A stretch of 64,000 nucleotides of DNA from Rubripirellula lacrimiformis (lineage in GTDB: Bacteria; Planctomycetota; Planctomycetia; Pirellulales; Pirellulaceae): assembly GCF_007741535.1 (NCBI RefSeq), contig NZ_CP036525.1:868001-932000 (forward strand), in the 5' to 3' direction. The position numbers and the translations under genes are program-made. The notes under the pieces are model-generated. The model was not told the origin of the DNA and did not search any database. It saw only the letters and a list, made by a program, of their open reading frames with translations. Positions within the stretch are counted from its first letter, which is position 1. Each line of letters begins with the position of its first letter. Positions 1 through 64,000 of this stretch are shown in pieces.

Positions 1-167
1 CCATCGCACAGCGGGCCGAGGCGATCGATCGCTTGTTCCAGGTAGGTGCCGCCGCTGGGGTGCGGCAGGTCGGATTTGTCGCGTCCCATGCGAGTCGATT
101 GGCCACCGCACAGCACGATGCCAAGCAGTCGTCGTTCAGGGGGGGGATCGGGTTGCGGCTGGGGCAT
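1..167 (-). CDS. mobA: Molybdenum cofactor guanylyltransferase, N-terminal fragment
   Basis: Reverse-strand fragment of 55 codons running off the left edge of the window. The translation contains GIVLCGGQSTRMGRDKSDLP, the nucleotidyltransferase signature (LAGGxSxRMGxDK) of MobA, which transfers GMP from GTP to molybdopterin to make the bis-MGD cofactor in the cytoplasm. The chosen start is the ATG at 165-167, giving a proline-rich leader (MPQPQPDPPPERR) before the first beta strand; no strong ribosome site is visible, so the start is uncertain. It lies downstream of and co-oriented with the carboxymuconolactone decarboxylase-like gene, with a 16-bp tandem repeat between them. Related sugar nucleotidyltransferases share the motif, but the spacing and the GRDKS segment favour MobA. 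Confidence 0.8.
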   Translation of the reverse strand, partial: MPQPQPDPPPERRLLGIVLCGGQSTRMGRDKSDLPHPSGGTYLEQAIDRLGPLCD

Positions 168-186
168 GCTGGGGCTTGGTCACAAA

Positions 187-250
187 GGGGCTTCGTCATG
201 CAGGGGCTTCGTCACGCAGATATTTCGTCATGCAGACATTTCGTCATGCA
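187..250. repeat. 16-bp tandem repeat, four copies
   Basis: Four adjacent 16-bp units begin at 187, 203, 219 and 235; each ends in TTCGTCATGCA or TTCGTCACGCA. Units 1-2 begin GGGGC and units 3-4 begin GATAT or GACAT. The last unit covers the stop codon of the upstream reverse-strand gene (244-246), so repeat number changes would alter the mobA leader spacing without changing that protein much. Confidence 0.85.
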
Positions 251-570
251 GGGTCGGCGGGCGATGCTTTCGCGATCACGTCTTCGACCCAGGATCGGGC
301 ACGCATCATGGTGGGGAATCCAATCGTCGGCGCCGAAACCAGGGCCACATGACGCAGGTCGTCCGGGGTGCAGCCGGCTTCGAGTGCTTTGCGGCAGTGC
401 GAGTGGGCGGCGCCTTCGAGCCCGGACCCCAACGATATGGCCAGCTTGACCAAGGCGACCTCGCGCGGCGAAAGCGGACCCGCCTCTTTTGCCGCCTTGC
501 CAAAGGCTTCGTAGGCTTGCATCAATTCAGGATGTTGTTGATGCATCTGTTGGTAACGTTTCGGAATCAT
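244..570 (-). CDS. Carboxymuconolactone decarboxylase-family (AhpD-like) protein
   Basis: A 108-residue protein with the all-helical carboxymuconolactone decarboxylase/AhpD fold signature: a central segment with SHCRKALEAG followed by TPDDLRHVALVSAP. In AhpD-type peroxidase partners a CxxC pair sits just before the conserved His; here the aligned positions are not cysteines, so a thiol-peroxidase role is not supported. A single Cys follows the His. The ATG at 568-570 overlaps the stop of cobA-hemD by 4 bp, so the two are probably translationally coupled. Substrate and reaction cannot be read from the sequence. Family placement is fairly secure, function is not. Confidence 0.75.
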   Translation of the reverse strand: MIPKRYQQMHQQHPELMQAYEAFGKAAKEAGPLSPREVALVKLAISLGSGLEGAAHSHCRKALEAGCTPDDLRHVALVSAPTIGFPTMMRARSWVEDVIAKASPADPA

Positions 571-2111
571 GCTTCGGCTCGATCAGGGGATGAGGTGGCT
601 TGGACGATCGCATCGATCAGCGACTCGGTCGTGTAGGGATCGGCTTCGGCGTGAACCGAAAATCCCATGGCCCGAATCGTCGCTGACGTGATTGGCGACA
701 GGCTGGCGATTCGACTGTGGTGCAGCGATTCGCCGAACATGCGGTGCAGGTTGCTGGCCGAGGCGCTGCTGGTGACGGTGATCCAGTCAACGTCGCCGTG
801 TTGGATGCGATCCGCCATGCCGTCGATCGGCTGATCGACGTCGCGATTCTGGTAGGCCGCGATCTCGGCAACGTCCGCCCCGGCGGCGGTCAGTTGGTCC
901 ATCAGTACATCGCGTCCGCGATCGGCGCGAACGATCAGAACCGATTGTCCGGCGATGGCGGCGTTGTCTGCGTGCAGCAGCGATTCCACCACCGATTCGG
1001 CACGAAAGTCGCTTGGGATCGTGTCGGCGCGAACGTGATAATCCATCAATGATTGGGCGGTTTTGGATCCGGTCACGGCGATCTGGGCTCCGGCAAACCG
1101 ACGGACGTCGCCACCGCGGTGGATCATCCGATCGATGAAAAAACGAACCGCATTATGGCTGCAGAAGATGATCGTTTGAAACTCTTGGAGACGATCGATC
1201 GCGTCATCGACCTGGGACCAATCATCGGGGGCGGCGATTTCGATGGCTGGTTGGATCAGGACTTCGGCGCCCAGTTCACGAAGCTGCGATGCCATTTCGG
1301 CTGATTGGGCGGCCGGTCGGGTGACCATCACCGTCTTTCCGAACAGGGGCCGGTGGCTGACCCAGTCCATGGATTCGGCCAATTCAGTCACCGGGCCGAT
1401 GATCACGATCACTGGCGGGCGGAACTTGCTAGCGGGAGTCAGTCGGTCGGCGACTTCGTCCAATCGGCAGTGGATCGATTGTTGATCGGGCAGGCTGCAG
1501 CGGCGAACCAGGGCGACCGGCGTGTCGGCTGGCTTCCCGGCGGCGATCAGTGCCGTGGTCCAGGCCTCGGCCGTGGTGACGCCCATGTAGACGACCAAAG
1601 TGCCCGGGAATCTGGCCAGCGCGTCCCAGTCCAGAGCCGATTGGGCCTTGCCCGGTTCCTCGTGTCCGGTCACCAAAGCGACCGCCGAAGCCAGCCCGCG
1701 GTGCGTCACCGGGATCCCGGCGAAGGAACCGGCGGCCAAAGCGGCGGTAATTCCGGGAACAATTTCGAAAGGAATCTGAGCGGCCTTCAACGCGTCAACT
1801 TCCTCGGCCGTGCGGGCGAAAACTGCCGGATCGCCCCCTTTGAGCCGAGCGACGACGCGTCCGGCCTGCGCATGACGCAGCATTTCGTCGATGATCTCGG
1901 GTTGTCGCCAAATGCGAGTTTGCCCGTGTTTTCCCACACTTATGTGCTCTGCCGAAGCCGCGTGGGCCAGCAATTCGGTATTGCTGAGGCCGTCGTAGAG
2001 CACGACATCGCAGCGGGCTAGGAGCTCTGCCCCCCGGAGAGTGATCAGCCCCGCATCACCAGGGCCTGCGCCGATTAAATAGACTTTTCCGATGTTGGAT
2101 CCAGTATTCAT
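567..2111 (-). CDS. cobA-hemD: Uroporphyrinogen-III C-methyltransferase / uroporphyrinogen-III synthase fusion
   Basis: A 514-residue fusion. Residues about 9-245 form a SAM uroporphyrinogen-III methyltransferase: VYLIGAGPGDAGLITLRG at the N-terminus, RLKGGDPAVFAR in the middle and GIPVTHRGLASAVALVTGHE later. Residues about 258-505 form a HemD-type uroporphyrinogen-III synthase starting at GKTVMVTRPAAQS. Together they would close hydroxymethylbilane to uroporphyrinogen III and methylate it twice to precorrin-2, the branch point to siroheme and cobalamin. Such fusions are known in several phyla. The start ATG at 2109-2111 sits directly before the first beta strand. Its 3' end overlaps the decarboxylase-like gene by 4 bp. 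Divergent from rpsT across 121 bp. Confidence 0.92.
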   Translation of the reverse strand: MNTGSNIGKVYLIGAGPGDAGLITLRGAELLARCDVVLYDGLSNTELLAHAASAEHISVGKHGQTRIWRQPEIIDEMLRHAQAGRVVARLKGGDPAVFARTAEEVDALKAAQIPFEIVPGITAALAAGSFAGIPVTHRGLASAVALVTGHEEPGKAQSALDWDALARFPGTLVVYMGVTTAEAWTTALIAAGKPADTPVALVRRCSLPDQQSIHCRLDEVADRLTPASKFRPPVIVIIGPVTELAESMDWVSHRPLFGKTVMVTRPAAQSAEMASQLRELGAEVLIQPAIEIAAPDDWSQVDDAIDRLQEFQTIIFCSHNAVRFFIDRMIHRGGDVRRFAGAQIAVTGSKTAQSLMDYHVRADTIPSDFRAESVVESLLHADNAAIAGQSVLIVRADRGRDVLMDQLTAAGADVAEIAAYQNRDVDQPIDGMADRIQHGDVDWITVTSSASASNLHRMFGESLHHSRIASLSPITSATIRAMGFSVHAEADPYTTESLIDAIVQATSSPDRAEA

Positions 2112-2232
2112 AGGTGCCTATTCTGCGCTTTTTATATCGACTCTGGACAGGAGGCGATCCGATTGGCATACTACGCGGCCCTAAGAAATACGTTTCACCT
2201 TAAACCACGACGCTTTTTAGTCGTCCCCAGCA

Positions 2233-2499
2233 ATGCCAAATACTGCGAGCGCGAAAAAACGACTTCGCCAAAACGAAAAACTGCGTCTTCACAACCGCGC
2301 CCAACGCAGCAAGCTGCGTGGCCAGCTTCGTCGCGTTCGCGACGCTGTGAAGGCTGGTGATTTCGCCGCCGCCCAAACCGAAATGCGTTTGGCCCAAAAG
2401 CGAATTGACCAGGCTGCCGCCAAGAACCTGTTGCACGACAACACGGCTGCACGCACCAAGAGCCGTCTGAACAAGATGGTCAAGTCGATCGCTAGCTAG
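2233..2499 (+). CDS. rpsT: 30S ribosomal protein S20
   Basis: An 88-residue basic protein with the S20 N-terminus [21 protein letters not shown] and a helical, Lys/Arg/Ala-rich body, the usual length for the family. S20 binds the 5' domain of 16S rRNA in the small subunit. It is a single-gene unit: the upstream neighbour is divergent and a hairpin terminator lies 27 bp after the stop. There is no obvious Shine-Dalgarno sequence before the ATG. Confidence 0.96.
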
Positions 2500-2526
2500 T
2501 CGATCTCGACACAATCCAATTGAACG

Positions 2527-2563
2527 AAGCCACGGGCAACATCAGCATGTCGGTGGCTTTTTT
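2527..2563 (+). terminator. Intrinsic terminator of rpsT
   Basis: AAGCCAC (2527-2533) pairs with GTGGCTT (2553-2559), followed by a run of T to 2563. The position just after rpsT on the same strand fits rho-independent termination. Confidence 0.8.
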
Positions 2564-2663
2564 CGTGCGCCCATCGTTCGATGGGCTATCACACGAATGA
2601 AGGAGGGCATTGGGGGCGAGGGAATTCTGGCGAATCCCACTGCCTTCGCGGGGGCGGGGGATC

Positions 2664-3926
2664 TTAGAAGACCAGGCCGGCGTCGCCGAGGCGTTTTTTC
2701 GTTTCGGTCATCAACGCGTCTTCGTCGGCTTCGGTTGCAGCGACGTACGTGACGCTGAAACGCAAGAATGATCCGGCGTCATCCCAAGGCACCGTGACGA
2801 TTCCGAACTGTTCGATCAGGTGACGCGTGGCGTCCTCGGCCGCAGCAAATTTCTCGCCGCCCGTGGTGCCCGTGGGCGACTTGGCGTACAGGAAGTAGGT
2901 GCCACCGGGGACTTCGCACTGGAACCCGCATTCTTTCAGGACCGTGACCAGTTTCTTCATGCGGCGAAGATACTTTTCGCGAATCTGTTCGGGGATCGAG
3001 TCGTTGTCCAACGCTGCCGCGGCTGCTTTTTGCGTGGCGATGAACTGGCCACTGTCGCTGTTGTCTTTGACGTCCGAGAACGCGGACACGATTCGCGGGT
3101 GGCCGCAGACGAATCCCATTCGCCATCCGATCATGTCGTAGCCCTTGCTCATCGAGTGGACTTCGACTCCGACGTCCATCGCGCCCGGGGTTTGCAGGAA
3201 GCTAAGCGGTTTGCCGTCGAACGACAGCAGGATGTGGGCGGCGTCCTGGACCACGACGAATTGCTTTTCTTTGGCCAGGGCGACGACCTTTTCGTAGAAC
3301 TCGGGCGTCGCTGTCTTTCCGGTCGGCGAATTCGGGTAGTTCAGGACCATCAGTTTGGTGCGGCGATAGATGTCGTCCGGCACGGCATCCAGGTCGGGCA
3401 GGAAGTTGTTTTCGGCCAACAGCGGCAGTTTGAATACTTCGCCGCCGTAGTAGCGGGTGTGGGTGCCGGCGACCGGGTATCCGGGCACGGTCATCATCGT
3501 GATGTCGCCGGGATTGATGAACACGGCGGGCAGCATCGCGTAGGCTGGCTTGCTGCCGATGCAGTGATTGACTTGGGTTGCCGGGTCCAATTCGACGCCG
3601 AAATTTCGCTTCATGAAATTCGCGGCGGCCTGCTTGTACTCGATCACACCGTTGTCGGCGTAGCCGCGATTTTCGGGCTTGTTGATCTCTGTCGCCATGA
3701 CATCGCGGACCGCTTGGTCAGCCATCGAATCGTTTTCGCCGATTCCGAAGTCCAGCAGGTGGCGATCGGGGTGGTCGGCCAGAGCTTTCCGCTTGGCTCG
3801 TTTGATCTTTTCGAACTTGTAGATCTCCGTGCCCTTGCCGTAGTTGGATCCGCCGATGCGATCAGCGAATAAGGACTGGAAGTACGGGTCGGAATCGCTG
3901 GATTCAGGCTTAGTGGCGGTAGACAT
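2664..3926 (-). CDS. dapL: LL-diaminopimelate aminotransferase (class I/II PLP enzyme)
   Basis: About 420 residues with the fold-type I aminotransferase pattern: LLDFGIGENDSMA near the N-terminus, VPGYPVAG, LNYPNSPTGK and the PLP-lysine region HSMSKGYDMIGWRMGF. Segments such as FGIGxxD, KPENRGY, NPGDI and VxVHSMSK resemble DapL enzymes, which convert tetrahydrodipicolinate to LL-diaminopimelate in one step for lysine and peptidoglycan. Assignment to DapL rather than another aspartate-type aminotransferase is by family resemblance only. The ATG at 3924-3926 is preferred over an upstream TTG at 3938. Monocistronic by appearance. Confidence 0.7.
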   Translation of the reverse strand: MSTATKPESSDSDPYFQSLFADRIGGSNYGKGTEIYKFEKIKRAKRKALADHPDRHLLDFGIGENDSMADQAVRDVMATEINKPENRGYADNGVIEYKQAAANFMKRNFGVELDPATQVNHCIGSKPAYAMLPAVFINPGDITMMTVPGYPVAGTHTRYYGGEVFKLPLLAENNFLPDLDAVPDDIYRRTKLMVLNYPNSPTGKTATPEFYEKVVALAKEKQFVVVQDAAHILLSFDGKPLSFLQTPGAMDVGVEVHSMSKGYDMIGWRMGFVCGHPRIVSAFSDVKDNSDSGQFIATQKAAAAALDNDSIPEQIREKYLRRMKKLVTVLKECGFQCEVPGGTYFLYAKSPTGTTGGEKFAAAEDATRHLIEQFGIVTVPWDDAGSFLRFSVTYVAATEADEDALMTETKKRLGDAGLVF

Positions 3927-4136
3927 TGGGTGCGTCAAAAGATCGAGTCGGTTGAGATGGAATCACGTCGGTATTTCATGCAACAGAGTAAGTGCGACGG
4001 GGGACGATCGGCAAGGGTAAGGCGATTATTCAGCGGCTGTCGCTAGAATCAGAGGCGTCGCTACAATGGACCGATAGGGTGGTTTCGCCACGCCTCCGTA
4101 CTGCTCTTCCACGTTTTTTCCGATCGCACGACTTCT

Positions 4137-4862
4137 ATGCCAGATCATTCGACGACTGACGATCGTGATCCGATGCGGGCCCGGTACGAGGAATTGGCCG
4201 AATTGGCGGGTTCGCTGGCGCACGAAATCAAGAATCCGCTGTCGGTGATTCACATGAACATCGACCTGCTTAGCGAGGATATCGCCGAGATCGATTCGCC
4301 GATCAGCCGCCGGTGTCTGAATCGAGTGGACATCGTTCGCGAGCAGTGCGAGCGGATGGAGGGGTTGCTGCGGGACTTTCTGCGGTACACCCGTCTGACC
4401 GACATCGACCTGGTTTCCGGCAGTCTGAACGATCAAGTCGAAATGGTGCTGAGGGCTTATCAGGCGCAAGCCGATATCGATCAGATCGACATCGAAAAGT
4501 ACTTGGACGCCGATCTGCCAGCGATCAAATTGCACAGCGATTCGCTGCAGGCGGCGCTGATGAACTTGGTCAAAAACGCACTCGAAGCCATGGACAGCGG
4601 CGGCCAGTTGTGGGCTCGTACCTACACCACTCGCGGCGGCGTGGCGTTGGATTTGATCGATACCGGCAGCGGCGTCGATGACAACACCGTGATGCACATG
4701 TTCGAACCGTTCTACAGCACCAAGGACGGTGGCAGCGGTCTAGGGCTGCCGACCGCTCGCAAGATCATCGAGGCTCACGGAGGTCGCATCAGCGTCCAGA
4801 GTGAAGTCGGCCGCGGCACGAAGTTCACCCTGGAATTTCCCGTCCCCAAACGTTTGGGATGA
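4137..4862 (+). CDS. Soluble sensor histidine kinase, NtrB-like core
   Basis: A 241-residue protein made only of a dimerisation/phosphoacceptor domain and a catalytic ATPase domain. The H-box is GSLAHEIKNPLS near residue 28; N-box NLVKNALEAM; G1 DTGSGV; F-box FEPFYSTK; G2 GSGLGL; a C-terminal GRGTKFTLEFP. There are no membrane segments and no PAS or GAF domain, so the signal must come from a partner protein or from the short N-terminus. No response regulator is adjacent. The downstream neighbour is convergent. Catalytic residues look intact, so it should be an active kinase. Confidence 0.88.
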   Translation: MPDHSTTDDRDPMRARYEELAELAGSLAHEIKNPLSVIHMNIDLLSEDIAEIDSPISRRCLNRVDIVREQCERMEGLLRDFLRYTRLTDIDLVSGSLNDQVEMVLRAYQAQADIDQIDIEKYLDADLPAIKLHSDSLQAALMNLVKNALEAMDSGGQLWARTYTTRGGVALDLIDTGSGVDDNTVMHMFEPFYSTKDGGSGLGLPTARKIIEAHGGRISVQSEVGRGTKFTLEFPVPKRLG

Positions 4863-4909
4863 AATCGATGGGGCAGGGGTGAAGGGGTGAAGGCGGAAAT
4901 CCCCGATCC

Positions 4910-7075
4910 CTACAGCTGGATCGCCTGTTCTTCGCCAACGACTTCGGTCGCCTGTTCGCACGCGGTCGTCATTTCGATCTGGACGGCCCAGCGACCTTCG
5001 ACGTCCGGAGTGATGATCCAGTGCGGTTGGACGCAGACGCTTTGGTGAACCAGTTCGAATCCGGCCTCGCTCTGGCTGACCGTTTCGATCGGGAACGTCC
5101 AAATTCCGCTGGGACGATCGATTTCTAGCGATACGTCGATGCCCAGCCAGCGATCCGAAAGGCTGATGCCGTGGCTTTTCTGTAGGTCCAGCGATTGACC
5201 AAGCTGTCCTAGTTGGTTGCCGTCGATATCGCTGAAATATCGGTCGTCGGCACCCGACGGTAGCCCGGCAAAGTTCATTTCGATGCCGAAATGCAGCGGT
5301 CGGTCTAGCGGCAGGTTTTCCAGCAGGTAAGCGATCGAAATTCGGTCACTGCCGGCGACCATCGTGACCGCTTTGGTCAACGTGATTGGCAAACCCCACG
5401 CGTTCCCGTCGCGACGCATTTGGACCTGCACCCGGTCGGCACCGCGGCGCAGTTTCGTTTCAAAGGGTCGCTCGACAAAATCGCCGCGTTCGACCGATTC
5501 GCCTCGCGAGACGGATTCCAACGTTGCGTCGTTATCGTAGAAGTGGTCCATCAGGCTCTTGCGAGCGTACGTGTCGTACTGCAATCGTTGGTCCAAGCCT
5601 TCTTGTTTGAAGATGACTCGGTCGTGAATGCTGGCACAATCGCCGTCGCCATTGCTAGGGCCGGCCAGGACTTTGCGATGGTAGCTTTCGGGACGCCGCT
5701 GCAGCGTCGCCAGCAGGTTGTGGCTGATGTCGCGGACATCCAATTCGTACATGCGTCCGCCACGTCCGGGCGCGATCCAAGCGCACAGTCGGTTGTTGCT
5801 GAGCCGGATCTCTTGCTGTCCGTCAAAGTTGAAATCTTCGGCGGTCGCTTGCACCGTATTGGATTGGACGCCGGTTGCACGATCCAGCCGTGTGTCGGCT
5901 TCGATCAGGTGCGTGTAGATCGCGTTGCGAAGGTGGGGCAGGTAGATCCCGCCAAACGCACCGTGCCAGTAGGGGCAATTGCACTGGCCGCGATACAGGT
6001 GGTCGCGGATTTCTGCCAGTTCGCCGCGATCGACCCCATCAGCCTCGGCTTCGCGAAGTCGACGGCTGACATGCATCATCCGCGCGTACATCTCGTTGGT
6101 TTCTTCGTACTTCGTTTTGAAGTTACGCCAATAGCCGCCTCGGACAAAGGATCGCAGATCGTTCCAGCGGGCGTGGTCGGACATCGAGTGGGAAACGTCA
6201 TCGAACATCTCCTGGGCCTCGACCGGCAACGCCCATTCGGTCATCTCGCGATAGCTGCAATCGGGCAGGTAGACTTTGCCGACCGGTGGCGTCCGGCGGA
6301 TCGCTTCGCCCAACGTGACGGTGTGCAGCCAGTCGGAATTGTCGCTCAGTGCGTCAAAGAACGATCGTAGCCAACCCTGGTCGTAGACATGTGCCTTCGT
6401 GTCGGGCCAGGTTCCGAACTTCTCGCCATCGTCGCCAAAGGTCAGTACTGCGCCGGGAGATCGCTCGGCCACTTCCCGGCAATAGTCGATCGATTCGTGG
6501 GCGGGCCGAAACGGAATGGTGTAACGCAGTCGTTCGGAACCCGGAAAGATGCTCAGCATCCGTCCGTTGTCTTCGGTCACATAGTGCCCGGTCAATTGTT
6601 CGTCGGTCAATCCGGCGGCGCGAAAGTGGTAGTCGTCCAGGACGGTATAGCGGATGCCGGCGTCGGCCACATCGCTGGTCATCGATGATTCCCAGACACG
6701 TTCCGGTGTCCACATGCCCGCCGGCGTCATGCCCAGGTTGCGGTTTAGCCAGTTGCCGTAGGCGCGGATCTGGCCGATGCGGTCAGTCGGCGGCAGCATC
6801 GTCATGATCGGTTCGTACTGGGGTCCGCCGACGATTTCGATGCGACCGGCTTCGACCAGCAAACGGACGCGGTCCAGGTACTCCGGATGGCGTTCGGCCA
6901 GCCACATCATCAGCGGACCCGACGTATGCAGCGAGATTTGTAGCTTCTCGTACGGCGCAAAGACTTCCAAGAACGGCAGATAGCTGTCCTGGTACGCTTG
7001 TTCGAACACGCCGTCAAAGTTGCCAATTGGCTGGTGGTTGTGCAGGACCAGACAAAGGTGAGCGCTAGCAGTCAT
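4910..7075 (-). CDS. GH57 4-alpha-glucanotransferase/amylase-type enzyme
   Basis: A 721-residue glycoside hydrolase family 57 protein. The N-terminal catalytic barrel begins HLCLVLHNHQP; the nucleophile is Glu125 in WTPERVWE and the acid/base Asp is in FGDDGEKFG near residue 215, both as in the Thermococcus litoralis glucanotransferase. The C-terminal half (about 400-720) matches the beta-rich domains that follow the catalytic part in this family. It would disproportionate or cleave alpha-1,4-glucans in the cytoplasm; no signal peptide is visible. The ATG at 7073-7075 is chosen because the longer frame adds 32 residues with no family similarity. glgA and galT lie upstream on the same strand, beyond repeat array 1. 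Confidence 0.88.
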   Translation of the reverse strand: MTASAHLCLVLHNHQPIGNFDGVFEQAYQDSYLPFLEVFAPYEKLQISLHTSGPLMMWLAERHPEYLDRVRLLVEAGRIEIVGGPQYEPIMTMLPPTDRIGQIRAYGNWLNRNLGMTPAGMWTPERVWESSMTSDVADAGIRYTVLDDYHFRAAGLTDEQLTGHYVTEDNGRMLSIFPGSERLRYTIPFRPAHESIDYCREVAERSPGAVLTFGDDGEKFGTWPDTKAHVYDQGWLRSFFDALSDNSDWLHTVTLGEAIRRTPPVGKVYLPDCSYREMTEWALPVEAQEMFDDVSHSMSDHARWNDLRSFVRGGYWRNFKTKYEETNEMYARMMHVSRRLREAEADGVDRGELAEIRDHLYRGQCNCPYWHGAFGGIYLPHLRNAIYTHLIEADTRLDRATGVQSNTVQATAEDFNFDGQQEIRLSNNRLCAWIAPGRGGRMYELDVRDISHNLLATLQRRPESYHRKVLAGPSNGDGDCASIHDRVIFKQEGLDQRLQYDTYARKSLMDHFYDNDATLESVSRGESVERGDFVERPFETKLRRGADRVQVQMRRDGNAWGLPITLTKAVTMVAGSDRISIAYLLENLPLDRPLHFGIEMNFAGLPSGADDRYFSDIDGNQLGQLGQSLDLQKSHGISLSDRWLGIDVSLEIDRPSGIWTFPIETVSQSEAGFELVHQSVCVQPHWIITPDVEGRWAVQIEMTTACEQATEVVGEEQAIQL

Positions 7076-7289
7076 GAGCGAAGGATCTTCAGAGAAACTG
7101 ATTTTTAAGCGGCATGAATCGGGGGGCCGCGACGCGACAAGTGTCGTGAAACTCCCCGGCGATCCATGCACGTTCCGGCTGCGTGGAATCGGCCAACCAT
7201 GATTGTCGGCGCATCCAGCCTGCTACTTATCGGCCACAACAGCCGTCAAGGTTTACCCGATTTGCATAATCGGGATTTCGTTGTGGTTG

Positions 7290-8241
7290 GTTCAGCCGCA
7301 TGCCCACCGGACCGCGCTTTGATGGCCCGGCGCACGGGGCGATGCCCACGCGGTTAAACGATTTGATGCACGGGGCGTGTTCTCCTTGTCGTTTCACCGC
7401 GTGCCCACCGGGCCGCGCGTTTCCAGGACGTGGACGCACGGGGCGATGCCCACGCGGTTAAACGATTTGATGCACGGGGCGTGCTCTCCCTGTCGTTTCA
7501 CCGCGTGCCCACCGGGCCGCGCGTTTCCAGGACGTGGACGCACGGGGCGATGCCCACGCGGTTAAACGATTGGGCGACCGCGGCGTGTTCTCCCTGTCGT
7601 TTAACCGCGTGCCCAGCGGGCCGCGCGTTTCCAGGACGTGGACGCACGGGGCGATGCCCACGCGGTGAAACGATTTGATGCACGCGGCGTGCTCTCCCTG
7701 TCGTTTCACCGCGTGCCCACCGGGCCGCGCGTTTCCAGGACGTGGACGCACGGGGCGTTGCCCGCGCGGTGAAACGATTTGGCGACCGCGGCGTGCTCTC
7801 CCTGTCGTTTCACCGCGTGCCCACCGGACCGCGCGTTTCCAGGACGTGGACGCGCGGGGCGATGCCCACGCGGTGAAACGATTTGGCGACCGCGGCGGCT
7901 CTCCCTGTCGTTCAGCCGCGTGCCCACCGGGCCGCGCGTTTTCAGGACGTGGGCGCACGGGGCGATGCCCACGCGGTTAAACGATTGGGCGACCGCGGCG
8001 TGCTCTCCCTGTCGTTTCACCGCGTGCCCACCGGGCCGCGCGTTTCCAGGACGTGGACGCGCGGGGCGATGCCCACGCGGTGAAACGATTTGATGCACGG
8101 GGCGTGTTCTCCCTGTCGTTTAACCGCGTGCCCACCGGGCCGCGCGTTTCCAGGACGTGGACGCACGGGGCGATGCCCACGCGGTGAAACGATCTGGCGC
8201 ACGCGGCGTGTTCTCCCTGTCGTTTAACCGCGTGCCCAGCG
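7290..8241. repeat. Cloverleaf repeat array 1, left part (units 1-10, last one interrupted)
   Basis: Units start at 7290, 7391, 7495, 7599, 7703, 7807, 7910, 8014, 8118 and 8222; the period is 103-104 bp after unit 1. A typical unit is 73 bp: arm GTTTCACCGCGTG, mini-hairpin CCCACCGGG, stem CCGCGCG, a 15-nt loop, stem CGCACGG, mini-hairpin GGCGATGCC, arm CACGCGGTTAAAC. The linker of about 31 bp begins GATTTGATGCACGGGGCG or GATTGGGCGACCGCGGCG and ends CTCCCTGTC. Unit 1 carries a different loop (TTGATGG...), like arrays 2 and 3. Unit 10 is cut by the insertion sequence. Long open frames occur in several frames but do not look coding. Confidence 0.95.
8237..8241. other. Left target-site copy CAGCG
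   Basis: CAGCG at 8237-8241 abuts the left end of the insertion sequence and recurs at 9818-9822 on its right. Removing the element plus one copy restores a normal repeat unit (GTGCCCAGCGGG...), which supports a 5-bp target duplication. Confidence 0.75.
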
Positions 8242-9817
8242 AGGCTGTGAAAATTTTGTTTTCCCCAGCTTTGAGTTTCATTTTTGAAGGTGTTTTTCAA
8301 AAATGCGGGACGTGTGAATCTATTTTTGGGGTCAAAGCGGCTGACAGGCCCCTGGGACTCTCGAGCGTCTGGCCGTTTCGAGGTCTTGAGGGCTTCGAGA
8401 AGCCGCTCGAACCTCCACTTTGGTTAACTTTTCGCTGCTACAACGCATGGGTCCCCTATCAGGTTGGGTAAAAATCCTAGGCATTTGAATCGGTTGTAGT
8501 TATTCACTAGCACATGCCAAAGGGTCTGACTCAAAGCCTTTTTCGACCCACGAACCCGGTACTGGTGGAGCCCGCGGTTGCGACATTCGGCGTTGGGGAA
8601 TTCGGCCACCGAAGGGCGTTGCTTATAGATCTTTTGAGCCCCCGCTGTGCCCATCCGTTCTCGAAAGCGTTTCATCGCAGCGCTGTCTCCTGGCTTGGGG
8701 AGATGAGGATCTTTGCCTTCTTCAATTTGCTTTTGAACGCCCTTCAATACCCCGTAAACGGCTGTGCCCGAGGCGTCCATCGAGTCGATATCGGTCGCCT
8801 TGGTAAAGCCGCCATCGACCAGGTATTTCCCGGGCATAACGCCGAAAGTGCTGCAGACCGATTGATACATCGGAAGCATTTGCCCCTGATCGCTGCCCTG
8901 GTTATCGACGCTCACGCCGACGACGATTCGTGTCTCGCCATCGCTGGCGAATTGAACGTTGTAGGCCGGCCGAAAACCACCGTCGGCCATCTTCATGCGC
9001 ACCGCTTCGGGGTCGGTCATCGACGCTCGTGGAGTGGATTTGCTTTTGCGTGACCTCTTCTCCTTGCGACGCCGCTCTAGCTCTTCCAAGTTTTCTTGGG
9101 CCGCCTTGATTCGCTCGATTCGTTCCTTGGCAGCGCGCTGTTGGGCGGCCTGTTTTGCCTTGGATATTTTGGCTGCTTCTTCCTCGGTACGCTCACTGAG
9201 TTCGTTCAAGTAGTCTTCGGCCGCTGCTTGCAACCTTTGGAGTGTCGGTGCCGATCGAAATGAGCCACTGCCAGACGACGCTCGCACTCGCATTCCATCT
9301 TGTCCGATAGTTTCGAGCGTGATTAGCTTCTGGTTCAACAAGGCGGCAATCGAGTCGGCCAGCAGTTTCTCAAGCAGTTCGCTGTTCTCGCTTCGGAAGT
9401 CACTGAGCGTGTGATAGTTGACCGAGACTTTGCCACAGATCCACATGTAGTGAAAATCACGGGTGGTCAATTCAGCGACCCGGCGAGCGCTGCTGATTCC
9501 CTCTAGCGTCGCGTAAAACCATAAGGCGAAGAGAATCCGCGGATCAATCGAGTTGCGTCCCGCTTTGCCCTGTCTGGATTGAATGCGAGTGTAGAGAGGG
9601 CTCAGGTCGAGTGATTCGCAGTACTGCCACACCAATCGGATGCGATGGTCGCTGGCAACGAGTTGATCGAGCGAAAAAAACTGCATCTCGACTTGGGTGC
9701 GTTCTGGGCGGTTGGTGCGGGCCTGACCACGCTGCTGAGCATTGCTTGGAGTTTTCATTGCAGTAATTTAGCGCCAGAAAAGAAACTAGCAACCAACAAC
9801 TCATTTATTCACAGCCT
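8242..9817 (-). mobile_element. IS1182-family-like insertion sequence, 1576 bp
   Basis: The element has a single transposase gene and terminal inverted repeats AGGCTGTGAA (8242-8251) and TTCACAGCCT (9808-9817), flanked by CAGCG direct repeats. It interrupts unit 10 of repeat array 1 after the second base group of the CCCAGCGGG mini-hairpin. A 182-bp noncoding left end precedes the transposase stop. The ends are defined by the restored repeat unit, which gives good confidence in the boundaries. Confidence 0.85.
8424..9758 (-). CDS. IS1182-family transposase
   Basis: A 444-residue DDE transposase. An N-terminal DUF772-like region (QFFSLDQLVASDHRIRLVWQY, then NSIDPRILFALWFYATLEG and YHTLSDFR) is followed by a highly charged Glu/Lys/Arg coiled coil at about residues 190-245. 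The DDE core shows QDGMRVRASSGSG and KYLVDGGFTKATD. The C-terminus has the RNRGLHQYRVRG segment and ends in VNNYNRF, typical of the IS1182 family. The frame is intact with an ATG start, so the copy may be functional. It lies antisense to nothing and is wholly inside the element. Confidence 0.9.
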   Translation of the reverse strand: MKTPSNAQQRGQARTNRPERTQVEMQFFSLDQLVASDHRIRLVWQYCESLDLSPLYTRIQSRQGKAGRNSIDPRILFALWFYATLEGISSARRVAELTTRDFHYMWICGKVSVNYHTLSDFRSENSELLEKLLADSIAALLNQKLITLETIGQDGMRVRASSGSGSFRSAPTLQRLQAAAEDYLNELSERTEEEAAKISKAKQAAQQRAAKERIERIKAAQENLEELERRRKEKRSRKSKSTPRASMTDPEAVRMKMADGGFRPAYNVQFASDGETRIVVGVSVDNQGSDQGQMLPMYQSVCSTFGVMPGKYLVDGGFTKATDIDSMDASGTAVYGVLKGVQKQIEEGKDPHLPKPGDSAAMKRFRERMGTAGAQKIYKQRPSVAEFPNAECRNRGLHQYRVRGSKKALSQTLWHVLVNNYNRFKCLGFLPNLIGDPCVVAAKS

Positions 9818-11015
9818 CAGCGGGCTGCGCGTTTCCAGGATGTGGACGCACGGGGCGATGCCCACGCGGTTAAACGATTTGGTGCACGGGGCGTGTTCTC
9901 CCTGTCGTTTCACCGCGTGCCCAGCGGGCCGCGCGTTTCCAGGATGTGGACGCACGGGGCGATGCCCACGCGGTTAAACGATTTGATGCACGCGGCGTGT
10001 TCTCCTTGTCGTTTCACCGCGTGCCCACCGGACCGCGCGTTTCCAGGACGTGGGCGCACGGGGCGATGCCCGCGCGGTGAAACGAGATGACGCACGCGGC
10101 GTGTTCTCCCTGTCGTTTAACCGCGTGCCCACCGGGCCGCGCGTTTCCAGGATGTGGACGCACGGGGCGATGCCCACGCGGTGAAACGATTTGATGCACG
10201 GGGCGTGTTCTCCCTGTCGTTTAACCGCGTGCCCACCGGGCCGCGCGTTTCCAGGACGTGGACGCACGGGGCGATGCCCACGCGGTTAAACGATTGGGCG
10301 CACGCGGCGTGCTCTCCCTGTCGTTTAACCGCGTGCCCAGCGGGCCGCGCGTTTTCAGGACGTGGGCGCACGGGGCGATGCCCGCGCGGTGAAACGATTT
10401 GGCGACCGCGGCGTGCTCTCCCTGTCGTTTCACCGCGTGCCCACCGGACCGCGCGTTTCCAGGACGTGGACGCGCGGGGCGATGCCCACGCGGTGAAACG
10501 ATTTGGCGACCGCGGCGGCTCTCCCTGTCGTTCAGCCGCGTGCCCACCGGGCCGCGCGTTTTCAGGACGTGGGCGCACGGGGCGATGCCCGCGCGGTGAA
10601 ACGATTTGACGCTTGCGGCGTGCTCTCCCCTGTCGTTTCACCGCGTGCCCACCGGGCCGCGCGTTTCCAGGACGTGGACGCGCGGGGCGATGCCCACGCG
10701 GTTAAACGATTTGATGCACGGGGCGTGCTCTGCTTGTCGTTTCACCGCGTGCCCAACGGGCCGCGCGTTTCCAGGACGTGGACGCACGGGGCGATGCCCA
10801 CGCGGTTAAACGATTTGGCGCACGCGGCGTGCTCTGCTTGTCGTTTCACCGCGTGCCCAGCGGGCCGCGCGTTTCCAGGACGTGGACGCACGGGGCGATG
10901 CCCACGCGGTTAAACGATTTGGCGCACGCGGCGTGCTCTCCCTGGCGTTCAGCCGCGTGCCCAGCGGGCCGCGCGTTTTGACCCGGCGAATGCGGCGTTG
11001 CCCGCGCGGTGAAAC
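9818..11015. repeat. Cloverleaf repeat array 1, right part (rest of unit 10, units 11-21)
   Basis: Continuation of the array after the insertion. Units start at 9907, 10011, 10115, 10219, 10323, 10427, 10530, 10635, 10739, 10843 and 10947. The unit-16/17 block (10427-10634) is nearly identical to the unit-6/7 block on the other side of the IS (7807-8013), including the rare GTTCAGCCGCG arm of units 7 and 17. Unit 21 has a diverged loop and right half, as expected of an array edge. It ends 21 bp before the galT stop codon. Confidence 0.95.
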
Positions 11016-11036
11016 GAAGATTCACGCCTACGTGGG

Positions 11037-12164
11037 TTAGAAGCGGCGTGGGTTTCGCGATGCCGAGCATTTGCGTAGCGATGCGGCTGCTTCTTCGGGC
11101 AAGATTGGGTTGATCATGCAACCGCTGCCCCATTCGAAACCTGCAACCTGGCTCATCCGTGGAAAGATGTCGATGTACCAATGGAATGAATCCGACGGAT
11201 CGACGATTCCCGGCGGTTTGGTGTGCAGGCAATAGTTGTAGGCGGTGCCGGGACGCAGTTGTTCAAGCCATGTGATCACGCGGTACACCATTCGCGAAAC
11301 CGATTCGAGTTCGCGATCGCCCAAGTCTTCGAAGCATGCCTGGTGTTTCAGCGTGGTGACGCGAACCAACATGGGCAGTTGGCTGGCGAAGGGGCAGGTT
11401 GCGATCACTGTTTCGTCGCAGGCCACCACGCGTTCTTTGGCCTTCCGTTCGGCTCGAACGACGTCACATCGTAGACAGCATCCCGTGTTGGCGCGATGTC
11501 GGCCCATGTTTTCGACGACCGAGGCAACCGGCTGTGGGATGCGGTCGGTCGCGATCAGCTGGCTGTGCGAATGGCTCAGCGAAGCGCCCGCGGTACGGCC
11601 GACGTTTTTGAAGACGCTGACATACTGAACACCCGCAACATTGCGGTAGTGCCGGATGCGATCGCGATAGGCTTGAAAGATCAAGTCGATCTCGGCGATG
11701 TCCAGCTCGGTCAGTGAGTGGAAGTGTCGTGGTGATTCGACGATCACCTCGTGGCCGCCGGTGACGGCGTTGGATTGAAACAGGGCCGACGGGCGGGTGG
11801 ACGGCGCGGTGGATGTTTCGTCGATACTGTCAACGGCCGGGAACTTATTGGGGACCACGCGGACGGACCAATCTTCGTAGTCAGCGGGGCCGTCATCCGC
11901 CGAAAACAGGCGTGCTGTTTCCGGGATATGTTTGCTCCAGACCGCCGGCGGTGTCTCTGATTCATTCCCGCGACAGAACGGGCAGGCGACATCGGTCTTG
12001 ATCGTCGGGCGATGTTCGACAAATTCGTCGGGGCGCTCGGTTCGCTGGGGAGCGAAGATCGACCATTGGCCAGAAAATGGATCCAGTCTGGTTTCCGACG
12101 CGGCCGCCTGACGCTTCGCGTTCGCAGAAGGTTTGACGAGGTCAGACTGTTTGATGATGTCCAC
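11037..12164 (-). CDS. galT: Galactose-1-phosphate uridylyltransferase-like protein
   Basis: About 375 residues of the HIT-superfamily GalT group. It has RLDPFSGQWSIFAPQR and RPDEF at the N-terminus, a zinc pair CPFC, VRVVPNKFPAV, GGHEVIVESPRH and the active-site segment SLSHSHSQLIA (HxHxQ), whose middle His would carry the UMP. It would exchange UDP between glucose-1-P and galactose-1-P, or act on a related nucleotide sugar. The longer frame begins with TTG at 12230; the GTG at 12162-12164 (VDIIKQ) is preferred because GAGG lies about 10 bases upstream and the extra residues look unrelated to the family. Co-oriented with glgA, which is 142 bp upstream from this start. Confidence 0.82.
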   Translation of the reverse strand: MDIIKQSDLVKPSANAKRQAAASETRLDPFSGQWSIFAPQRTERPDEFVEHRPTIKTDVACPFCRGNESETPPAVWSKHIPETARLFSADDGPADYEDWSVRVVPNKFPAVDSIDETSTAPSTRPSALFQSNAVTGGHEVIVESPRHFHSLTELDIAEIDLIFQAYRDRIRHYRNVAGVQYVSVFKNVGRTAGASLSHSHSQLIATDRIPQPVASVVENMGRHRANTGCCLRCDVVRAERKAKERVVACDETVIATCPFASQLPMLVRVTTLKHQACFEDLGDRELESVSRMVYRVITWLEQLRPGTAYNYCLHTKPPGIVDPSDSFHWYIDIFPRMSQVAGFEWGSGCMINPILPEEAAASLRKCSASRNPRRF

Positions 12165-12306
12165 GATTCCGTGCCTCGCTAACCGAAACTTTCTTGTACC
12201 GTAGCGTCGTCGGACATCTCTGTCCGGCAATCAGTGAGGGGTCAAGACTACCGGAAAATCGCGGTCTCCGCTGCTGGAAAAGTCTGAATGAGCGGTCTTT
12301 CATCCG

Positions 12307-13812
12307 CTATCCGGGTGGTGTTCGCTTTGGCGTGACTTTAAGGGCAAGGGTGCGTCCATAAAGTTCGATGTACTCATTCGCACTCTTGGTCCAAGACCAG
12401 TCCTGTTGCATCCCCGTGGCGACCAATCGGGCCCATCGTTGCGGATCGTGATACCGCATTCGCAGCGCCCGGCCGACCGCTTCGTCCAGTCCCGCCGGGT
12501 CGTTGGACGACAGATAGAAACCCGTCGCGGTGCCGTCGGCGATCGTGGTTTCGTTGCAATCGACGACGGTATTGGCCAAACCGCCGGTCGGTGTCACCAC
12601 TGGCACGCTGCCGTACCGAAGACTGTACAGTTGGTTCAGCCCGCACGGTTCATAGTGGCTAGGCATCAGGAACAGGTCGCTGCTGGCTTCGATCTGGTGT
12701 GCCAGTTTGTCGCTAAATCCGATGTGCAGCGCGAATTGATTCGGGTGCGCCTTGGCCAGTTCACGCAGTTCGCTTTCATAGCGGGCGTCACCGCTGCCCA
12801 GCACGATCCACTGGGTCGGCCGCTGCTCGCTAAGGTGAGTGCGAATCAGCGGCACGATCGAATCCCATCCCTTTTGGCTGGCCAGCCGGCCCACAAGACC
12901 GATCATGGGGACTTCGTCGCTGGCGTCCAACCCGAAACTCTTTTGCAGCACACGCTTGTTCTGTGTTTTGCCCGATTGCCAGTTGGTGACGTCATAGTTG
13001 ACCGGCAGGTTGGGATCCGTTGCGGGGTCCCAAATGTCCATGTCGATTCCATTGGTGATGCCCACCAATCGATCGGAGACTGATTCCAGGACGCCTTCGA
13101 GTCCGCATCCATGTTCTTGGGTTCGGATCTCTTCGGCATAGCGGGGGCTGACGGTCGTGATGACGTCGGACGATGCGATGCCCGTCTTCAAAAAGTTCAA
13201 TTGGTTATAGAACTCGCACTCGTTGGCATTGAAATGGCTCCAGTTCAACCCTGTCCAATGAAACGATTCGCGTGGAAAGGAACCCTGGTAAGCCAAGTTG
13301 TGGATCGTCAATACCGTGGCCGCTTTGCGCAGCGATTCGGGCAGGTTGGGATCGGACTTTAGGATCGAAGGGATCAGGCCCGTTTGCCAATCGTTGCAGT
13401 GAACGATGTCGACGGACCAACCGATCCTTGCCATCGCCATGATCGCGGCCCGACAGAAGAACGAGAAACGTTCGTCGTTGTCGGCGTAGTCACCATGCGA
13501 CGTGCCGTACAAAGCATCGCGATCAAAGTACTGCGGTTGATCGATAAACCACACCGGTGTGTCGCCATCGGGAAGAGTGCTTTTCAGCAGCCGGCAACCG
13601 ACCAGCTTTTCGCGGCTCATGGGCACCGCAAAACTGATGTCCGTCGATTCGATCGGGATCCCGCTGCGGCGGATACTTCGAAACGCAGGCATGATGACCG
13701 CCGCCCGATTGCCAGCGGCAGCCACACGCGACGGCAGAGTGCCACAGACGTCCGCCAAGCCACCGGTTTTGGCGAATGGCACGGCTTCAGTCGTCAGGTA
13801 GACAATATTCAA
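12307..13812 (-). CDS. glgA: Glycogen/starch synthase (GT5)
   Basis: A 501-residue GT5 glycogen synthase that elongates alpha-1,4-glucan from an ADP- or UDP-glucose donor. The N-terminus has the nucleotide-binding KTGGLADV motif, then VHCNDWQTGLIP, TIHNLAYQG and ITNGID; the C-terminal domain has VGRLASQKGWD, MPSHYEPCGLNQLYS and PTGGLANTV. The family N-terminus (NIVYLTTEAVPFAKTGG) begins directly at the TTG at 13810-13812 and no upstream ATG or GTG is better placed, so a TTG start is likely. Branching enzyme and ADP-glucose pyrophosphorylase are not in the window. Confidence 0.93.
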   Translation of the reverse strand: MNIVYLTTEAVPFAKTGGLADVCGTLPSRVAAAGNRAAVIMPAFRSIRRSGIPIESTDISFAVPMSREKLVGCRLLKSTLPDGDTPVWFIDQPQYFDRDALYGTSHGDYADNDERFSFFCRAAIMAMARIGWSVDIVHCNDWQTGLIPSILKSDPNLPESLRKAATVLTIHNLAYQGSFPRESFHWTGLNWSHFNANECEFYNQLNFLKTGIASSDVITTVSPRYAEEIRTQEHGCGLEGVLESVSDRLVGITNGIDMDIWDPATDPNLPVNYDVTNWQSGKTQNKRVLQKSFGLDASDEVPMIGLVGRLASQKGWDSIVPLIRTHLSEQRPTQWIVLGSGDARYESELRELAKAHPNQFALHIGFSDKLAHQIEASSDLFLMPSHYEPCGLNQLYSLRYGSVPVVTPTGGLANTVVDCNETTIADGTATGFYLSSNDPAGLDEAVGRALRMRYHDPQRWARLVATGMQQDWSWTKSANEYIELYGRTLALKVTPKRTPPG

Positions 13813-14200
13813 TGTTTCACTCGCGTGGACGTTTCAATGGATGCAGATCATGGCGGGCAGCCCGACCGGGACCGGCCGGTTTGCGATTCTTCCGTCTGGC
13901 CGATCGTCGCGCCGGATCGGTGGCGACCTTTTCTACTTAACCGTGACACAGATTAGATGGAAAAGCGAACGGGTCTATCCCTATCGCGATGCACACCGGC
14001 GACCGGTGCCGACGCAATCGGTACAATCGTATTCGTCTAACATCATGATCGAAGAAACCGACCGGCGTGGCAGGTTGGCCGATGGGGGGACGCGGTGGAT
14101 CCATCGCTGTTGTTGACGTCGGCGAGATTTCCGGGATCGACTATTATGGCGATGCAGCGGCTAGTGGTCATTTCTTCTCCTTTTTTCCTGTTCTTGCGGC
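13813..14200. other. Divergent intergenic region glgA / pseudokinase
   Basis: 388 bp between divergent genes, so it should hold both promoters. No convincing -35/-10 pair, operator palindrome or RNA structure was recognised. Short open frames here lack codon patterns or motifs. Confidence 0.4.
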
Positions 14201-17200
14201 ATGTCGATCGGACTTAGCGAATTTTGGACAAGACTCGTACAGGAGGGCTTCCTGGACGCCGCTGGATGCCGGAACCTGGCCGGAGACTTCGCCAACGACC
14301 ACGACGGCACGCCAGCGGAGACAGCGGTCGAGTTGGCCAGTTATATGGTCAAGGTCCAACAGTTGACCCGTTTTCAGGCAAAGTCCCTGTTGTCCGATCC
14401 GCCCGGCCCGCTGCGGATTGGTGACTTTCGAATCCGATCCGACCAGTCGCCATCGCCGCTGACTCGGTGGGTCGAGGTGTCACCGATCGGTCCCGATTCC
14501 GCTGATTCTCGATCCGGCCAAAATGCACCCTCCGGATTCCTGCTGCGAACGACCCCCGAGAACCCTTGGTTGGACGCTCACCGGCGCATCCAACATCCCG
14601 CCTTGCAGCCGATCGAAGTCCATCCGGCGGACCCCTACGTCGCCGTCTACAGCCCGCTGCCTGCGGGCCAGTCGCTCGCCGAACAGATCCGCGCCGGTGG
14701 TCTGCCTTGGAACGCCAGGCGTGTTTGCCAAGTGGGCATCGAGATCGCAGACGGTTTGGCGGCCATGCATGCCCCGTCGTTGGTCCATGGTGGCGTGCGA
14801 GCCGATCGAGTTTGGATTGGAAACGATGGCCGTGCCCTGTTGCTGCGAGATCCGGCTGGCCCGCCGGTGACCGGGTTGGGCGATGCATCGTCCCAATGGC
14901 TGGACACGGACGATACACCCCAGTCCTACGTGGCCCCTGAAATCACATCGGGATCAGGTCAATGCACCGGAGCCAGCGATATTTATAGTTTGGGTTGTCT
15001 GCTGTACCGGTTGGCGTCGGGGGAATGTCCCTTCGACGGCGGCGACGTCCAGGCAACGTTGCAGATGCATCAATCCTATTCGCCGCCCAAGTTGGTCGAG
15101 GCGATCCAGCAAGGTGAACACGGCGATCCGCTGTACCGGATCATGGCCTACTTGATGGCCAAGGATCCGGCTGCCCGATTCGCAAGTGCCGATCAGGTTG
15201 CTGCCGCACTGCGCGCGGTGCTGCCGACCTTGGATCCCGATCCTGGTCCCGCGCCGGCGGCCACCACCGTCGAACCGAACACAGCCAAACTGCCGGCTGT
15301 CAAATCGAACCCCAGCAAGCCGCAATCATCGCCACCGAAGTCCAAGCCGGACCTGCCCGGGAAAAATGCGACCGCACCGACAAAGTCGCGCAAAGATATC
15401 GCGTCCAAAGATTCGGGGGCCGCAGGGAAACCAAAGAAGCCGCAGGACACCGGCAAACCAGACGGAAATGCAAAGACGCGGCAAGCTGGCGACGCAAAAC
15501 CCGCCACGGCGAGTCCAGCATCCCCTGTCAGAACGCCCGCGAAAGACTCGGTCAAAGACAACGCCAAGGCGACAGCGAAGAAATCTGCCAAGATCGCCGC
15601 TGGGGTGGCGGCGTCAGAGTCTGGTCCAACAGACGCCGCGATTCCAGCCACCGCTGATGTCCCGTCCGACGATTCGAAACAGGTGTCTGCACCGGAAACG
15701 GCTGGTCGACCCGATCAAACTGTCGCACCTGCGGATGATCCGGTTGGGTCGGCCATCGCTGATTCAGGTCAGGCTAGCGATGCGGCACCGATGCGGACGG
15801 TGCGCCGGCGACGCAAGAAGAAGAGCAAGGCGCCGTTGGTGCTGACCGGTTTGACAGTCATCGTGCTGATGCTGTTTGTCGCCTTGTTGGTGACCGATCC
15901 CAGCCCACCGGTGGCCAAAAAACGCCAGCGTCCCACGATTCCCGCCGTCATCCCTTCGGTTTCCAATCGGTCGACGATGCTTTCCGACGAACCGGATCCT
16001 GGCCGTTCGTCCCCCGCTTCGCCGGTGGGCGGTTCGCAGGAGGAATCTGCTGACCCAGCCTATCAGTTGGTCGACGACGACCGCCTGTTGTTTGCGTCAC
16101 CTTATCCGCCGGGATCGGACCAGGCCCCATTGGAACTGCTGCCGCCTGGGCCTGCCGCGATCGTGTCGGTCCGATTGGCGTCGCTGCGTGAATCGAATGG
16201 GGGCAAACAGTTGATGGCGACGTTGGCTCCCGAAATCAATGCCCTGATCGACGCAGCAGTCGCTCGTGCCAAGGTGCCGGTTGATTGGATTGATCGCTGC
16301 ACCGTCGGTTTGTTTCCGGGCCAGCAGGGCGTTCCCGATTGGTCGTTGGCGATTGAATTGACCGCACCGCAGCCGATGGACGATTTGGTCGATCGTTGGA
16401 AGGTGTCGGCAGCCCAGACGCGGGATGGGACGACGGTCTATGCAGGCGATGCTGTGGGCGCCGATGCATTCTTTGTGAACCCATTGGAAGTCGAAAGCAA
16501 ATCGGTGACGCGATTTGCCGTCGGCGGGCTGGATCGGATCACCGAAGTGGCATCGATCGATGGCGAACCGATTCCGCTGGCTCGATCGCTGCAGTCCCTG
16601 TGGAAGGGATCCAGCGCCGACGCCGATCTGGTGGCCCTGGTCACGCCGAATTTTCTGTTCGCCGATGGCAGGGCGATGCTGGATCAATCGGCACCTCAGT
16701 TGGTTCAGTCGATCAAGTCTGTTTTGATTCCAGATGTCTCTGCAGTCTTGCTCGTGATGGATTCGGTGGACGAACAAGTGTTTGCCGAATTACGTCTGAC
16801 CCCCAGCGGAGGCATCAGCGAGGCGACGTTGATGCGTAACCTTCGCGATTCGATCAACCAGTGGCCGCAGTGGGCGGATCAATTTGTCATCGATGCGGTG
16901 CCGGATCCGTCATGGCGTCTGTTGGCGTCGCGGTTGCCGATGATGATGCGTTACGTGTCGGATAGGTTTCGATTCGGGATTTCGAACAACGTGATCGTCG
17001 CGAACACTTATGTACCTGCATCGCCGCTGTCACAGGTCGCACTGGCAACTCTGTTGGCCGCCAATACTCCGTTGTCGGCACCCACCGTGGCGACCACGCC
17101 GCAGGAAGCACTTTCGATCGACCAGATGTTGGATCGAAAGATGTCTGTGTCGTTCGATCAAGAGTCGTTGGAGTTCGCCATCGACGTGATCGTGGCGGAG

Positions 17201-17524
17201 TACGCACGGTCGCTGCCGGAGGGATCCCAATTGCCGCCGGTTCGAATCGTTGGTGGGGATTTGCAGAAAGCTGGGATCACCCAGAATCAACAGGTCCGCA
17301 AATTTGCCAAGTCGGATCTTCCACTGCGCACGGTGTTGACCGATTTGGTGTTGGGGGCGAACCCTGACAAAACGGCTACCGGCCCGGATGATCCGAAACA
17401 GGCTCTCATTTGGGTGGTTCACTCGGACCCGGATGCCGCCGAGAAGACCGAAATCCTGGTCACGACGCGAGCGGCGGCCGAGGGGAAATACGAATTGCCC
17501 ACGGAATTCGTCGCCAAGCCATAG
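14201..17524 (+). CDS. Membrane-anchored protein with Ser/Thr pseudokinase domain
   Basis: A 1107-residue protein. Residues about 120-330 have a Hanks-type kinase fold, with IEIADGLAAMHAPSLVHGG, SYVAPEI (APE), SDIYSLGCLLYRLASGECPF and AKDPAARFASADQVAAAL. The catalytic loop HRDLKPxN is replaced by HGGVRADR (about 196-203) and DFG by DPA, so catalytic Asp and Mg-binding Asn are lost: a pseudokinase. An Ala/Lys/Pro/Ser linker (about 345-540) leads to a basic stretch RRRRKKKSK and one membrane helix (about 545-566). The 540-residue C-terminal part is probably outside the cytoplasm and is unrecognised. It may be a receptor-like scaffold. The start ATG has no strong ribosome site. Confidence 0.8.
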   Translation: MSIGLSEFWTRLVQEGFLDAAGCRNLAGDFANDHDGTPAETAVELASYMVKVQQLTRFQAKSLLSDPPGPLRIGDFRIRSDQSPSPLTRWVEVSPIGPDSADSRSGQNAPSGFLLRTTPENPWLDAHRRIQHPALQPIEVHPADPYVAVYSPLPAGQSLAEQIRAGGLPWNARRVCQVGIEIADGLAAMHAPSLVHGGVRADRVWIGNDGRALLLRDPAGPPVTGLGDASSQWLDTDDTPQSYVAPEITSGSGQCTGASDIYSLGCLLYRLASGECPFDGGDVQATLQMHQSYSPPKLVEAIQQGEHGDPLYRIMAYLMAKDPAARFASADQVAAALRAVLPTLDPDPGPAPAATTVEPNTAKLPAVKSNPSKPQSSPPKSKPDLPGKNATAPTKSRKDIASKDSGAAGKPKKPQDTGKPDGNAKTRQAGDAKPATASPASPVRTPAKDSVKDNAKATAKKSAKIAAGVAASESGPTDAAIPATADVPSDDSKQVSAPETAGRPDQTVAPADDPVGSAIADSGQASDAAPMRTVRRRRKKKSKAPLVLTGLTVIVLMLFVALLVTDPSPPVAKKRQRPTIPAVIPSVSNRSTMLSDEPDPGRSSPASPVGGSQEESADPAYQLVDDDRLLFASPYPPGSDQAPLELLPPGPAAIVSVRLASLRESNGGKQLMATLAPEINALIDAAVARAKVPVDWIDRCTVGLFPGQQGVPDWSLAIELTAPQPMDDLVDRWKVSAAQTRDGTTVYAGDAVGADAFFVNPLEVESKSVTRFAVGGLDRITEVASIDGEPIPLARSLQSLWKGSSADADLVALVTPNFLFADGRAMLDQSAPQLVQSIKSVLIPDVSAVLLVMDSVDEQVFAELRLTPSGGISEATLMRNLRDSINQWPQWADQFVIDAVPDPSWRLLASRLPMMMRYVSDRFRFGISNNVIVANTYVPASPLSQVALATLLAANTPLSAPTVATTPQEALSIDQMLDRKMSVSFDQESLEFAIDVIVAEYARSLPEGSQLPPVRIVGGDLQKAGITQNQQVRKFAKSDLPLRTVLTDLVLGANPDKTATGPDDPKQALIWVVHSDPDAAEKTEILVTTRAAAEGKYELPTEFVAKP

Positions 17525-17741
17525 GTGTGGATTCTTCGGCGCGGTGACTCGGTTTTCCATTTCGATCGAATCGATACGCTGCTGATCCCCGCCCCTTGAT
17601 TGTGTCAGCGGGGCAGACGGATGCAAATCAGTTCAGGGTTTGTCTTCAACATTGGGACGTCCAAGACTAGACTTGGGCGCTGTTGAGGGCGGTCGCTGGG
17701 CATCGTTGCATCCTTTTAGATACCAGAACGAGATTTGATTC

Positions 17742-18800
17742 ATGCGCGTGATTGTGACGGGTTCCAGTGGTTTGATCGGTTCGGCGGCGGTGCGTCATTG
17801 GGATGCGTTGGGTGACGAGGTGATCGGCATCGACAACGACATGCGGGCGACTTTTTTTGGGCCCGAAGGCAGCACGCGTTGGAATCAATCGCGTTTGGAA
17901 CAGGAAACGACCAACTTTCGAACGGTATCGTTGGACATCCGTGACCGCGACGGGATCTTGGACCTGTTCCGAAACGAGCCTCCGGATCTGGTCATTCACT
18001 GTGCGGCCCAACCATCCCACGACAAAGCGGCAGCGATTCCATTTTTGGATTTCGAGGTCAATGCGAACGGGACTTTGAACCTGTTGGAGGCGACACGCCA
18101 ATTTGCACCTGAGGCAGCGTTTTGTCATATGAGCACCAACAAGGTGTATGGTGACGCGCCAAACGAATTGCCGCTGACCGAGCTCGAAACCCGTTGGGAA
18201 TATGCCGACCAGGCGGATTATCACGGCATCGACGAATCTTGCCGGATCGATCAAACGATGCACTCGTTGTTCGGGGCATCGAAAACGGCGGCTGACGTGA
18301 TGGCCCAAGAATACGGTAAGTACTTTGGCCTAAAAACCGGCGTGTTTCGCGGTGGATGCCTGACGGGGGCGAGCCATAGCGGGGTCGAATTGCACGGCTT
18401 TCTTAGCTACCTGGTGCACGTTGCCGTCACGGGGAAACCCTATACGATTTTCGGCTACAAGGGAAAACAAGTTCGCGACCAGATCGAATGCAGCGACGTC
18501 GTGAAAGCGTTCGAAGCGTTTGCCGAAAATCCGCGTCCAGGCGAAGTTTATAACATTGGCGGTGGGCGAGAAAACGCAGCCAGTGTCTTGGAATGCATCG
18601 CGTTGATCGAAGAGATCGGTGGGCACAAAGTCAATTATTCGCTGGGGGATGATAACCGAAAAGGCGATCATATCTGTTACATCAGTGACCTTCGCAAGCT
18701 TCGGCGTGATTACCCACAGTGGGACATTCGCGTGTCGCTAAGGCAGGTGCTGGAACAGATGATTGCATCGGAAGAATCCAAGCTGGACAGCGCTGGTTAG
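17742..18800 (+). CDS. NAD-dependent epimerase/dehydratase, CDP-paratose 2-epimerase-like
   Basis: A 352-residue extended short-chain dehydrogenase. The N-terminal Rossmann motif is VTGSSGLIGS; the active-site Ser/Tyr/Lys are represented by STNKVYGD with FGASKTAADV downstream. Segments IHCAAQPSHDKA, MSTNKVYGDAPNELPL, RIDQTMHSLFGASK, FRGGCLTG, SGVELHGFLSYLV and FGYKGKQVRDQIECSD are characteristic of CDP-paratose/tyvelose 2-epimerases, which make 3,6-dideoxyhexoses for surface polysaccharide. No other dideoxysugar genes are adjacent, so the actual sugar nucleotide is unknown. Stands alone; neighbours are 216 bp upstream and 267 bp downstream. Confidence 0.85.
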   Translation: MRVIVTGSSGLIGSAAVRHWDALGDEVIGIDNDMRATFFGPEGSTRWNQSRLEQETTNFRTVSLDIRDRDGILDLFRNEPPDLVIHCAAQPSHDKAAAIPFLDFEVNANGTLNLLEATRQFAPEAAFCHMSTNKVYGDAPNELPLTELETRWEYADQADYHGIDESCRIDQTMHSLFGASKTAADVMAQEYGKYFGLKTGVFRGGCLTGASHSGVELHGFLSYLVHVAVTGKPYTIFGYKGKQVRDQIECSDVVKAFEAFAENPRPGEVYNIGGGRENAASVLECIALIEEIGGHKVNYSLGDDNRKGDHICYISDLRKLRRDYPQWDIRVSLRQVLEQMIASEESKLDSAG

Positions 18801-19067
18801 GGAGCTTGGGAACGGCCCATTGGGACTCGCCGAAAAGCCCGTTGCTGGGGTGTGTTGGGGCGTAAATGCCGACGAAGTCCGTGGCAGATGCCGCTTGATC
18901 GCCCTTGTTGGTTTTGCGGGTATTGCCATCTGTCGCGGCAACCTTGGTGATTAGGCATTCCCTTTTTGGATCGGGGGGGCATATATCCAATCTTGGGCCA
19001 AATGGCGTCCTAGTTTCTTAGTGGCAGGTTATTCGCCTCACACCGATTTCCTAGGTTCGCTCCCGAT

Positions 19068-20024
19068 ATGTCCGGCGTTGATTTCATTCCGATCAGTGTT
19101 TCTACACTGTTGCCGCGTGAAGTCGTTGGTTTGGACCTGTATCAGCGGGAAGCGAGTTCCGAGTCATTCAAGCTGTATCGAGCGGCGGACTATCCACTGA
19201 CGATGGATGATCTGGGGCGGCTGCGTGGACGCGGCGTCAGCCGGTTGTACATCAGCAAAGCGTCGCAGTCGGTCTACCAAAGCTATTTGCGACGGGTCGC
19301 AACATCGTCAAAGAACGACGCTGTTCCGCTGACCGCTCGCGTGGGCGCACTGAACGAAGTGGTGCGAGACGTTCTGCAGACCGCGTTTCAGCGAGAAGAC
19401 GTCGATAAAACCGTTCACGCCGCCGAAAAGCTCGGCTCGCTGGCCACTGAAATCATCAGTCAGGACGAGTTCACCGCTAGCGACCTGTTCGACGTGCTGC
19501 ACCACGACTATGCCACGTTCACTCATTCGGCCAACGTCGCGTTCTATTCGGGACTGCTGGCTTCGGAACTGGGGTACAGCGAAACCGATGTGGGGCTGAT
19601 CACCACCGGTGGACTGCTTCACGACCTGGGCAAGCTAGACATCGGCGAAGAAATTCTTTGCAAACCGGGCAAGCTGGAAGACCATGAATTTCGAATCATT
19701 CGCCAGCATCCCGGCTTAGGGTTCAAGAAACTGGCCCATCGCGAGGACTTGAATACCGGCCAGTTGATGATGGCCTACCAGCATCATGAACGTCTCGATG
19801 GCAGGGGATATCCCGTCGGTTGTGTCGAGGCAGACATTCATCCTTGGGCCAAATTGTGTTCGGTGGTGGATGTGTTCGAGGCTCTGACAAGCCAACGTCC
19901 CTATCGATCGCCGATGCCGCGTCGCAAGGCGCTCGAGCTGCTCGATCGAGATTGCGGAAAAGCTTTTGATCCGGAGGTACTTGCGTGTTGGAAATCGATT
20001 ATCCATCGCGATTTAGCGAATTGA
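19068..20024 (+). CDS. HD-GYP domain phosphodiesterase
   Basis: A 318-residue protein. An N-terminal region of about 130 residues (unrecognised, similar in size to the DUF3391-type domains found before HD-GYP) precedes an HD-GYP domain at about 140-315. Visible motifs are LLHDLGKLDIG (HD near 185), KPGKLxxHEFxIIRQHP and HHERLDGRGYP (GYP near 245), then DVFEALTSQRPYR. All metal-binding positions look intact, so cyclic-di-GMP hydrolysis is expected in the cytoplasm. The 3' end overlaps the next gene by 40 bp and contains its ribosome-binding site. Confidence 0.9.
   Translation: MSGVDFIPISVSTLLPREVVGLDLYQREASSESFKLYRAADYPLTMDDLGRLRGRGVSRLYISKASQSVYQSYLRRVATSSKNDAVPLTARVGALNEVVRDVLQTAFQREDVDKTVHAAEKLGSLATEIISQDEFTASDLFDVLHHDYATFTHSANVAFYSGLLASELGYSETDVGLITTGGLLHDLGKLDIGEEILCKPGKLEDHEFRIIRQHPGLGFKKLAHREDLNTGQLMMAYQHHERLDGRGYPVGCVEADIHPWAKLCSVVDVFEALTSQRPYRSPMPRRKALELLDRDCGKAFDPEVLACWKSIIHRDLAN
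19973..19978 (+). promoter_or_regulatory. Shine-Dalgarno site of the PilZ-like gene
   Basis: GGAGGT lies 6 bases before the GTG at 19985, inside the end of the HD-GYP coding sequence. It is one of the few strong ribosome sites in this window and decides the overlapping start. Confidence 0.75.
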
Positions 20025-20437
20025 TCCAAGCGGTTGATTGCGATATCGAACTGCCAATCGAATGGGCAAACTATTTCGATGAACGCGGTGAAGTGTCCGC
20101 TAATCTGAGCGATGACCGGAACAGTTTGCGTTTGAAAATTCGCACGCATGGGTTGATGTGGTTCGAACGATCATTGCCGTTTTGTCCACGATCATCAGAC
20201 CCGGTGGTGATTTACACGCGAGACTTTTCGCGAGTCGGTGCCGGCTGGCTGTGTCCCTTCGAAGTCTATCCCGAAGAGTCCGTGCGGATCGTCTTGCCCA
20301 CGTTTTGGGTCCAGTTGCGTGTCGCCCGAACACGGCGTATCACCAGCAAGTGTTACGAGATCGGTGGTGCCTTGATCGAAAGGCATGACCCCAGCCCTGA
20401 TGCATTCGTGATCGACAGCGAAACGGTCTGTCGCTGA
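19985..20437 (+). CDS. PilZ-like small protein overlapping the HD-GYP gene
   Basis: A 150-residue protein starting at a GTG with a perfect GGAGG site. The middle has YTRDFSRVGAGWLCPFEVYPEESVRIVLP followed by an RVARTRRITSKCYEIGGAL segment, matching the spacing of PilZ domains (RDxSxxG ... V.w....G), which bind cyclic-di-GMP. The usual upstream RxxxR arginine motif is not clearly present, so ligand binding is not certain. The 40-bp overlap with the HD-GYP gene suggests translational coupling, and a turnover enzyme with a sensor of the same messenger makes functional sense. Repeat array 2 begins 50 bp downstream. Confidence 0.62.
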   Translation: MLEIDYPSRFSELIQAVDCDIELPIEWANYFDERGEVSANLSDDRNSLRLKIRTHGLMWFERSLPFCPRSSDPVVIYTRDFSRVGAGWLCPFEVYPEESVRIVLPTFWVQLRVARTRRITSKCYEIGGALIERHDPSPDAFVIDSETVCR

Positions 20438-20487
20438 TCCCGCCTGAATGCCGGCCTCGCCCCCAGCTAAGTCATCCGGTGTGTCTC

Positions 20488-21687
20488 GTTTCACCGCGTG
20501 CCCATCGGGCCGCGCGTTGATGGTGCCGTCGCGCGGGGCGATGCCCACGCGGTCAAACGAAAACCCGCGCGACGTCATCCGGTGCGCCTCGTTTAACCGC
20601 GTGCCCAGCGGGCCGCGCGTTGATGGTGCCGACGCGCGGGGCGATGCCCACGCGGTTAAACGAAAACCCTCGCTACGTCATCCGGTGTGTCTCGTTTCAC
20701 CGCGTGCCCAGCGGGCCGCGCGTTGATGGGCCGGCGCGCGGGGCGTTGCCCACGCGGTTAAACGACGATTCACGTTGCGTCATCCGGTTTGGTCCGTTTC
20801 ACCGCGTGCCCATCGGGCCGCGCGTTGATGGGCCGGCGCGCGGGGCGTTGCCCACGCGGTTAAACGAGGGTTCGCGCGACGTCATCCGGTGCGCCTCGTT
20901 TGACCGCGTGCCCAGCGGGCCGCGCGTTGATGGGCTGGCGCGCGGGGCGATGCCCACGCGGTGAAACGAAAACCCACGCTACGTCATCCGGTGCGCCTCG
21001 TTTAACCGCGTGCCCATCGGGCCGCGCGTTGATGGTGCCGGCGCGCGGGGCGTTGCCCACGCGGTGAAACGAAAACCCACGCTACGTCATCCGGTGCGCC
21101 TCGTTTCACCGCGTGCCCAGCGGGCCGCGCTTTGATGGTGCCGACGCGCGGGGCGTTGCCCACGCGGTTAAACGAGGGTTCGCGCGACGTCATCCGGAGC
21201 GCCTCGTTTAACCGCGTGCCCATCGGGCCGCGCGTTGATGGGCCGGCGCGCGGGGCGTTGCCCCCGCGGTTAAACGACGATTCACGTTGCGTCATCCGGT
21301 TTGGTTCGTTTGACCGCGTGCCCAGCGGGCCGCGCGTTGATGGTGCTGGCGCGCGGGGCGTTGCCCACGCGGTTAAACGAAAACCCTCGCGACGTCATCC
21401 GGTGCGCCTCGTTTAACCGCGTGCCCAGCGGGCCGCGCGTTGATGGTGGCGGCGCGCGGGGCGATGCCCCCGCGGTTAAACGACGATTCACGTTGCGTCA
21501 TCCGGTTTGGTTCGTTTAACCGCGTGCCCAGCGGGCCGCGCGTTGATGGTGCTGGCGCGCGGGGCGTTGCCCACGCGGTTAAACGACGATTCACGTTGCG
21601 TCATCCGGTGCGCCTCGTTTAACCGCGTGCTTATCGGGCCTGGCGTTGATGGTGCCGTCGCGCGGGGCGATGCCCACGCGGTGAAAC
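20488..21687. repeat. Cloverleaf repeat array 2 (12 units)
   Basis: Units start at 20488, 20591, 20694, 20796, 20898, 21000, 21103, 21206, 21308, 21411, 21514 and 21617 (period 102-103 bp). A reference 71-bp unit divides as GTTTAACCGCGTG / CCCAGCGGG / CCGCGCG / 13-nt loop TTGATGGTGCCGA / CGCGCGG / GGCGATGCC / CACGCGGTTAAAC with no base left over. The linker of about 32 bp starts GAAAACC or GACGATTC and contains CGTCATCCGG. Unit 12 carries the GTGCTTATCGGG variant seen in array 3. A decayed fragment (GCGGGCCGCGTG) follows to about 21720. The array fills a gap between convergent genes. Confidence 0.95.
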
Positions 21688-21790
21688 GAAAACTCTCGCT
21701 ACGTCAGCGGGCCGCGTGTTTTTGCGGCACTGACTGCTTGGTGAGAGGGCCGTTGGTCGCCGGTCGTTCGAGCTGACATCTGGATGCCGT

Positions 21791-23511
<1,721 letters not shown>

Positions 23512-23729
23512 TCAATCCGCAAGGCGATCCAGTGATCGCTGTCGTTCGATGATTGGGGGGGCAAAGGTTGAGATTCAAGTTTAGCACTGCTGCGCAAGTT
23601 TGGTCAGGTCCAGCCGATTCCGATCTGCTAGCGCGTCGAGAGCGGATCGCGGTTAAACTTAGGTAGCCCCAGGCACCCCGCCTTTTGCCCCCCACCCAAC
23701 GCCCCGTCATCGAAGGTGACCCGATCACC

Positions 23730-26700
23730 ATGGTTCGAAGATTTGACTTCTGTTCCTTGCTGAATGCCGCTGGGCTAAATGCTGCGGGGCTGAATGCCGC
23801 TGGGCTAAATGCCGCGGCGATGAATGCTGCGGCGATGATCGTCGTCATGATGATCGTCGCGGGGACCAGTTTCCCTCGTGCCGCTTCGGCGGGGGGGCTG
23901 ACGCCGCGTGAAGAGTTTTTTGAAAACCAGGTGCGGCCACTGCTGATCGGGCGCTGTCAGGAATGTCATGACGCGTCGCTGCAGGAATCGGATCTGCGTT
24001 TGGATAGTCGTGCGTTAGTGCTGCAGGGCGGGATCAGCGGTCCGGCGGCAATCGCTAGAAACGTCGATGAAAGTGCGATCATTCAAGCGGTGTTGGGGCA
24101 GGGCAATTTCCAGCAAATGCCTCCCGACGATCCGCTTTCGCAGGGCGAGATTGCGATCCTGAAAAAATGGGTGCGGATCGGCCTGCCTTGGCCAGGCGAC
24201 GATGATCCCGTCGCGCCCGCTCTGGGCGACCAGGTCGCGATCGTCCGCGCCGCGCAGTCTCACTGGGCGTTCCTGCCAGTGGTCCATCCCACGCCTCCGG
24301 ACGTTTCGGGATTGCCATGGGCGGGTGACCTGGCTTCAAGTGACCAGCGTGTTTCGGGAGACGAGATCGATTCCGCGAGTGCGGGGAGCGTCACGGATGT
24401 GCATCCGATCGACGCCTTCATTTGGGAAACCCTGCACGATCACCAACTGCAACCCAATCCACCGGCGGCGCGTCGGGTTCTGCTGCGACGATTGTACTTT
24501 GATCTGATCGGGCTTCCGCCGACCAGCGAACAGTTGGATGCACTGGAGCAAGACTCGCGTCCCGATGACGTGGTGCTGGGCGAATGGACGGACCGGTTGT
24601 TGGCCAGTGAACATCATGGCGAGCGATGGGCACGTTACTGGTTGGATCTGGCTCGCTATGCCGACACTCGCGATTGGCAGGCACAGGCTGAACTGCGGTA
24701 TCCGTACGCCTATACGTACCGCGACTACGTGATCCACAGTTTGAATGACGACAAACCCTATGACCAGTTTGTCAAAGAACAGATCGCAGCGGACCTGTAC
24801 CTTGATCCGGTTTCGACCGATCCAGCAGCGGTTGATTCGGTCGGGGCGGAAACGCTAGCGGCGCTCGGCATGTTGACCGTCGGGCCCCGGTTCCGAAACA
24901 ACCAATTGGAACAGATGGCGGACAAGATTGATGTGGTCTGCCGCGGGCTGATGGGGATCACGGTCGCGTGTGCACGATGCCACGATCACAAATACGATCC
25001 CGTCCCCATCGAAGATTTTTACTCGCTGTATGGCGTGTTTGCCAGTTCGGTCGAACCGCAATCGCTGCCAATCATCCCGGGGCATCAGCCGGCCGGTGAC
25101 ATCGCAGCCGATTTTCAGGCCCAATTGGCTGCGGCCCAAGGCGTGCTAGCCGATTACAAGGAACGCCTGAAACAGCAGGCCGACAAGGCCCTGCGGTCGG
25201 ATCTGCCCAAGTACTTCGACGGATTTGTGATGATGACGATCCAAAAGAAGGCCGATATCCGCGGCACGATCAGCAAGTTGAAAGTCGAAGACATCGTAAT
25301 GACGCCGCTGAACAATCGCTTGGCTCAGTCGTTGAAAGACAAGCGGCTTGCCAAGCATCCGGTGCTGGCCCCCTGGCAACAAGGGTTGTCGATCTCTGCC
25401 AAGCAGTTTGCCGATCAACGCCAGGATTTGATTCGCCAGTGGTTGGCCGATCAGGATCTGAACGCTCGTATTCGCAGCGGAATCGAGTCCGCGCCGCCGA
25501 AGACTCAGGGCGATTTGGTGGCGATCTATGCGGATGCTTTCGACCATGTGATCGGAAACGCGAAAGCGGTCGGCAAAGCCAACGCCAAAGGCGATCCGAA
25601 GTCACCGCCAAAGATTGCCAAGTTGGATGCCGATGACGAAGCGATCCGCCGTTTGTTGTTGGGACCCGGTGGTTGGCTTGACTTGGATGTCGAGGCCGTC
25701 GCCAATGCGTCCAGGTTGACGGGCAAGGGCCGCAAAGCACTTGGCGACCGGCTGAAAGCGATCACAGAAGTCGAAGCCTCGCACCCCGGCGCACCACCCA
25801 AGGCCATGTCGTTGGTCGATTTGGAAAAGCCGGTCACGCCATTCGTCATGCTGCGAGGCGAGCCAGCCCGTCGCGGTGATCGTGTGCCAAGGCAGTTCTT
25901 GGAACTGATCGCAGGGCCGGATCGTCAGCCGTTTCGTGTTGGCAGTGGACGTCGTGAATTGGCCGAAGCGATCGTCGACCCCAGCAATCCATTGACCGCT
26001 CGCGTGGCCGTCAACCGGGTTTGGGCACGCTACTTTGGCGAAGGACTTGCACTGTCGTTGGACGATTTTGGGTTGCGGAGTGATCCGCCCAGCCATCCCG
26101 AACTGTTGGACTGGTTGGCTGCCGAATTCATTCGCAACGGTTGGTCGATGAAGTGGTTGCACCGCACGATTGTCACTAGCCAAACCTATCGCCAATCTGC
26201 CGCGGCACGCGACGATGGTTTGCTGGCTGATCCGACGAACCGATGGCTGTGGCGACAGAGTCGACGGCGTTTGGATTTCGAAGCGATGCGGGATTCGATG
26301 TTGTCGGTCGCCGGTGTCTTGGACCCAGCCATCGGTGGTCGATCGATTCGGCTCAGCGAGCAGCCGTATTCGTTCAGGCGATCGGTGTACGCCTACGTCG
26401 ATCGAATTGAACTGGATCCGATGTTGCGGACGTTTGACTTTGCTTCGCCGACCGCGTCATCGGCATCTCGCGCCGAAACCACGATTCCCCAGCAGGCGCT
26501 CTTCGGGATGAATCATCCGCTGGTCGCCCAGTTGTGTCGCAGGATCGCAGCGGATTGTCGTGACGGCCTGGGACGGCCGGGCAACACGGATGGCACCGCA
26601 CAGGTGCAGTCGATTTATCGACGTGTCTACGGGCGGGCACCGACAGCGCAGGAATTGTCGGTTTCGCTGCGTTTCATTCACCAGGCGGAGAATGATCACA

Positions 26701-27311
26701 GCACGTTCGAATCCACGTGGCAGTATGGGTACGGGCCACTTCGATGGAAGTTCGCACCGAACGGCACTCGCGGTCCCGCAAACGGCGGCTTCACGCCCTT
26801 GCCGCATTGGACAGGGGCGTTCTATCAGGCCAGTGATCAGTTTCCCGATCCGGTACTGAAACATGTGCGAATGACCAATCGTGGCGGGCATCCCGGCGAT
26901 GGTGATGCAAAGAGTTTGATTCGTCGCTGGACCGCACCGGATGACGGAGTCGTGTCGGTATCCGGCACGCTGAAACATTCACGCGACGGCAGCGACGGGG
27001 TGGTGGCTGCCGTTCGAACCCGGGTGGATTCGACGGGTTTTGTAGCAGCCCAGTCAACGGTGGAAACGGCCGTCGATCGTATCGAAGTGAAGCGGGGCGA
27101 CGTCGTCGACTTTGTCGTTTCAGCGGGGCCGACCACGCGCGCCGATTCGTTTGCTTGGACTGTGGTGGTGCAGGGAATCGAAGGCCAACTGGCAGGCCGG
27201 ACGTGGGACTCGGTCAGCGATTTTCAGGGGCCGCCGCCGCCCCCACTGAGCCCCTTGGCCCAGTTGGCGCAGGGGCTGATGTTGACCAACGAATTTCTGT
27301 ATTTGGATTGA
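23730..27311 (+). CDS. Planctomycete cytochrome-type protein, PSCyt1-DUF1549-DUF1553
   Basis: About 1193 residues, exported. A signal peptide with LNAAG repeats precedes a PSCyt1 domain with the haem motif CQECH (C76, C79, H80), then DUF1549/PSCyt2 (FYFDLIGLPPT-like RLYFDLIGLPPT, ERWARYWLDLARYADTR, a second haem-type motif CARCH at C414, then YDPVPIEDFYSLYGVF) and DUF1553/PSD1 from about 740 (AVNRVWARYFGEGL, SDPPSHPELLDWLA, LHRTIVTSQTYRQS). The ATG at 23730 is chosen over a TTG at 23685 because the signal peptide starts there. The family is expanded in planctomycetes and always pairs with DUF1501 genes; polysaccharide breakdown is suspected but unproven. Confidence 0.9.
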   Translation: MVRRFDFCSLLNAAGLNAAGLNAAGLNAAAMNAAAMIVVMMIVAGTSFPRAASAGGLTPREEFFENQVRPLLIGRCQECHDASLQESDLRLDSRALVLQGGISGPAAIARNVDESAIIQAVLGQGNFQQMPPDDPLSQGEIAILKKWVRIGLPWPGDDDPVAPALGDQVAIVRAAQSHWAFLPVVHPTPPDVSGLPWAGDLASSDQRVSGDEIDSASAGSVTDVHPIDAFIWETLHDHQLQPNPPAARRVLLRRLYFDLIGLPPTSEQLDALEQDSRPDDVVLGEWTDRLLASEHHGERWARYWLDLARYADTRDWQAQAELRYPYAYTYRDYVIHSLNDDKPYDQFVKEQIAADLYLDPVSTDPAAVDSVGAETLAALGMLTVGPRFRNNQLEQMADKIDVVCRGLMGITVACARCHDHKYDPVPIEDFYSLYGVFASSVEPQSLPIIPGHQPAGDIAADFQAQLAAAQGVLADYKERLKQQADKALRSDLPKYFDGFVMMTIQKKADIRGTISKLKVEDIVMTPLNNRLAQSLKDKRLAKHPVLAPWQQGLSISAKQFADQRQDLIRQWLADQDLNARIRSGIESAPPKTQGDLVAIYADAFDHVIGNAKAVGKANAKGDPKSPPKIAKLDADDEAIRRLLLGPGGWLDLDVEAVANASRLTGKGRKALGDRLKAITEVEASHPGAPPKAMSLVDLEKPVTPFVMLRGEPARRGDRVPRQFLELIAGPDRQPFRVGSGRRELAEAIVDPSNPLTARVAVNRVWARYFGEGLALSLDDFGLRSDPPSHPELLDWLAAEFIRNGWSMKWLHRTIVTSQTYRQSAAARDDGLLADPTNRWLWRQSRRRLDFEAMRDSMLSVAGVLDPAIGGRSIRLSEQPYSFRRSVYAYVDRIELDPMLRTFDFASPTASSASRAETTIPQQALFGMNHPLVAQLCRRIAADCRDGLGRPGNTDGTAQVQSIYRRVYGRAPTAQELSVSLRFIHQAENDHSTFESTWQYGYGPLRWKFAPNGTRGPANGGFTPLPHWTGAFYQASDQFPDPVLKHVRMTNRGGHPGDGDAKSLIRRWTAPDDGVVSVSGTLKHSRDGSDGVVAAVRTRVDSTGFVAAQSTVETAVDRIEVKRGDVVDFVVSAGPTTRADSFAWTVVVQGIEGQLAGRTWDSVSDFQGPPPPPLSPLAQLAQGLMLTNEFLYLD
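23760..23834 (+). repeat. 15-bp in-frame tandem repeat in a signal peptide, five copies
   Basis: Five 15-bp units begin at 23760, 23775, 23790, 23805 and 23820, encoding LNAAG, LNAAG, LNAAG, LNAAA and MNAAA. Alternate units share codon choice (CTGAATGCCGCTGGG versus CTAAATGCTGCGGGG), suggesting a 30-bp duplication step. Copy changes would lengthen or shorten the signal peptide without shifting frame. Confidence 0.9.
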
Positions 27312-27315
27312 TTCG

Positions 27316-28740
27316 ATGCATGCGAAATGGACCAATGATCGCCGTCAAATGCTGGCCCAATCCGGCTTGGGAATCGGCATGTTGGCGCTGGCCGGTGTGC
27401 TTGCCGACCAGCAGGGTGGATTGGCGGCGCAGCCCGGGGCGTCAATCGATGGCACTTCGTTGGGGGCGCGGTCGCCGCACTTTCCAGCGTCAGCCAAACG
27501 TGTCATCCATTTGTTTGCCAACGGCGGCCCCAGCCAGATCGATACGTTTGATCCCAAGCCCAAACTGGCCGAATTGGATGGCAAAACACTTAGCGACAAA
27601 TTGGGCCGTGATCGCCGTTTAGGTGGTGTCGCCCGACCGTCTAAATTCCGCTTTGCCAAACGAGGGCAATGTGGAACCCAGGTCAGCGAGCTGTTCCCCC
27701 AGATCGCGAAACATGTCGACAAAATGTGTGTGATCCGTTCGATGGTGACCGATGTCCCCAACCACGAACCGGGGCTGATGATGATGAATTGCGGCGACAT
27801 CGTTCGTCCGCGACCAAGCGTGGGTTCATGGGCCCTGTATGGGCTGGGGACCGAAAACCAAAGCTTGCCGGGTTACGTCGTGATGTGCCCCAGCGGGCTG
27901 CCCACCGCGGCCACTGCAAACTGGCGAAACGCATTCCTGCCAGGGATCTATCAAGGCACACACGTCGATACCAAGTTCACCGACCCTGACGATCTGATCG
28001 CCAATATCCAGAACAAGTTCTTGGTGCATTCCCAACAACATCGGCAATTGGATTTGGTCCAACAACTGAATCATTTGCACATGGATCGTCGGGATGATGA
28101 TCCGCAACTAGGTGCTCGCATCGAATCGCTGGAGCTTGCGTTTCGGATGCAGGGCGAGGCTCGTGAAGCGTTCGATATCTCGGACGAACCGGCACACATT
28201 CAATCGATGTATGGCGACTCGTTGCAGGGCCGGCAAATGCTGATCGCACGACGGCTTAGCCAACGCGGTGTCCGTTATGTCCAGGTGTATCACGGTGCCG
28301 GCCAGCCCTGGGATTCCCATGCTGCGATCGACAAGAATCATCCCCGTTTAGCGAACGAGTGCGACCGGCCAATCGCGGCACTTTTGCAAGATTTGGACCA
28401 ACAAGGACTACTGGACGAGACCTTGGTGATCTGGGGAGGCGAGATGGGACGCACGCCAACGGTGCAATTGCCGGTCACAGCCAACCCGGGACGCGACCAC
28501 CACCATGACGGATTCACCATCTGGATGGCGGGCGGCGGTGTCCGCGGTGGGATGACCTACGGATCCACCGACGAAGTTGGATTGAAAGCAGTCGAAAATC
28601 GTGTCCATGTGCACGACCTGCACGCCACGATTTTGCACCTGCTTGGTTTCGACCACACTCGGTTGACCTACCGCTATGCCGGTCGTGACTTTCGATTGAC
28701 CGATGTCCATGGAAATGTGGTTCACGACATCATCGCGTAG
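27316..28740 (+). CDS. DUF1501 sulfatase-like exported protein
   Basis: A 474-residue DUF1501 protein of the alkaline-phosphatase/sulfatase-like superfamily. The N-terminus NDRRQMLAQSGLGIGMLALAG is a twin-arginine signal. Family segments include HLFANGGPSQIDTFDPKP, KMCVIRSMVTDVPNHEPG, QVYHGAGQPWDSH and LVIWGGEMGRTPT with RDHHHDGFTIWMAGGG near the C-terminus, where the His and Asp residues would hold metal. It starts 4 bp after the DUF1549/DUF1553 gene, so the two form an operon and probably act together outside the cytoplasm. Substrate unknown. Confidence 0.9.
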   Translation: MHAKWTNDRRQMLAQSGLGIGMLALAGVLADQQGGLAAQPGASIDGTSLGARSPHFPASAKRVIHLFANGGPSQIDTFDPKPKLAELDGKTLSDKLGRDRRLGGVARPSKFRFAKRGQCGTQVSELFPQIAKHVDKMCVIRSMVTDVPNHEPGLMMMNCGDIVRPRPSVGSWALYGLGTENQSLPGYVVMCPSGLPTAATANWRNAFLPGIYQGTHVDTKFTDPDDLIANIQNKFLVHSQQHRQLDLVQQLNHLHMDRRDDDPQLGARIESLELAFRMQGEAREAFDISDEPAHIQSMYGDSLQGRQMLIARRLSQRGVRYVQVYHGAGQPWDSHAAIDKNHPRLANECDRPIAALLQDLDQQGLLDETLVIWGGEMGRTPTVQLPVTANPGRDHHHDGFTIWMAGGGVRGGMTYGSTDEVGLKAVENRVHVHDLHATILHLLGFDHTRLTYRYAGRDFRLTDVHGNVVHDIIA

Positions 28741-29022
28741 CGGCATCCCAATGGGCGATCGACGTCTGACGACTTGCCGAGCGACAGCAAGTTGGATGCG
28801 AAACTGCGAGAAATTTTGAACGCAGTGGTGGTTGGTGTAGTTGTGGTCGGTTTCAAAACCTGCACACTTAATGGGACTGGCACCTCCATGGAATTGCTGC
28901 TTGGCCCCCGTGGGGTGGTGGCGGCGGTTGCTGCGTTGCTTCGCCCGTGCGGTTGGTGTCGCTGGTCCTTTGCGATACCTTGCGTCATGACTGTTTCTGA
29001 TTGAATCACTTGGAGATCTTTG

Positions 29023-29208
29023 ATGAAGATTGCAACCCTATCCTTCGTTTTCCTGTGCGTATTTGCTCCTTTGGCGATGACCAGCGGATGCAGCGGCGGA
29101 ACCGAACCTGTCGTCATCGAAGGTGGCGAAGAAATGATGACCGACGCCGAAGAAGAAGCGTACGAAGCTGAAGTGACGTCCAGCGCAGAAGACGAAAGCC
29201 AAAACTAG
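29023..29208 (+). CDS. Small acidic lipoprotein
   Basis: A 61-residue predicted lipoprotein. The ATG at 29023 follows GGAG at 29012-29015 with normal spacing. A 20-residue signal segment ends in the lipobox-like MTSGC; the mature part is short and very acidic (EGGEEMMTDAEEEAYEAEV). It is followed by a good terminator and then, on the same strand, by a DUF1559 gene. A second small lipoprotein next to the other DUF1559 gene (61085-61261) has the same design. No function known. Confidence 0.75.
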   Translation: MKIATLSFVFLCVFAPLAMTSGCSGGTEPVVIEGGEEMMTDAEEEAYEAEVTSSAEDESQN

Positions 29209-29273
29209 AAATAGCGACTCGATCGCTAAAACGGAATGGTTTCGACAGCGAATCTCGAATCGAAACCGGTTAC

Positions 29274-29298
29274 CCCGCGTCCCGACGCGGGTTTTTTT
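29274..29298 (+). terminator. Intrinsic terminator after the small lipoprotein
   Basis: CCCGCGT (29274-29280) and ACGCGGG (29285-29291) form a GC-rich stem with a 4-base loop, followed by seven T (29292-29298). Confidence 0.85.
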
Positions 29299-30058
29299 AT
29301 GCGCAGTTGGCTGCCGAAATCGGATTCCGCCGTGTTCGGACGAACCCATCCAGCGTGTCATTGGGGACTACAACGACCGGGGCGGGAACCTGCGTTCGCG
29401 ATTTTGTCTTCCTCCTTCCCCCCCCACGCATCGGTTGGATCAGCCTTCTGTTTCAGGGGCCCGCGGATCGAATTTATCGCGTTCTGGGTTGGGATGCAGA
29501 TCAGCCCTGGTTGCCGATGTCGCGCAGAGCTACGCCCGCGTGGATCGCGGCGGTTTGCCAAGGCTGAACGGCATCGCATGAGCCGGCGATGGGGCCATCC
29601 CCGCTAGTCCACGGCACCGAGCATGGCAACGCGGGACCCTTCGGGGGGGTGGTTCTGCGCCGATGGTTGCGGTCGTTCGTCGCACCCGTCCGCAATAATG
29701 AACCTCTCGGATCGCTGCTGCGGCGCATATTCTTCCGGAATCTTCTCTTTGGCGGACCTGCGACATTCCTGGTTGGGGGGCTTGGGGCACGCTGGTGGGA
29801 TGCCGCCAATTCGCACGAAAACTGCACGAAATACGGTGTTTTTCGTCAATTGCAGGCCGGGGATCCACTGCGTCGAGTCCAGGAAATCGACGATCGAATG
29901 CCGAGATCTGTGTTGCGCAATATCACGCATTGGATGGGAAATTGCCCTTGGGCTTGATTAGTGGAGCCTGTAACGGCTAACCTGTTGTTTCCACGAGACG
30001 AAGGTCTCGATGGCTTTTCTAAACTTTTCTGTTTCTAGTTCTAGATTTTGGTGTTTCT
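29299..30058. other. Long noncoding stretch before the DUF1559 gene
   Basis: 760 bp with no convincing gene. Open frames of up to 122 codons on both strands have no motifs and overlap one another. The last 80 bp are AT-richer than the surroundings and contain a small hairpin (GAGAC/GTCTC near 29996-30010) just upstream of the DUF1559 start, so part of this region may be an untranslated leader. Confidence 0.4.
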
Positions 30059-31264
30059 ATGAGTAGTCATCGTTCGCGTCAGGGTGGTTTCACTCTGGTC
30101 GAGCTGTTGGTCGTTATCGCGATCATCGGCGTTCTTGTTGGGCTGCTACTGCCAGCAGTCCAGGCGGCCCGCGAAGCGGCCCGCCGAATGAGTTGCAGCA
30201 ACAATTTCAAGCAAGTTGGCTTGGCGTTGCACAACTATCACTCGGCCTTCAACGCGTTACCAACGCAAGCAGGCGGTACCTTCAACCCAGTCGGCAATGG
30301 CAGCAGCGGCAACAACGACGATTTGGACAACAATCGTCGTCGTCAAAGTTGGTTGATCGGCATCACGCCGTTCTTGGAGCAGCAGGGTTTGTGGGAACAG
30401 ATCTCAAACCCACTGGATTACCAAGGCAATTTTCGGTTTGCCGCGATGGGGCCACGTCCTTGGGACGGTCGCTACACCCCTTGGATGACCGAGATGCCGA
30501 CACTTCGTTGTCCAAGCGACCCAGGTGTGGGCTTGCCTGCGATGGGACGGACCAACTACGCGGCGTGTATCGGTGATTCATCCGACTGGGTGAACCACGG
30601 CTATTGGCGTTGGCAGGGTGGGAGTTGGAACCAGGGGCACATTGCCGCTGCCAATGCTTCCAATCGAGGGTTCTTCTACAACCGCCGCCAAATGAGGTTC
30701 CGTGATGTTTTGGACGGACTGTCCAATACAGTTGCATGTGGCGAGATCGCTACGGGGCTAGGCGACGGCGACATCCGTACCCAGCCTTACTTTGGAATCG
30801 GTTGGGGCACCATTCACGGCAACCCGAATGCTTGTCAGGATGATGGAACGTTGATCGACCCACTGCGTCCTCTGTTTTGGACCAGCGGTTTGACGACGGC
30901 CAATCCTGGTGGGCGAAGCTCCGGATGGCGTCGTGGTTACCGTTGGTCGGATTCGGTGCCGTGTTACACCAGTTTCACGACCATGACGCCGCCTAACCGC
31001 GAAGTCTGCATCGGTGGTGGTGGTGACTTTGATACCGGCAATTTGCCACCCAGCAGCCGTCACCAAGGTGGTGTCCACGTCCTGATGGGCGACGGTGCCA
31101 TCAAGTTCATCACGGATTCGATCGAAGCGGGTGATTCGCGTCACCCAGTGGTCAAGGTCAACGGAACTGGACCGGGAACGGATCCAGGTTCACCAAGCCC
31201 CTACGGTCTGTGGGGTGCTTTGGGCACACGTGCTAACAAGGAAACCGTCAGCGGCGACTTCTAG
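30059..31264 (+). CDS. DUF1559 prepilin-like protein
   Basis: A 401-residue protein with a type IV prepilin/pseudopilin N-terminus: short basic leader, then GFTLVELLVVIAIIG and VLVGLLLPAVQAAREAARR. The body is the planctomycete DUF1559 domain, with MSCSNNFKQVGLALHNYHSAF, LRCPSDP, NYAACIGD, RFRDVLDGLSNTVACGE and, at the C-terminus, HQGGVHVLMGDGAIKFITDSI plus YGLWGALGTR. Processing after the glycine of the leader by a prepilin peptidase and export are expected; the function of this very expanded family is unknown. Followed by an intrinsic terminator. Confidence 0.92.
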   Translation: MSSHRSRQGGFTLVELLVVIAIIGVLVGLLLPAVQAAREAARRMSCSNNFKQVGLALHNYHSAFNALPTQAGGTFNPVGNGSSGNNDDLDNNRRRQSWLIGITPFLEQQGLWEQISNPLDYQGNFRFAAMGPRPWDGRYTPWMTEMPTLRCPSDPGVGLPAMGRTNYAACIGDSSDWVNHGYWRWQGGSWNQGHIAAANASNRGFFYNRRQMRFRDVLDGLSNTVACGEIATGLGDGDIRTQPYFGIGWGTIHGNPNACQDDGTLIDPLRPLFWTSGLTTANPGGRSSGWRRGYRWSDSVPCYTSFTTMTPPNREVCIGGGGDFDTGNLPPSSRHQGGVHVLMGDGAIKFITDSIEAGDSRHPVVKVNGTGPGTDPGSPSPYGLWGALGTRANKETVSGDF

Positions 31265-31294
31265 GGTTCGCTGACTCCTGTTTCATTCGCATCG

Positions 31295-31327
31295 CCTCAT
31301 CGATCCATCGGATCGGTGAGGTTTTTT
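31295..31327 (+). terminator. Intrinsic terminator after DUF1559 gene
   Basis: CCTCATCGATCC pairs with GGATCGGTGAGG with one mismatch around a 3-base loop, followed by six T (31322-31327). Confidence 0.85.
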
Positions 31328-31531
31328 GATGCCTCGCTGCAAGTGTCAGGTCTGGTCGATCATGGGTGGAAATCCGGCGGTTAGCTATGTGCCGGATACC
31401 AGTCCCTGATTTGGCGCCATGGATGGGTGTGGATGCGGTGTGTCGGCTTTGGCTCGGGGAACGCCATCGGTGTAGACTAGTGGCACGGATCGTTCCGCTG
31501 CCCCACCACTTGCCCGAACAAACAGATCGAT

Positions 31532-33070
31532 ATGAAAATGACACTTCGCCGGTTTTCTAGGAATGCGGCTTGTTTGCTCGCTTTGCTGCCCCTTTCACTA
31601 GAAGTTCGTGCAGCCGATGCGGAAGATGCGAAGCCGATATCGGTGCTGTTGATCGACGGACAGAACAATCACAAGTGGCAAGAAACCACGCCGGTGATCA
31701 AGCAAACGTTAGAGGCCTGTGGGGAATTCACCGTCGACGTCGTCACGGCACCCGAAAAAGGCGGCGATATGTCCGCCTTTGAGCCCAAGTTCGATGGATA
31801 CGACGTCGTCGTTTCGAACTACAACGGCGAACCTTGGAGCGAGGAAACTCAGGGAGCTTTCGAGAGTTTTGTGGCCGGTGGAAAGGGCTTTGTCAGTGTC
31901 CACGCTGCCGATAATTCGTTTCCGAAATGGGATGCGTACAATCGCATGATCGGACTGGGAGGCTGGGGCGGTCGCAACCAGAAAGACGGACCCTATGTGC
32001 GTTGGAAAGAAGATCAGCAAAAATTTACCCGGGACATGTCGCCCGGCAATGGCGGGACCCACGGGAAACGAGTCCCCTTTGCCGTCGTCATCCGCGATAG
32101 CGATCACCCCATCACGCGTGGGTTGCCCGGGACATTCATGCAGACAGCCGACGAACTGTACGGCAAGCTTCGCGGGCCAGCCGAAAACATGCATGTTTTG
32201 GCAACAGGGTTCAGCGCACCGGCGACCGGTGGTACCGGCGAACATGAACCGCTGTTGATGACGGTGTCCTTTGGCGAAGGCCGTGTGTTTCACACAACGT
32301 TGGGCCATGACGTGGCAGCGATGCAAGGCGTCGCGTTTCAAGCCACACTAGAGCGTGGGACGCAGTGGGCTGCGACCGGCGACGTGACGCTGCCCGCGGT
32401 GGATGCGAAAACATTGACTAGCGAATCGGCAGCCCAACGCGATCCCTCGCAGGCATCAGCGGAACCCGCCGTCGCGGATTCGAAGGCCGTGCCGGATATC
32501 GACGCAGATGGTTGGGTGTCGTTGTTCAATGCAACGGATCTGACCGGCTGGACTCAGAAAAACGGCACCGCCACCTACCGTGTCGAGGACGGTGTGATCG
32601 TAGGACGCACCGCCGAAGGAAGCCCCAATTCGTTTCTTTGTACCGAGAAGGACTACAGTGATTTTGAATTGACGTTCGAAGTCATGGCCGATCCAAAGTT
32701 GAATACCGGGGTTCAGATTCGTTCGATTAGCAAGCCGGAATTCAAGAGTGGGCGGGTGCACGGTCCGCAAGTCGAGATCGAAGGTGCGCCAGGAGAAAGC
32801 GGATACATCTACAGCGAAGGTACCGGTCGTCTATGGATCACCAAAGATCGTCCAATCGACGATGCATTGGTCAACGGTCAATGGAACCGATACGTCATCC
32901 GCGCCAGCGGTGATCGGTTGCAGACTTGGGTCAACGGCGTTGCGATCGCCGATATTCGCGATCCCCAATCCAGCATGGTGGGATTCATCGGATTGCAGGT
33001 GCATGCGATCAAGAAAGAATCTGGGCCGATGGAAGTTCGTTGGCGTGATCTGCGGATCCGAGAACTGTAG
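31532..33070 (+). CDS. ThuA-like / DUF1080 fusion, exported
   Basis: A 512-residue protein. A signal peptide (about 1-27, ending VRAADA) precedes a ThuA domain (about 36-270: VLLIDGQNNHKWQETTPVIK, DVVVSNYNG, FVSVHAADNSFPKW, HPITRGLP, EPLLMTVSFGEGRVFHTTLGH), related to glutamine-amidotransferase folds. A linker leads to a DUF1080 (3-keto-disaccharide hydrolase) domain (about 327-512: GWVSLFNATDLTGWTQK, DFELTFEVMADPKLNTGVQIRS, RYVIRASGDRLQTWVNGV). The combination suggests extracellular processing of oxidised disaccharides or other glycans. It is flanked by gaps on both sides, so it is probably transcribed alone. Confidence 0.88.
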   Translation: MKMTLRRFSRNAACLLALLPLSLEVRAADAEDAKPISVLLIDGQNNHKWQETTPVIKQTLEACGEFTVDVVTAPEKGGDMSAFEPKFDGYDVVVSNYNGEPWSEETQGAFESFVAGGKGFVSVHAADNSFPKWDAYNRMIGLGGWGGRNQKDGPYVRWKEDQQKFTRDMSPGNGGTHGKRVPFAVVIRDSDHPITRGLPGTFMQTADELYGKLRGPAENMHVLATGFSAPATGGTGEHEPLLMTVSFGEGRVFHTTLGHDVAAMQGVAFQATLERGTQWAATGDVTLPAVDAKTLTSESAAQRDPSQASAEPAVADSKAVPDIDADGWVSLFNATDLTGWTQKNGTATYRVEDGVIVGRTAEGSPNSFLCTEKDYSDFELTFEVMADPKLNTGVQIRSISKPEFKSGRVHGPQVEIEGAPGESGYIYSEGTGRLWITKDRPIDDALVNGQWNRYVIRASGDRLQTWVNGVAIADIRDPQSSMVGFIGLQVHAIKKESGPMEVRWRDLRIREL

Positions 33071-33408
33071 GCTGAATTTCGCAAGTCAAATCATTGGGCG
33101 AATGACACGCCCGTGCCGATGGCGTTGGACAGCAACCGACGGACTTGGCGATTGCCCGAGTTGGTCGGATTGTTCCGGTCGGGTTATGAGGTTCGTAGCG
33201 CTGGAACATCATGTTCGGCGTTTGTGTTCTGTCGCGTTCGCTTAGGTCCTGGCGCATGCGATGGGCGGAAATGGATTTCACCGATCGGGTGAATGACAAT
33301 CAGTCACCGGTTGGGGGCTGACGCGTCGATGCCAATTCTACGTGCTTCTAGGCGGATCATAAGGATGTGATCCATCGAGGCATCGATCTGAATTGGGATG
33401 CTTGTGTC
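33071..33408. other. Intergenic region upstream of the TPR gene
   Basis: 338 bp with no recognised gene, RNA or repeat. It should contain the promoter for the TPR protein/exporter pair. Confidence 0.4.
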
Positions 33409-35655
33409 ATGGATGAACCGAATCGCAGCATGCGTCGAGCCAAACGTATAGCGATCGCAGCAATGATCTGTTGCTCGTCACATCACGTTTTGGCGGATGG
33501 TGCGGATTCGATCCAGCGATCCCAGGCAGGCGTCACCAGCGATTGGGCGTCCCACGCACAACCCAGCACGCTTGCCAGCCTATTGGCGCATGGCCCGAGT
33601 GGAACGACTCACCCAGTGGTGCAGCGTGCAACCGTTGCCCGCGAACCGGCTGCGCCGATGCCGTCCAGCATCGCTGAAATTCTGAAGCAATCCAAACCGC
33701 AGATTCCCCAACCGGATGATGCAAAATTCCGTTCGCCTGATGATCCGGATGCCACCCCAGTGGTCAATCGATTGGGCGTCAAAGAATCCAAGGACGCGTT
33801 GACTTCCCTGGCCGAGACAAGTGTCGCCAATGCCCAGGCGGCTTCCGAAGAGGCTGGGAAACGCGTCGTCGCGCAGCAATCTTCTGGGTCCGGATTCGTG
33901 TTGCAGCGGTTGATCGTGAAGCCGGTCGCTGCCAAGGTCGCTGCTACGAACGGATCGAACGCGTCGAACCCATTCCCATTGCCCGCCCGTCCGGAACCAC
34001 CACGCCCGAAACCACCACGTCCGGAACCACCACGTCCGGCTACTGATGCGGCAGCCGAAATCGCACGCGAAGCAGAACTGGATTACCAATTCGCGCGCCA
34101 AACATTTCAGATGTTGGACTCTGGCCTCGCCGAACCGGCCCCAACTGCGAAACCGCCAGTGGTGGATCAGCCAACGGCGAAACAGGCCGCTGCGAAACAG
34201 GCTGCTGCGAAACAGGCTGCGGCGCGCGAGCCAGTGACGAATCGGCCAGTCACGAATAATCGGCCAGTCATGAACGGGCGCAGGCCGTCCTATGCCGTTT
34301 CAAATCCGCCGGCTGTCCAGAAGGCAATTGCGGACCAAGCGAACACGGTCCAAGCAATGACGGGCCAAGCAATGACGGGCCAGCCAAACACTGATTCGCC
34401 CCTGCCAGCGCAGGTTGACAGAGAGTCGGTGCCGCAGATCACATCGCAGGACGACGGCACCGCGTCGATCGCATCCCAATCGTCGGCCGCGCCGGTGGAC
34501 AACGATGTTGCCATGATGGTCATGCCACCGACGGCGATTCCGGCACTGGATCGGACCAGCGATACCGCGACCGCACTGCCGTTGGCTAGGCGTACGGGGG
34601 TTTCGGTGCTGGCCCATTCCGAATTGATTTCGGAACGATCCGCCCTATCCACGGACGTTCGATTTCCGTCGCCGGTGGTTCCGGGACAATCTTTCGGGAT
34701 GCATTCCGCTGGGGCTTCGGCACTGGGCGATGCCAATCGGCTTCGTGAAATGGCTCACATTGCACTGCAGGACGCCAAGCAAAGTTTGCAACGCGGTGCC
34801 ACCCATTCGGCTCGCAAGCACGCGACCGAGGCGCTTCGGCATACGGTCAACATGCACGACGCACGCGAAGGTGGGAACCTGCATGCCAAGCATCTTCAAA
34901 CCGCATTGGATGCGATTCGCGAATCGGCGGATTTCTGTGGTCGGTTCGGTTCGGTGGATTCGCGCTCGATGCAGCGAATGGTTGCTGTGCACGCAACCAC
35001 GGTACTGAAGCAGCAAGACGTCAGCCGCATTTCGTCGATTCGGGCGACCGAAGCCTATTTGGATGTAGCGCGGGAACATCTGGTTTCCGCGGCGGGTGAA
35101 TCCGTCGAGGCCTGTGATGCGTTGATCATGTTGGGGATCGTCGAAAAGAACGTTGCCGAGTCGGGGGATTCGCACGCCGGTGCGGTTGCCATCACGCTGC
35201 AACGTTCGGCGATTGAAGTTTCTCCCGGCAGTGCGGTTGGCTATCGCGAACTGGGGAAAACATATCTTGAACAGGGGCTGGGGGCACAGGCTGCTTGGTC
35301 GCTGCGCGAAAGTGTTCGTCTACGTCCTTCGCGATCGGCCTATCAGGGGTTGCTAGAGGCGTCACGTCGGATGGGTGACGCCGATACGGCTCGCCAATGC
35401 GTGGCAGCATTGAATGATCCTGATTTGCCCAGCGGCATTGCGGTCAAGACGCTGCGTCCCGAGGCCTTTGCAGCCAGCTACCATCCGTCGCCCGCGGCGA
35501 TCCAAACCATCTCGCAGCGTTCATCGGCAGCGAATCAACAGGCCGCTGATTTGAAGGACGCCGATCCATCGTCAGCATCCGATAGCGATCCTGCCGCAAC
35601 GAAAGATGATCGAGTCACCGCTCGTTCGATCTTCTCGTTCGGACGCCGAAAGTAA
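33409..35655 (+). CDS. TPR protein with Pro-rich and Ala/Lys/Gln repeats, linked to polysaccharide export
   Basis: About 748 residues from the ATG at 33409 (a GTG at 33367 would add 14). A basic N-terminus and hydrophobic IAIAAMICCSSHHVLA form a signal peptide. The middle is low complexity: RPEPPRPKPPRPEPPRP, then AAAKQ repeats (about 255-275) and NRPV repeats. The C-terminal third has tetratricopeptide-like helices, e.g. SAVGYRELGKTYLEQGLGAQAAWSLRESVRL. It ends 80 bp before the Wza-like gene, so it is likely a partner in envelope polysaccharide export. No enzyme motif seen. Confidence 0.7.
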   Translation: MDEPNRSMRRAKRIAIAAMICCSSHHVLADGADSIQRSQAGVTSDWASHAQPSTLASLLAHGPSGTTHPVVQRATVAREPAAPMPSSIAEILKQSKPQIPQPDDAKFRSPDDPDATPVVNRLGVKESKDALTSLAETSVANAQAASEEAGKRVVAQQSSGSGFVLQRLIVKPVAAKVAATNGSNASNPFPLPARPEPPRPKPPRPEPPRPATDAAAEIAREAELDYQFARQTFQMLDSGLAEPAPTAKPPVVDQPTAKQAAAKQAAAKQAAAREPVTNRPVTNNRPVMNGRRPSYAVSNPPAVQKAIADQANTVQAMTGQAMTGQPNTDSPLPAQVDRESVPQITSQDDGTASIASQSSAAPVDNDVAMMVMPPTAIPALDRTSDTATALPLARRTGVSVLAHSELISERSALSTDVRFPSPVVPGQSFGMHSAGASALGDANRLREMAHIALQDAKQSLQRGATHSARKHATEALRHTVNMHDAREGGNLHAKHLQTALDAIRESADFCGRFGSVDSRSMQRMVAVHATTVLKQQDVSRISSIRATEAYLDVAREHLVSAAGESVEACDALIMLGIVEKNVAESGDSHAGAVAITLQRSAIEVSPGSAVGYRELGKTYLEQGLGAQAAWSLRESVRLRPSRSAYQGLLEASRRMGDADTARQCVAALNDPDLPSGIAVKTLRPEAFAASYHPSPAAIQTISQRSSAANQQAADLKDADPSSASDSDPAATKDDRVTARSIFSFGRRK

Positions 35656-35735
35656 CCCCTTTCCACCGGCGATCGATTTCGACCATCCTTTCCTGACGGC
35701 CCGCTTGAACGTGCCTTGTAAAACGAGAGACAGCC

Positions 35736-37160
35736 ATGGTGAAAATGCCCCTTTCCCTGCGACAGAGTCTGTTGTTGGCTTGCCTGATTTTCAATGCAGG
35801 TGTGCTGGATGCCCGAGCGGCAGGGGATGAATTCGTTCCGCCGGCACCACAGAAAGCGACACGACCAAATTCGCTTTCCAGCGATGGGGAATCGTCGGCG
35901 AGCACACCGGTGCTGCCTGTTGGGTCCGCTTTGTCAGCCGATTTGGGATCCGCAACTTCGTCGTTGAATGCTTCGGCGGCGGTCCCGTCGTTGGCCGGCG
36001 CATACGCGGCGGCCGACCGGGCTGATGTATCGGCAAGTCTGGTGTCCCATGGATCGAGTGCCTGCAGTTGTGGCCAGTGTTTGCAGTGCACCGATCGGAG
36101 GCCCGATACCATGTTGGGCGGCGTCGGCATGGTGTTGGGGGTTGGGCCGTGTCCGACCGGATCGCAGTGCTGGCAATGCCCCTACGATTCACCATTCGAC
36201 GTTCATGGACCGGGCGAGTATGCCGGCCCGTCACGGATGCATCGGATTCCCGAATACCGACTTCGAACCGGCGATTCGATTCAATTGACATTCATGGTCA
36301 CTGCGCTGACCAGCGAAGGTGCCTATCGATTGGTCGTCGGCGATGAACTGTTGATTGAATCGGAGGCGGACGATGATCTGACCCGTGGGACACTGGAACG
36401 CGGGTTGAAGATTCAGCCCGACGGAACGATTACGTTGCGTTTGATCGGACAGGTCCATGCGGCAGGACAGTCGGTGGATCAACTGCGTGAATTGTTGGAA
36501 AAGAAATACACCGAGTTCTATCCGACGCCTTCGATCGATGTCACGCCGGTCAACACCGGTTCCGCAGCCCGCCAGGTCCGCGAAGCGATCAGCGGTGCCG
36601 GTGGATTTGATCCTCAGCAGATCCAACAGACGATCACGCCAGCCGGTGAAATTCGCCTGCCCAAGATCGGCAGTGTCCAATCGCAAGGTCTGACATTGGA
36701 TGAATTGAAACAGGAAATCAATCTGCGGTACGACGCAGCGGTCGGTGGGCTAGAGGTCGAACCTTCGCTGTTGTCACAGGCTCCCCACAATGTGTTCGTT
36801 CTGGGGGAAGTCGGTCAGCCAGGTCGTTTCGAGATGGACAACACACCAACCACCGTGTTGGGGGCAATCGCCATGGCCGGCGGTCATCGCACAGGCGCGA
36901 ACATGCGTCAGGTCGTTGTTTTTCGACGGGGTGATAGCTGGGAATTGACGTCGACGGTTCTGGATTTGCGTGGGGCCGTGCTGGGCCGCGAAGCGCACCC
37001 GCGCGACGAAATTTGGGTTCGCGATGGCGACGTGATCATTCTGCCAAGCACGCCGATTCGGCTGTTCGATAACTTTGTGCGTCAAGTCTTTACCGAAGGG
37101 ATCTACGGCATCATCCCGATCACCGCATCCTATAACTTCGGCGGCAGTTTCAGTAACTAA
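35736..37160 (+). CDS. Polysaccharide export protein, Wza-like (Poly_export/SLBB)
   Basis: A 474-residue outer-membrane exporter. It has a signal peptide (ending VLDARA), a Cys-containing segment (CSCGQCLQC, then SQCWQCPY) about residues 108-150 that is unusual for the family, a Poly_export domain (EYRLRTGDSIQLTF, LKIQPDGTITLRLIG, VDQLRELLEKKYTEFY) with a second copy (ITPAGEIRLPKIGSVQ, LTLDELKQEINLRYD), and SLBB-like segments (VFVLGEVGQPGRFEM, VLGAIAMAGG, RDGDVIILPSTPI). It would form the export channel for a capsular or exopolysaccharide. The usual lipobox is not evident. Follows the TPR gene closely. Confidence 0.87.
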   Translation: MVKMPLSLRQSLLLACLIFNAGVLDARAAGDEFVPPAPQKATRPNSLSSDGESSASTPVLPVGSALSADLGSATSSLNASAAVPSLAGAYAAADRADVSASLVSHGSSACSCGQCLQCTDRRPDTMLGGVGMVLGVGPCPTGSQCWQCPYDSPFDVHGPGEYAGPSRMHRIPEYRLRTGDSIQLTFMVTALTSEGAYRLVVGDELLIESEADDDLTRGTLERGLKIQPDGTITLRLIGQVHAAGQSVDQLRELLEKKYTEFYPTPSIDVTPVNTGSAARQVREAISGAGGFDPQQIQQTITPAGEIRLPKIGSVQSQGLTLDELKQEINLRYDAAVGGLEVEPSLLSQAPHNVFVLGEVGQPGRFEMDNTPTTVLGAIAMAGGHRTGANMRQVVVFRRGDSWELTSTVLDLRGAVLGREAHPRDEIWVRDGDVIILPSTPIRLFDNFVRQVFTEGIYGIIPITASYNFGGSFSN

Positions 37161-37380
37161 GGACCATGTGAATCACGTCAAAAGCGAGCGAAACTCGCCC
37201 GGAGTTTGTCGATTGAGTCAGCCGCGATCGCGTAAGCGGCCGGGGATCTCCCCCCCCCCATGCCCGTGGCCTCACGGCCAGCGGCTCACCATTGCCGTTG
37301 AATGTTCGATTCAATCGACAATGTCTTGGTGACTTCCGCGTGCGCGACGCTGCACAGCGTTCTCTGCTAACGCCGGTTCT

Positions 37381-38673
37381 CTAGGACCGGTTCTCTAGGA
37401 TCGATTCTGCGACTCGGATGCCGCTGTGGATGGCACCCTGGATGCTAGGGGTTTCGCAGTGATCGCCGCATACCCAGATACCATCTGGTCCGCCGTAGTC
37501 TGTGGCTTGAACCGATCGCACGACGGGATCTAGCTGACGATTGGGAAGGGCGTAGGGAACCTGGTACACCGCGATGCGTTGCCAGCGATCGACTTCGCTG
37601 CCGAACCAACCTCGCAATTGCGACCGCACGGCCGCGTCCACCGCATCCAGGTCGGTGCGATCGACGTCGGTATCCGAGGTGCCCAGGCTGATCGAGATCA
37701 GGGATTTGCCAGCCGGGCTGTACTCTTTGGCGACGTCGCTGATCACCGTGGCGGTTTGGATCGGTCCCGTCTCATCGCCTCGCAGCATCAGCATGCGACG
37801 TTTCTCTGGCGACTGATCGGCGGCGTAATAAAGATTGGTTGTATGATTCCATGGGGTATCGATCTGATCGGAACCGATCAACCGTGCCGCAGCGGTGCTT
37901 TCGGTCGCGACGATGATCTGATTGGCTCGAATCGTTGTGCGATCACTGAGCCGGATCAGGTTGCCGTCGATCTGCGTGACACTGGTGTTTGCCCGCATGC
38001 TTCCACGCGGCAGTCGATCGGCCAGTTGACGAGGGATTGCCGCCATCCCATCGGCGGGAACGGCAACGTCGCCGCTGGAAAACATGCGGAACACGAATTC
38101 GAACAGGCGGCTGGATTCGCTGAGTGATTCGTCTAGGAACACGCCGCCGATGAATGGCCGAAAGAACTGATCGATCATCGACTCGGAAAATCCGGCTTGT
38201 CGCAGGTAATCGATCGTCGGCTGATCGTTGCGCTGGTACAGGTCCTCCAGCGTGCCGCTGCACGCCTGGGTTCGCACCTTGGCGATACGAAGTTTGTCCA
38301 GGATGCTGCCGACGGGGTTCATCGCCGTCGCAATGGATTGCATGGGACGCCGCCATGGATCGCTAAGCGGATGGAATCGTCCGCCATGACGAATCAATGC
38401 ACCGGGTTCGAATCGCCGCAGACGGAGGGCGTCGTAGTCCAGCATCCGCTGGCAGGCCGGATAGGCGGTCAACAACACTTGGAAACCATGGTCCAGTGTG
38501 AACCCATCGACGACATCCGATCGCAAACGACCACCGATTCGATCGGTCGCTTCCAAGATCGTGACGTGACGTCCAGCTTCGCCCAACACGACACCGCAAC
38601 TGAGTCCCGCCAAGCCGGCGCCGATGATCACAATGTCTAACGACTCTATATCGGTTGGTTCGTATTGGTCCAT
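37381..38673 (-). CDS. NAD(P)/FAD-dependent oxidoreductase, amine-oxidase/phytoene-desaturase type
   Basis: About 430 residues. An N-terminal dinucleotide-binding motif IVIIGAGLAGLSCGVVLGEAGRHVTILEA is followed by RIGGRLRSDVVDGFTLDHGFQVL, as in protoporphyrinogen oxidase, amine oxidase and carotenoid desaturase relatives. The C-terminus has the FAD-binding GIWVCGDHCETPSIQGAIHSG. The substrate cannot be assigned; no carotenoid or haem gene is adjacent. The ATG at 38671-38673 (MDQYEP) is preferred over the TTG at 38709. A 14-bp direct repeat (GGTTCTCTAGGACC-like) covers the stop codon. Confidence 0.82.
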   Translation of the reverse strand: MDQYEPTDIESLDIVIIGAGLAGLSCGVVLGEAGRHVTILEATDRIGGRLRSDVVDGFTLDHGFQVLLTAYPACQRMLDYDALRLRRFEPGALIRHGGRFHPLSDPWRRPMQSIATAMNPVGSILDKLRIAKVRTQACSGTLEDLYQRNDQPTIDYLRQAGFSESMIDQFFRPFIGGVFLDESLSESSRLFEFVFRMFSSGDVAVPADGMAAIPRQLADRLPRGSMRANTSVTQIDGNLIRLSDRTTIRANQIIVATESTAAARLIGSDQIDTPWNHTTNLYYAADQSPEKRRMLMLRGDETGPIQTATVISDVAKEYSPAGKSLISISLGTSDTDVDRTDLDAVDAAVRSQLRGWFGSEVDRWQRIAVYQVPYALPNRQLDPVVRSVQATDYGGPDGIWVCGDHCETPSIQGAIHSGIRVAESILENRS

Positions 38674-38810
38674 GATGTTCGATCGCCAGTGGTCAAATGC
38701 CGTCTTCAAAACAGTGGTTCGAATGATGCCGGCGTTCAGCTTTCGCTGGGAGAGAAGGGGAGAGAAGGGCAGGGTGGTGCTGTGATTGGCAAACAGGCGA
38801 TGCCGATTGA

Positions 38811-40145
38811 CTAAACGACGGTAAATCCACGCTGCGTCAAGATTTCGGACAATACCTGCTTGGGCTGATAGTCGCCATGAACCAATCGAATTTGCTGAGG
38901 CGCGGAAGGCATCGTTTCGACGAAACGGACCAAGTCGGCTTGGTCGCCGTGAGCCGAGTAGCCGTGGATTTGGTGGATCTTGGCTTCCACATCATAGCGG
39001 CGTCCGTCCAGGAATACCCATTCACTGCCGCGGCGGATGAAATTTCCAGGCGTTCCACCAGCTTGGTAACCAACAAAAACGATGTCCGTCGTGGGGCTGC
39101 CTAAGAATCGCTTCAGGTAGTTGACGACCCGGCCACCGGTGCACATTCCGCTGCCGGCGATCACGATCGCCGGCAGTTTGCGATCCGCCAGATAGTTGAC
39201 AATGTCGCGGTGTTCGCGGTGGTTGCCAACGGTGGTTAGGTTTTCGAAGACCAGCGGTTGGTCGTCGGTCTCTAGCAACCGCTGTGCTTCGATCCCCCAG
39301 TACTTTTGCATGCTGTGGTACAGGCTGGTGAAACGAGACGCTAGCGGAGAGTCCACGATCACGTCCACCTGCTTCATCAACGACCGGCCTTCGGTTGCTT
39401 GAACGTGTTCGAAGATCGCATTCATCTCGTACAGAATCGATTGAGTCCGTCCCAGACTGAACGCTGGGATGATGGTGATGCCTTTGTCTTGCAGAGTGTG
39501 TCGCAGGATCTTTTCGAGCGTCGCTTTGCGATCCTGGCTAGACGGATGCAGGCGATCGCCGTAGGTGCTTTCCATCACCAGCATGTCGGCGCGTTCGGGG
39601 CTGGCGGGCTGTTTCAGCAGGGGATCGTTGCCGCTGCCAAGGTCGCCGGAGAACACCACGCGTTTTCCATCCGGCAGTTCCACTTCGAAGATCGTCGAAC
39701 CCAGAACGTGACCGGCCGGCAGCAAACGGATTTTGACATGGCTGCCGATGTCCAACCATTGATGGTACGGGGTCGGACGCAGCAATCGACCGACATGGCT
39801 TTGGAATTTCTTGATCAAGTTGCGCGACCGCGTGAAGCCGATCTTCAGCGAGTCTTCCATCACCAGCGGCAGCAGTTTGGCGGTCGGCTCGCTGCAATAG
39901 ATCGGCTGGTCAAAGCCGGCTGCGATCAGATAGGGCAATCGCCCCACGTGGTCGATGTGCACGTGCGTTAGCAGCATCGCCAAGATCCCGGCGATCGAAA
40001 AATGGATCTCGGGATTGGGATGCTGTTTGGCGTCGTCGCCCTGGAAGATGCCGCAGTCGACCAGGATGCTTTGCCCCTTTTCCCAGAACAGTTGGTGGCA
40101 GGATCCGGTTACCCCATCGTAGGCGCCGTGGTGAACTAGTTTCAT
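38811..40145 (-). CDS. MBL-fold/beta-CASP ribonuclease-like protein
   Basis: A 444-residue metallo-beta-lactamase/beta-CASP protein. Zinc motifs are LTHVHIDHVG (H61, H63, D65, H66), AGHVLGS, SGDLGSGND (motif D) and the C-terminal HGYSAHGDQADL. The beta-CASP insert has MESTYGDRLH, IIPAFSLGRTQ and IAGSGMCTGGR. This family (YSH1/CPSF73-like, RNA-specific) includes RNA processing exonucleases and endonucleases. All metal residues appear present. It has an ATG start and stands alone between gaps. Confidence 0.9.
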   Translation of the reverse strand: MKLVHHGAYDGVTGSCHQLFWEKGQSILVDCGIFQGDDAKQHPNPEIHFSIAGILAMLLTHVHIDHVGRLPYLIAAGFDQPIYCSEPTAKLLPLVMEDSLKIGFTRSRNLIKKFQSHVGRLLRPTPYHQWLDIGSHVKIRLLPAGHVLGSTIFEVELPDGKRVVFSGDLGSGNDPLLKQPASPERADMLVMESTYGDRLHPSSQDRKATLEKILRHTLQDKGITIIPAFSLGRTQSILYEMNAIFEHVQATEGRSLMKQVDVIVDSPLASRFTSLYHSMQKYWGIEAQRLLETDDQPLVFENLTTVGNHREHRDIVNYLADRKLPAIVIAGSGMCTGGRVVNYLKRFLGSPTTDIVFVGYQAGGTPGNFIRRGSEWVFLDGRRYDVEAKIHQIHGYSAHGDQADLVRFVETMPSAPQQIRLVHGDYQPKQVLSEILTQRGFTVV

Positions 40146-40396
40146 GTCGCGGGCCTATCCGGTGGATCGGTGACGATTTGGGAGGGTGCGGTGACGGTCA
40201 TCAGGATCGAAATGTTTGTGACAAGCTACCAATCCGACGGTGCGGTGCCGACCCAGCCAAAGGTGCCCGGATTCGGCAGGTGACCAAACGTGTCACTCAC
40301 TGGGACGAAGTATGAAGTAGCCCCGGCAATCAGCATCCCGCTGACCGGGGTGGCTCCCAAACTCTACGCTGAAAACCTCCATCCACGGATACCATC

Positions 40397-40720
40397 ATGG
40401 CCAAGTTCTACGTTCAATCAGGCACGCTCCGCACAATCGTTCAAGCCGAATCAAGCCGCAAAGCTGCCCTGTGGGCCGTGCATCAAGCGATGCAACAAGT
40501 ATTGCCCATGGAAGAAGATCTGGATCAGACTCCCGCTAACAAGAGCGAGCGAGCGGTTGTCGAGGGTTTTGCCGTCCTATCCCGCAAAGTCACTGTCAGC
40601 GAACGTGGTTACGATCGACCCGATGCGGTCGATATGCCCACGATCGAAGTGGTTGCGGAGTGGAATCAGATGGTCACCACTCTGGATCGCCTGGAAAAAA
40701 TGCTGTATCAGGCTGCCTAA
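40397..40720 (+). CDS. Small uncharacterised protein (107 aa)
   Basis: A 107-residue soluble protein starting MAKFYVQSGTLRTIVQAES. I do not recognise a family with certainty. The sequence has an alpha/beta look: a beta-rich start, a helix with SSRKAALWAVHQAMQQVLP, a strand region RAVVEGFAVLSRKVTVSERG and a C-terminal helix TLDRLEKMLYQAA. Codon composition and the absence of an equally good alternative frame support it as real. A GC-rich hairpin (CCCCGG 40321-40326 with CCGGGG 40345-40350) lies 47 bp upstream, possibly in its leader. Confidence 0.65.
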   Translation: MAKFYVQSGTLRTIVQAESSRKAALWAVHQAMQQVLPMEEDLDQTPANKSERAVVEGFAVLSRKVTVSERGYDRPDAVDMPTIEVVAEWNQMVTTLDRLEKMLYQAA

Positions 40721-41057
40721 TGGCCGCCCGGGCTCGTTGGATGCTAGCGAAAAAGGTGGTTCACTCCGGCGTCATCCCCCGCCGTGGGGTAGAATGGAAG
40801 CGGTGGGCGATCGTGTGACCGAGAGTTTTGCCGTGTGATCAAGGGGGCGATGGGCACAGCGGTTTCGTCTTGCTGTGAATTCTAGGGCTCCGCTAGATTG
40901 CACCTGCCCACCTGCGACTGCTTCCTTCCCACCCACGCCTTCCTCTGCAACGAACCTGGCCTGCGAAGGCCAAACGCGAGTCACCCCGCCTTTTTTTACA
41001 GCTCGCGCTGGATCGTTTGTCGTCGAGGGTCCCACCCCTTCCGACGGAACGTTCCCG
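40721..41057. other. Intergenic region upstream of the M14 peptidase
   Basis: 337 bp. The peptidase frame stays open back to 40875, but those residues lack a signal or motif. No other gene, RNA or repeat was recognised. Confidence 0.4.
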
Positions 41058-42404
41058 ATGTTCTTGCCCACCAAAGATTGGTCGTTGCTGCGTGCGCCTT
41101 GGTTCGCCGCAGCATTCTTGATGGCTTGGATCGCTGGCTTCGGCAATGCGTCGGCAGAGCCTTCGAAACAAAACCGGGCCAACCCATCCACGATCGCAAA
41201 GCAGACGTCGAAGTCGCACGCGATCACGTTCGCATCGGTCGACGGTGACGTTCAGATCACCAGCGAATTTGCGGGCGGGCGAATGAACGGTTGCCAACAG
41301 GTCAGCGCAAGTGAGTTCGCGATCACGATCCATCCCGAACGCGACCAAATCAACGACAGTGCCTGGTATGCATTCCGAATCGATTCAACCCAACCACGCG
41401 ATGTATGCGTGCGGTTGAACTATGTCGGCGGATCCCATCGCTATGATCCCAAGGTCAGTCGCGACGGAAAGACTTGGATGGCGACGCCTCAGTGGGTCAC
41501 CAAGCGTCATCCCTTGGGCAGCGAAGTGGAACTGTCCATCCCATTGGACGGCAAGCCAATCTGGATTGCGGGCCAAGAACTGATCGGCGGTGAAGTGTTG
41601 CAGCGTTGGACCGACACTCTGGAGTCGCTGCCGTACGTCAATCGATCGGTCATCGGTCAATCCGTCCAAGGTCGGCCGCTGCATCGATTGGACATCACCG
41701 ACGCGGATCGGCCCGACTATGTGTTCATCGTTGCCAGACAGCATCCACCGGAGGTTTCGGGAGCGATTGGCATGATGCACTTTGTCGAAACGATTGCCGA
41801 TGCGAGTCCGCTAAGTGAACAGTTCCGTTCGCGATACTGTGCCGCCGTGGTTCCAATGGTGAACCCGGACGGTGTCGCCCAAGGGCATTGGCGATGCAAC
41901 GCGAACGGCGTGGACCTGAATCGAGACTGGGCTCATTTCAGCCAACCGGAAACCAAGGCCGTGGTCAATCAGCTGTTGGCGTGCCGGAAAACAGACGATG
42001 GCCGACTGTGTTTGTTCATCGATTTTCACAGCACGTTCGACGACGTCTTTTACACCACGCCGCCCAAAGCCAATCTGTTCCCCCAGGGGTTTACCGATCA
42101 ATGGTTGGGAGCGATCCAAGGTCGATTCCCGGCTTACGAAGTCAACCGCAAAGCAAATCACAATCTGCAGCGATCGACCAGCAAAGCTTATGTGGCCCGA
42201 ACCCTGGGGGTGACCGCAATCACTTACGAATTCGGCGACGAGACCGACCGGGAGACGATCCGCACGGTGGCAAGCGGTGCAGCCGAGGAAATGATGCGTT
42301 TGTTGGTCAATTTGCCGGCCGGAACAGCGGAGCCGTCGATCGCCGATCGCGGCGCGGCGGAATCCACAGACTTGGTGGCGGTCGGTGCCGATCCGAAACG
42401 GTAG
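41058..42404 (+). CDS. Exported M14-family zinc carboxypeptidase
   Basis: About 448 residues. From the ATG at 41058 a signal peptide with LLRAPWFAAAFLMAWIAGF ends near ASA. An N-terminal beta domain (about 55-170: AFRIDSTQPRDVCVRLNYVGG) resembles that of cytosolic carboxypeptidase-like M14 enzymes. The M14 core has the zinc pair RQHPPEVSG (H229, E232), NPDGV, NGVDLNRDW, the third ligand FIDFHST (H324) and the catalytic Glu in TYEFGDETDRE (E391). All key residues are present. It would remove C-terminal residues from proteins or peptides outside the cytoplasm. Repeat array 3 starts 162 bp downstream. Confidence 0.87.
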   Translation: MFLPTKDWSLLRAPWFAAAFLMAWIAGFGNASAEPSKQNRANPSTIAKQTSKSHAITFASVDGDVQITSEFAGGRMNGCQQVSASEFAITIHPERDQINDSAWYAFRIDSTQPRDVCVRLNYVGGSHRYDPKVSRDGKTWMATPQWVTKRHPLGSEVELSIPLDGKPIWIAGQELIGGEVLQRWTDTLESLPYVNRSVIGQSVQGRPLHRLDITDADRPDYVFIVARQHPPEVSGAIGMMHFVETIADASPLSEQFRSRYCAAVVPMVNPDGVAQGHWRCNANGVDLNRDWAHFSQPETKAVVNQLLACRKTDDGRLCLFIDFHSTFDDVFYTTPPKANLFPQGFTDQWLGAIQGRFPAYEVNRKANHNLQRSTSKAYVARTLGVTAITYEFGDETDRETIRTVASGAAEEMMRLLVNLPAGTAEPSIADRGAAESTDLVAVGADPKR

Positions 42405-42513
42405 CTGTTGGACGTCTGGCGTGGGGATGGATCTCGGCTGACCAAAATCCAATGCTGTGGAGCGGACCAAGCGGTGTGCCTGTTCCCGGGTTGTTTTGTG
42501 GGGAGATCGGGGG

Positions 42514-42559
42514 GCTGGATTGCCGGATCCGCGTCGCTCCGCTCCTTGATCCGGCCTAC
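42514..42559. repeat. REP-like palindrome, left copy flanking array 3
   Basis: A 46-bp sequence whose arms GCCGGATC (42522-42529) and GATCCGGC (42548-42555) form a palindrome ending in GGCCTAC. The shape and tail are like enterobacterial REP elements (GCCGGAT ... ATCCGGCCTAC). A copy with 2 differences lies at 43752-43797 on the other side of array 3. Confidence 0.8.
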
Positions 42560-42566
42560 ACCTTTC

Positions 42567-43729
42567 GTTTCACCGGGTGCCCATCGGGCCGCGCGTTGAT
42601 GGGCTGGCGCGCGGGGCGTTGCCCACGCGGTTAAACGAAGATTCGAGTTGCGTCATCCGGTATATCTCGTTTAACCGCGTGCCCAACGGGCCGCGCGTTG
42701 ATGGGCTGGCGCGCGGGGCGTTGCCCACGCGGTTAAACGACGATTCGCGTTGCGTCATCCGGGTTTGGTTCGTTTAACCGCGTGCCCACCGGGCCGCGCG
42801 TTGTTGGGCTGGCGCGCGGGGCGATGCCCACGCGGTTAAACGACGATTCGCGTTGCGTCATCGGGTGTGGTTCGTTTAACCGCGTGCCCATCGGGCCGCG
42901 CGTTGTTGGTGCGGCGCGCGGGGCGTTGCCCACGCGGTTAAACGACGATTCGCGTTGCGTCATCCGGGTTTGGTTCGTTTAACCGCGTGCCCACCGGGCC
43001 GCGCGTTGTTGGGCTGGCGCGCGGGGCGATGCCCACGCGGTTAAACGACGATTCACGTTGCGTCATTCGGTGTGGTTCGTTTAACCGCGTGCCCATCGGG
43101 CCGCGCGTTGTTGGGCTGGCGCGCGGGGCGTTGCCCACGCGGTGAAACGACGATTCACGTTGCGTCATCGGGTGTGGTTCGTTTCACTGCGTGCTTATCG
43201 GGCCAGGCGTTGAAGGGCTGGCGCGCGGGGCGTTGCCCACGCGGTTAAACGACGATTCACGTTGCGTCATCGGGTGTGGTTCGTTTCACCGCGTGCTTAT
43301 CGGGCCTGGCGTTGATGATGCGGCGCGCGGGGCGATGCCCACGCGGTTAAACGACGATTCACGCTGCGTCATCGGGTGTGGTTCGTTTCACCGCGTGCTT
43401 ATCGGGCCTGGCGTTGATGGTGCGGCGCGCGGGGCGTTGCCCACGCGGTTAAACGACGATTCACGTTGCGTCATCCGGTTTGGTTCGTTTCACCGCGTGC
43501 TTATCGGGCCTGGCGTTGATGATGAGGCGCGCGGGGCGTTGCCCACGCGGTTAAACGACGATTCACGTTGCGTCACCCGGTATGGTTCGTTTCACCGCGT
43601 GCTTATCGGGCCTGGCGTTGATGCGCCGGCGCGCGGGGCGATGCCCACGCGGTTAAACGACGATTCACGCTGCGTCATCGGGTGTGGTTCGTTTCACCGC
43701 GTGCTTATCGGGCCTGGCGTTGATGGTGC
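42567..43729. repeat. Cloverleaf repeat array 3 (11 units plus a truncated twelfth)
   Basis: Units start at 42567, 42669, 42772, 42874, 42977, 43079, 43181, 43283, 43385, 43487, 43589 and 43691 (period 102-103 bp). Units 1-6 have the normal CCCANCGGG mini-hairpin; units 7-12 have CTTATCGGG and CCTGGCG or CCAGGCG in place of CCGCGCG. The linker of about 32 bp begins GACGATTC and contains CGTCATC before a TTGGTTC or TGTGGTTC end. Unit 12 stops in its loop at about 43729. The array lies between the 3' ends of the M14 peptidase and the GDPD gene. Confidence 0.95.
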
Positions 43730-43751
43730 ATACGCAGCGCCGATTAGGGGT

Positions 43752-43797
43752 GCTGGATTGCCGGATCTGCGTCGCTTCGCTCCTTGATCCGGCCTAC
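43752..43797. repeat. REP-like palindrome, right copy flanking array 3
   Basis: Direct repeat of 42514-42559 in the same orientation with 2 mismatches. A shorter copy of its right arm (GATCCGGCCTGCT) follows from 43802. Confidence 0.8.
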
Positions 43798-43850
43798 TGA
43801 GATCCGGCCTGCTGATTGGGGTGGATGCCGGTGCAGCGTCAGGACGCCAG

Positions 43851-44798
43851 TCAGTTGGTTGACTCGGCGATCAAAGCCCAGACGTCGTGTGGACGATCTG
43901 TTTCGATAATGTCGACGCCCATTTCGATCAGCTGTTGGTACTTGGATTTTAGATCCGCCGTCGAAGTGTCGGATTCGTCGGCACTCGGGTGCAACAACTT
44001 GTCTAAGTTGCGTGACGTTCCGGCCATGCAACAGGCACCTCGCTGGTGGATCATCTCCAGCAACTGTCGATCGGCCGGTTTCTTGTGTCCGACAAAGGCG
44101 ACGATGTTCGACCAGGGCACACCACAGCGATCGAATTGGTCCAGCTGTTTGCGGTTGGTGATGCCGACTTCCATCATGATGTCCGGGTTCAATCGATAGC
44201 ACTCGGCGGCGTCTTTGATCGAATAGGTCAGCATCATCGTGGACGCTTCGGCTTTCAATTCGGTGATCATTTGAACGCGTTCAGCAACCGACGCGTCTTT
44301 CGAATCCAGGACCAGTACGCAGCGTCCTTGGGCCCACTGGATCGCTTGACGCAGAGTGGGGATCGATTGGTCGGTTGGTGCCGCATTCATGTCTCGCAAA
44401 CGAATCGATGACAGATCGGCCCAACGATGCTCGGAAAGTTTTCCGGTCCCGGTCGTGGTGCGATCCAGGGTCGAATCATGCAGCAGAACTGGAACGCCAT
44501 CGGCGGTCAGCCGCGGGTCGACTTCGATCAACAGGAACCCCACTTCGGTGGCACGCTGGAAAGTCGTCAGCGAGTTCTCGGCGTCCTGGCCGGTGGGGCC
44601 GCCGCGATGGGCGCTCAGCAGCGGGAATGCCGCATTGCCAGCCGTCAGCAGTTGTTTCAGTTCGGCGGGGGTGCTGGGGCAGTGGACCCGATTGGCCGGC
44701 GCTGAGGTCCGCTGTTTGGATTCTTGGGCGTCAATCGATGTGGTCAGCAGTACGCCTATCGCAATCAGCCCGAGATGCTGGAAACGTATCGTCGACAT
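43851..44798 (-). CDS. Exported glycerophosphodiester phosphodiesterase
   Basis: A 315-residue GDPD-family TIM-barrel enzyme with a signal peptide (about 1-24, ending SIDAQ). Motifs: SAHRGGPTGQDAENS (catalytic His and Arg), LIEVDPRLTADGVPVLLHDSTLDRTT (metal Glu/Asp and second His), a C-terminal GVDIIETDRP. It hydrolyses glycerophosphodiesters to sn-glycerol-3-phosphate and an alcohol, here in the periplasm or outside the cell. The catalytic residues look complete. Convergent with the M14 gene across array 3. Confidence 0.9.
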   Translation of the reverse strand: MSTIRFQHLGLIAIGVLLTTSIDAQESKQRTSAPANRVHCPSTPAELKQLLTAGNAAFPLLSAHRGGPTGQDAENSLTTFQRATEVGFLLIEVDPRLTADGVPVLLHDSTLDRTTTGTGKLSEHRWADLSSIRLRDMNAAPTDQSIPTLRQAIQWAQGRCVLVLDSKDASVAERVQMITELKAEASTMMLTYSIKDAAECYRLNPDIMMEVGITNRKQLDQFDRCGVPWSNIVAFVGHKKPADRQLLEMIHQRGACCMAGTSRNLDKLLHPSADESDTSTADLKSKYQQLIEMGVDIIETDRPHDVWALIAESTN

Positions 44799-44919
44799 TC
44801 GCTGTCTGCCCTAGTAGATGATGAATCGGGGATTGGTCGTCCCACGTGACGATGCCAAGATACCTTCACCTGCGGTGGGATTTGCAAAATCCACGACGCC
44901 CGTGTTGGTTCCAGCGATC

Positions 44920-45327
44920 CTAGCTCTGTTTACCTTTCAGATAGCCAGCGCTGGTTTCAAAGTAGCGGGTTCGTCGGCGGGTGGGCTGATCGTCCGGCTT
45001 GGCGGCGGCCTGCATATCGGCCAGGTTCGCTTGGCAATATCGGCAACCCACGGTTTCAATATGGAACCGGATGTAGTCGGCCGGTTCGGGATCCAGAGTG
45101 CCCAGCAGGTAGTCGCCCATTTCGGATCTGGTGGGGCACGAGAGTCGGCCACGGCGCCAGATGCCACCGATCGAATGCAGACCCGCGGTCTCTCGTCCAC
45201 GGACCTCGATCAGGCGGTTGCGGAGTTCTGCGCTGCTGCGCAGATCATGTTCCAGTTGGGACGACACCCCGGCTGGCAACGCCTCGTCCAGAAACGCTGC
45301 TAGTTCGGCATCACTGTACTGGTGCAT
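44920..45327 (-). CDS. Small protein with zinc-finger-like H-x5-C-x2-C motif
   Basis: A 135-residue protein from the ATG at 45325-45327. The N-terminus (SDAELAAFLDEALPAGVSSQLEHDLRSSAELRNRL) resembles the helical start of anti-sigma zinc-finger proteins, and the middle has HIETVGCRYCQANL, a possible zinc site spaced H-x5-C-x2-C rather than the usual H-x3-C-x2-C. There is no membrane helix. It starts 34 bp after the fabF stop on the same strand and may be cotranscribed. An anti-sigma role is only a guess; no sigma factor gene is adjacent. Confidence 0.6.
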   Translation of the reverse strand: MHQYSDAELAAFLDEALPAGVSSQLEHDLRSSAELRNRLIEVRGRETAGLHSIGGIWRRGRLSCPTRSEMGDYLLGTLDPEPADYIRFHIETVGCRYCQANLADMQAAAKPDDQPTRRRTRYFETSAGYLKGKQS

Positions 45328-45361
45328 CACTGATCGCCGGATAGTTAAGGGGGGGCGTGGG

Positions 45362-46651
45362 TTAGCCTTCAAAGCGGCTTAGGCACAGCGTCACGTTTTG
45401 CCCGCCGAACCCAAAGCTGTTGTTGAGTGCGTACTTGATCGATGCTTCGCGAGCGACGTTGGGGACATAGTCCAGGTCGCAAAGCGGGTCGGGGTTTTCG
45501 TAATTGATCGTGGGTGGCAGGACCGAGTCTCGCATCGCCATCAGGCAAACGATCATTTCGGTCACTCCGGCCGCTGCGATCAGGTGTCCCATCATGCTTT
45601 TCGTACTGCTGACAGGAGTCTTGGCAGCGTCTTCGCCAAAAACTTCCTTGCAGGCCAACGTTTCGACTTTGTCGTTGACCGTCGTGCTGGTCCCGTGGGC
45701 GTTGACGTAGTCGATCTGCGACGGGTTCAGTCCCGCGTCTTTGATCGCCATACGCATCGCGGCGATCCCGCCGTGGCCGTCTGGCGGGATGTCGGTGATG
45801 CGGTACGCATCGGCGGTGGTGCCGTAACCGGCGACTTCGCCATAGATGGTTGCCCCGCGCGCCTTGGCGGCGTCGAGTTCTTCTAGGATGACCATCGCGG
45901 ATCCTTCGCCGAGCACAAATCCATCGCGAAGGCGATCAAAGGGGCGGCTGGCTTTGGTCGGGTCGTCATTGTTTTCCGACAGGGCGGTCAACAGGTTGAA
46001 TCCCGTCACGCCGAAGGGGTGAATCATGCTGTGGGTGCCACCGGCTAGCATCACATCGGCATCGCCGCGACGGATGATCTCGGTCGCTTCGCCAACCGCT
46101 TGGCTGGACGCGGCACAGGCGGTCAGACAGTTCAGGTTGGGGCCCTGGGCATTGAACATCGCGGCCAAGTGGGCAGCCGGCATGTTGGGTTCTTGTTCAA
46201 GTTCCTTTTCAGGATTCAGCAGTCTCAGTCCTGCGCCGATGAACTTCGATGCGTCGTAATCGCCGTCCTTCAGCGCTGCTGCCATCATCTGGCTAAAGGT
46301 GGCGAAGTCCTGGTTGCCTTCGCCGCTGCCAAGGTAGATCCCAAAGCGGACGCGATCTTGGATCGAATCCAGGACACCGCTGTCTGCGATGGCTTGTTTG
46401 GCTGCGCCGACGGCAAACTTGGTGTGGCGACCACGCGAAGCCCACAATTCGGCCGGTTCGCCACACTGGGTGATGTCCCAGTTTTTGACTTCGGCGCTGA
46501 TCTTGGTAGGGAAACCGGTGGCGTCGAACAGCGTCGTTTTGGCGACGCCGCTTTTGCCCTCTTTGAGCCCCGACCACACCGTGGATGCGTCGTGGCCCAT
46601 GGGGTTGATCATGCCGATTCCGGTGATGACGACGCGGCGACGCATGAGCAT
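45362..46651 (-). CDS. fabF: Beta-ketoacyl-ACP synthase II (FabF-type)
   Basis: A 429-residue thiolase-fold condensing enzyme. It has RRVVITGIGMINPMGHD at the start, the active-site Cys179 in LTACAASSQA, His319 in NAHGTSTTVND and His356 in STKSMMGHLIAAAG, the full Cys-His-His triad, plus ALNNSFGFGGQN near the end. It would condense acyl groups with malonyl-ACP. ATG codons at 46651 and 46645 are both possible starts. It is the last catalytic gene of a four-gene reverse-strand cluster with two dehydratase-like genes and an ACP. Confidence 0.93.
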   Translation of the reverse strand: MLMRRRVVITGIGMINPMGHDASTVWSGLKEGKSGVAKTTLFDATGFPTKISAEVKNWDITQCGEPAELWASRGRHTKFAVGAAKQAIADSGVLDSIQDRVRFGIYLGSGEGNQDFATFSQMMAAALKDGDYDASKFIGAGLRLLNPEKELEQEPNMPAAHLAAMFNAQGPNLNCLTACAASSQAVGEATEIIRRGDADVMLAGGTHSMIHPFGVTGFNLLTALSENNDDPTKASRPFDRLRDGFVLGEGSAMVILEELDAAKARGATIYGEVAGYGTTADAYRITDIPPDGHGGIAAMRMAIKDAGLNPSQIDYVNAHGTSTTVNDKVETLACKEVFGEDAAKTPVSSTKSMMGHLIAAAGVTEMIVCLMAMRDSVLPPTINYENPDPLCDLDYVPNVAREASIKYALNNSFGFGGQNVTLCLSRFEG

Positions 46652-46734
46652 GCTTTTCTGATTAAGTGAAATTCGGCAGATAGAAATGGAGACGAACAGC
46701 TGGCAATTCGATCGAAGCCGGTGTTCGCCGATAG

Positions 46735-47241
46735 CTACAGATTGTCGTACATCCGGACAGGATTGCCATCGGCGTCGACCGCGACATGAAAGAAATTCAT
46801 CATCCGCAGCATGCCTTCAAGATCGCCGGGGGCGAACAATGGCCCGTCAGTGAACCGTCCCGGTTCCAGGAATGCGAACATCAGGTCGATTTCGGCCTGC
46901 TTTTGGTCACCACAGTGGCTGACGCTGGTCACCGTGGCACCGTGTTCCTGAACCGCATCCAGTTGGACGTGGTAGGTCAGTTGATCGCCGGTCCTAGCAG
47001 GTTGCAGAAACTCGGCGCGACCGACTTTGGCAAGCACCACGCGTTTTTCGAACTGGAAGTGTTCAGCCACCAGGATGCCGCCAATTTGCGCCATCCCTTC
47101 GATGATCAACGTCGGCGGCAGCATGGCGAAGCCAGGGCAGTATTCATCCACGGCTTCCTCGGCCAGCGTGATATTTTTTATCCCGCTAGCGTGCGAACCG
47201 CTCACGAACTCGGTAAATCGATCGACCCAGAACCAACGCAT
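46735..47241 (-). CDS. FabA/FabZ-like hotdog dehydratase lacking the catalytic His
   Basis: A 168-residue hotdog-fold protein. The active-site helix region reads DEYCPGFAMLPPTLIIEGMAQ; the catalytic acid Glu48 is present, but the residue 14 before it, His in FabZ (GHFPGxPxxPG), is Tyr34 here. LAKVGRAEFLQPARTGDQL follows as in the family. Loss of the His suggests it may not dehydrate but bind acyl-ACP or act as a partner subunit of the other FabZ. It lies 83 bp before fabF, after a hairpin terminator-like structure. Confidence 0.82.
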   Translation of the reverse strand: MRWFWVDRFTEFVSGSHASGIKNITLAEEAVDEYCPGFAMLPPTLIIEGMAQIGGILVAEHFQFEKRVVLAKVGRAEFLQPARTGDQLTYHVQLDAVQEHGATVTSVSHCGDQKQAEIDLMFAFLEPGRFTDGPLFAPGDLEGMLRMMNFFHVAVDADGNPVRMYDNL

Positions 47242-47251
47242 CAGTGATACC

Positions 47252-47289
47252 GAAAAAGGAAAAAGACCGGGCCGGCATTGGCCACGGTC
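47252..47289 (-). terminator. Intrinsic terminator or attenuator between ACP and dehydratase genes
   Basis: Read on the reverse strand, GACCGTGGCC pairs with GGCCCGGTC-type sequence around a short loop and is followed by TTTTTCCTTTTT. It sits inside the apparent operon, so it may reduce rather than stop transcription into the dehydratase and fabF. Confidence 0.65.
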
Positions 47290-47383
47290 CTAGGAATGGT
47301 CCCCTTGGGGGCGTTCGCCAAGCGAATTTTGCCCAGGGGGAATCAGGATCGACTGCCGCAGTGGCGGTCTGTCGATAACGTGA

Positions 47384-47773
47384 CTATTCGCCGACCTTGC
47401 TGCCGACGTAATTGCAAAGGTCACCGACGGTCAACAGGTTGCCGAAATCTTGAACGCGTGGGCTCTTTTCGAACTCGCTGAGGTCGGCCCAAGGCATCCG
47501 TCGCTTCAGTTCGGCCATGCCGTCGGCGGTGACAACACCGTCTTGGACGTATTGGCTGTTGGTCAAAATGTCTTCGGGCGAAAGTTCTTCACGAGGGATC
47601 GTGATGTCGAACGATTTTTCCAACTTGAAAACAATGTCCAAGAAATCGATCGATTCCGCACCTAGGTCACCGACCAAGGTCGCTGGGCGAGTCACTTCGT
47701 CGTCGTCAACGCCCAATGCGTCGACCAATGCGGCTTGAACCTTCTCGAAAATCTCTTCTTGGGCCAGTGCCAT
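47384..47773 (-). CDS. Acyl carrier protein with C-terminal extension
   Basis: A 129-residue acidic ACP. The N-terminal 80 residues are a normal ACP domain with the phosphopantetheine Ser41 in GDLGAESIDFLDIVFKLE. Standard bacterial ACPs have about 78 residues; here there is an insertion/extension (VVTADGMAELKRRMPWADLSEFEKSPRVQDF) before a last helix with LLTVGDLCNYVGSKV. The final segment resembles the usual ACP helix IV, so the extra residues are an insertion before it. It would carry acyl intermediates for the neighbouring enzymes. Confidence 0.9.
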   Translation of the reverse strand: MALAQEEIFEKVQAALVDALGVDDDEVTRPATLVGDLGAESIDFLDIVFKLEKSFDITIPREELSPEDILTNSQYVQDGVVTADGMAELKRRMPWADLSEFEKSPRVQDFGNLLTVGDLCNYVGSKVGE

Positions 47774-47892
47774 CGGAAAACCTTTGTGGAAAACTGTTTG
47801 GGTGAATTGATTTAGAAAATGGATGGTGGGTGTCGGTTGGCAATCGGTGATTCGCTTCGGAAAGCGATTTTGGTCGCCGTGCCAGCGTCATT

Positions 47893-48375
47893 TCAGACCG
47901 AGAGCGTAACATCGCCGAACAATTCGCGGAATTGCGTTTCGGTCTGCTTTCGAATGTCTTCGTTGGTGCCCAATCGTTCGGGATCGTCGCTATGGCACTT
48001 TTCGAGCACCAATCGGGCGGTCACGGTCACTCGATCGCCCTTTCTAGCGGTGGCTTTGACGGTGGTCCGATTTCCGTCTTCTTTCAGCATTTCGGCCGTG
48101 ATCGTCAACGTTTCGCCGGGAACCAGGAAATCGCCAAACTTGACCCCTTTGGCCTCGCGGAGCAAAACCAAGGGGCTTTGGAAGCCGTCGCCGGTGCGGA
48201 TCAGCCAGATTGCGGCCTGATGCAGAGCTTCCAGCATCATCACGCCCGGCATCACCGGAAAACGTGGGAAATGGTCCAGCAGGTATTCTTCGTCCGCCCG
48301 CAGCGTCCGCTCGGCGACCAGCGATTTGCCGGGCACCAGCGAGGTGATTTTGTCGAGTTGGCGGTACTTCATCAT
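47893..48375 (-). CDS. 3-hydroxyacyl-ACP dehydratase, FabZ-type
   Basis: A 160-residue hotdog dehydratase. The active-site pair is His35 in LLDHFPRFPVMPGVMMLEAL and Glu49, with the normal 14-residue spacing, so it should be active. The first gene of the cluster; ATG codons at 48375 and 48372 are alternatives. It would convert 3-hydroxyacyl-ACP to enoyl-ACP. Paired with an inactive-looking homologue downstream. Confidence 0.88.
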   Translation of the reverse strand: MMKYRQLDKITSLVPGKSLVAERTLRADEEYLLDHFPRFPVMPGVMMLEALHQAAIWLIRTGDGFQSPLVLLREAKGVKFGDFLVPGETLTITAEMLKEDGNRTTVKATARKGDRVTVTARLVLEKCHSDDPERLGTNEDIRKQTETQFRELFGDVTLSV

Positions 48376-48586
48376 CGGTCGGTGGCAATTGCGAGTTCGA
48401 ATGGGCCAGTCGCGAATGCGACCAATCGTGTCGATTGGGGGAAATGGGTATCCACAACAGATCTAAAATAGAGGCCCGGAATTGTTGCCTCAAGGTAGGA
48501 CAGCTCGGTTTGACGCGGTTTCCGAGCCTGCGAGAGTGTCGATAAGGCCGTTATCGGTCATGCCCAGATCTGAAATTCAGACATTC

Positions 48587-49171
48587 TTAGCGGGCGTGAT
48601 CAACTGAGTTGTCCGTTTCAATGCCGGTTTCCTGTAGCGAACCCGCCACGGGAACCACGTCCGATGGTAATCGCTGCGGTACATTTTGCTCGGTTCGCTT
48701 GGCATACACGATCGTCATCAACCCGGCGATCAACAATCCGGTCCCGATCAGCCGCGTCGGGCTGGCCGTCGCTTGGGCGTTGCCCAACCACCCAAAATGA
48801 TCCAGCAGTACCGCCGCGATCACCTGGCCGGTCATCAGGGCAGCGAACCAGGGCAATGATCCGACGCGGGGGACCAGGATCAGCGATGTCGAAACCACCA
48901 CCACGCCAAACAAACCGCCCGTCCAGGCCCACCAGGGCATCGTGGATGGGGCCACGGTGAAACGCGGTGGGAAAATTCCGCAGACCACGCAGATCGCCAA
49001 CAACGCGATCGTGCCGCCGGCGAATGAAATCAGGGATGCCTGGATCGGATGGGCAACATGTCGGCCAAGTTGTCCGTTGACGCTAGGCTGGACCCCTAGG
49101 ACGGCACCGGCGGCCAATCCCACCAAAATCGCGATCAACAGGATGCCCGCGCCACTGGTGGCTGCGGTCAC
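48587..49171 (-). CDS. DMT-superfamily transporter, YdcZ/DUF606 type
   Basis: A 194-residue integral membrane protein with about five hydrophobic helices. It contains GAVLGVQPSVNGQLGRHV and FAGGTIALLAICVV, followed by WWAWTGGLFGVVVVSTSLILVPRVG and GQVIAAVLLDHFGWLG, typical of the half-size DUF606 transporters that dimerise. The start is a GTG at 49169-49171, overlapping the stop of the receiver-like gene (GTGA). The final 35 residues are hydrophilic. Substrate unknown. Confidence 0.85.
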   Translation of the reverse strand: MTAATSGAGILLIAILVGLAAGAVLGVQPSVNGQLGRHVAHPIQASLISFAGGTIALLAICVVCGIFPPRFTVAPSTMPWWAWTGGLFGVVVVSTSLILVPRVGSLPWFAALMTGQVIAAVLLDHFGWLGNAQATASPTRLIGTGLLIAGLMTIVYAKRTEQNVPQRLPSDVVPVAGSLQETGIETDNSVDHAR

Positions 49172-49554
49172 TTCTTCTTTCGCTCGCCGAGATACGGTTC
49201 CAACAACTCTTGGGTCGCCGGATCGCCGATCGCCAGTTTGCCAAATCCACGAACACAGCCGGCATCGATCGCCGCCTGTTGGTGCTCGTCATAATTGGTC
49301 ACCAGCATCACCGGCACCGAACCGACCTCGGGATCCGCTTTGATCGCTCTGATCACTTCCATGCCGTCGGTGTAATCGCGGTCCAGTTTGCGGTTGACCG
49401 TCACCAAGTCGATTTTTTTGGTGCGGAGCATTTCCAGTGTGTCCTCGGTACCGTGCGACTGCACCACCGAAGCGTTGAAGTTGGAATTCACCATCTGGCG
49501 AATGGAATTGAAATCAGGACCGCAGTTACCGCAGTCCAAAAGTGTCTTTGACAT
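49168..49554 (-). CDS. Receiver-like protein with altered phosphoacceptor
   Basis: A 128-residue single-domain CheY-like protein. The phosphoacceptor position in DLVTVNRKLDRDYTDGMEVIRAI is Asn54 instead of Asp, and the acidic pair at the end of strand 1 is reduced (LLDCGN). The Thr (MLVTNYDE) and Lys (GFGKLAIG) positions of receivers remain. It therefore looks like a phosphorylation-independent pseudo-receiver. No histidine kinase is adjacent; its stop overlaps the transporter start by 4 bp. Confidence 0.75.
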   Translation of the reverse strand: MSKTLLDCGNCGPDFNSIRQMVNSNFNASVVQSHGTEDTLEMLRTKKIDLVTVNRKLDRDYTDGMEVIRAIKADPEVGSVPVMLVTNYDEHQQAAIDAGCVRGFGKLAIGDPATQELLEPYLGERKKK

Positions 49555-49745
49555 AAAATCAGTTTCGAGGCGTGGATGACGGAAAAATGTTTGACCGCCA
49601 TGGAAAGCCAGCCGTTGCTTTCCGTTGGGGGGGCCGCTTGTCAGTGGTCAATTTGCAATCGCTTGCTGCATTGCGACCGCCGGGGGAAGGGCCGAGCCTA
49701 AACGAGGATCGAGTGACCGCCAAGGATCCTCTCTATCTCGCCCCG

Positions 49746-49769
49746 GCACTCGCCTGATCCGGCGAGTGC
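49746..49769. other. Perfect 9-bp hairpin downstream of the PQQ lipoprotein gene
   Basis: GCACTCGCC (49746-49754), loop TGATCC, GGCGAGTGC (49761-49769). It lies 42 bp past the 3' end of the reverse-strand gene. There is no T-run on either strand, so it may be a 3' stabilising structure rather than an intrinsic terminator. Confidence 0.5.
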
Positions 49770-49811
49770 AAGGCATCTTAGGCGAACACTCGAAAACGAT
49801 CGCTGATCACC

Positions 49812-52385
49812 TTACTCGGGCAAACCGATCGCGAACAGCTTGTCTTTGGTGCTGATGTAGATCGTCTTGTTCGCACCGACAGGCGTGCTGTACACGCTGC
49901 TGCCCATGTTGATCTCTTCCATCGGTTCGTTGTTTTCAGCGCCGAATTCGAACACGGACACGTCGCCGTCTTCGTCACCGATGAACACACGACCGTCTGC
50001 GATCAGGGCACTGCCCCAGCTTTGGGCCAGCATGTCGTAGGTGAAGTGCACGATGGGCTTGCCATCGTCGGTTCCCTTGGCATCCAAACAGTGGACCAAC
50101 CCCGAGAAGTCTGCGATGTACAGCACGTTGTCCTTGATTGCACAGGTGCCGATAGAACGGTGCATTTCTTCTTCGAAATCGATCTCTTCGTCGCCATTGG
50201 AATCGAACATCGAATAGTGCCAGACGACGGCCGAGTTCGGGTTGTCGACTTCGACTTCGCCGTTCTCCGGTTCAACCGCTTGCACGCGTCGGTGAGCGAT
50301 CGGTACGCGTTTGCCGTCTTCCAGTTTCATCGCCAATGTTGGCGACACATCACCGCGTTTGTTGGGGTCGATGCACCACAGGTGGCCTTCGCCTTCGCCG
50401 TGTTCCGGGTCTTGTCCAACGGCGATGTAAACCAATCCGTCGTAAGCCACAGGAGTCGCGATCAGATTGTTGCGAGTTCCTTCGCCGCCCAGTTTCCAGA
50501 CGGTGGTTTTAGGATTGCAGTCGAATTGCCACAGCAGTTCAGGTTTGCCGTCGTTGCCGCGGGTGGCCGCGAAGCTGTACAGGATGCCGTCGCCACCAGC
50601 GAACAGGACTTGGGGAACGCCTTCGAAAACGCCGATCGCAGGGCTGGACCACTGACCGTGCAGAATGTTGCGGCCCGGGGAAGCATCGCTCCACAGCAAT
50701 TCGCCGGTGTTCTTGTCGATGCAGATGAAACTAGGTGCTTCGGGAGCAGGCAAATTCAAGTGCGATTCGTCCAACCCATTCGAAGTGTTCACGAACAGGA
50801 GGTCGCCATAGGAGGTCACGCTGCAGGCACACATGTTGTGCTGGCTGACACCCATCTCGGGGCCCATCATGTCGAACACCCAGATCACGTCGGCATCACG
50901 TTTGTCGCTGACGCCCAGTGCTTTGGTAAACATGATCCGTGGGCCGATTTGCTTGATCGTGATCGTGCGATCGGTGCCGCCGAAGTTGCCGGTGGCTTTC
51001 CAGACTTTGCCTTCGGTGACGGTTTCGACTTTGGCTTCGCCTTGGAGCGCTTCGCCGGCTTCGGCCAAAACCGATTTGGCGGCGTTCGAAAGACTGCCGT
51101 CGGCCAGTTCCGACAAAGTTTGTGCATGGGGTTCGGCGCCGGGGCCGGCGTTCATGATTTGGGCGACGTTGGCCGATTCGCCGACGACTGGACCATCGTC
51201 TTCACCGTCGTGGAATCCCTTGGTGTCCAAACAGCGGACTTCGCCGCGGTTGGTGACAAACCACAGTCGGTCGCCTTCGACCAACGGTGCACAGCAGATG
51301 CCCTGCAGGGGCCAGTCATGGACGCGGCCGGTGATCAGTTTCTCGCTGCTGTGTTGCCACAGGAAATCGCCGTTCTTTTCGTCAAACGCCAACAAGCATC
51401 CCAGGTCGACATCCGATGGGTAACGTTGGATGTGTCCAGCGCCGTTGTTGGTCCCAACATAAACTTGGCCATCCGCGACGACGGGGTTTCCGTAGGTTTG
51501 GCTGCCCAGGTTGGCGTACCAACGAATGTTTTCGGCCTTGGCGTTGTCCCAGTCGCCGGTGCGGCGATCGAATTTGCCGATGTTCCATGATTCCGGCAAC
51601 CCTTCGACGCCGGGGGCGTTGTTGCGTTCACGGGTCCCGCCCCACTGAGGCCAGTCACCGCCAGCGGCTTGGACTTCTGCCGGTGGGCCCGGTTCCTTGA
51701 CGTCCGAAGTCACCAGAGCGACGGCGGATTCAGCTTCGCTAGCTTTGGCATCGGCAGCCGCCTGCTTGTCCATTTCTGCTTTCTCGGCAGCGGCTTTGTC
51801 GGCAGCGGCTTTATCGGCTTTCGCTTTCTCAGCAGCGGCTTTCGCGTCAGCAGCAACCTTGTCGGCTTTCGCTTTCTCAGCAGCAGCTTTTACAGCAGCA
51901 ACCTTGTCGGCAGCGGCCTTTTCAGCGGCGGCTTTCTCAGCAGCAACCTTGTCAGCGGCAACTTTGTCAGCGGCGGCTTTCGCTTCGGCAGCAGCAGCTT
52001 CGGCGGCAGCGACTTCGGTCGCCTTGGCTGCGGCGGCAGCGGCTGCGGCCATTTCAGCTTTGGCTGCTGTTTCTTCCGCGATCGCAGCGGCCTTCGCCTC
52101 GGCGACGTTTTCGGCCGGGGGCACCGGTTCGGCTTTCTTGGCAGCAGACTTTTCGACTTCGGCGGTTTCCGCTGCCGGCATCTCCACAGCGGCCGACGGG
52201 CCACCGGTGGTGACGTTGCTGTCCGACGTGGTCACGTTGCTGTCGGCGTCATCGTCGACGGACGTCGACGTATTGGCGGTGATCGGTTCGGGCGGTTTGC
52301 AGCCACTCATGGCGACGGTCGTCGCGCTTCCCAACAGCGAAGCGAACAACAGCAGGGCCCAGGTCGAGAGTTCTTTTTTAAGCAT
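49812..52385 (-). CDS. Lipoprotein with Ala/Lys-rich coil and PQQ-like beta-propeller
   Basis: An 857-residue protein. The signal ends in a lipobox with Cys29 (MSGCKPPEP). Residues about 75-220 are an Ala/Lys/Glu-rich helical repeat (AAAEKAKADKVAADAK and similar), likely a rod or wall-spanning coil. The rest is a PQQ-like beta-propeller starting WPQWGGTRERNNAPGVEGLPESW, with repeats of the type NGDFLWQHSSE, TGELLWSDASPG and CLDAKGTDDG. An insert contains an EF-hand-like loop DSNGDEEIDFEE. Whether PQQ binds is not known; such propellers in planctomycetes are often noncatalytic. The neighbour upstream is a second propeller protein. Confidence 0.85.
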   Translation of the reverse strand: MLKKELSTWALLLFASLLGSATTVAMSGCKPPEPITANTSTSVDDDADSNVTTSDSNVTTGGPSAAVEMPAAETAEVEKSAAKKAEPVPPAENVAEAKAAAIAEETAAKAEMAAAAAAAAKATEVAAAEAAAAEAKAAADKVAADKVAAEKAAAEKAAADKVAAVKAAAEKAKADKVAADAKAAAEKAKADKAAADKAAAEKAEMDKQAAADAKASEAESAVALVTSDVKEPGPPAEVQAAGGDWPQWGGTRERNNAPGVEGLPESWNIGKFDRRTGDWDNAKAENIRWYANLGSQTYGNPVVADGQVYVGTNNGAGHIQRYPSDVDLGCLLAFDEKNGDFLWQHSSEKLITGRVHDWPLQGICCAPLVEGDRLWFVTNRGEVRCLDTKGFHDGEDDGPVVGESANVAQIMNAGPGAEPHAQTLSELADGSLSNAAKSVLAEAGEALQGEAKVETVTEGKVWKATGNFGGTDRTITIKQIGPRIMFTKALGVSDKRDADVIWVFDMMGPEMGVSQHNMCACSVTSYGDLLFVNTSNGLDESHLNLPAPEAPSFICIDKNTGELLWSDASPGRNILHGQWSSPAIGVFEGVPQVLFAGGDGILYSFAATRGNDGKPELLWQFDCNPKTTVWKLGGEGTRNNLIATPVAYDGLVYIAVGQDPEHGEGEGHLWCIDPNKRGDVSPTLAMKLEDGKRVPIAHRRVQAVEPENGEVEVDNPNSAVVWHYSMFDSNGDEEIDFEEEMHRSIGTCAIKDNVLYIADFSGLVHCLDAKGTDDGKPIVHFTYDMLAQSWGSALIADGRVFIGDEDGDVSVFEFGAENNEPMEEINMGSSVYSTPVGANKTIYISTKDKLFAIGLPE

Positions 52386-52572
52386 GGCGGGTGGGATGGT
52401 TTCGGCGGTGGAATGGTAGTTGGGGTGGATGGATCACGTCGGGTCGCGGCCTGTGATGGGGCCGCCGGTTCGGGGGGCGACGTGATCGCTTGGCATCAAA
52501 TCGGTGACGCGGGATGGGCCGAGCCGAGCGAAAACGTTCGTTGTCGCCCGGCTGCATTGCCCAGGATCCGCT

Positions 52573-54858
52573 CTAGGGTTCGTCGGTGTTCGCGGTGACC
52601 TCGATATTGTCGAGATACAATTCGGCGACCTTTGCGTTGCCGTACAAGCCGGGACTAGCGGCTAGATTGGGCGATTCGTCGCGAGCGGTAATCGTCCATT
52701 CGTCGGGTTCTGGTTCATCACGTGGCCAAACCTTGCCACGCAGGATGGCGACCGCGGCTGGTGGTTCGCTCTCGATATCCGCGCGGAACTTCATTCGGTA
52801 CCAAGTGTTTTCCTTCCACGGGAAATCGATCGTTTCGGCCATCCGAAGCTGAGCCGACCAAGTGCGGATTTGAATCTGCTGACTTTCGCCCATCAAATCC
52901 AACACATAGCCGTGGTTGGTTAGCCCGATGTCGGGCAACTGCTGGCTCATTCGCGATCCCATGGCGTCGGCAGCGATCGTGTACTCGGACACATCGCTGG
53001 GACCCATCCAAGCACGGCTGCGAGCACCCTTGGGGATGGTCGAGATCTTGGTCAACACGGCTGATCCGTCGACATCCTTGATGATGTGACGATAACGAGC
53101 ACCGACCCAGGAAAGGGGAGGATCCTGCAGCCCGTCAAAGGTGAACTTCCAAGGCAATGGTGGAACGATACGAACCCGGCTTTCGCCAGAGACGTCCCCC
53201 ACTTTGGCGGTGATCACGGCGCCGGTGTGGGCAACATCGGCAGGGGCCGAATAGGTAGACCCTTCGATCGAACCCGGGCCATCGACAGAAAATTGCAGGT
53301 CACCCGAGGCGTCCTTCAGTTCTTGGCCCAGACGATTGAAGAACCGGACGTTCAATTCAACCGATTCGCCTGGTTTGACGATCACTTCGTTGGGCGACAA
53401 TTGGACCCAAGCGATGTCCGGGTTTTCGCTGATGGCGGTTTCCGTGCCCATCGTGTCGGCCATCGTGACGGATTCTTGAGTTCCGTCTTCGGTGCCCACA
53501 CAGTACAGGGCTGTTGAACTTGGGAAATACAGTCGGCCGTCGGCCACGATGGGCGATCCGGCGAAACCGGTGTCACGGACGCGTCCCTTGTTCAGGACTT
53601 CGAATCCGTCTTCGGTCGGTTTCACGGTGGCCCAGCGGCCATTTTCGGTCAATACATAGATTTTGCCGTCGGCGTGCAGCAGGGCGGCGCGTTGGCGGCT
53701 GCCGACAAATGATTTGCGTTCGACGATCGTTTCGCCGGTTTCGGCGTCGAAAATCCACATTTTGCAGCGGTCATCGACCAGGTACAGCCGGTTATCGATC
53801 ATCACCGGTTCGCTGTATCCGGAAACCACTTCCAGTTGTTTCCACAGTTCTTTGACTTTGGTTTCGTCGCCTGTGCCAGAGACTTGTAGTCCGACGACGG
53901 CGCCCATGACGTTATTGCTGGGGGCGACATTTTCTTCGCTGTGGCTAGCGAAAACCTTGTTTCCGACGACCAGTGGCGTGGCAAAGATGCCTCGCATCGA
54001 CAGGTCGTAGTGCCACAGTGGTTTGCCGGTTCGCGGCTGGAATCCCCAAATTGCCCCGTCGCCGCCACCGATGATCAATTGGCGTTGGCCATCGATCGTG
54101 ACCAGGCTGGGAGCCGAATAGGTGGTGTCGTAGGGCAGATCGCGGGTGCCGCTGAACCAACGCACTTCGCCGGTCATCTTGTCCATGCCGATCAAGCGGT
54201 GGTTGGGCTTGGCTTTTTCGCCCCAGTTGATGATCACGCCGCTGATGATGACCAGGTCTTCGTGGATGACGGGGAAATTGGTCCGGCCGCCGTAGGTAGA
54301 TAGCATTCCGAACTGCTCGTGCAGCGGGACGCTCCACAGCGTTTCGCCGGTTTCGCCGTTGAAACACTGGAACACGTCGCAGGCACCCAGGGCGTAAACG
54401 TTGCCCGATGCGGGGTCGGCCACGACGCTGGTCCAACCGATCCGTTCGGCAGGGACGTCGGAAAGCCAGACGTTGTAGACGTTCTCCCAGATCGTTTCGC
54501 CGGTTTTGGCGTCCAGGCAGATGACCATTTCGCCTTCGTTCTTGGTGCCCGGTTGCGACCGTTGGATCATGTACAAACGGCCATTCATAGCGACCGGAGT
54601 GCATGGACCGCCGATATCGTCGCGTTTCCAAAGCACATTGCTGCCTTCGCCGCCATCGGGATCCCAATCGTCGGGAAGGCCGGTCGCGACCGCGGTGCCG
54701 TCAAAGCTGGGGCCACGCCAATACGGCCAATCGGCCGCGGCAGCCGGTTGGGTGACGAATGAAAACGCGGCTGCCAAGATCAGCAACCATGCAGCCAACG
54801 GGTGGGCGGATTGGGGCGGGGCGAATGGGGATCCCAGTTTCATAACACTTTGTTTCAT
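52573..54858 (-). CDS. Exported PQQ-like beta-propeller protein with C-terminal beta domain
   Basis: A 761-residue protein with a signal peptide (hydrophobic LAAWLLILAAAFSFV, cleavage near AAA-DW). The beta-propeller (about 42-480) has repeated blades: AKTGETIWENVYN, GETGETLWSVPL, PRTGKPLWHYDL and DAETGETIVER. The C-terminal 280 residues contain an Ig-like segment (VKPGESVELNVRFFNRLGQ) and a concanavalin-like part ending LYLDNIEV. The start WPYWRGPSFDG matches the neighbouring propeller's WPQWGG, showing shared ancestry. ATG at 54858 or 54843. Function not established. Confidence 0.82.
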   Translation of the reverse strand: MKQSVMKLGSPFAPPQSAHPLAAWLLILAAAFSFVTQPAAAADWPYWRGPSFDGTAVATGLPDDWDPDGGEGSNVLWKRDDIGGPCTPVAMNGRLYMIQRSQPGTKNEGEMVICLDAKTGETIWENVYNVWLSDVPAERIGWTSVVADPASGNVYALGACDVFQCFNGETGETLWSVPLHEQFGMLSTYGGRTNFPVIHEDLVIISGVIINWGEKAKPNHRLIGMDKMTGEVRWFSGTRDLPYDTTYSAPSLVTIDGQRQLIIGGGDGAIWGFQPRTGKPLWHYDLSMRGIFATPLVVGNKVFASHSEENVAPSNNVMGAVVGLQVSGTGDETKVKELWKQLEVVSGYSEPVMIDNRLYLVDDRCKMWIFDAETGETIVERKSFVGSRQRAALLHADGKIYVLTENGRWATVKPTEDGFEVLNKGRVRDTGFAGSPIVADGRLYFPSSTALYCVGTEDGTQESVTMADTMGTETAISENPDIAWVQLSPNEVIVKPGESVELNVRFFNRLGQELKDASGDLQFSVDGPGSIEGSTYSAPADVAHTGAVITAKVGDVSGESRVRIVPPLPWKFTFDGLQDPPLSWVGARYRHIIKDVDGSAVLTKISTIPKGARSRAWMGPSDVSEYTIAADAMGSRMSQQLPDIGLTNHGYVLDLMGESQQIQIRTWSAQLRMAETIDFPWKENTWYRMKFRADIESEPPAAVAILRGKVWPRDEPEPDEWTITARDESPNLAASPGLYGNAKVAELYLDNIEVTANTDEP

Positions 54859-54931
54859 GGGGGAAGGGCTGATCGTGTCGGGTGGAGCGAAGCGGTAGGT
54901 CTACCCAATAGTAGCCAGAGGTAAACTGACG

Positions 54932-55348
54932 CTAATCGAAATGTTCGTCATCAGGGTCAAAATTGGGGGTGCAGATGATCAGGACCGTCATTTTACCCCG
55001 TGCACAGTGCCGAACCCCTGGCGGGATCAGGACACAACAATGGGGGTGAACCGGGTGGGCGACCCCATCGAGTTCGATCACGGCATCCTGGGCACACTGC
55101 AAAACGACGTAAACCTCCGTGTGGTCGCGGTGATAGTGTTGACGGGCCTCGCTGCTGATTTCGGTCAGGTGGACAGTACCCGGAAATTCGTCGCGGTCGC
55201 CCAAAGCACGCCGGGCAATCCCACAAGGACATGGAATAGGGGGCAGGCTGGTCAGATCGACGATGGTGGCGGGGGCGGTCACGCGAGCGATATTCCGTTT
55301 CAAAGTCAGGCACCCGATCACACGTCGACGCAGCGAGGAGGGTGTCAC
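54932..55348 (-). CDS. Cupin-domain protein
   Basis: A frame of 138 residues with a single cupin domain. Cupin motif 1 is RQHYHRDHTEVYVVL (two His and Glu) and motif 2 is PHCCVLIPPGVRHCARG (third His). Between them lies a short loop with IELDGVAHPV. A metal-dependent small-molecule enzyme or binding protein. The start is a GTG at 55346-55348 and may be further in, because the first 25 residues show no family pattern. No related neighbour hints at the substrate. Confidence 0.72.
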   Translation of the reverse strand: MTPSSLRRRVIGCLTLKRNIARVTAPATIVDLTSLPPIPCPCGIARRALGDRDEFPGTVHLTEISSEARQHYHRDHTEVYVVLQCAQDAVIELDGVAHPVHPHCCVLIPPGVRHCARGKMTVLIICTPNFDPDDEHFD

Positions 55349-55987
55349 GCGGGCACGTTTGGGGGGGCGGGAGTGTCGATCAAGGTCGCTGGCAGCAGTT
55401 TATACCGGTCGCAACGAATTCGCCACGCGCACAGCCCGGGGAATGCAAAACACCCGGAACTTTGGCTGCCTTTGCCCAGTCATCAAAGTCTAGCAACAGC
55501 CCGAAAATCTCCCAGAACACTGATTAGATCCCGCCCCTACGTCGATACCGTTAGTGACTCGCAGTTCACAATTCCCCGGCTCGTGGCCGACGGAAGTGGG
55601 AAGTGCGAAGGACCCAGAGACAAAGGCGTTGACAATGGATGTCACCGTCTTGTCATGTCGGGTGAAGAATCAGCGACTTCCTAGCCAGTGACCAGCGGCG
55701 ACTTCCAAGCGGGCGAAAGCCTGACGAAAAGACGCCAATCGGAACCAGGGCTGGGGGGGGTGATGAAGAAGATTGAGGGAACTGAACGAAGTCGGCGGGC
55801 CGGGTGTCCGCACCCGGCACGTTAGTGTTCCCGAGAGTTGGATTGGGGGGTGTTCGGCGGCGACTTCGTCCACCGAATGGTTCCCCGGCTCTGGTCTTTC
55901 GAATATCGCCCGGATCAAAAGTCTTGATGCCTTCCGGCATGACGAATACCTACCGCACAGATATGAGTTTAGGGAGACGTGGCTCCA
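55349..55987. other. Noncoding region upstream of the Cys-rich gene
   Basis: 639 bp without a convincing gene. A GGGAG at 55972-55976 is the likely ribosome site of the downstream gene. A TTGACA near 55629 has no matching -10 box. Runs of G (8) near 55755 are notable. No RNA or repeat was recognised. Confidence 0.4.
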
Positions 55988-56941
55988 ATGAAGCGGACTA
56001 TCATGACTTTGACCATGGTTCTTGGCTGTACTTTATGTACCCAGAGCTTTGGATTTGACCTTCTGGATCGTATGCTCGGAATCAAGGGCTGCGGCAGTGC
56101 TGCCAGCTGCTGTGATACCGGTTGCGACATCCCATCGTGTGCAGTGGAGCCGAATTGCGGCTGCGAAGCACCATCCTGTGACACCGGTTGCAACAGCTGC
56201 GACAAGGGTTGCGGACTGTTGGGCAAGCTGCACGCCAAAAGCTGCCTCAGCGAGCCAAACTGTGGCTGCGAAGCACCAGCTTGTGGTTGCGAAGTGCCAT
56301 CCTGCGACACCGGCTGCAACAGCTGTGACAAAGGCTGTGGACTGTTGGGCAAACTGCACGCCAAAAGCTGCCTGAGCGAGCCGACCTGCGGCTGCGAAGC
56401 ACCTACTTGTGGCTGCGAAGCTCCTGCACCTTGCGGTTGCGAATCCGTTCCTTCCTGCGACAGTGGCTGTGGCTGCTCGACCAAGAAGTGTGGATTGCTG
56501 TCGAAGATGTTCTCGTGCAACAAAGGTTGCGACGCTGGCTGTGACAGCAGCTGTGGCGGATGTGCCATCGAACCGTCTTGCGGTTTCGAAGTTGCATCTT
56601 GCGACAGTGGTTGCGGTTGCTCGGCACCTAAGTGCAAGATCGGCAACGGCCAACTGCTGAGCCGCTTGTTCGGCAACCTGGGCCACAAGGGTTGTGGCTG
56701 CGACAGCGGCTGTGACGCTGGCTGTGGTTGCTCGGCTGAACCTACCTGCGGCATCGACGCACCTTGCGGTTGCTCGGCTCCTGCATCGTCCTGCGGTTGC
56801 TCCGGTGGAATGCAATCCGCACCAGTCGCAGCTCCTCACATGGACGCTGCTCCTATGCCTCCGGCCCCTATCGTGGACCCGAGTGCAAGCGTGACACAAA
56901 AGCGTCGCGTCGTTCAGGCCAGTGCCGTCTTCACCCGCTGA
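55988..56941 (+). CDS. Exported cysteine-rich repeat protein
   Basis: A 317-residue protein with a short signal peptide (TIMTLTMVLGCTLCTQSFGF). The mature part has about one Cys per five residues in patterns such as CGCEAPSCDTGCNSCDKGC and CDSGCGCS. A 42-residue block (with GLLGKLHAKSCLSEP) occurs twice in a row. The Cys density, Gly, and export suggest a disulfide-linked wall or surface component; cysteine-rich proteinaceous envelopes are known in planctomycetes, but this protein's role is inference. The ATG at 55988 is preferred over a GTG at 55979 because the ribosome site spacing is better. The C-terminus (about 270-317) is Ala/Pro-rich. Confidence 0.85.
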   Translation: MKRTIMTLTMVLGCTLCTQSFGFDLLDRMLGIKGCGSAASCCDTGCDIPSCAVEPNCGCEAPSCDTGCNSCDKGCGLLGKLHAKSCLSEPNCGCEAPACGCEVPSCDTGCNSCDKGCGLLGKLHAKSCLSEPTCGCEAPTCGCEAPAPCGCESVPSCDSGCGCSTKKCGLLSKMFSCNKGCDAGCDSSCGGCAIEPSCGFEVASCDSGCGCSAPKCKIGNGQLLSRLFGNLGHKGCGCDSGCDAGCGCSAEPTCGIDAPCGCSAPASSCGCSGGMQSAPVAAPHMDAAPMPPAPIVDPSASVTQKRRVVQASAVFTR

Positions 56942-56990
56942 TAAAGCGAAGTGAAGGTCCACTGATCACCTATTAAGACGTGACGTGCCA

Positions 56991-57031
56991 AAACGGCCTG
57001 CCGGGGGAAACCCTGGCGGGCCGTTTTTTTT
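56991..57031 (+). terminator. Strong intrinsic terminator after the Cys-rich gene
   Basis: AAACGGCCTGCCGGG pairs with CCTGGCGGGCCGTTT around a short purine loop, followed by T residues to 57031. One of the best terminators in the window, consistent with a highly expressed gene. Confidence 0.9.
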
Positions 57032-57463
57032 GTACCCCCCGACAGTGCTTTCTAGCACCCAGCGGTCGATTCTGCCGCATGATGCCGACCACTGGTCCAC
57101 ACGCACCTGAAGTACCGCCGTCGCAATCCGCAGCAGCGTTTCGCTTGGTCCGGACGGCATCCCAGTGCTGAAACACTCGGCCCTGATGGGCACGCGGCTC
57201 AAAGACCCGGACGTCAACCAGACCTGAAATGGCTGTCCTGGCCTTCCCGGTTCGCCCCCATTGAATCGCAAGTCCGGGCTTCTGGCCGCTTTCGGGTTCC
57301 GGCGTCTTGTCCCACGGCAATCCGTCCGATCGATCCCTGCCAGCCGCCAACCGCTAGCCGCTAGCCGCCAGCCGTTGGGCGAAGTCCGACGTTGACCTCG
57401 CGGCCCGGTTTCCTGTACCGATAAAGATGATCGTTTCCGCCTCTTGCACTCGGATCGTCGTCG
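57032..57463. other. Intergenic region upstream of lpxB
   Basis: 432 bp with no convincing gene. A short degenerate repeat of CCGCTAGC / CCGCCAGC type lies near 57345-57375. Reverse-strand open frames here continue antisense into lpxB and are shadows. Confidence 0.4.
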
Positions 57464-58795
57464 ATGTCTCCGCAGCCTAAAAATATCTTCTTCTCCGTCG
57501 GCGAGCCAAGTGGAGACCAGCATGCCGCGCGGTTGGTGGAAAGCCTCCGTCGACTCGATCCGAGCATTCGGATGCAAGGGTTCGGAGGCCAATCGATGCA
57601 GGCCGCCGGATGCCAAATCGATCTGGATCTGACCCAACATGCCGTGGTCGGGCTGTTGGAAGTGCTGCCCAAATTACGGCAGTTCTTCGCCTTTGCCGAC
57701 CAGGCCGAAGAAGTCTTTCAGGGCGGCGATGTGGATGCCGTCGTGCTGGTCGATTTCCCCGGATTCAATTGGCACATCGCCAAACGAGCCAAACGGTACG
57801 ATATCCCTGTCTACTACTATTGCCCCCCGCAACTGTGGGCGTGGGGCGGATGGCGAACCCGGAAGATGCGACGGACGGTGGACCATGTCTTGGCTGTCCT
57901 GCCGGTCGAGGAAAAATACTTTTCGGCTGCCGGCATCCCGTCGACCTATGTCGGCCACCCGTTCTTTGATGCGGTCCATCAATCGCCGCTGGACCAACAA
58001 TTGATGGGCCGACTGAAACAGTCGCGAACCACCAACGGTTCTCTGGTCGCCGTGCTGCCGGGGTCTCGCGACCACGAAGTCCACCGCAATTGGCCGATGA
58101 TGTTGGAATCCATCCGGCGCTTGCACCAAAAACACCCCAAAACCAAGTTCTTGGTGGCCTCCTATCGCGATCGACAGTGTCTGTGGTGCCGTGATCAGTT
58201 GACCGGGGATGACTCGGGGCTGCCGATCGAATTTTTCGTCGATCGCACCAGCGAAGTGATCGAAGTGGCCGACTGTGCGATGATGGTCAGCGGAAGCGTG
58301 TCGCTAGAACTGATGGCGCGGCGGACTCCGGCGACCGTGGTCTACCGGGTTGGCCGATTCCTTTACACCGTCGGCCGGCTATTGGTGCAAACCAAGAGCT
58401 TGACGCTGCCGAATCTGATGAGCGACCGGTCGATTTTTCCTGAAATGGTGTCGGTCGGATCCGAAGAACCTGCGATCGAATTCTTGACCGCTTCGATCGA
58501 CGCGATGATCGGCGATTCGTTCTATTATCAGTCCGTTTTGCGGCAAATGGATGAACTGAACGCCTTGCATGCCCGCCCGGGAGCCTCCGATCGGGCGGCC
58601 CAGTGGATCACCGACACTCTGGCAGGCAAGGACATGGACGCTGGTACAGCAAGCCATGCCGATGCGGCGTCGGATCCGGGGCGTCGCGACAAAATCAGCG
58701 GGGCCAAGCTGGCAGACCTGCCGCACCACGGGATCGAGCCTGCATCGCAGCCGGTAACCGATCGCCGTGGGGACGAATTTCGACGGGCTGCCTGA
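57464..58795 (+). CDS. lpxB: Lipid-A-disaccharide synthase
   Basis: A 443-residue GT19 enzyme, LpxB, that joins UDP-2,3-diacylglucosamine and 2,3-diacylglucosamine-1-phosphate at the inner membrane. Family segments: FFSVGEPSGDQHAARLVESLR, GFGGQSMQAAGC, VVGLLEVLPKL, VVLVDFPGFNWHIAK, YYYCPPQLWAWGGWR, LPVEEKYF, YVGHPFFD and VLPGSRDHEV, with SGSVSLELMARRTPATVVYRV near the C-terminus. The last 60 residues are a polar, low-complexity tail not typical of the family. It implies lipid A and therefore an outer membrane in this organism. Confidence 0.93.
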   Translation: MSPQPKNIFFSVGEPSGDQHAARLVESLRRLDPSIRMQGFGGQSMQAAGCQIDLDLTQHAVVGLLEVLPKLRQFFAFADQAEEVFQGGDVDAVVLVDFPGFNWHIAKRAKRYDIPVYYYCPPQLWAWGGWRTRKMRRTVDHVLAVLPVEEKYFSAAGIPSTYVGHPFFDAVHQSPLDQQLMGRLKQSRTTNGSLVAVLPGSRDHEVHRNWPMMLESIRRLHQKHPKTKFLVASYRDRQCLWCRDQLTGDDSGLPIEFFVDRTSEVIEVADCAMMVSGSVSLELMARRTPATVVYRVGRFLYTVGRLLVQTKSLTLPNLMSDRSIFPEMVSVGSEEPAIEFLTASIDAMIGDSFYYQSVLRQMDELNALHARPGASDRAAQWITDTLAGKDMDAGTASHADAASDPGRRDKISGAKLADLPHHGIEPASQPVTDRRGDEFRRAA

Positions 58796-58900
58796 TTTGC
58801 GGCAAACATTTTGCGGCGGTACTGCGTAGCATCCACGACGGGTGTCTCGACGTTCGAGTGTGCCCAGCACCGTACCCCCTGTTTCGGTTTTGACGCACCC

Positions 58901-59689
58901 ATGACCGTGGATCCGAGTACCGATTCCGTTCCATCATCCGGGGATGCCGCCTCCGAGAATGCCGACAAGTTGAACACCGTGCCGCAGATGCGCGCCGAGA
59001 CTGGTTTCGAGGAAATCGAAGCGGTCGCGCCGCTGCGTTTTTCCGGCTACATCTGCCTGCTGCTGGGAATTCTCAGCGCGTCGGCGATGTTGGGGATCGG
59101 CGCTTTGGTGGTCCCTGTGATCGCGATCTTCTTCGGTGCCTTTGCACTGCGACCCACCGGTGGTGGCAAAGCCTACGGCATCCTGCCCGCAAAGATCGGC
59201 CTGGTGCTTGCGATTGGATTCGGGGTCTGTGGCTACGCGATGCCGTGGATGAAGACCGCCACTTTGGGATCCCAGGCCAAGCAGTACACGCGGCAGTACA
59301 TGGAAGTGATCGCTCGCGATATGGACCCGCTGGGGATCGAGTTGGGCAAAAGTTTCAACAATCGGTTCAGCGAATCGATGCCGCTGGAAGACTTCTATCA
59401 AGAAGGCAGCGAAGGGACTCAGCAGACGATGGATGAGTTCCAACAGAATGGTGCTCACAACGCCATGCGGCGCCTCGGTCCCGATGCCGACTGGCAACTC
59501 GATCGGCCCATTCGTGTCTACAAACAGTATGGGATTGATCGCGCCGAAGTGGTCTGGAAGTCGGCCGACACCGGCGACAAGGTCCAGTTTTTTATGCAGT
59601 ACCTGATCGATGGCGATGACGTCGCCCAGTGGCATGTCGAAGTCGTGCAGATCTATCGCGAGCGTCTGGTGGCCGAGTCGATCCTGTAA
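58901..59689 (+). CDS. Membrane protein with three hydrophobic segments
   Basis: A 262-residue protein from the ATG at 58901 (the frame is open back to 58811). A polar N-terminus of 45 residues precedes hydrophobic segments about 48-64, 66-84 and 96-116, resembling DUF4190-type hairpins with the Gly-rich GGGKAYG between. The C-terminal 145 residues are soluble and end in a beta-rich part (DKVQFFMQYLIDGDDVAQWHVEVVQIYRERL). I do not recognise the family. It follows lpxB by 105 bp on the same strand. Confidence 0.7.
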   Translation: MTVDPSTDSVPSSGDAASENADKLNTVPQMRAETGFEEIEAVAPLRFSGYICLLLGILSASAMLGIGALVVPVIAIFFGAFALRPTGGGKAYGILPAKIGLVLAIGFGVCGYAMPWMKTATLGSQAKQYTRQYMEVIARDMDPLGIELGKSFNNRFSESMPLEDFYQEGSEGTQQTMDEFQQNGAHNAMRRLGPDADWQLDRPIRVYKQYGIDRAEVVWKSADTGDKVQFFMQYLIDGDDVAQWHVEVVQIYRERLVAESIL

Positions 59690-59725
59690 TCGTTGCCGAG
59701 GCGGTATCGGTTGCAGCAGCCCCCA

Positions 59726-59751
59726 GGATGGATGCATAGGATGGATGCATA
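59726..59751. repeat. 13-bp direct repeat
   Basis: AGGATGGATGCAT occurs twice in tandem immediately next to the terminator of the reverse-strand DUF1559 gene. Short and isolated. Confidence 0.7.
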
Positions 59752-59794
59752 AAAAAACAGCGTTCCCGATTCGTGTGAATCAGCAAACGCTGTT
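59750..59794 (-). terminator. Intrinsic terminator of the second DUF1559 gene
   Basis: On the reverse strand AACAGCG ... CGCTGTT forms the outer stem, with GATTC and GAATC pairing inside, followed by seven T. It lies 31 bp after the DUF1559 stop. Confidence 0.85.
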
Positions 59795-59824
59795 GTCGTT
59801 TCAATCGATGGCTGTCGCCGATGG

Positions 59825-60997
59825 CTACGGCACAGCCACAATTTCGCCGCTGGCACGAGTTCCCATCGCACCCCACAGCCCATAGGGACTGGCTGATCCC
59901 CGCGGTGTGTTGCTGGTGTTGACCGGCCACGCGGGTGTGTTGCGGCTTCGGTCCCCGGTGTCGATCGAACTGGTGATGAACTTGATCGCTCCGTCGCCCA
60001 TCAGCACGTGAGCACCGCCGGGGTGCCGACTGCCCATCGTCACCATGGCATCGGATCCGTCACCGGCCCATGAACAGCTAACGCCGTTGGGCGGATTGAT
60101 CGTGGTCACGCTGGTCATCACGGGGCGCCCATCGCACCATCGGAGGCCCTTGTTTTGAGACGCTTCCCAGCTGTTGGTGTTGGTTCCCTCGGCGTGGAAT
60201 TTGGGACGCAGCGGATCGACCGTGTCATCACAAATATTGGGAGTCAGGAAGAATTGCGCGTCGCTGCCACGGTTGACCACGGCGCCTGCCACTTCGCGAT
60301 TGCCATTGTCGACGACGATCTCGCCACACGCGATGGTGTTGCTCAACCCGTCAAGGACGTCGCGGAAGCCCACGGCAGTTCGCGACTGAAAGAAGCCGCG
60401 ATTGAATGAACCGATCCGCGCCGGTGTGCACCAACCCATCGGTTCGCCCCATTCGTCCAAACACGAATGGTTGTTGCTGGCCACGCCGTCACCGATGCAG
60501 GCCGCATAGTTCGTATAGGCTTCGGTGTTGGTGGTGCTGACCGCTGGGTCACTGGGACAGCGATAGGTACCGATCTGGGTCATCCATGGGGTGTATTCGC
60601 GGTGCCACGGCACAGGTCCCATCGCTGGGAATGGTGGAGTCCGCGCCGATCCGTTGTGATTGACCGCGCGAGGGTTCGAGATCTGTTCCCACACGCCCTG
60701 CTGTTCGATGAACGGTGTCATCCCGACCAAATAGCTGAGCAAGTACCGGTTGCTGTATGTCGAGTCGGTTCCGTAGGTGCCCCCGCTCTGCATCATGTTC
60801 TTGTTGAACGCAGAGTGGTAATTGTGAAGTCCCAAGCCAATTTGCTTGAAATTATTGCTGCAGCTCATGCGCCGCGCCGCCTCGCGTGCCGCCTGAACGG
60901 CGGGTAGCAATAGCCCGACCAGGACCCCGATGATGGCAATCACCACCAGAAGCTCGACCAGCGTAAATGCCGATCGAGTCTTCATTTTTGAAAACAT
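59825..60997 (-). CDS. DUF1559 prepilin-like protein (second copy)
   Basis: A 390-residue protein from the ATG at 60995-60997, which has GGAGG 8 bases upstream. The N-terminus is MFSKMKTRSAFTLVELLVV and IAIIGVLVGLLLPAVQAAR; note Ala in place of the Gly usually preceding FTLVE at the prepilin cleavage site. The body matches DUF1559 (MSCSNNFKQIGLGLHNYHSAF, YRCPSDPAV, FRDVLDGLSNTIACGE, HPGGAHVLMGDGAIKFITSSID, YGLWGAMGTRASGE). It is about as similar in plan to the copy at 30059 as members of the same subfamily. A small lipoprotein gene lies just upstream on the same strand. Confidence 0.92.
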   Translation of the reverse strand: MFSKMKTRSAFTLVELLVVIAIIGVLVGLLLPAVQAAREAARRMSCSNNFKQIGLGLHNYHSAFNKNMMQSGGTYGTDSTYSNRYLLSYLVGMTPFIEQQGVWEQISNPRAVNHNGSARTPPFPAMGPVPWHREYTPWMTQIGTYRCPSDPAVSTTNTEAYTNYAACIGDGVASNNHSCLDEWGEPMGWCTPARIGSFNRGFFQSRTAVGFRDVLDGLSNTIACGEIVVDNGNREVAGAVVNRGSDAQFFLTPNICDDTVDPLRPKFHAEGTNTNSWEASQNKGLRWCDGRPVMTSVTTINPPNGVSCSWAGDGSDAMVTMGSRHPGGAHVLMGDGAIKFITSSIDTGDRSRNTPAWPVNTSNTPRGSASPYGLWGAMGTRASGEIVAVP

Positions 60998-61084
60998 AGG
61001 ATGTGCCTCCGAAGAAGAAAAAATAACATGACACAGCAAATTGCATGTGTCTTTGATGCCGGCTTTGATGCCCCACGCTGCCGA

Positions 61085-61261
61085 CTAGCGACTGCCCGAA
61101 TCCGCTTTGTATTGCTCTTCCATCGATTTCATCTGGTCTTCACTGAAGACCTTCGAATCGTCGACGCCGGAAACCGTCACTTCGTTGTTCGGCCCACCGC
61201 AACCAGCGGTAAAAAACAGTGGCAAAAGTGCCAGCGAGAGGATGCAAAAAATCTGTCGCAT
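61085..61261 (-). CDS. Small lipoprotein next to DUF1559
   Basis: A 58-residue predicted lipoprotein from the ATG at 61259-61261, preceded by AAGGA about 9 bases upstream. The signal MRQIFCILSLALLPLFFTAGC ends in a lipobox-like TAGC; the mature part is short and charged (DDSKVFSEDQMKSMEEQYKADSG). It lies 87 bp upstream of the DUF1559 start. The lipoprotein at 29023 has the same relationship to the other DUF1559 gene. Confidence 0.75.
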   Translation of the reverse strand: MRQIFCILSLALLPLFFTAGCGGPNNEVTVSGVDDSKVFSEDQMKSMEEQYKADSGSR

Positions 61262-61494
61262 TTCAGAGTCCTTAGCAGTTAGCAAGGAGGAAGTGTGTGT
61301 AATATCACATGAGTGATGCAAAAACGCGCATCTGTCTTCAATCGAAGATACCAGCGTTCCAACACGGTTTCCAGCATTGAATGTCGGGAAATTGCCAAAA
61401 ACTTCACGTTCAGGTGTTGATTCGGGTTGGGAAACCGCGGTTCAGATCTTATTTGCTTTGTGGTTGTTTAGCAAATGGCGAAAGCACTGCTTCG

Positions 61495-64000
61495 CTATCG
61501 GCGGGCGGGGGGAAGCGGCGTCGGCGCTTGCCCCTGGACCCACAGGTAGTCGCGGTCAGCGACCAGATCGTCGATCGATTGGCTGTGGCCGTTGGGCCAC
61601 ACCACTTCGGCGCGATCCACCTTCGCCGCACCGCCGATCCCGAAATGCAAACAGGGTTCGGCGGAACATTGATATCCGTTGCCGGCCAGCCGCTGATGAG
61701 ATCGGGTCTGTTCGTCGATCGAAATTTGCACGGTGGTTCCGACCGCGTCCCGGTGCGTTTCGGTGGCGATCAGAAAGAAGCGAACGGATCGACTTGAATC
61801 GTTTGCCTTCTCCTTTGCCGGTTCGGACTCTTGCAGGTGCGATCCCAAATCGCCAACCGATGATCGATTCATCAGCAGCGAAACAGGGTCGTACAGGTGG
61901 GTTACCAGCATGTCGACGCGCCGATCGCGGTCGGCATCCACGGTGACCAGGGCACGGCCGAGCCGCATCGATTGGAAGTACGGTCCCACGGATTCAGGAT
62001 CTGCCAGGACGAAGTGCATTGCCGAATCACGCTGGAACAACTGCATCGGCATCCGATAGGCCAGCCCGTCGGACGAAAAGTCATCGACGTTCCCGTTTGC
62101 TACCGCGAGCTCCAGTGTGCCGTTGTTGTCGGCGTCGATCCACTGCGTTCCGAAGCCCAGCATCGCGTTGGTGGAATCGACCATCTGTGACGCGGCGGTT
62201 CGGTCTGCCCAGACCCCCGGTTGGGTTTGCAGGTACAGCGTGTTGTAGTCGTCGGTGAAGTGCGTCAGATAGAAATCGATATCGCCGTCGTTGTCTGCGT
62301 CATCGGCCGCGATTCCCATCGATGCTTGCGAAACCGATCTGGCGTTGAACGCCAACCCTCGCGCCGCCGCCTGTTCGACCAGGTGAAAATCCGGCTGCCG
62401 ATCACCTGGGTTGGGGTGCAAGTTCGCGGACCAAAAATGATTCGCGGTCATGTCGTTGGAAACGTAGATATCCATGCCGGGGTTTTCGTCCAACATGCCG
62501 GCGACCAATCCCAGTCCGCGACCGGGCCGCGACGTTGTCAGCCAGGTTTCGCTAGCGTCTGCAAAGCTGCCGTCCCCCAGTCCACGCCACACGCGATCCG
62601 CTTGGGCGGGAAAGACCAGTGGTCCACACGACCGGTGGACGGTGCTGTTGTGGGGGAAACATTTTTCATCGATCACATCGGTGCCGCCGATGTAGTTGAC
62701 CGCAAACAAATCGGCAATCGAATCGCCATCCAGATCCGCGATCGCCAACGAAGACGTCCAGGTTTCCCCGTCGATTCCAGATGCCACGGTGACGTCGTCA
62801 AAGGTTCCATCGCCATTGTTACGGAGCAAGCGATTGGTCCCGAAATTGCCAACCCAAAGGTCTGGGAACCCGTCGCTGTTGTAATCCCCGACGGCGATCC
62901 CCTGGGTGTACCCGGTTTCGCTGGTGCCCGAATGGTCCGTGACATCGACGTACTGACCCGTTTGGTTTCGCCACAATCGATTGGGCGACGAATTCGATTG
63001 CAAAGGATCTCCGTCGGCGGCGGTCAGGTAAAAGTCGGGCCAACCGTCCAGGTCATAATCGATCACGCCAATGCCGCCGGTGTTGGATTGATAGATCCAT
63101 AGGCTGCCTTCGCCGGTTTCGCTGCCGCGGATTCGGCAAGTGTGTTTCAGTTGACGTTGATCGGCTTCGTCGGCAAACCGAATGGTGCTAGCGGCGAAGG
63201 GCGATGAAAGAGGGGATGATGATCTCGGCTGCTCCGGTGCAATCGTGTGCAGTGGGTCCCATGACGGCATGGGGAACTGGCTGGTGTCGATTGCCGCGGC
63301 GATCTGTGAATCGGATGTTTGCCACGGTGTCTGTCCAGACATCGTGCCGCGGATTTGGTCGAACACACTTCGTGCATTCGGGCTGGGATCCTGGGTCATC
63401 ATGACTGCGATTCTGGCCCAAGTCGCCGCTTCCCACACTCGCCCCAGGTCGTTCATCGATTCGGCGATCAGCACGGCGGCCCGTTGGGAATGATTGCGCC
63501 AAGAGAACAGCGATTCCACATTGTCACGCAATTGAGTGATCTTCTCCGCCCGGCCCAGCGCTCGTCGTGCATCATCGCTGCGTCCCAGTTCGGCGAGGCA
63601 GGTTCCCAAACGGTTCAACGCTTCGCCGTCGTTGGGATAGATGGTGGATGCGACCGAAAAGGCTTTGGCGGCTGCTTGGATTTTTCCGTGCTGTTGGGAC
63701 CAGATGCCGGCCGCCATCCAATACTGGAAGTCGGATTCGATGTTGGGAGGGACCGAGGCCGCCCAGCGGGCGACCGATTCTTCGTCACCGATTTCGACCA
63801 ACACGCGGCCCAGGTATCCCCAGGCTTCGACAAAGTCGGGTTGTTGGTCGCATAGTGGGTCCAGCAAATCGCGAGCTTCGTTCCACTGCTGGGTGTACGC
63901 CAAGGTGCTGGCCAGGGCGAAGTTTGGCAACAGAATGTTGGGATGTTTTTTTAACGCATACTCGCAAATCGCGGCATCGGTTTGAGGCCGATTTAGATCG
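61495..64000 (-). CDS. TPR plus FG-GAP/ASPIC-UnbV protein, 5' end outside the window
   Basis: A reverse-strand frame still open at the right edge (residues DLNRPQTDAAICEYALKKHP before position 63930), so the start is missing; at least 835 residues are present. The N-terminal part has tetratricopeptide helices (DLLDPLCDQQPDFVEAWGYLGRVLVEIGD and LGTCLAELGRSDDARRALGRA). From about residue 270 come FG-GAP/VCBS repeats with Asp-rich calcium loops (DYDLDGWPDFYL, DYNSDGFPDLWVGNFG, DLDGDSIADLFAVNY, DADNDGDIDFYLTHF). The C-terminus is an ASPIC/UnbV domain (GIGGAAKVDRAEVVWPNGHSQ). The family is common in planctomycetes; role unknown. Confidence 0.87.
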   Translation of the reverse strand, partial: DLNRPQTDAAICEYALKKHPNILLPNFALASTLAYTQQWNEARDLLDPLCDQQPDFVEAWGYLGRVLVEIGDEESVARWAASVPPNIESDFQYWMAAGIWSQQHGKIQAAAKAFSVASTIYPNDGEALNRLGTCLAELGRSDDARRALGRAEKITQLRDNVESLFSWRNHSQRAAVLIAESMNDLGRVWEAATWARIAVMMTQDPSPNARSVFDQIRGTMSGQTPWQTSDSQIAAAIDTSQFPMPSWDPLHTIAPEQPRSSSPLSSPFAASTIRFADEADQRQLKHTCRIRGSETGEGSLWIYQSNTGGIGVIDYDLDGWPDFYLTAADGDPLQSNSSPNRLWRNQTGQYVDVTDHSGTSETGYTQGIAVGDYNSDGFPDLWVGNFGTNRLLRNNGDGTFDDVTVASGIDGETWTSSLAIADLDGDSIADLFAVNYIGGTDVIDEKCFPHNSTVHRSCGPLVFPAQADRVWRGLGDGSFADASETWLTTSRPGRGLGLVAGMLDENPGMDIYVSNDMTANHFWSANLHPNPGDRQPDFHLVEQAAARGLAFNARSVSQASMGIAADDADNDGDIDFYLTHFTDDYNTLYLQTQPGVWADRTAASQMVDSTNAMLGFGTQWIDADNNGTLELAVANGNVDDFSSDGLAYRMPMQLFQRDSAMHFVLADPESVGPYFQSMRLGRALVTVDADRDRRVDMLVTHLYDPVSLLMNRSSVGDLGSHLQESEPAKEKANDSSRSVRFFLIATETHRDAVGTTVQISIDEQTRSHQRLAGNGYQCSAEPCLHFGIGGAAKVDRAEVVWPNGHSQSIDDLVADRDYLWVQGQAPTPLPPARR

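Follow-up and report, generated by a model that had tools for sequence, protein, structure and literature searches.

A GTTTAAC-tagged REPIN in satellite-like arrays of Rubripirellula lacrimiformis and its candidate single-strand-DNA transposase

Repeat arrays of the window

The window analysed here, 64,000 nucleotides of the Rubripirellula lacrimiformis genome (8.54 Mb, one contig), contains a 71-bp repeat unit organised in four arrays (Table 1). In the whole window there are 45 left (A-type) and 44 right (B-type) halves, which form 43 uninterrupted units and one further unit split by an insertion sequence (IS); the 45 occurrences counted in an earlier note on this DNA are correct for left halves. 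At 23632, away from the arrays, there is one more, weak A-type match (7 mismatches). Units of 69-73 bp recur with periods of 101-105 bp, and the arm motif GTTTMACCGCGTG is matched 90 times at up to 2 mismatches, against 4.65±2.07 matches (largest 10) in 100 dinucleotide shuffles of the window.

Table 1. Positions of the repeat arrays, the insertion sequence and the recombinase genes (window coordinates unless a contig is given)
Feature	Position	Strand	Description
REPIN array 1	7290..8240	+	9 complete units and the left part of the IS-split unit (8222-8240)
IS	8241..9818		1578 bp; ends GAGGCTGTGAA/TTCACAGCCTC; inserted in an A-half loop (AGC)
IS target duplication	8238-8240 and 9819-9821		3 bp
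IS transposase gene	8424..9758	-	Pfam DUF772, 1e-13
REPIN array 2	9819..11015	+	right part of the split unit and 11 units
REPIN array 3	20488..21687	+	12 A-B units of 70-71 bp, period 102-103 bp
Example type A REP half	20591..20617	+	GTTTAAC tag and bulged hairpin, ANC loop
Example type B REP half (inverted)	20635..20661	-	tag and hairpin, inner stem GGGC/GCCC
REPIN array 4	42567..43726	+	11 units and a terminal half at 43691
Y1 transposase gene	G000:C1:5222195-5222806		204 aa; 4.3 Mb from the window; flanked by 3 halves and, on the opposite side, 13
Integron-integrase matches	G000:C1:2970738-2971676 and 192198-193013		above the TIGR02249 cut-off

The intergenic position of these four arrays was checked through the ORFs that border them, seven of eight of which carried Pfam domains when scanned, while the eighth is conserved in congeners. 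Mechanically called ORFs of at least 150 aa cross arrays 1, 2 and 4 and were rejected as genes because most periods are not multiples of three. No tRNA or tmRNA was found in the window. Elsewhere in it, tandem repeats of 15/45 bp and 126 bp (51778-52049, 56155-56421) overlap long ORFs.

Arrays 1 and 2 have equal periods and similar spacers (0.84) and look like one array interrupted by the IS. The genome holds 12 copies of this IS, which fall into two subgroups with 75% identity across their aligned part. All 12 occupy A-half loops and none is inserted in a B half; the 3-bp flanks are identical in 11 copies and differ in one. No copy was found in G021, G027 or G058, three other genomes searched. 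Insertion of ISs into REPs is known for ISRm22, ISPpu9 and IS1397, with ISRm22 at the palindrome axis (PMC1525189); unlike the elements described in that text, the present IS has a DUF772 transposase, a 3-bp duplication that is the loop itself, and a complete restriction to A-type halves.

Array 4 contains a run of six consecutive A halves (43181-43691) with an identical decay (GCTTATCGGGCC), which is also found once in array 3, in its last unit (21617-21645). Since the same decayed half recurs in successive units, tandem copying proceeds whether the hairpin is intact or not.

REP halves, their distribution and a candidate transposase

The seven blocks into which the earlier note divided the 71-bp unit are present as described. 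The unit consists of two inverted REP halves of 27 nt, each with the tag TCGTTTAAC followed by a hairpin of 4 bp, a bulged T, 4 bp and a 3-nt ANC loop. Type A reads GTTTAAC followed by CGCG-T-GCCC-ANC-GGGC-CGCG, and type B has the inner stem GGGC/GCCC instead. The bulged-T hairpin with its 3-nt loop is also the predicted single-stranded DNA fold of each half, at an energy only 1.6-2.1 sd below that of shuffles. The two letters directly before the tag are T and C, conserved in 661/667 and 660/667 halves respectively, and its position 5 is other than A, mostly C, in 92/321 A and 91/321 B halves. Short palindromic hairpins in many copies, with an inverted doublet as the unit, are the hallmarks of REPs and REPINs, although the GTAG-like tag usually found 5' of the hairpin is replaced here by TCGTTTAAC. 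The earlier note did not recognise the family; it is recognisable as a REP/REPIN family with a RAYT-like transposase.

With up to 2 mismatches allowed, the left-half pattern is matched 499 times across the genome and the reversed-pattern control not at all. The stretches examined for arrays hold 324 units, against those 499 left-half matches genome-wide, in at least 43 clusters, at least 32 of which have three or more units and the largest 21; 321 of 322 pairs there are A-B. Periods and spacers are array-specific, with a spacer identity of 0.83 within and 0.52 between arrays; the commonest spacers measure 20-62 bp, and a 92-bp spacer includes an additional half. Single A halves lacking a B partner are also arranged in tandem, at L155 6244-6720 (G000:C1, ~4.300 Mb; ten copies, period ~50 bp) and at L139 6468-7125. 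A replication-strand bias of the element was considered and rejected, both orientations being present among the matches listed.

In other genomes the element occurs mostly as dispersed copies. The exact pattern was matched in 106 stretches of genome contigs, all planctomycete and one from 'Candidatus Kuenenia stuttgartiensis', in a scan that may omit the R. lacrimiformis genome itself. At up to 2 mismatches the element is present in 8/99 related genomes, R. lacrimiformis included, and in 2/22 within the genus; genome G027 has 138 matches on one contig, with short tandem arrays there too. The halves in other genomes are inverted around a variable middle of ~0 to ~200 bp, and 84 inverted pairs comprise 68 A/B, 15 A/A and 1 B/B, with 37 halves unpaired. 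At several loci of the metagenome-assembled genome LH-05nov19-79 (L003, L025, L034, L092 and others) the middle is made of microsatellite-like ATTTGAA/ATTTGAG runs, with a similar CACGCGGTTGGCATTGGCTCG frequently present upstream of the element. At array 3 of the window, 1353 bp separate the bordering ORF from a methyltransferase gene. Among nine congener loci, three (G001, G021, G002) hold both bordering genes with a gap of ~25 to 120 bp between tblastn hits, and no half was found in that gap in any of the three, four matches of 1-7 mismatches in the G021 stretch being outside it. The array site is empty in these three congeners.

The R. lacrimiformis genome has 5 Y1_Tnp matches, and only the weakest, at 5,222,435, has the element beside it. 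The 204-aa product of this gene (Table 1) scores below the cut-offs of both relevant models, with 21.6 bits against the Pfam Y1_Tnp cut-off of 23 and 46 bits (4e-12) against the cut-off of 80 for NCBIfam REP_Tyr_transpos (NF047646), a model that matches 9/9 scanned members of its subfamily at E 0.01. H102, H104, the presumed catalytic Y172, N176 and P177 are invariant in 9/9 aligned sequences, which gives the HUH and tyrosine expected of a RAYT. Seven of the eight weak matches in a PDB profile search are Y1-type transposases (best E 0.018; TnpAREP 4er8, E 0.064), whereas a PDB search with the single sequence gave nothing convincing, and an AlphaFold model of the G100 homologue from a two-row alignment (pLDDT 32) was set aside.

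A search of 29 genomes gave eight homologues at 44-60% identity and five weaker matches, and the subfamily is present in at least 20/392 genomes of the phylum at 1e-20 (best 8 candidates per genome scored). The G100 homologue (60% identical) has two element units on one side, within ~320 bp. The transposase genes of G105, G049, G058, G103, G099 and G104 lie between other repeats, each copy of which starts with GTTTAAC or GTTTGAC, and in G102 the gene is accompanied by a different 31-bp inverted repeat. In a tree of 45 sequences the 12 members tagged GTTTAAC or GTTTGAC form one clade (100/99), and the adjoining branches are mostly TTTAGC or untyped; the tags were assigned by eye, some TTTAGC rows failed the automatic test or had mixed copies (L202), the outer rows include long branches, and L194, L205, L222 and rows shorter than 140 aa were dropped. 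Besides the genes of R. lacrimiformis and G100, this clade holds ten members (those of the six genomes just named, G378, G490 twice and G046) with other repeats that carry GTTTAAC or GTTTGAC tags. Flanking cognate REPs, as expected of a RAYT, thus stand on both sides of the R. lacrimiformis gene and on one side of the G100 gene, while the other members have other repeats with these tags.

The association was also scored automatically: TTTA[AG]C within repeats on both sides of the gene was found at 18/41 subfamily loci, compared with 0/30 other Y1 loci (2/30 on one side), and 23/41 subfamily loci failed. This test omitted L188-L190 and L192 (distant matches), L194 (a duplicate of L179) and L225, and it misses G103, G104 and G100, whose repeats are visible in other listings; L205 and L222 belong to a single gene in two pieces.

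Several observations count against the link between element and transposase. The element itself flanks only 2/12 clade members; in the same 99 genomes it occurs in 8 and the transposase subfamily in 14, with both in 2; G027 yielded no homologue in either search (31/38 candidates scored in one); and G099, G103 and G104 hold the element, yet their transposase genes carry other hairpins. This weak co-occurrence may mean that copies outlive their enzyme, or that they are served in trans by a related enzyme that shares the tag.

Other Y1 genes were rejected as mobilisers. No half with both tag and hairpin was found at the 30 loci of stronger Y1 transposases examined, out of 105 Y1_Tnp matches; at up to 9 mismatches these loci have 0-2 matches each, with a shuffled mean of 0.39 in the subfamily loci. 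Among all 5 R. lacrimiformis matches (L119, L129 with two, L168, L169) and all 5 from G027 (L109, L121, L132, L170, L171) the element lies only at L169. Other repeat families were found at several of 8 Y1 loci examined, and other planctomycete Y1 genes, at L109, L116, L121, L123 and L132, have abundant repeats of quite different families on their flanks.

Taken together, the unit is very probably a REPIN with a RAYT-like transposase as its candidate mobiliser, subsequently multiplied into arrays by tandem duplication. In the proposed mechanism the 204-aa transposase, or a close relative in trans, would, like TnpAREP, recognise tag and hairpin on single-stranded DNA and carry the REPIN to new sites. 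There the element would be amplified together with its neighbouring sequence, the array-specific spacer, by tandem duplication and homogenised into arrays of up to 21 units. A variant in which the transposase makes the arrays directly, for example by rolling-circle-like copying of REPIN and flank primed at the REP, is improbable. HUH enzymes are described as leaving a 3'-OH that may prime replication (PMC8266576) and arrays exist at many loci, but homogeneity within arrays is what unequal exchange is expected to produce, and tandem amplification looks passive given the six copies of the decayed half in array 4. Little more credence is given to the fuller version, in which a GTTTARC-reading branch of REP transposases actively builds the satellite by HUH-primed copying of REPIN and flank and the loop-specific IS has adapted to it.

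The conserved fold and alternative readings

The earlier note regarded the whole unit as a cloverleaf under selection, and the covariation it called for was analysed in 321 A-B units of the genome by comparing observed pairs with column permutations. In the outer stem of the B half 1262/1284 pairs form, against 1146±5.6 (largest 1162) after permutation. This signal is that of position 11/24, which is G-C in 250 units, T-A in 67 and other in 4, the T-A form being spread over 12 arrays, and position 10/25 adds 8 further T-A pairs. Of the 69 units with T at B11, 67 are T-A and 2 T-C within the B half, while the partner A half keeps G in 68/69. Column permutation ignores relatedness, for which reason the 11/24 signal, although seen in 12 arrays, may rest on few events. 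No excess pairing was detected in the A outer stem (1255 versus 1255.1±0.4) or the B inner stem (1272 versus 1272.1±0.3), and the A inner stem is at 1241 versus 1237.3±1.2. The compensatory changes of the hairpin are those of the B outer stem in this genome and the swap of the inner stem between A and B. Elements of other genomes are well paired, but most of their pairs vary too little for such a comparison, and the B outer stem is without excess there.

For the pairs that would join the two halves the result differs. The outer 13-bp arm of the cloverleaf has no covariation between halves (3792/4173 versus 3794±5.5, permuted within arrays, 321 units), its positions other than 5 stand at 3605/3852 versus 3602±2.0, and central positions 24-29 reach 1658/1926 versus 1656.5±0.8, an excess of ~1.5 cells. 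The A/C change at position 5 of the arm is uncompensated, as the earlier note had remarked, with 187/321 units concordant against 191.8±4.7 permuted within arrays. Covariation accordingly exists within the B half, is absent between halves in the outer arm and almost absent in the central stem, and neither the arm nor the central stem is clearly kept paired between the halves. The mini-hairpins of the earlier note are genuine, as CCC/GGG in one half type is replaced by GGC/GCC in the other. An outer arm at permutation level, together with B11/B24 changes compensated within the B half, indicates that selection most likely acts on the hairpin within each half. As a selected fold the cloverleaf was rejected on covariation; it is a by-product of inverted REP pairs, its arms being complementary because the unit consists of two inverted copies of one tagged REP.

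One alternative, a four-way-junction RNA selected as such and processed from the arrays, is very unlikely. In its favour is the predicted minimum-energy RNA fold of the 71-mer, a four-way junction (-44.0 kcal/mol, with -36.8 for the exact cloverleaf of the earlier note), although the minimum for single-stranded DNA is a long hairpin with interior loops (-28.9, against -24.4 for the cloverleaf). In addition to the missing covariation of the arm, the B11/B24 changes break both the arm and the central stem, Rfam gave 0 matches in the window above the gathering score, unpaired halves and tandem arrays of single halves occur, and the middle segment varies from ~0 to ~200 bp between units of other genomes.

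There is as little reason to read the unit as an ordinary terminal-inverted-repeat MITE mobilised by a DDE transposase, whose autonomous partner would have TCGTTTAACC ends around a DDE gene. Inverted-repeat units are dispersed in several genomes and an IS is associated with the arrays, but target-site duplications are not in excess around 80 units of other genomes at three assumed boundaries, and the IS, whose ends (GAGGCTGTGAA) are unrelated, is a guest inside the loop.

Least credible is the reading as attC-like sites of a chromosomal integron, folded single-strand recombination sites. The attC arms have the consensus RYYYAAC ... GTTRRRY, which GTTTAAC/GTTAAAC fit, and the genome has integron-integrase matches above cut-off at two places (Table 1), but position 5 of the tag varies as described above, the commonest spacers, at the lengths given above, are not gene cassettes, the tag becomes TTTAGC around related transposases and no longer fits, and no half lies within 1.5 kb of the best R. 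lacrimiformis integrase match, the one examined of the two there, or of the one in G058 (L248, L249). An array adjoining intI with gene cassettes is therefore not what was found at the one R. lacrimiformis match examined. A partial integrase match below cut-off in G100 (L250) has one half in its stretch, and R. lacrimiformis has many other tyrosine recombinase matches, some apparently duplicated.

Relation to known REP systems

The REPIN reading places the unit beside the REPIN/BIME-RAYT systems of Pseudomonas fluorescens SBW25 and E. coli, which, as their descriptions state, share inverted REP doublets, a tag 5' of a short hairpin, a bulge in the stem (E. coli), a RAYT gene near its own REPs and ordered tandem clusters that include flanks (PMC3116915, PMC8266576). 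TnpAREP is reported to recognise both tag and bulge (PMC8266576). Ordered REPIN clusters with their flanks are described in SBW25, where the largest consists of four REPINs and one REP (PMC3116915); here, by contrast, the tag is GTTTAAC rather than GTAG, and at least 32 clusters have three or more units, up to 21.

Among the TnpAY1 transposases, class 3 is described as occurring mainly in Planctomycetes, Acidobacteria and Proteobacteria, with a CnGA foot and a Y motif ending in EQ, and REPs of class 3 and subclass 2.6 as lacking GT[AG]G (PMC6006769). The present system shares with class 3 its atypical REPs without GT[AG]G, high copy numbers in some hosts and the HVH and W[TA] motifs. It differs from class 3 in the YVxxNP of 8/9 aligned sequences (YIEQNP in L191) and the GTTTAAC-like tag; the Y----Q motif and the CnGA foot were not found, NP following the Y motif in 9/9. 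The text of a further survey describes GTAG and CGTC REP superfamilies, tyrosine transposases flanked by TIRs, and remarks that in R. baltica numerous tyrosine transposases are flanked by repeats (PMC3733652). Those systems and this one have in common REP dimers made of unlike partners, and tyrosine transposases flanked by repeats other than GTAG REPs, whereas CGTC REPs have no associated transposase and differ in tag, stem and loop. This distinction is drawn from the text of the survey, and the present repeat may yet match one of the TIR sequences in its Figure 9. No description of a GTTTAAC-tagged REP was found in the titles, abstracts and text passages searched, although one may already be listed in figures or supplements, and the passages of PMC12306157 and PMC6749651 held nothing on such a repeat.

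On the evidence of its sequences, this is a REPIN family whose tag and putative transposase clade are distinct from GTAG systems and which has expanded to satellite-like arrays in this genome, and its spread is most likely the work of a distinct branch of transposases acting on single-stranded DNA. The REP-RAYT world is thereby extended beyond the GTAG tag and, as the tag changes along the transposase tree between GTTTAAC and TTTAGC, the code between tag and enzyme can be tested by swaps. Furthermore, the loop-targeting IS offers an independent readout of hairpin recognition, and the genome of R. lacrimiformis provides a natural case of REPINs grown to hundreds of tandem units.
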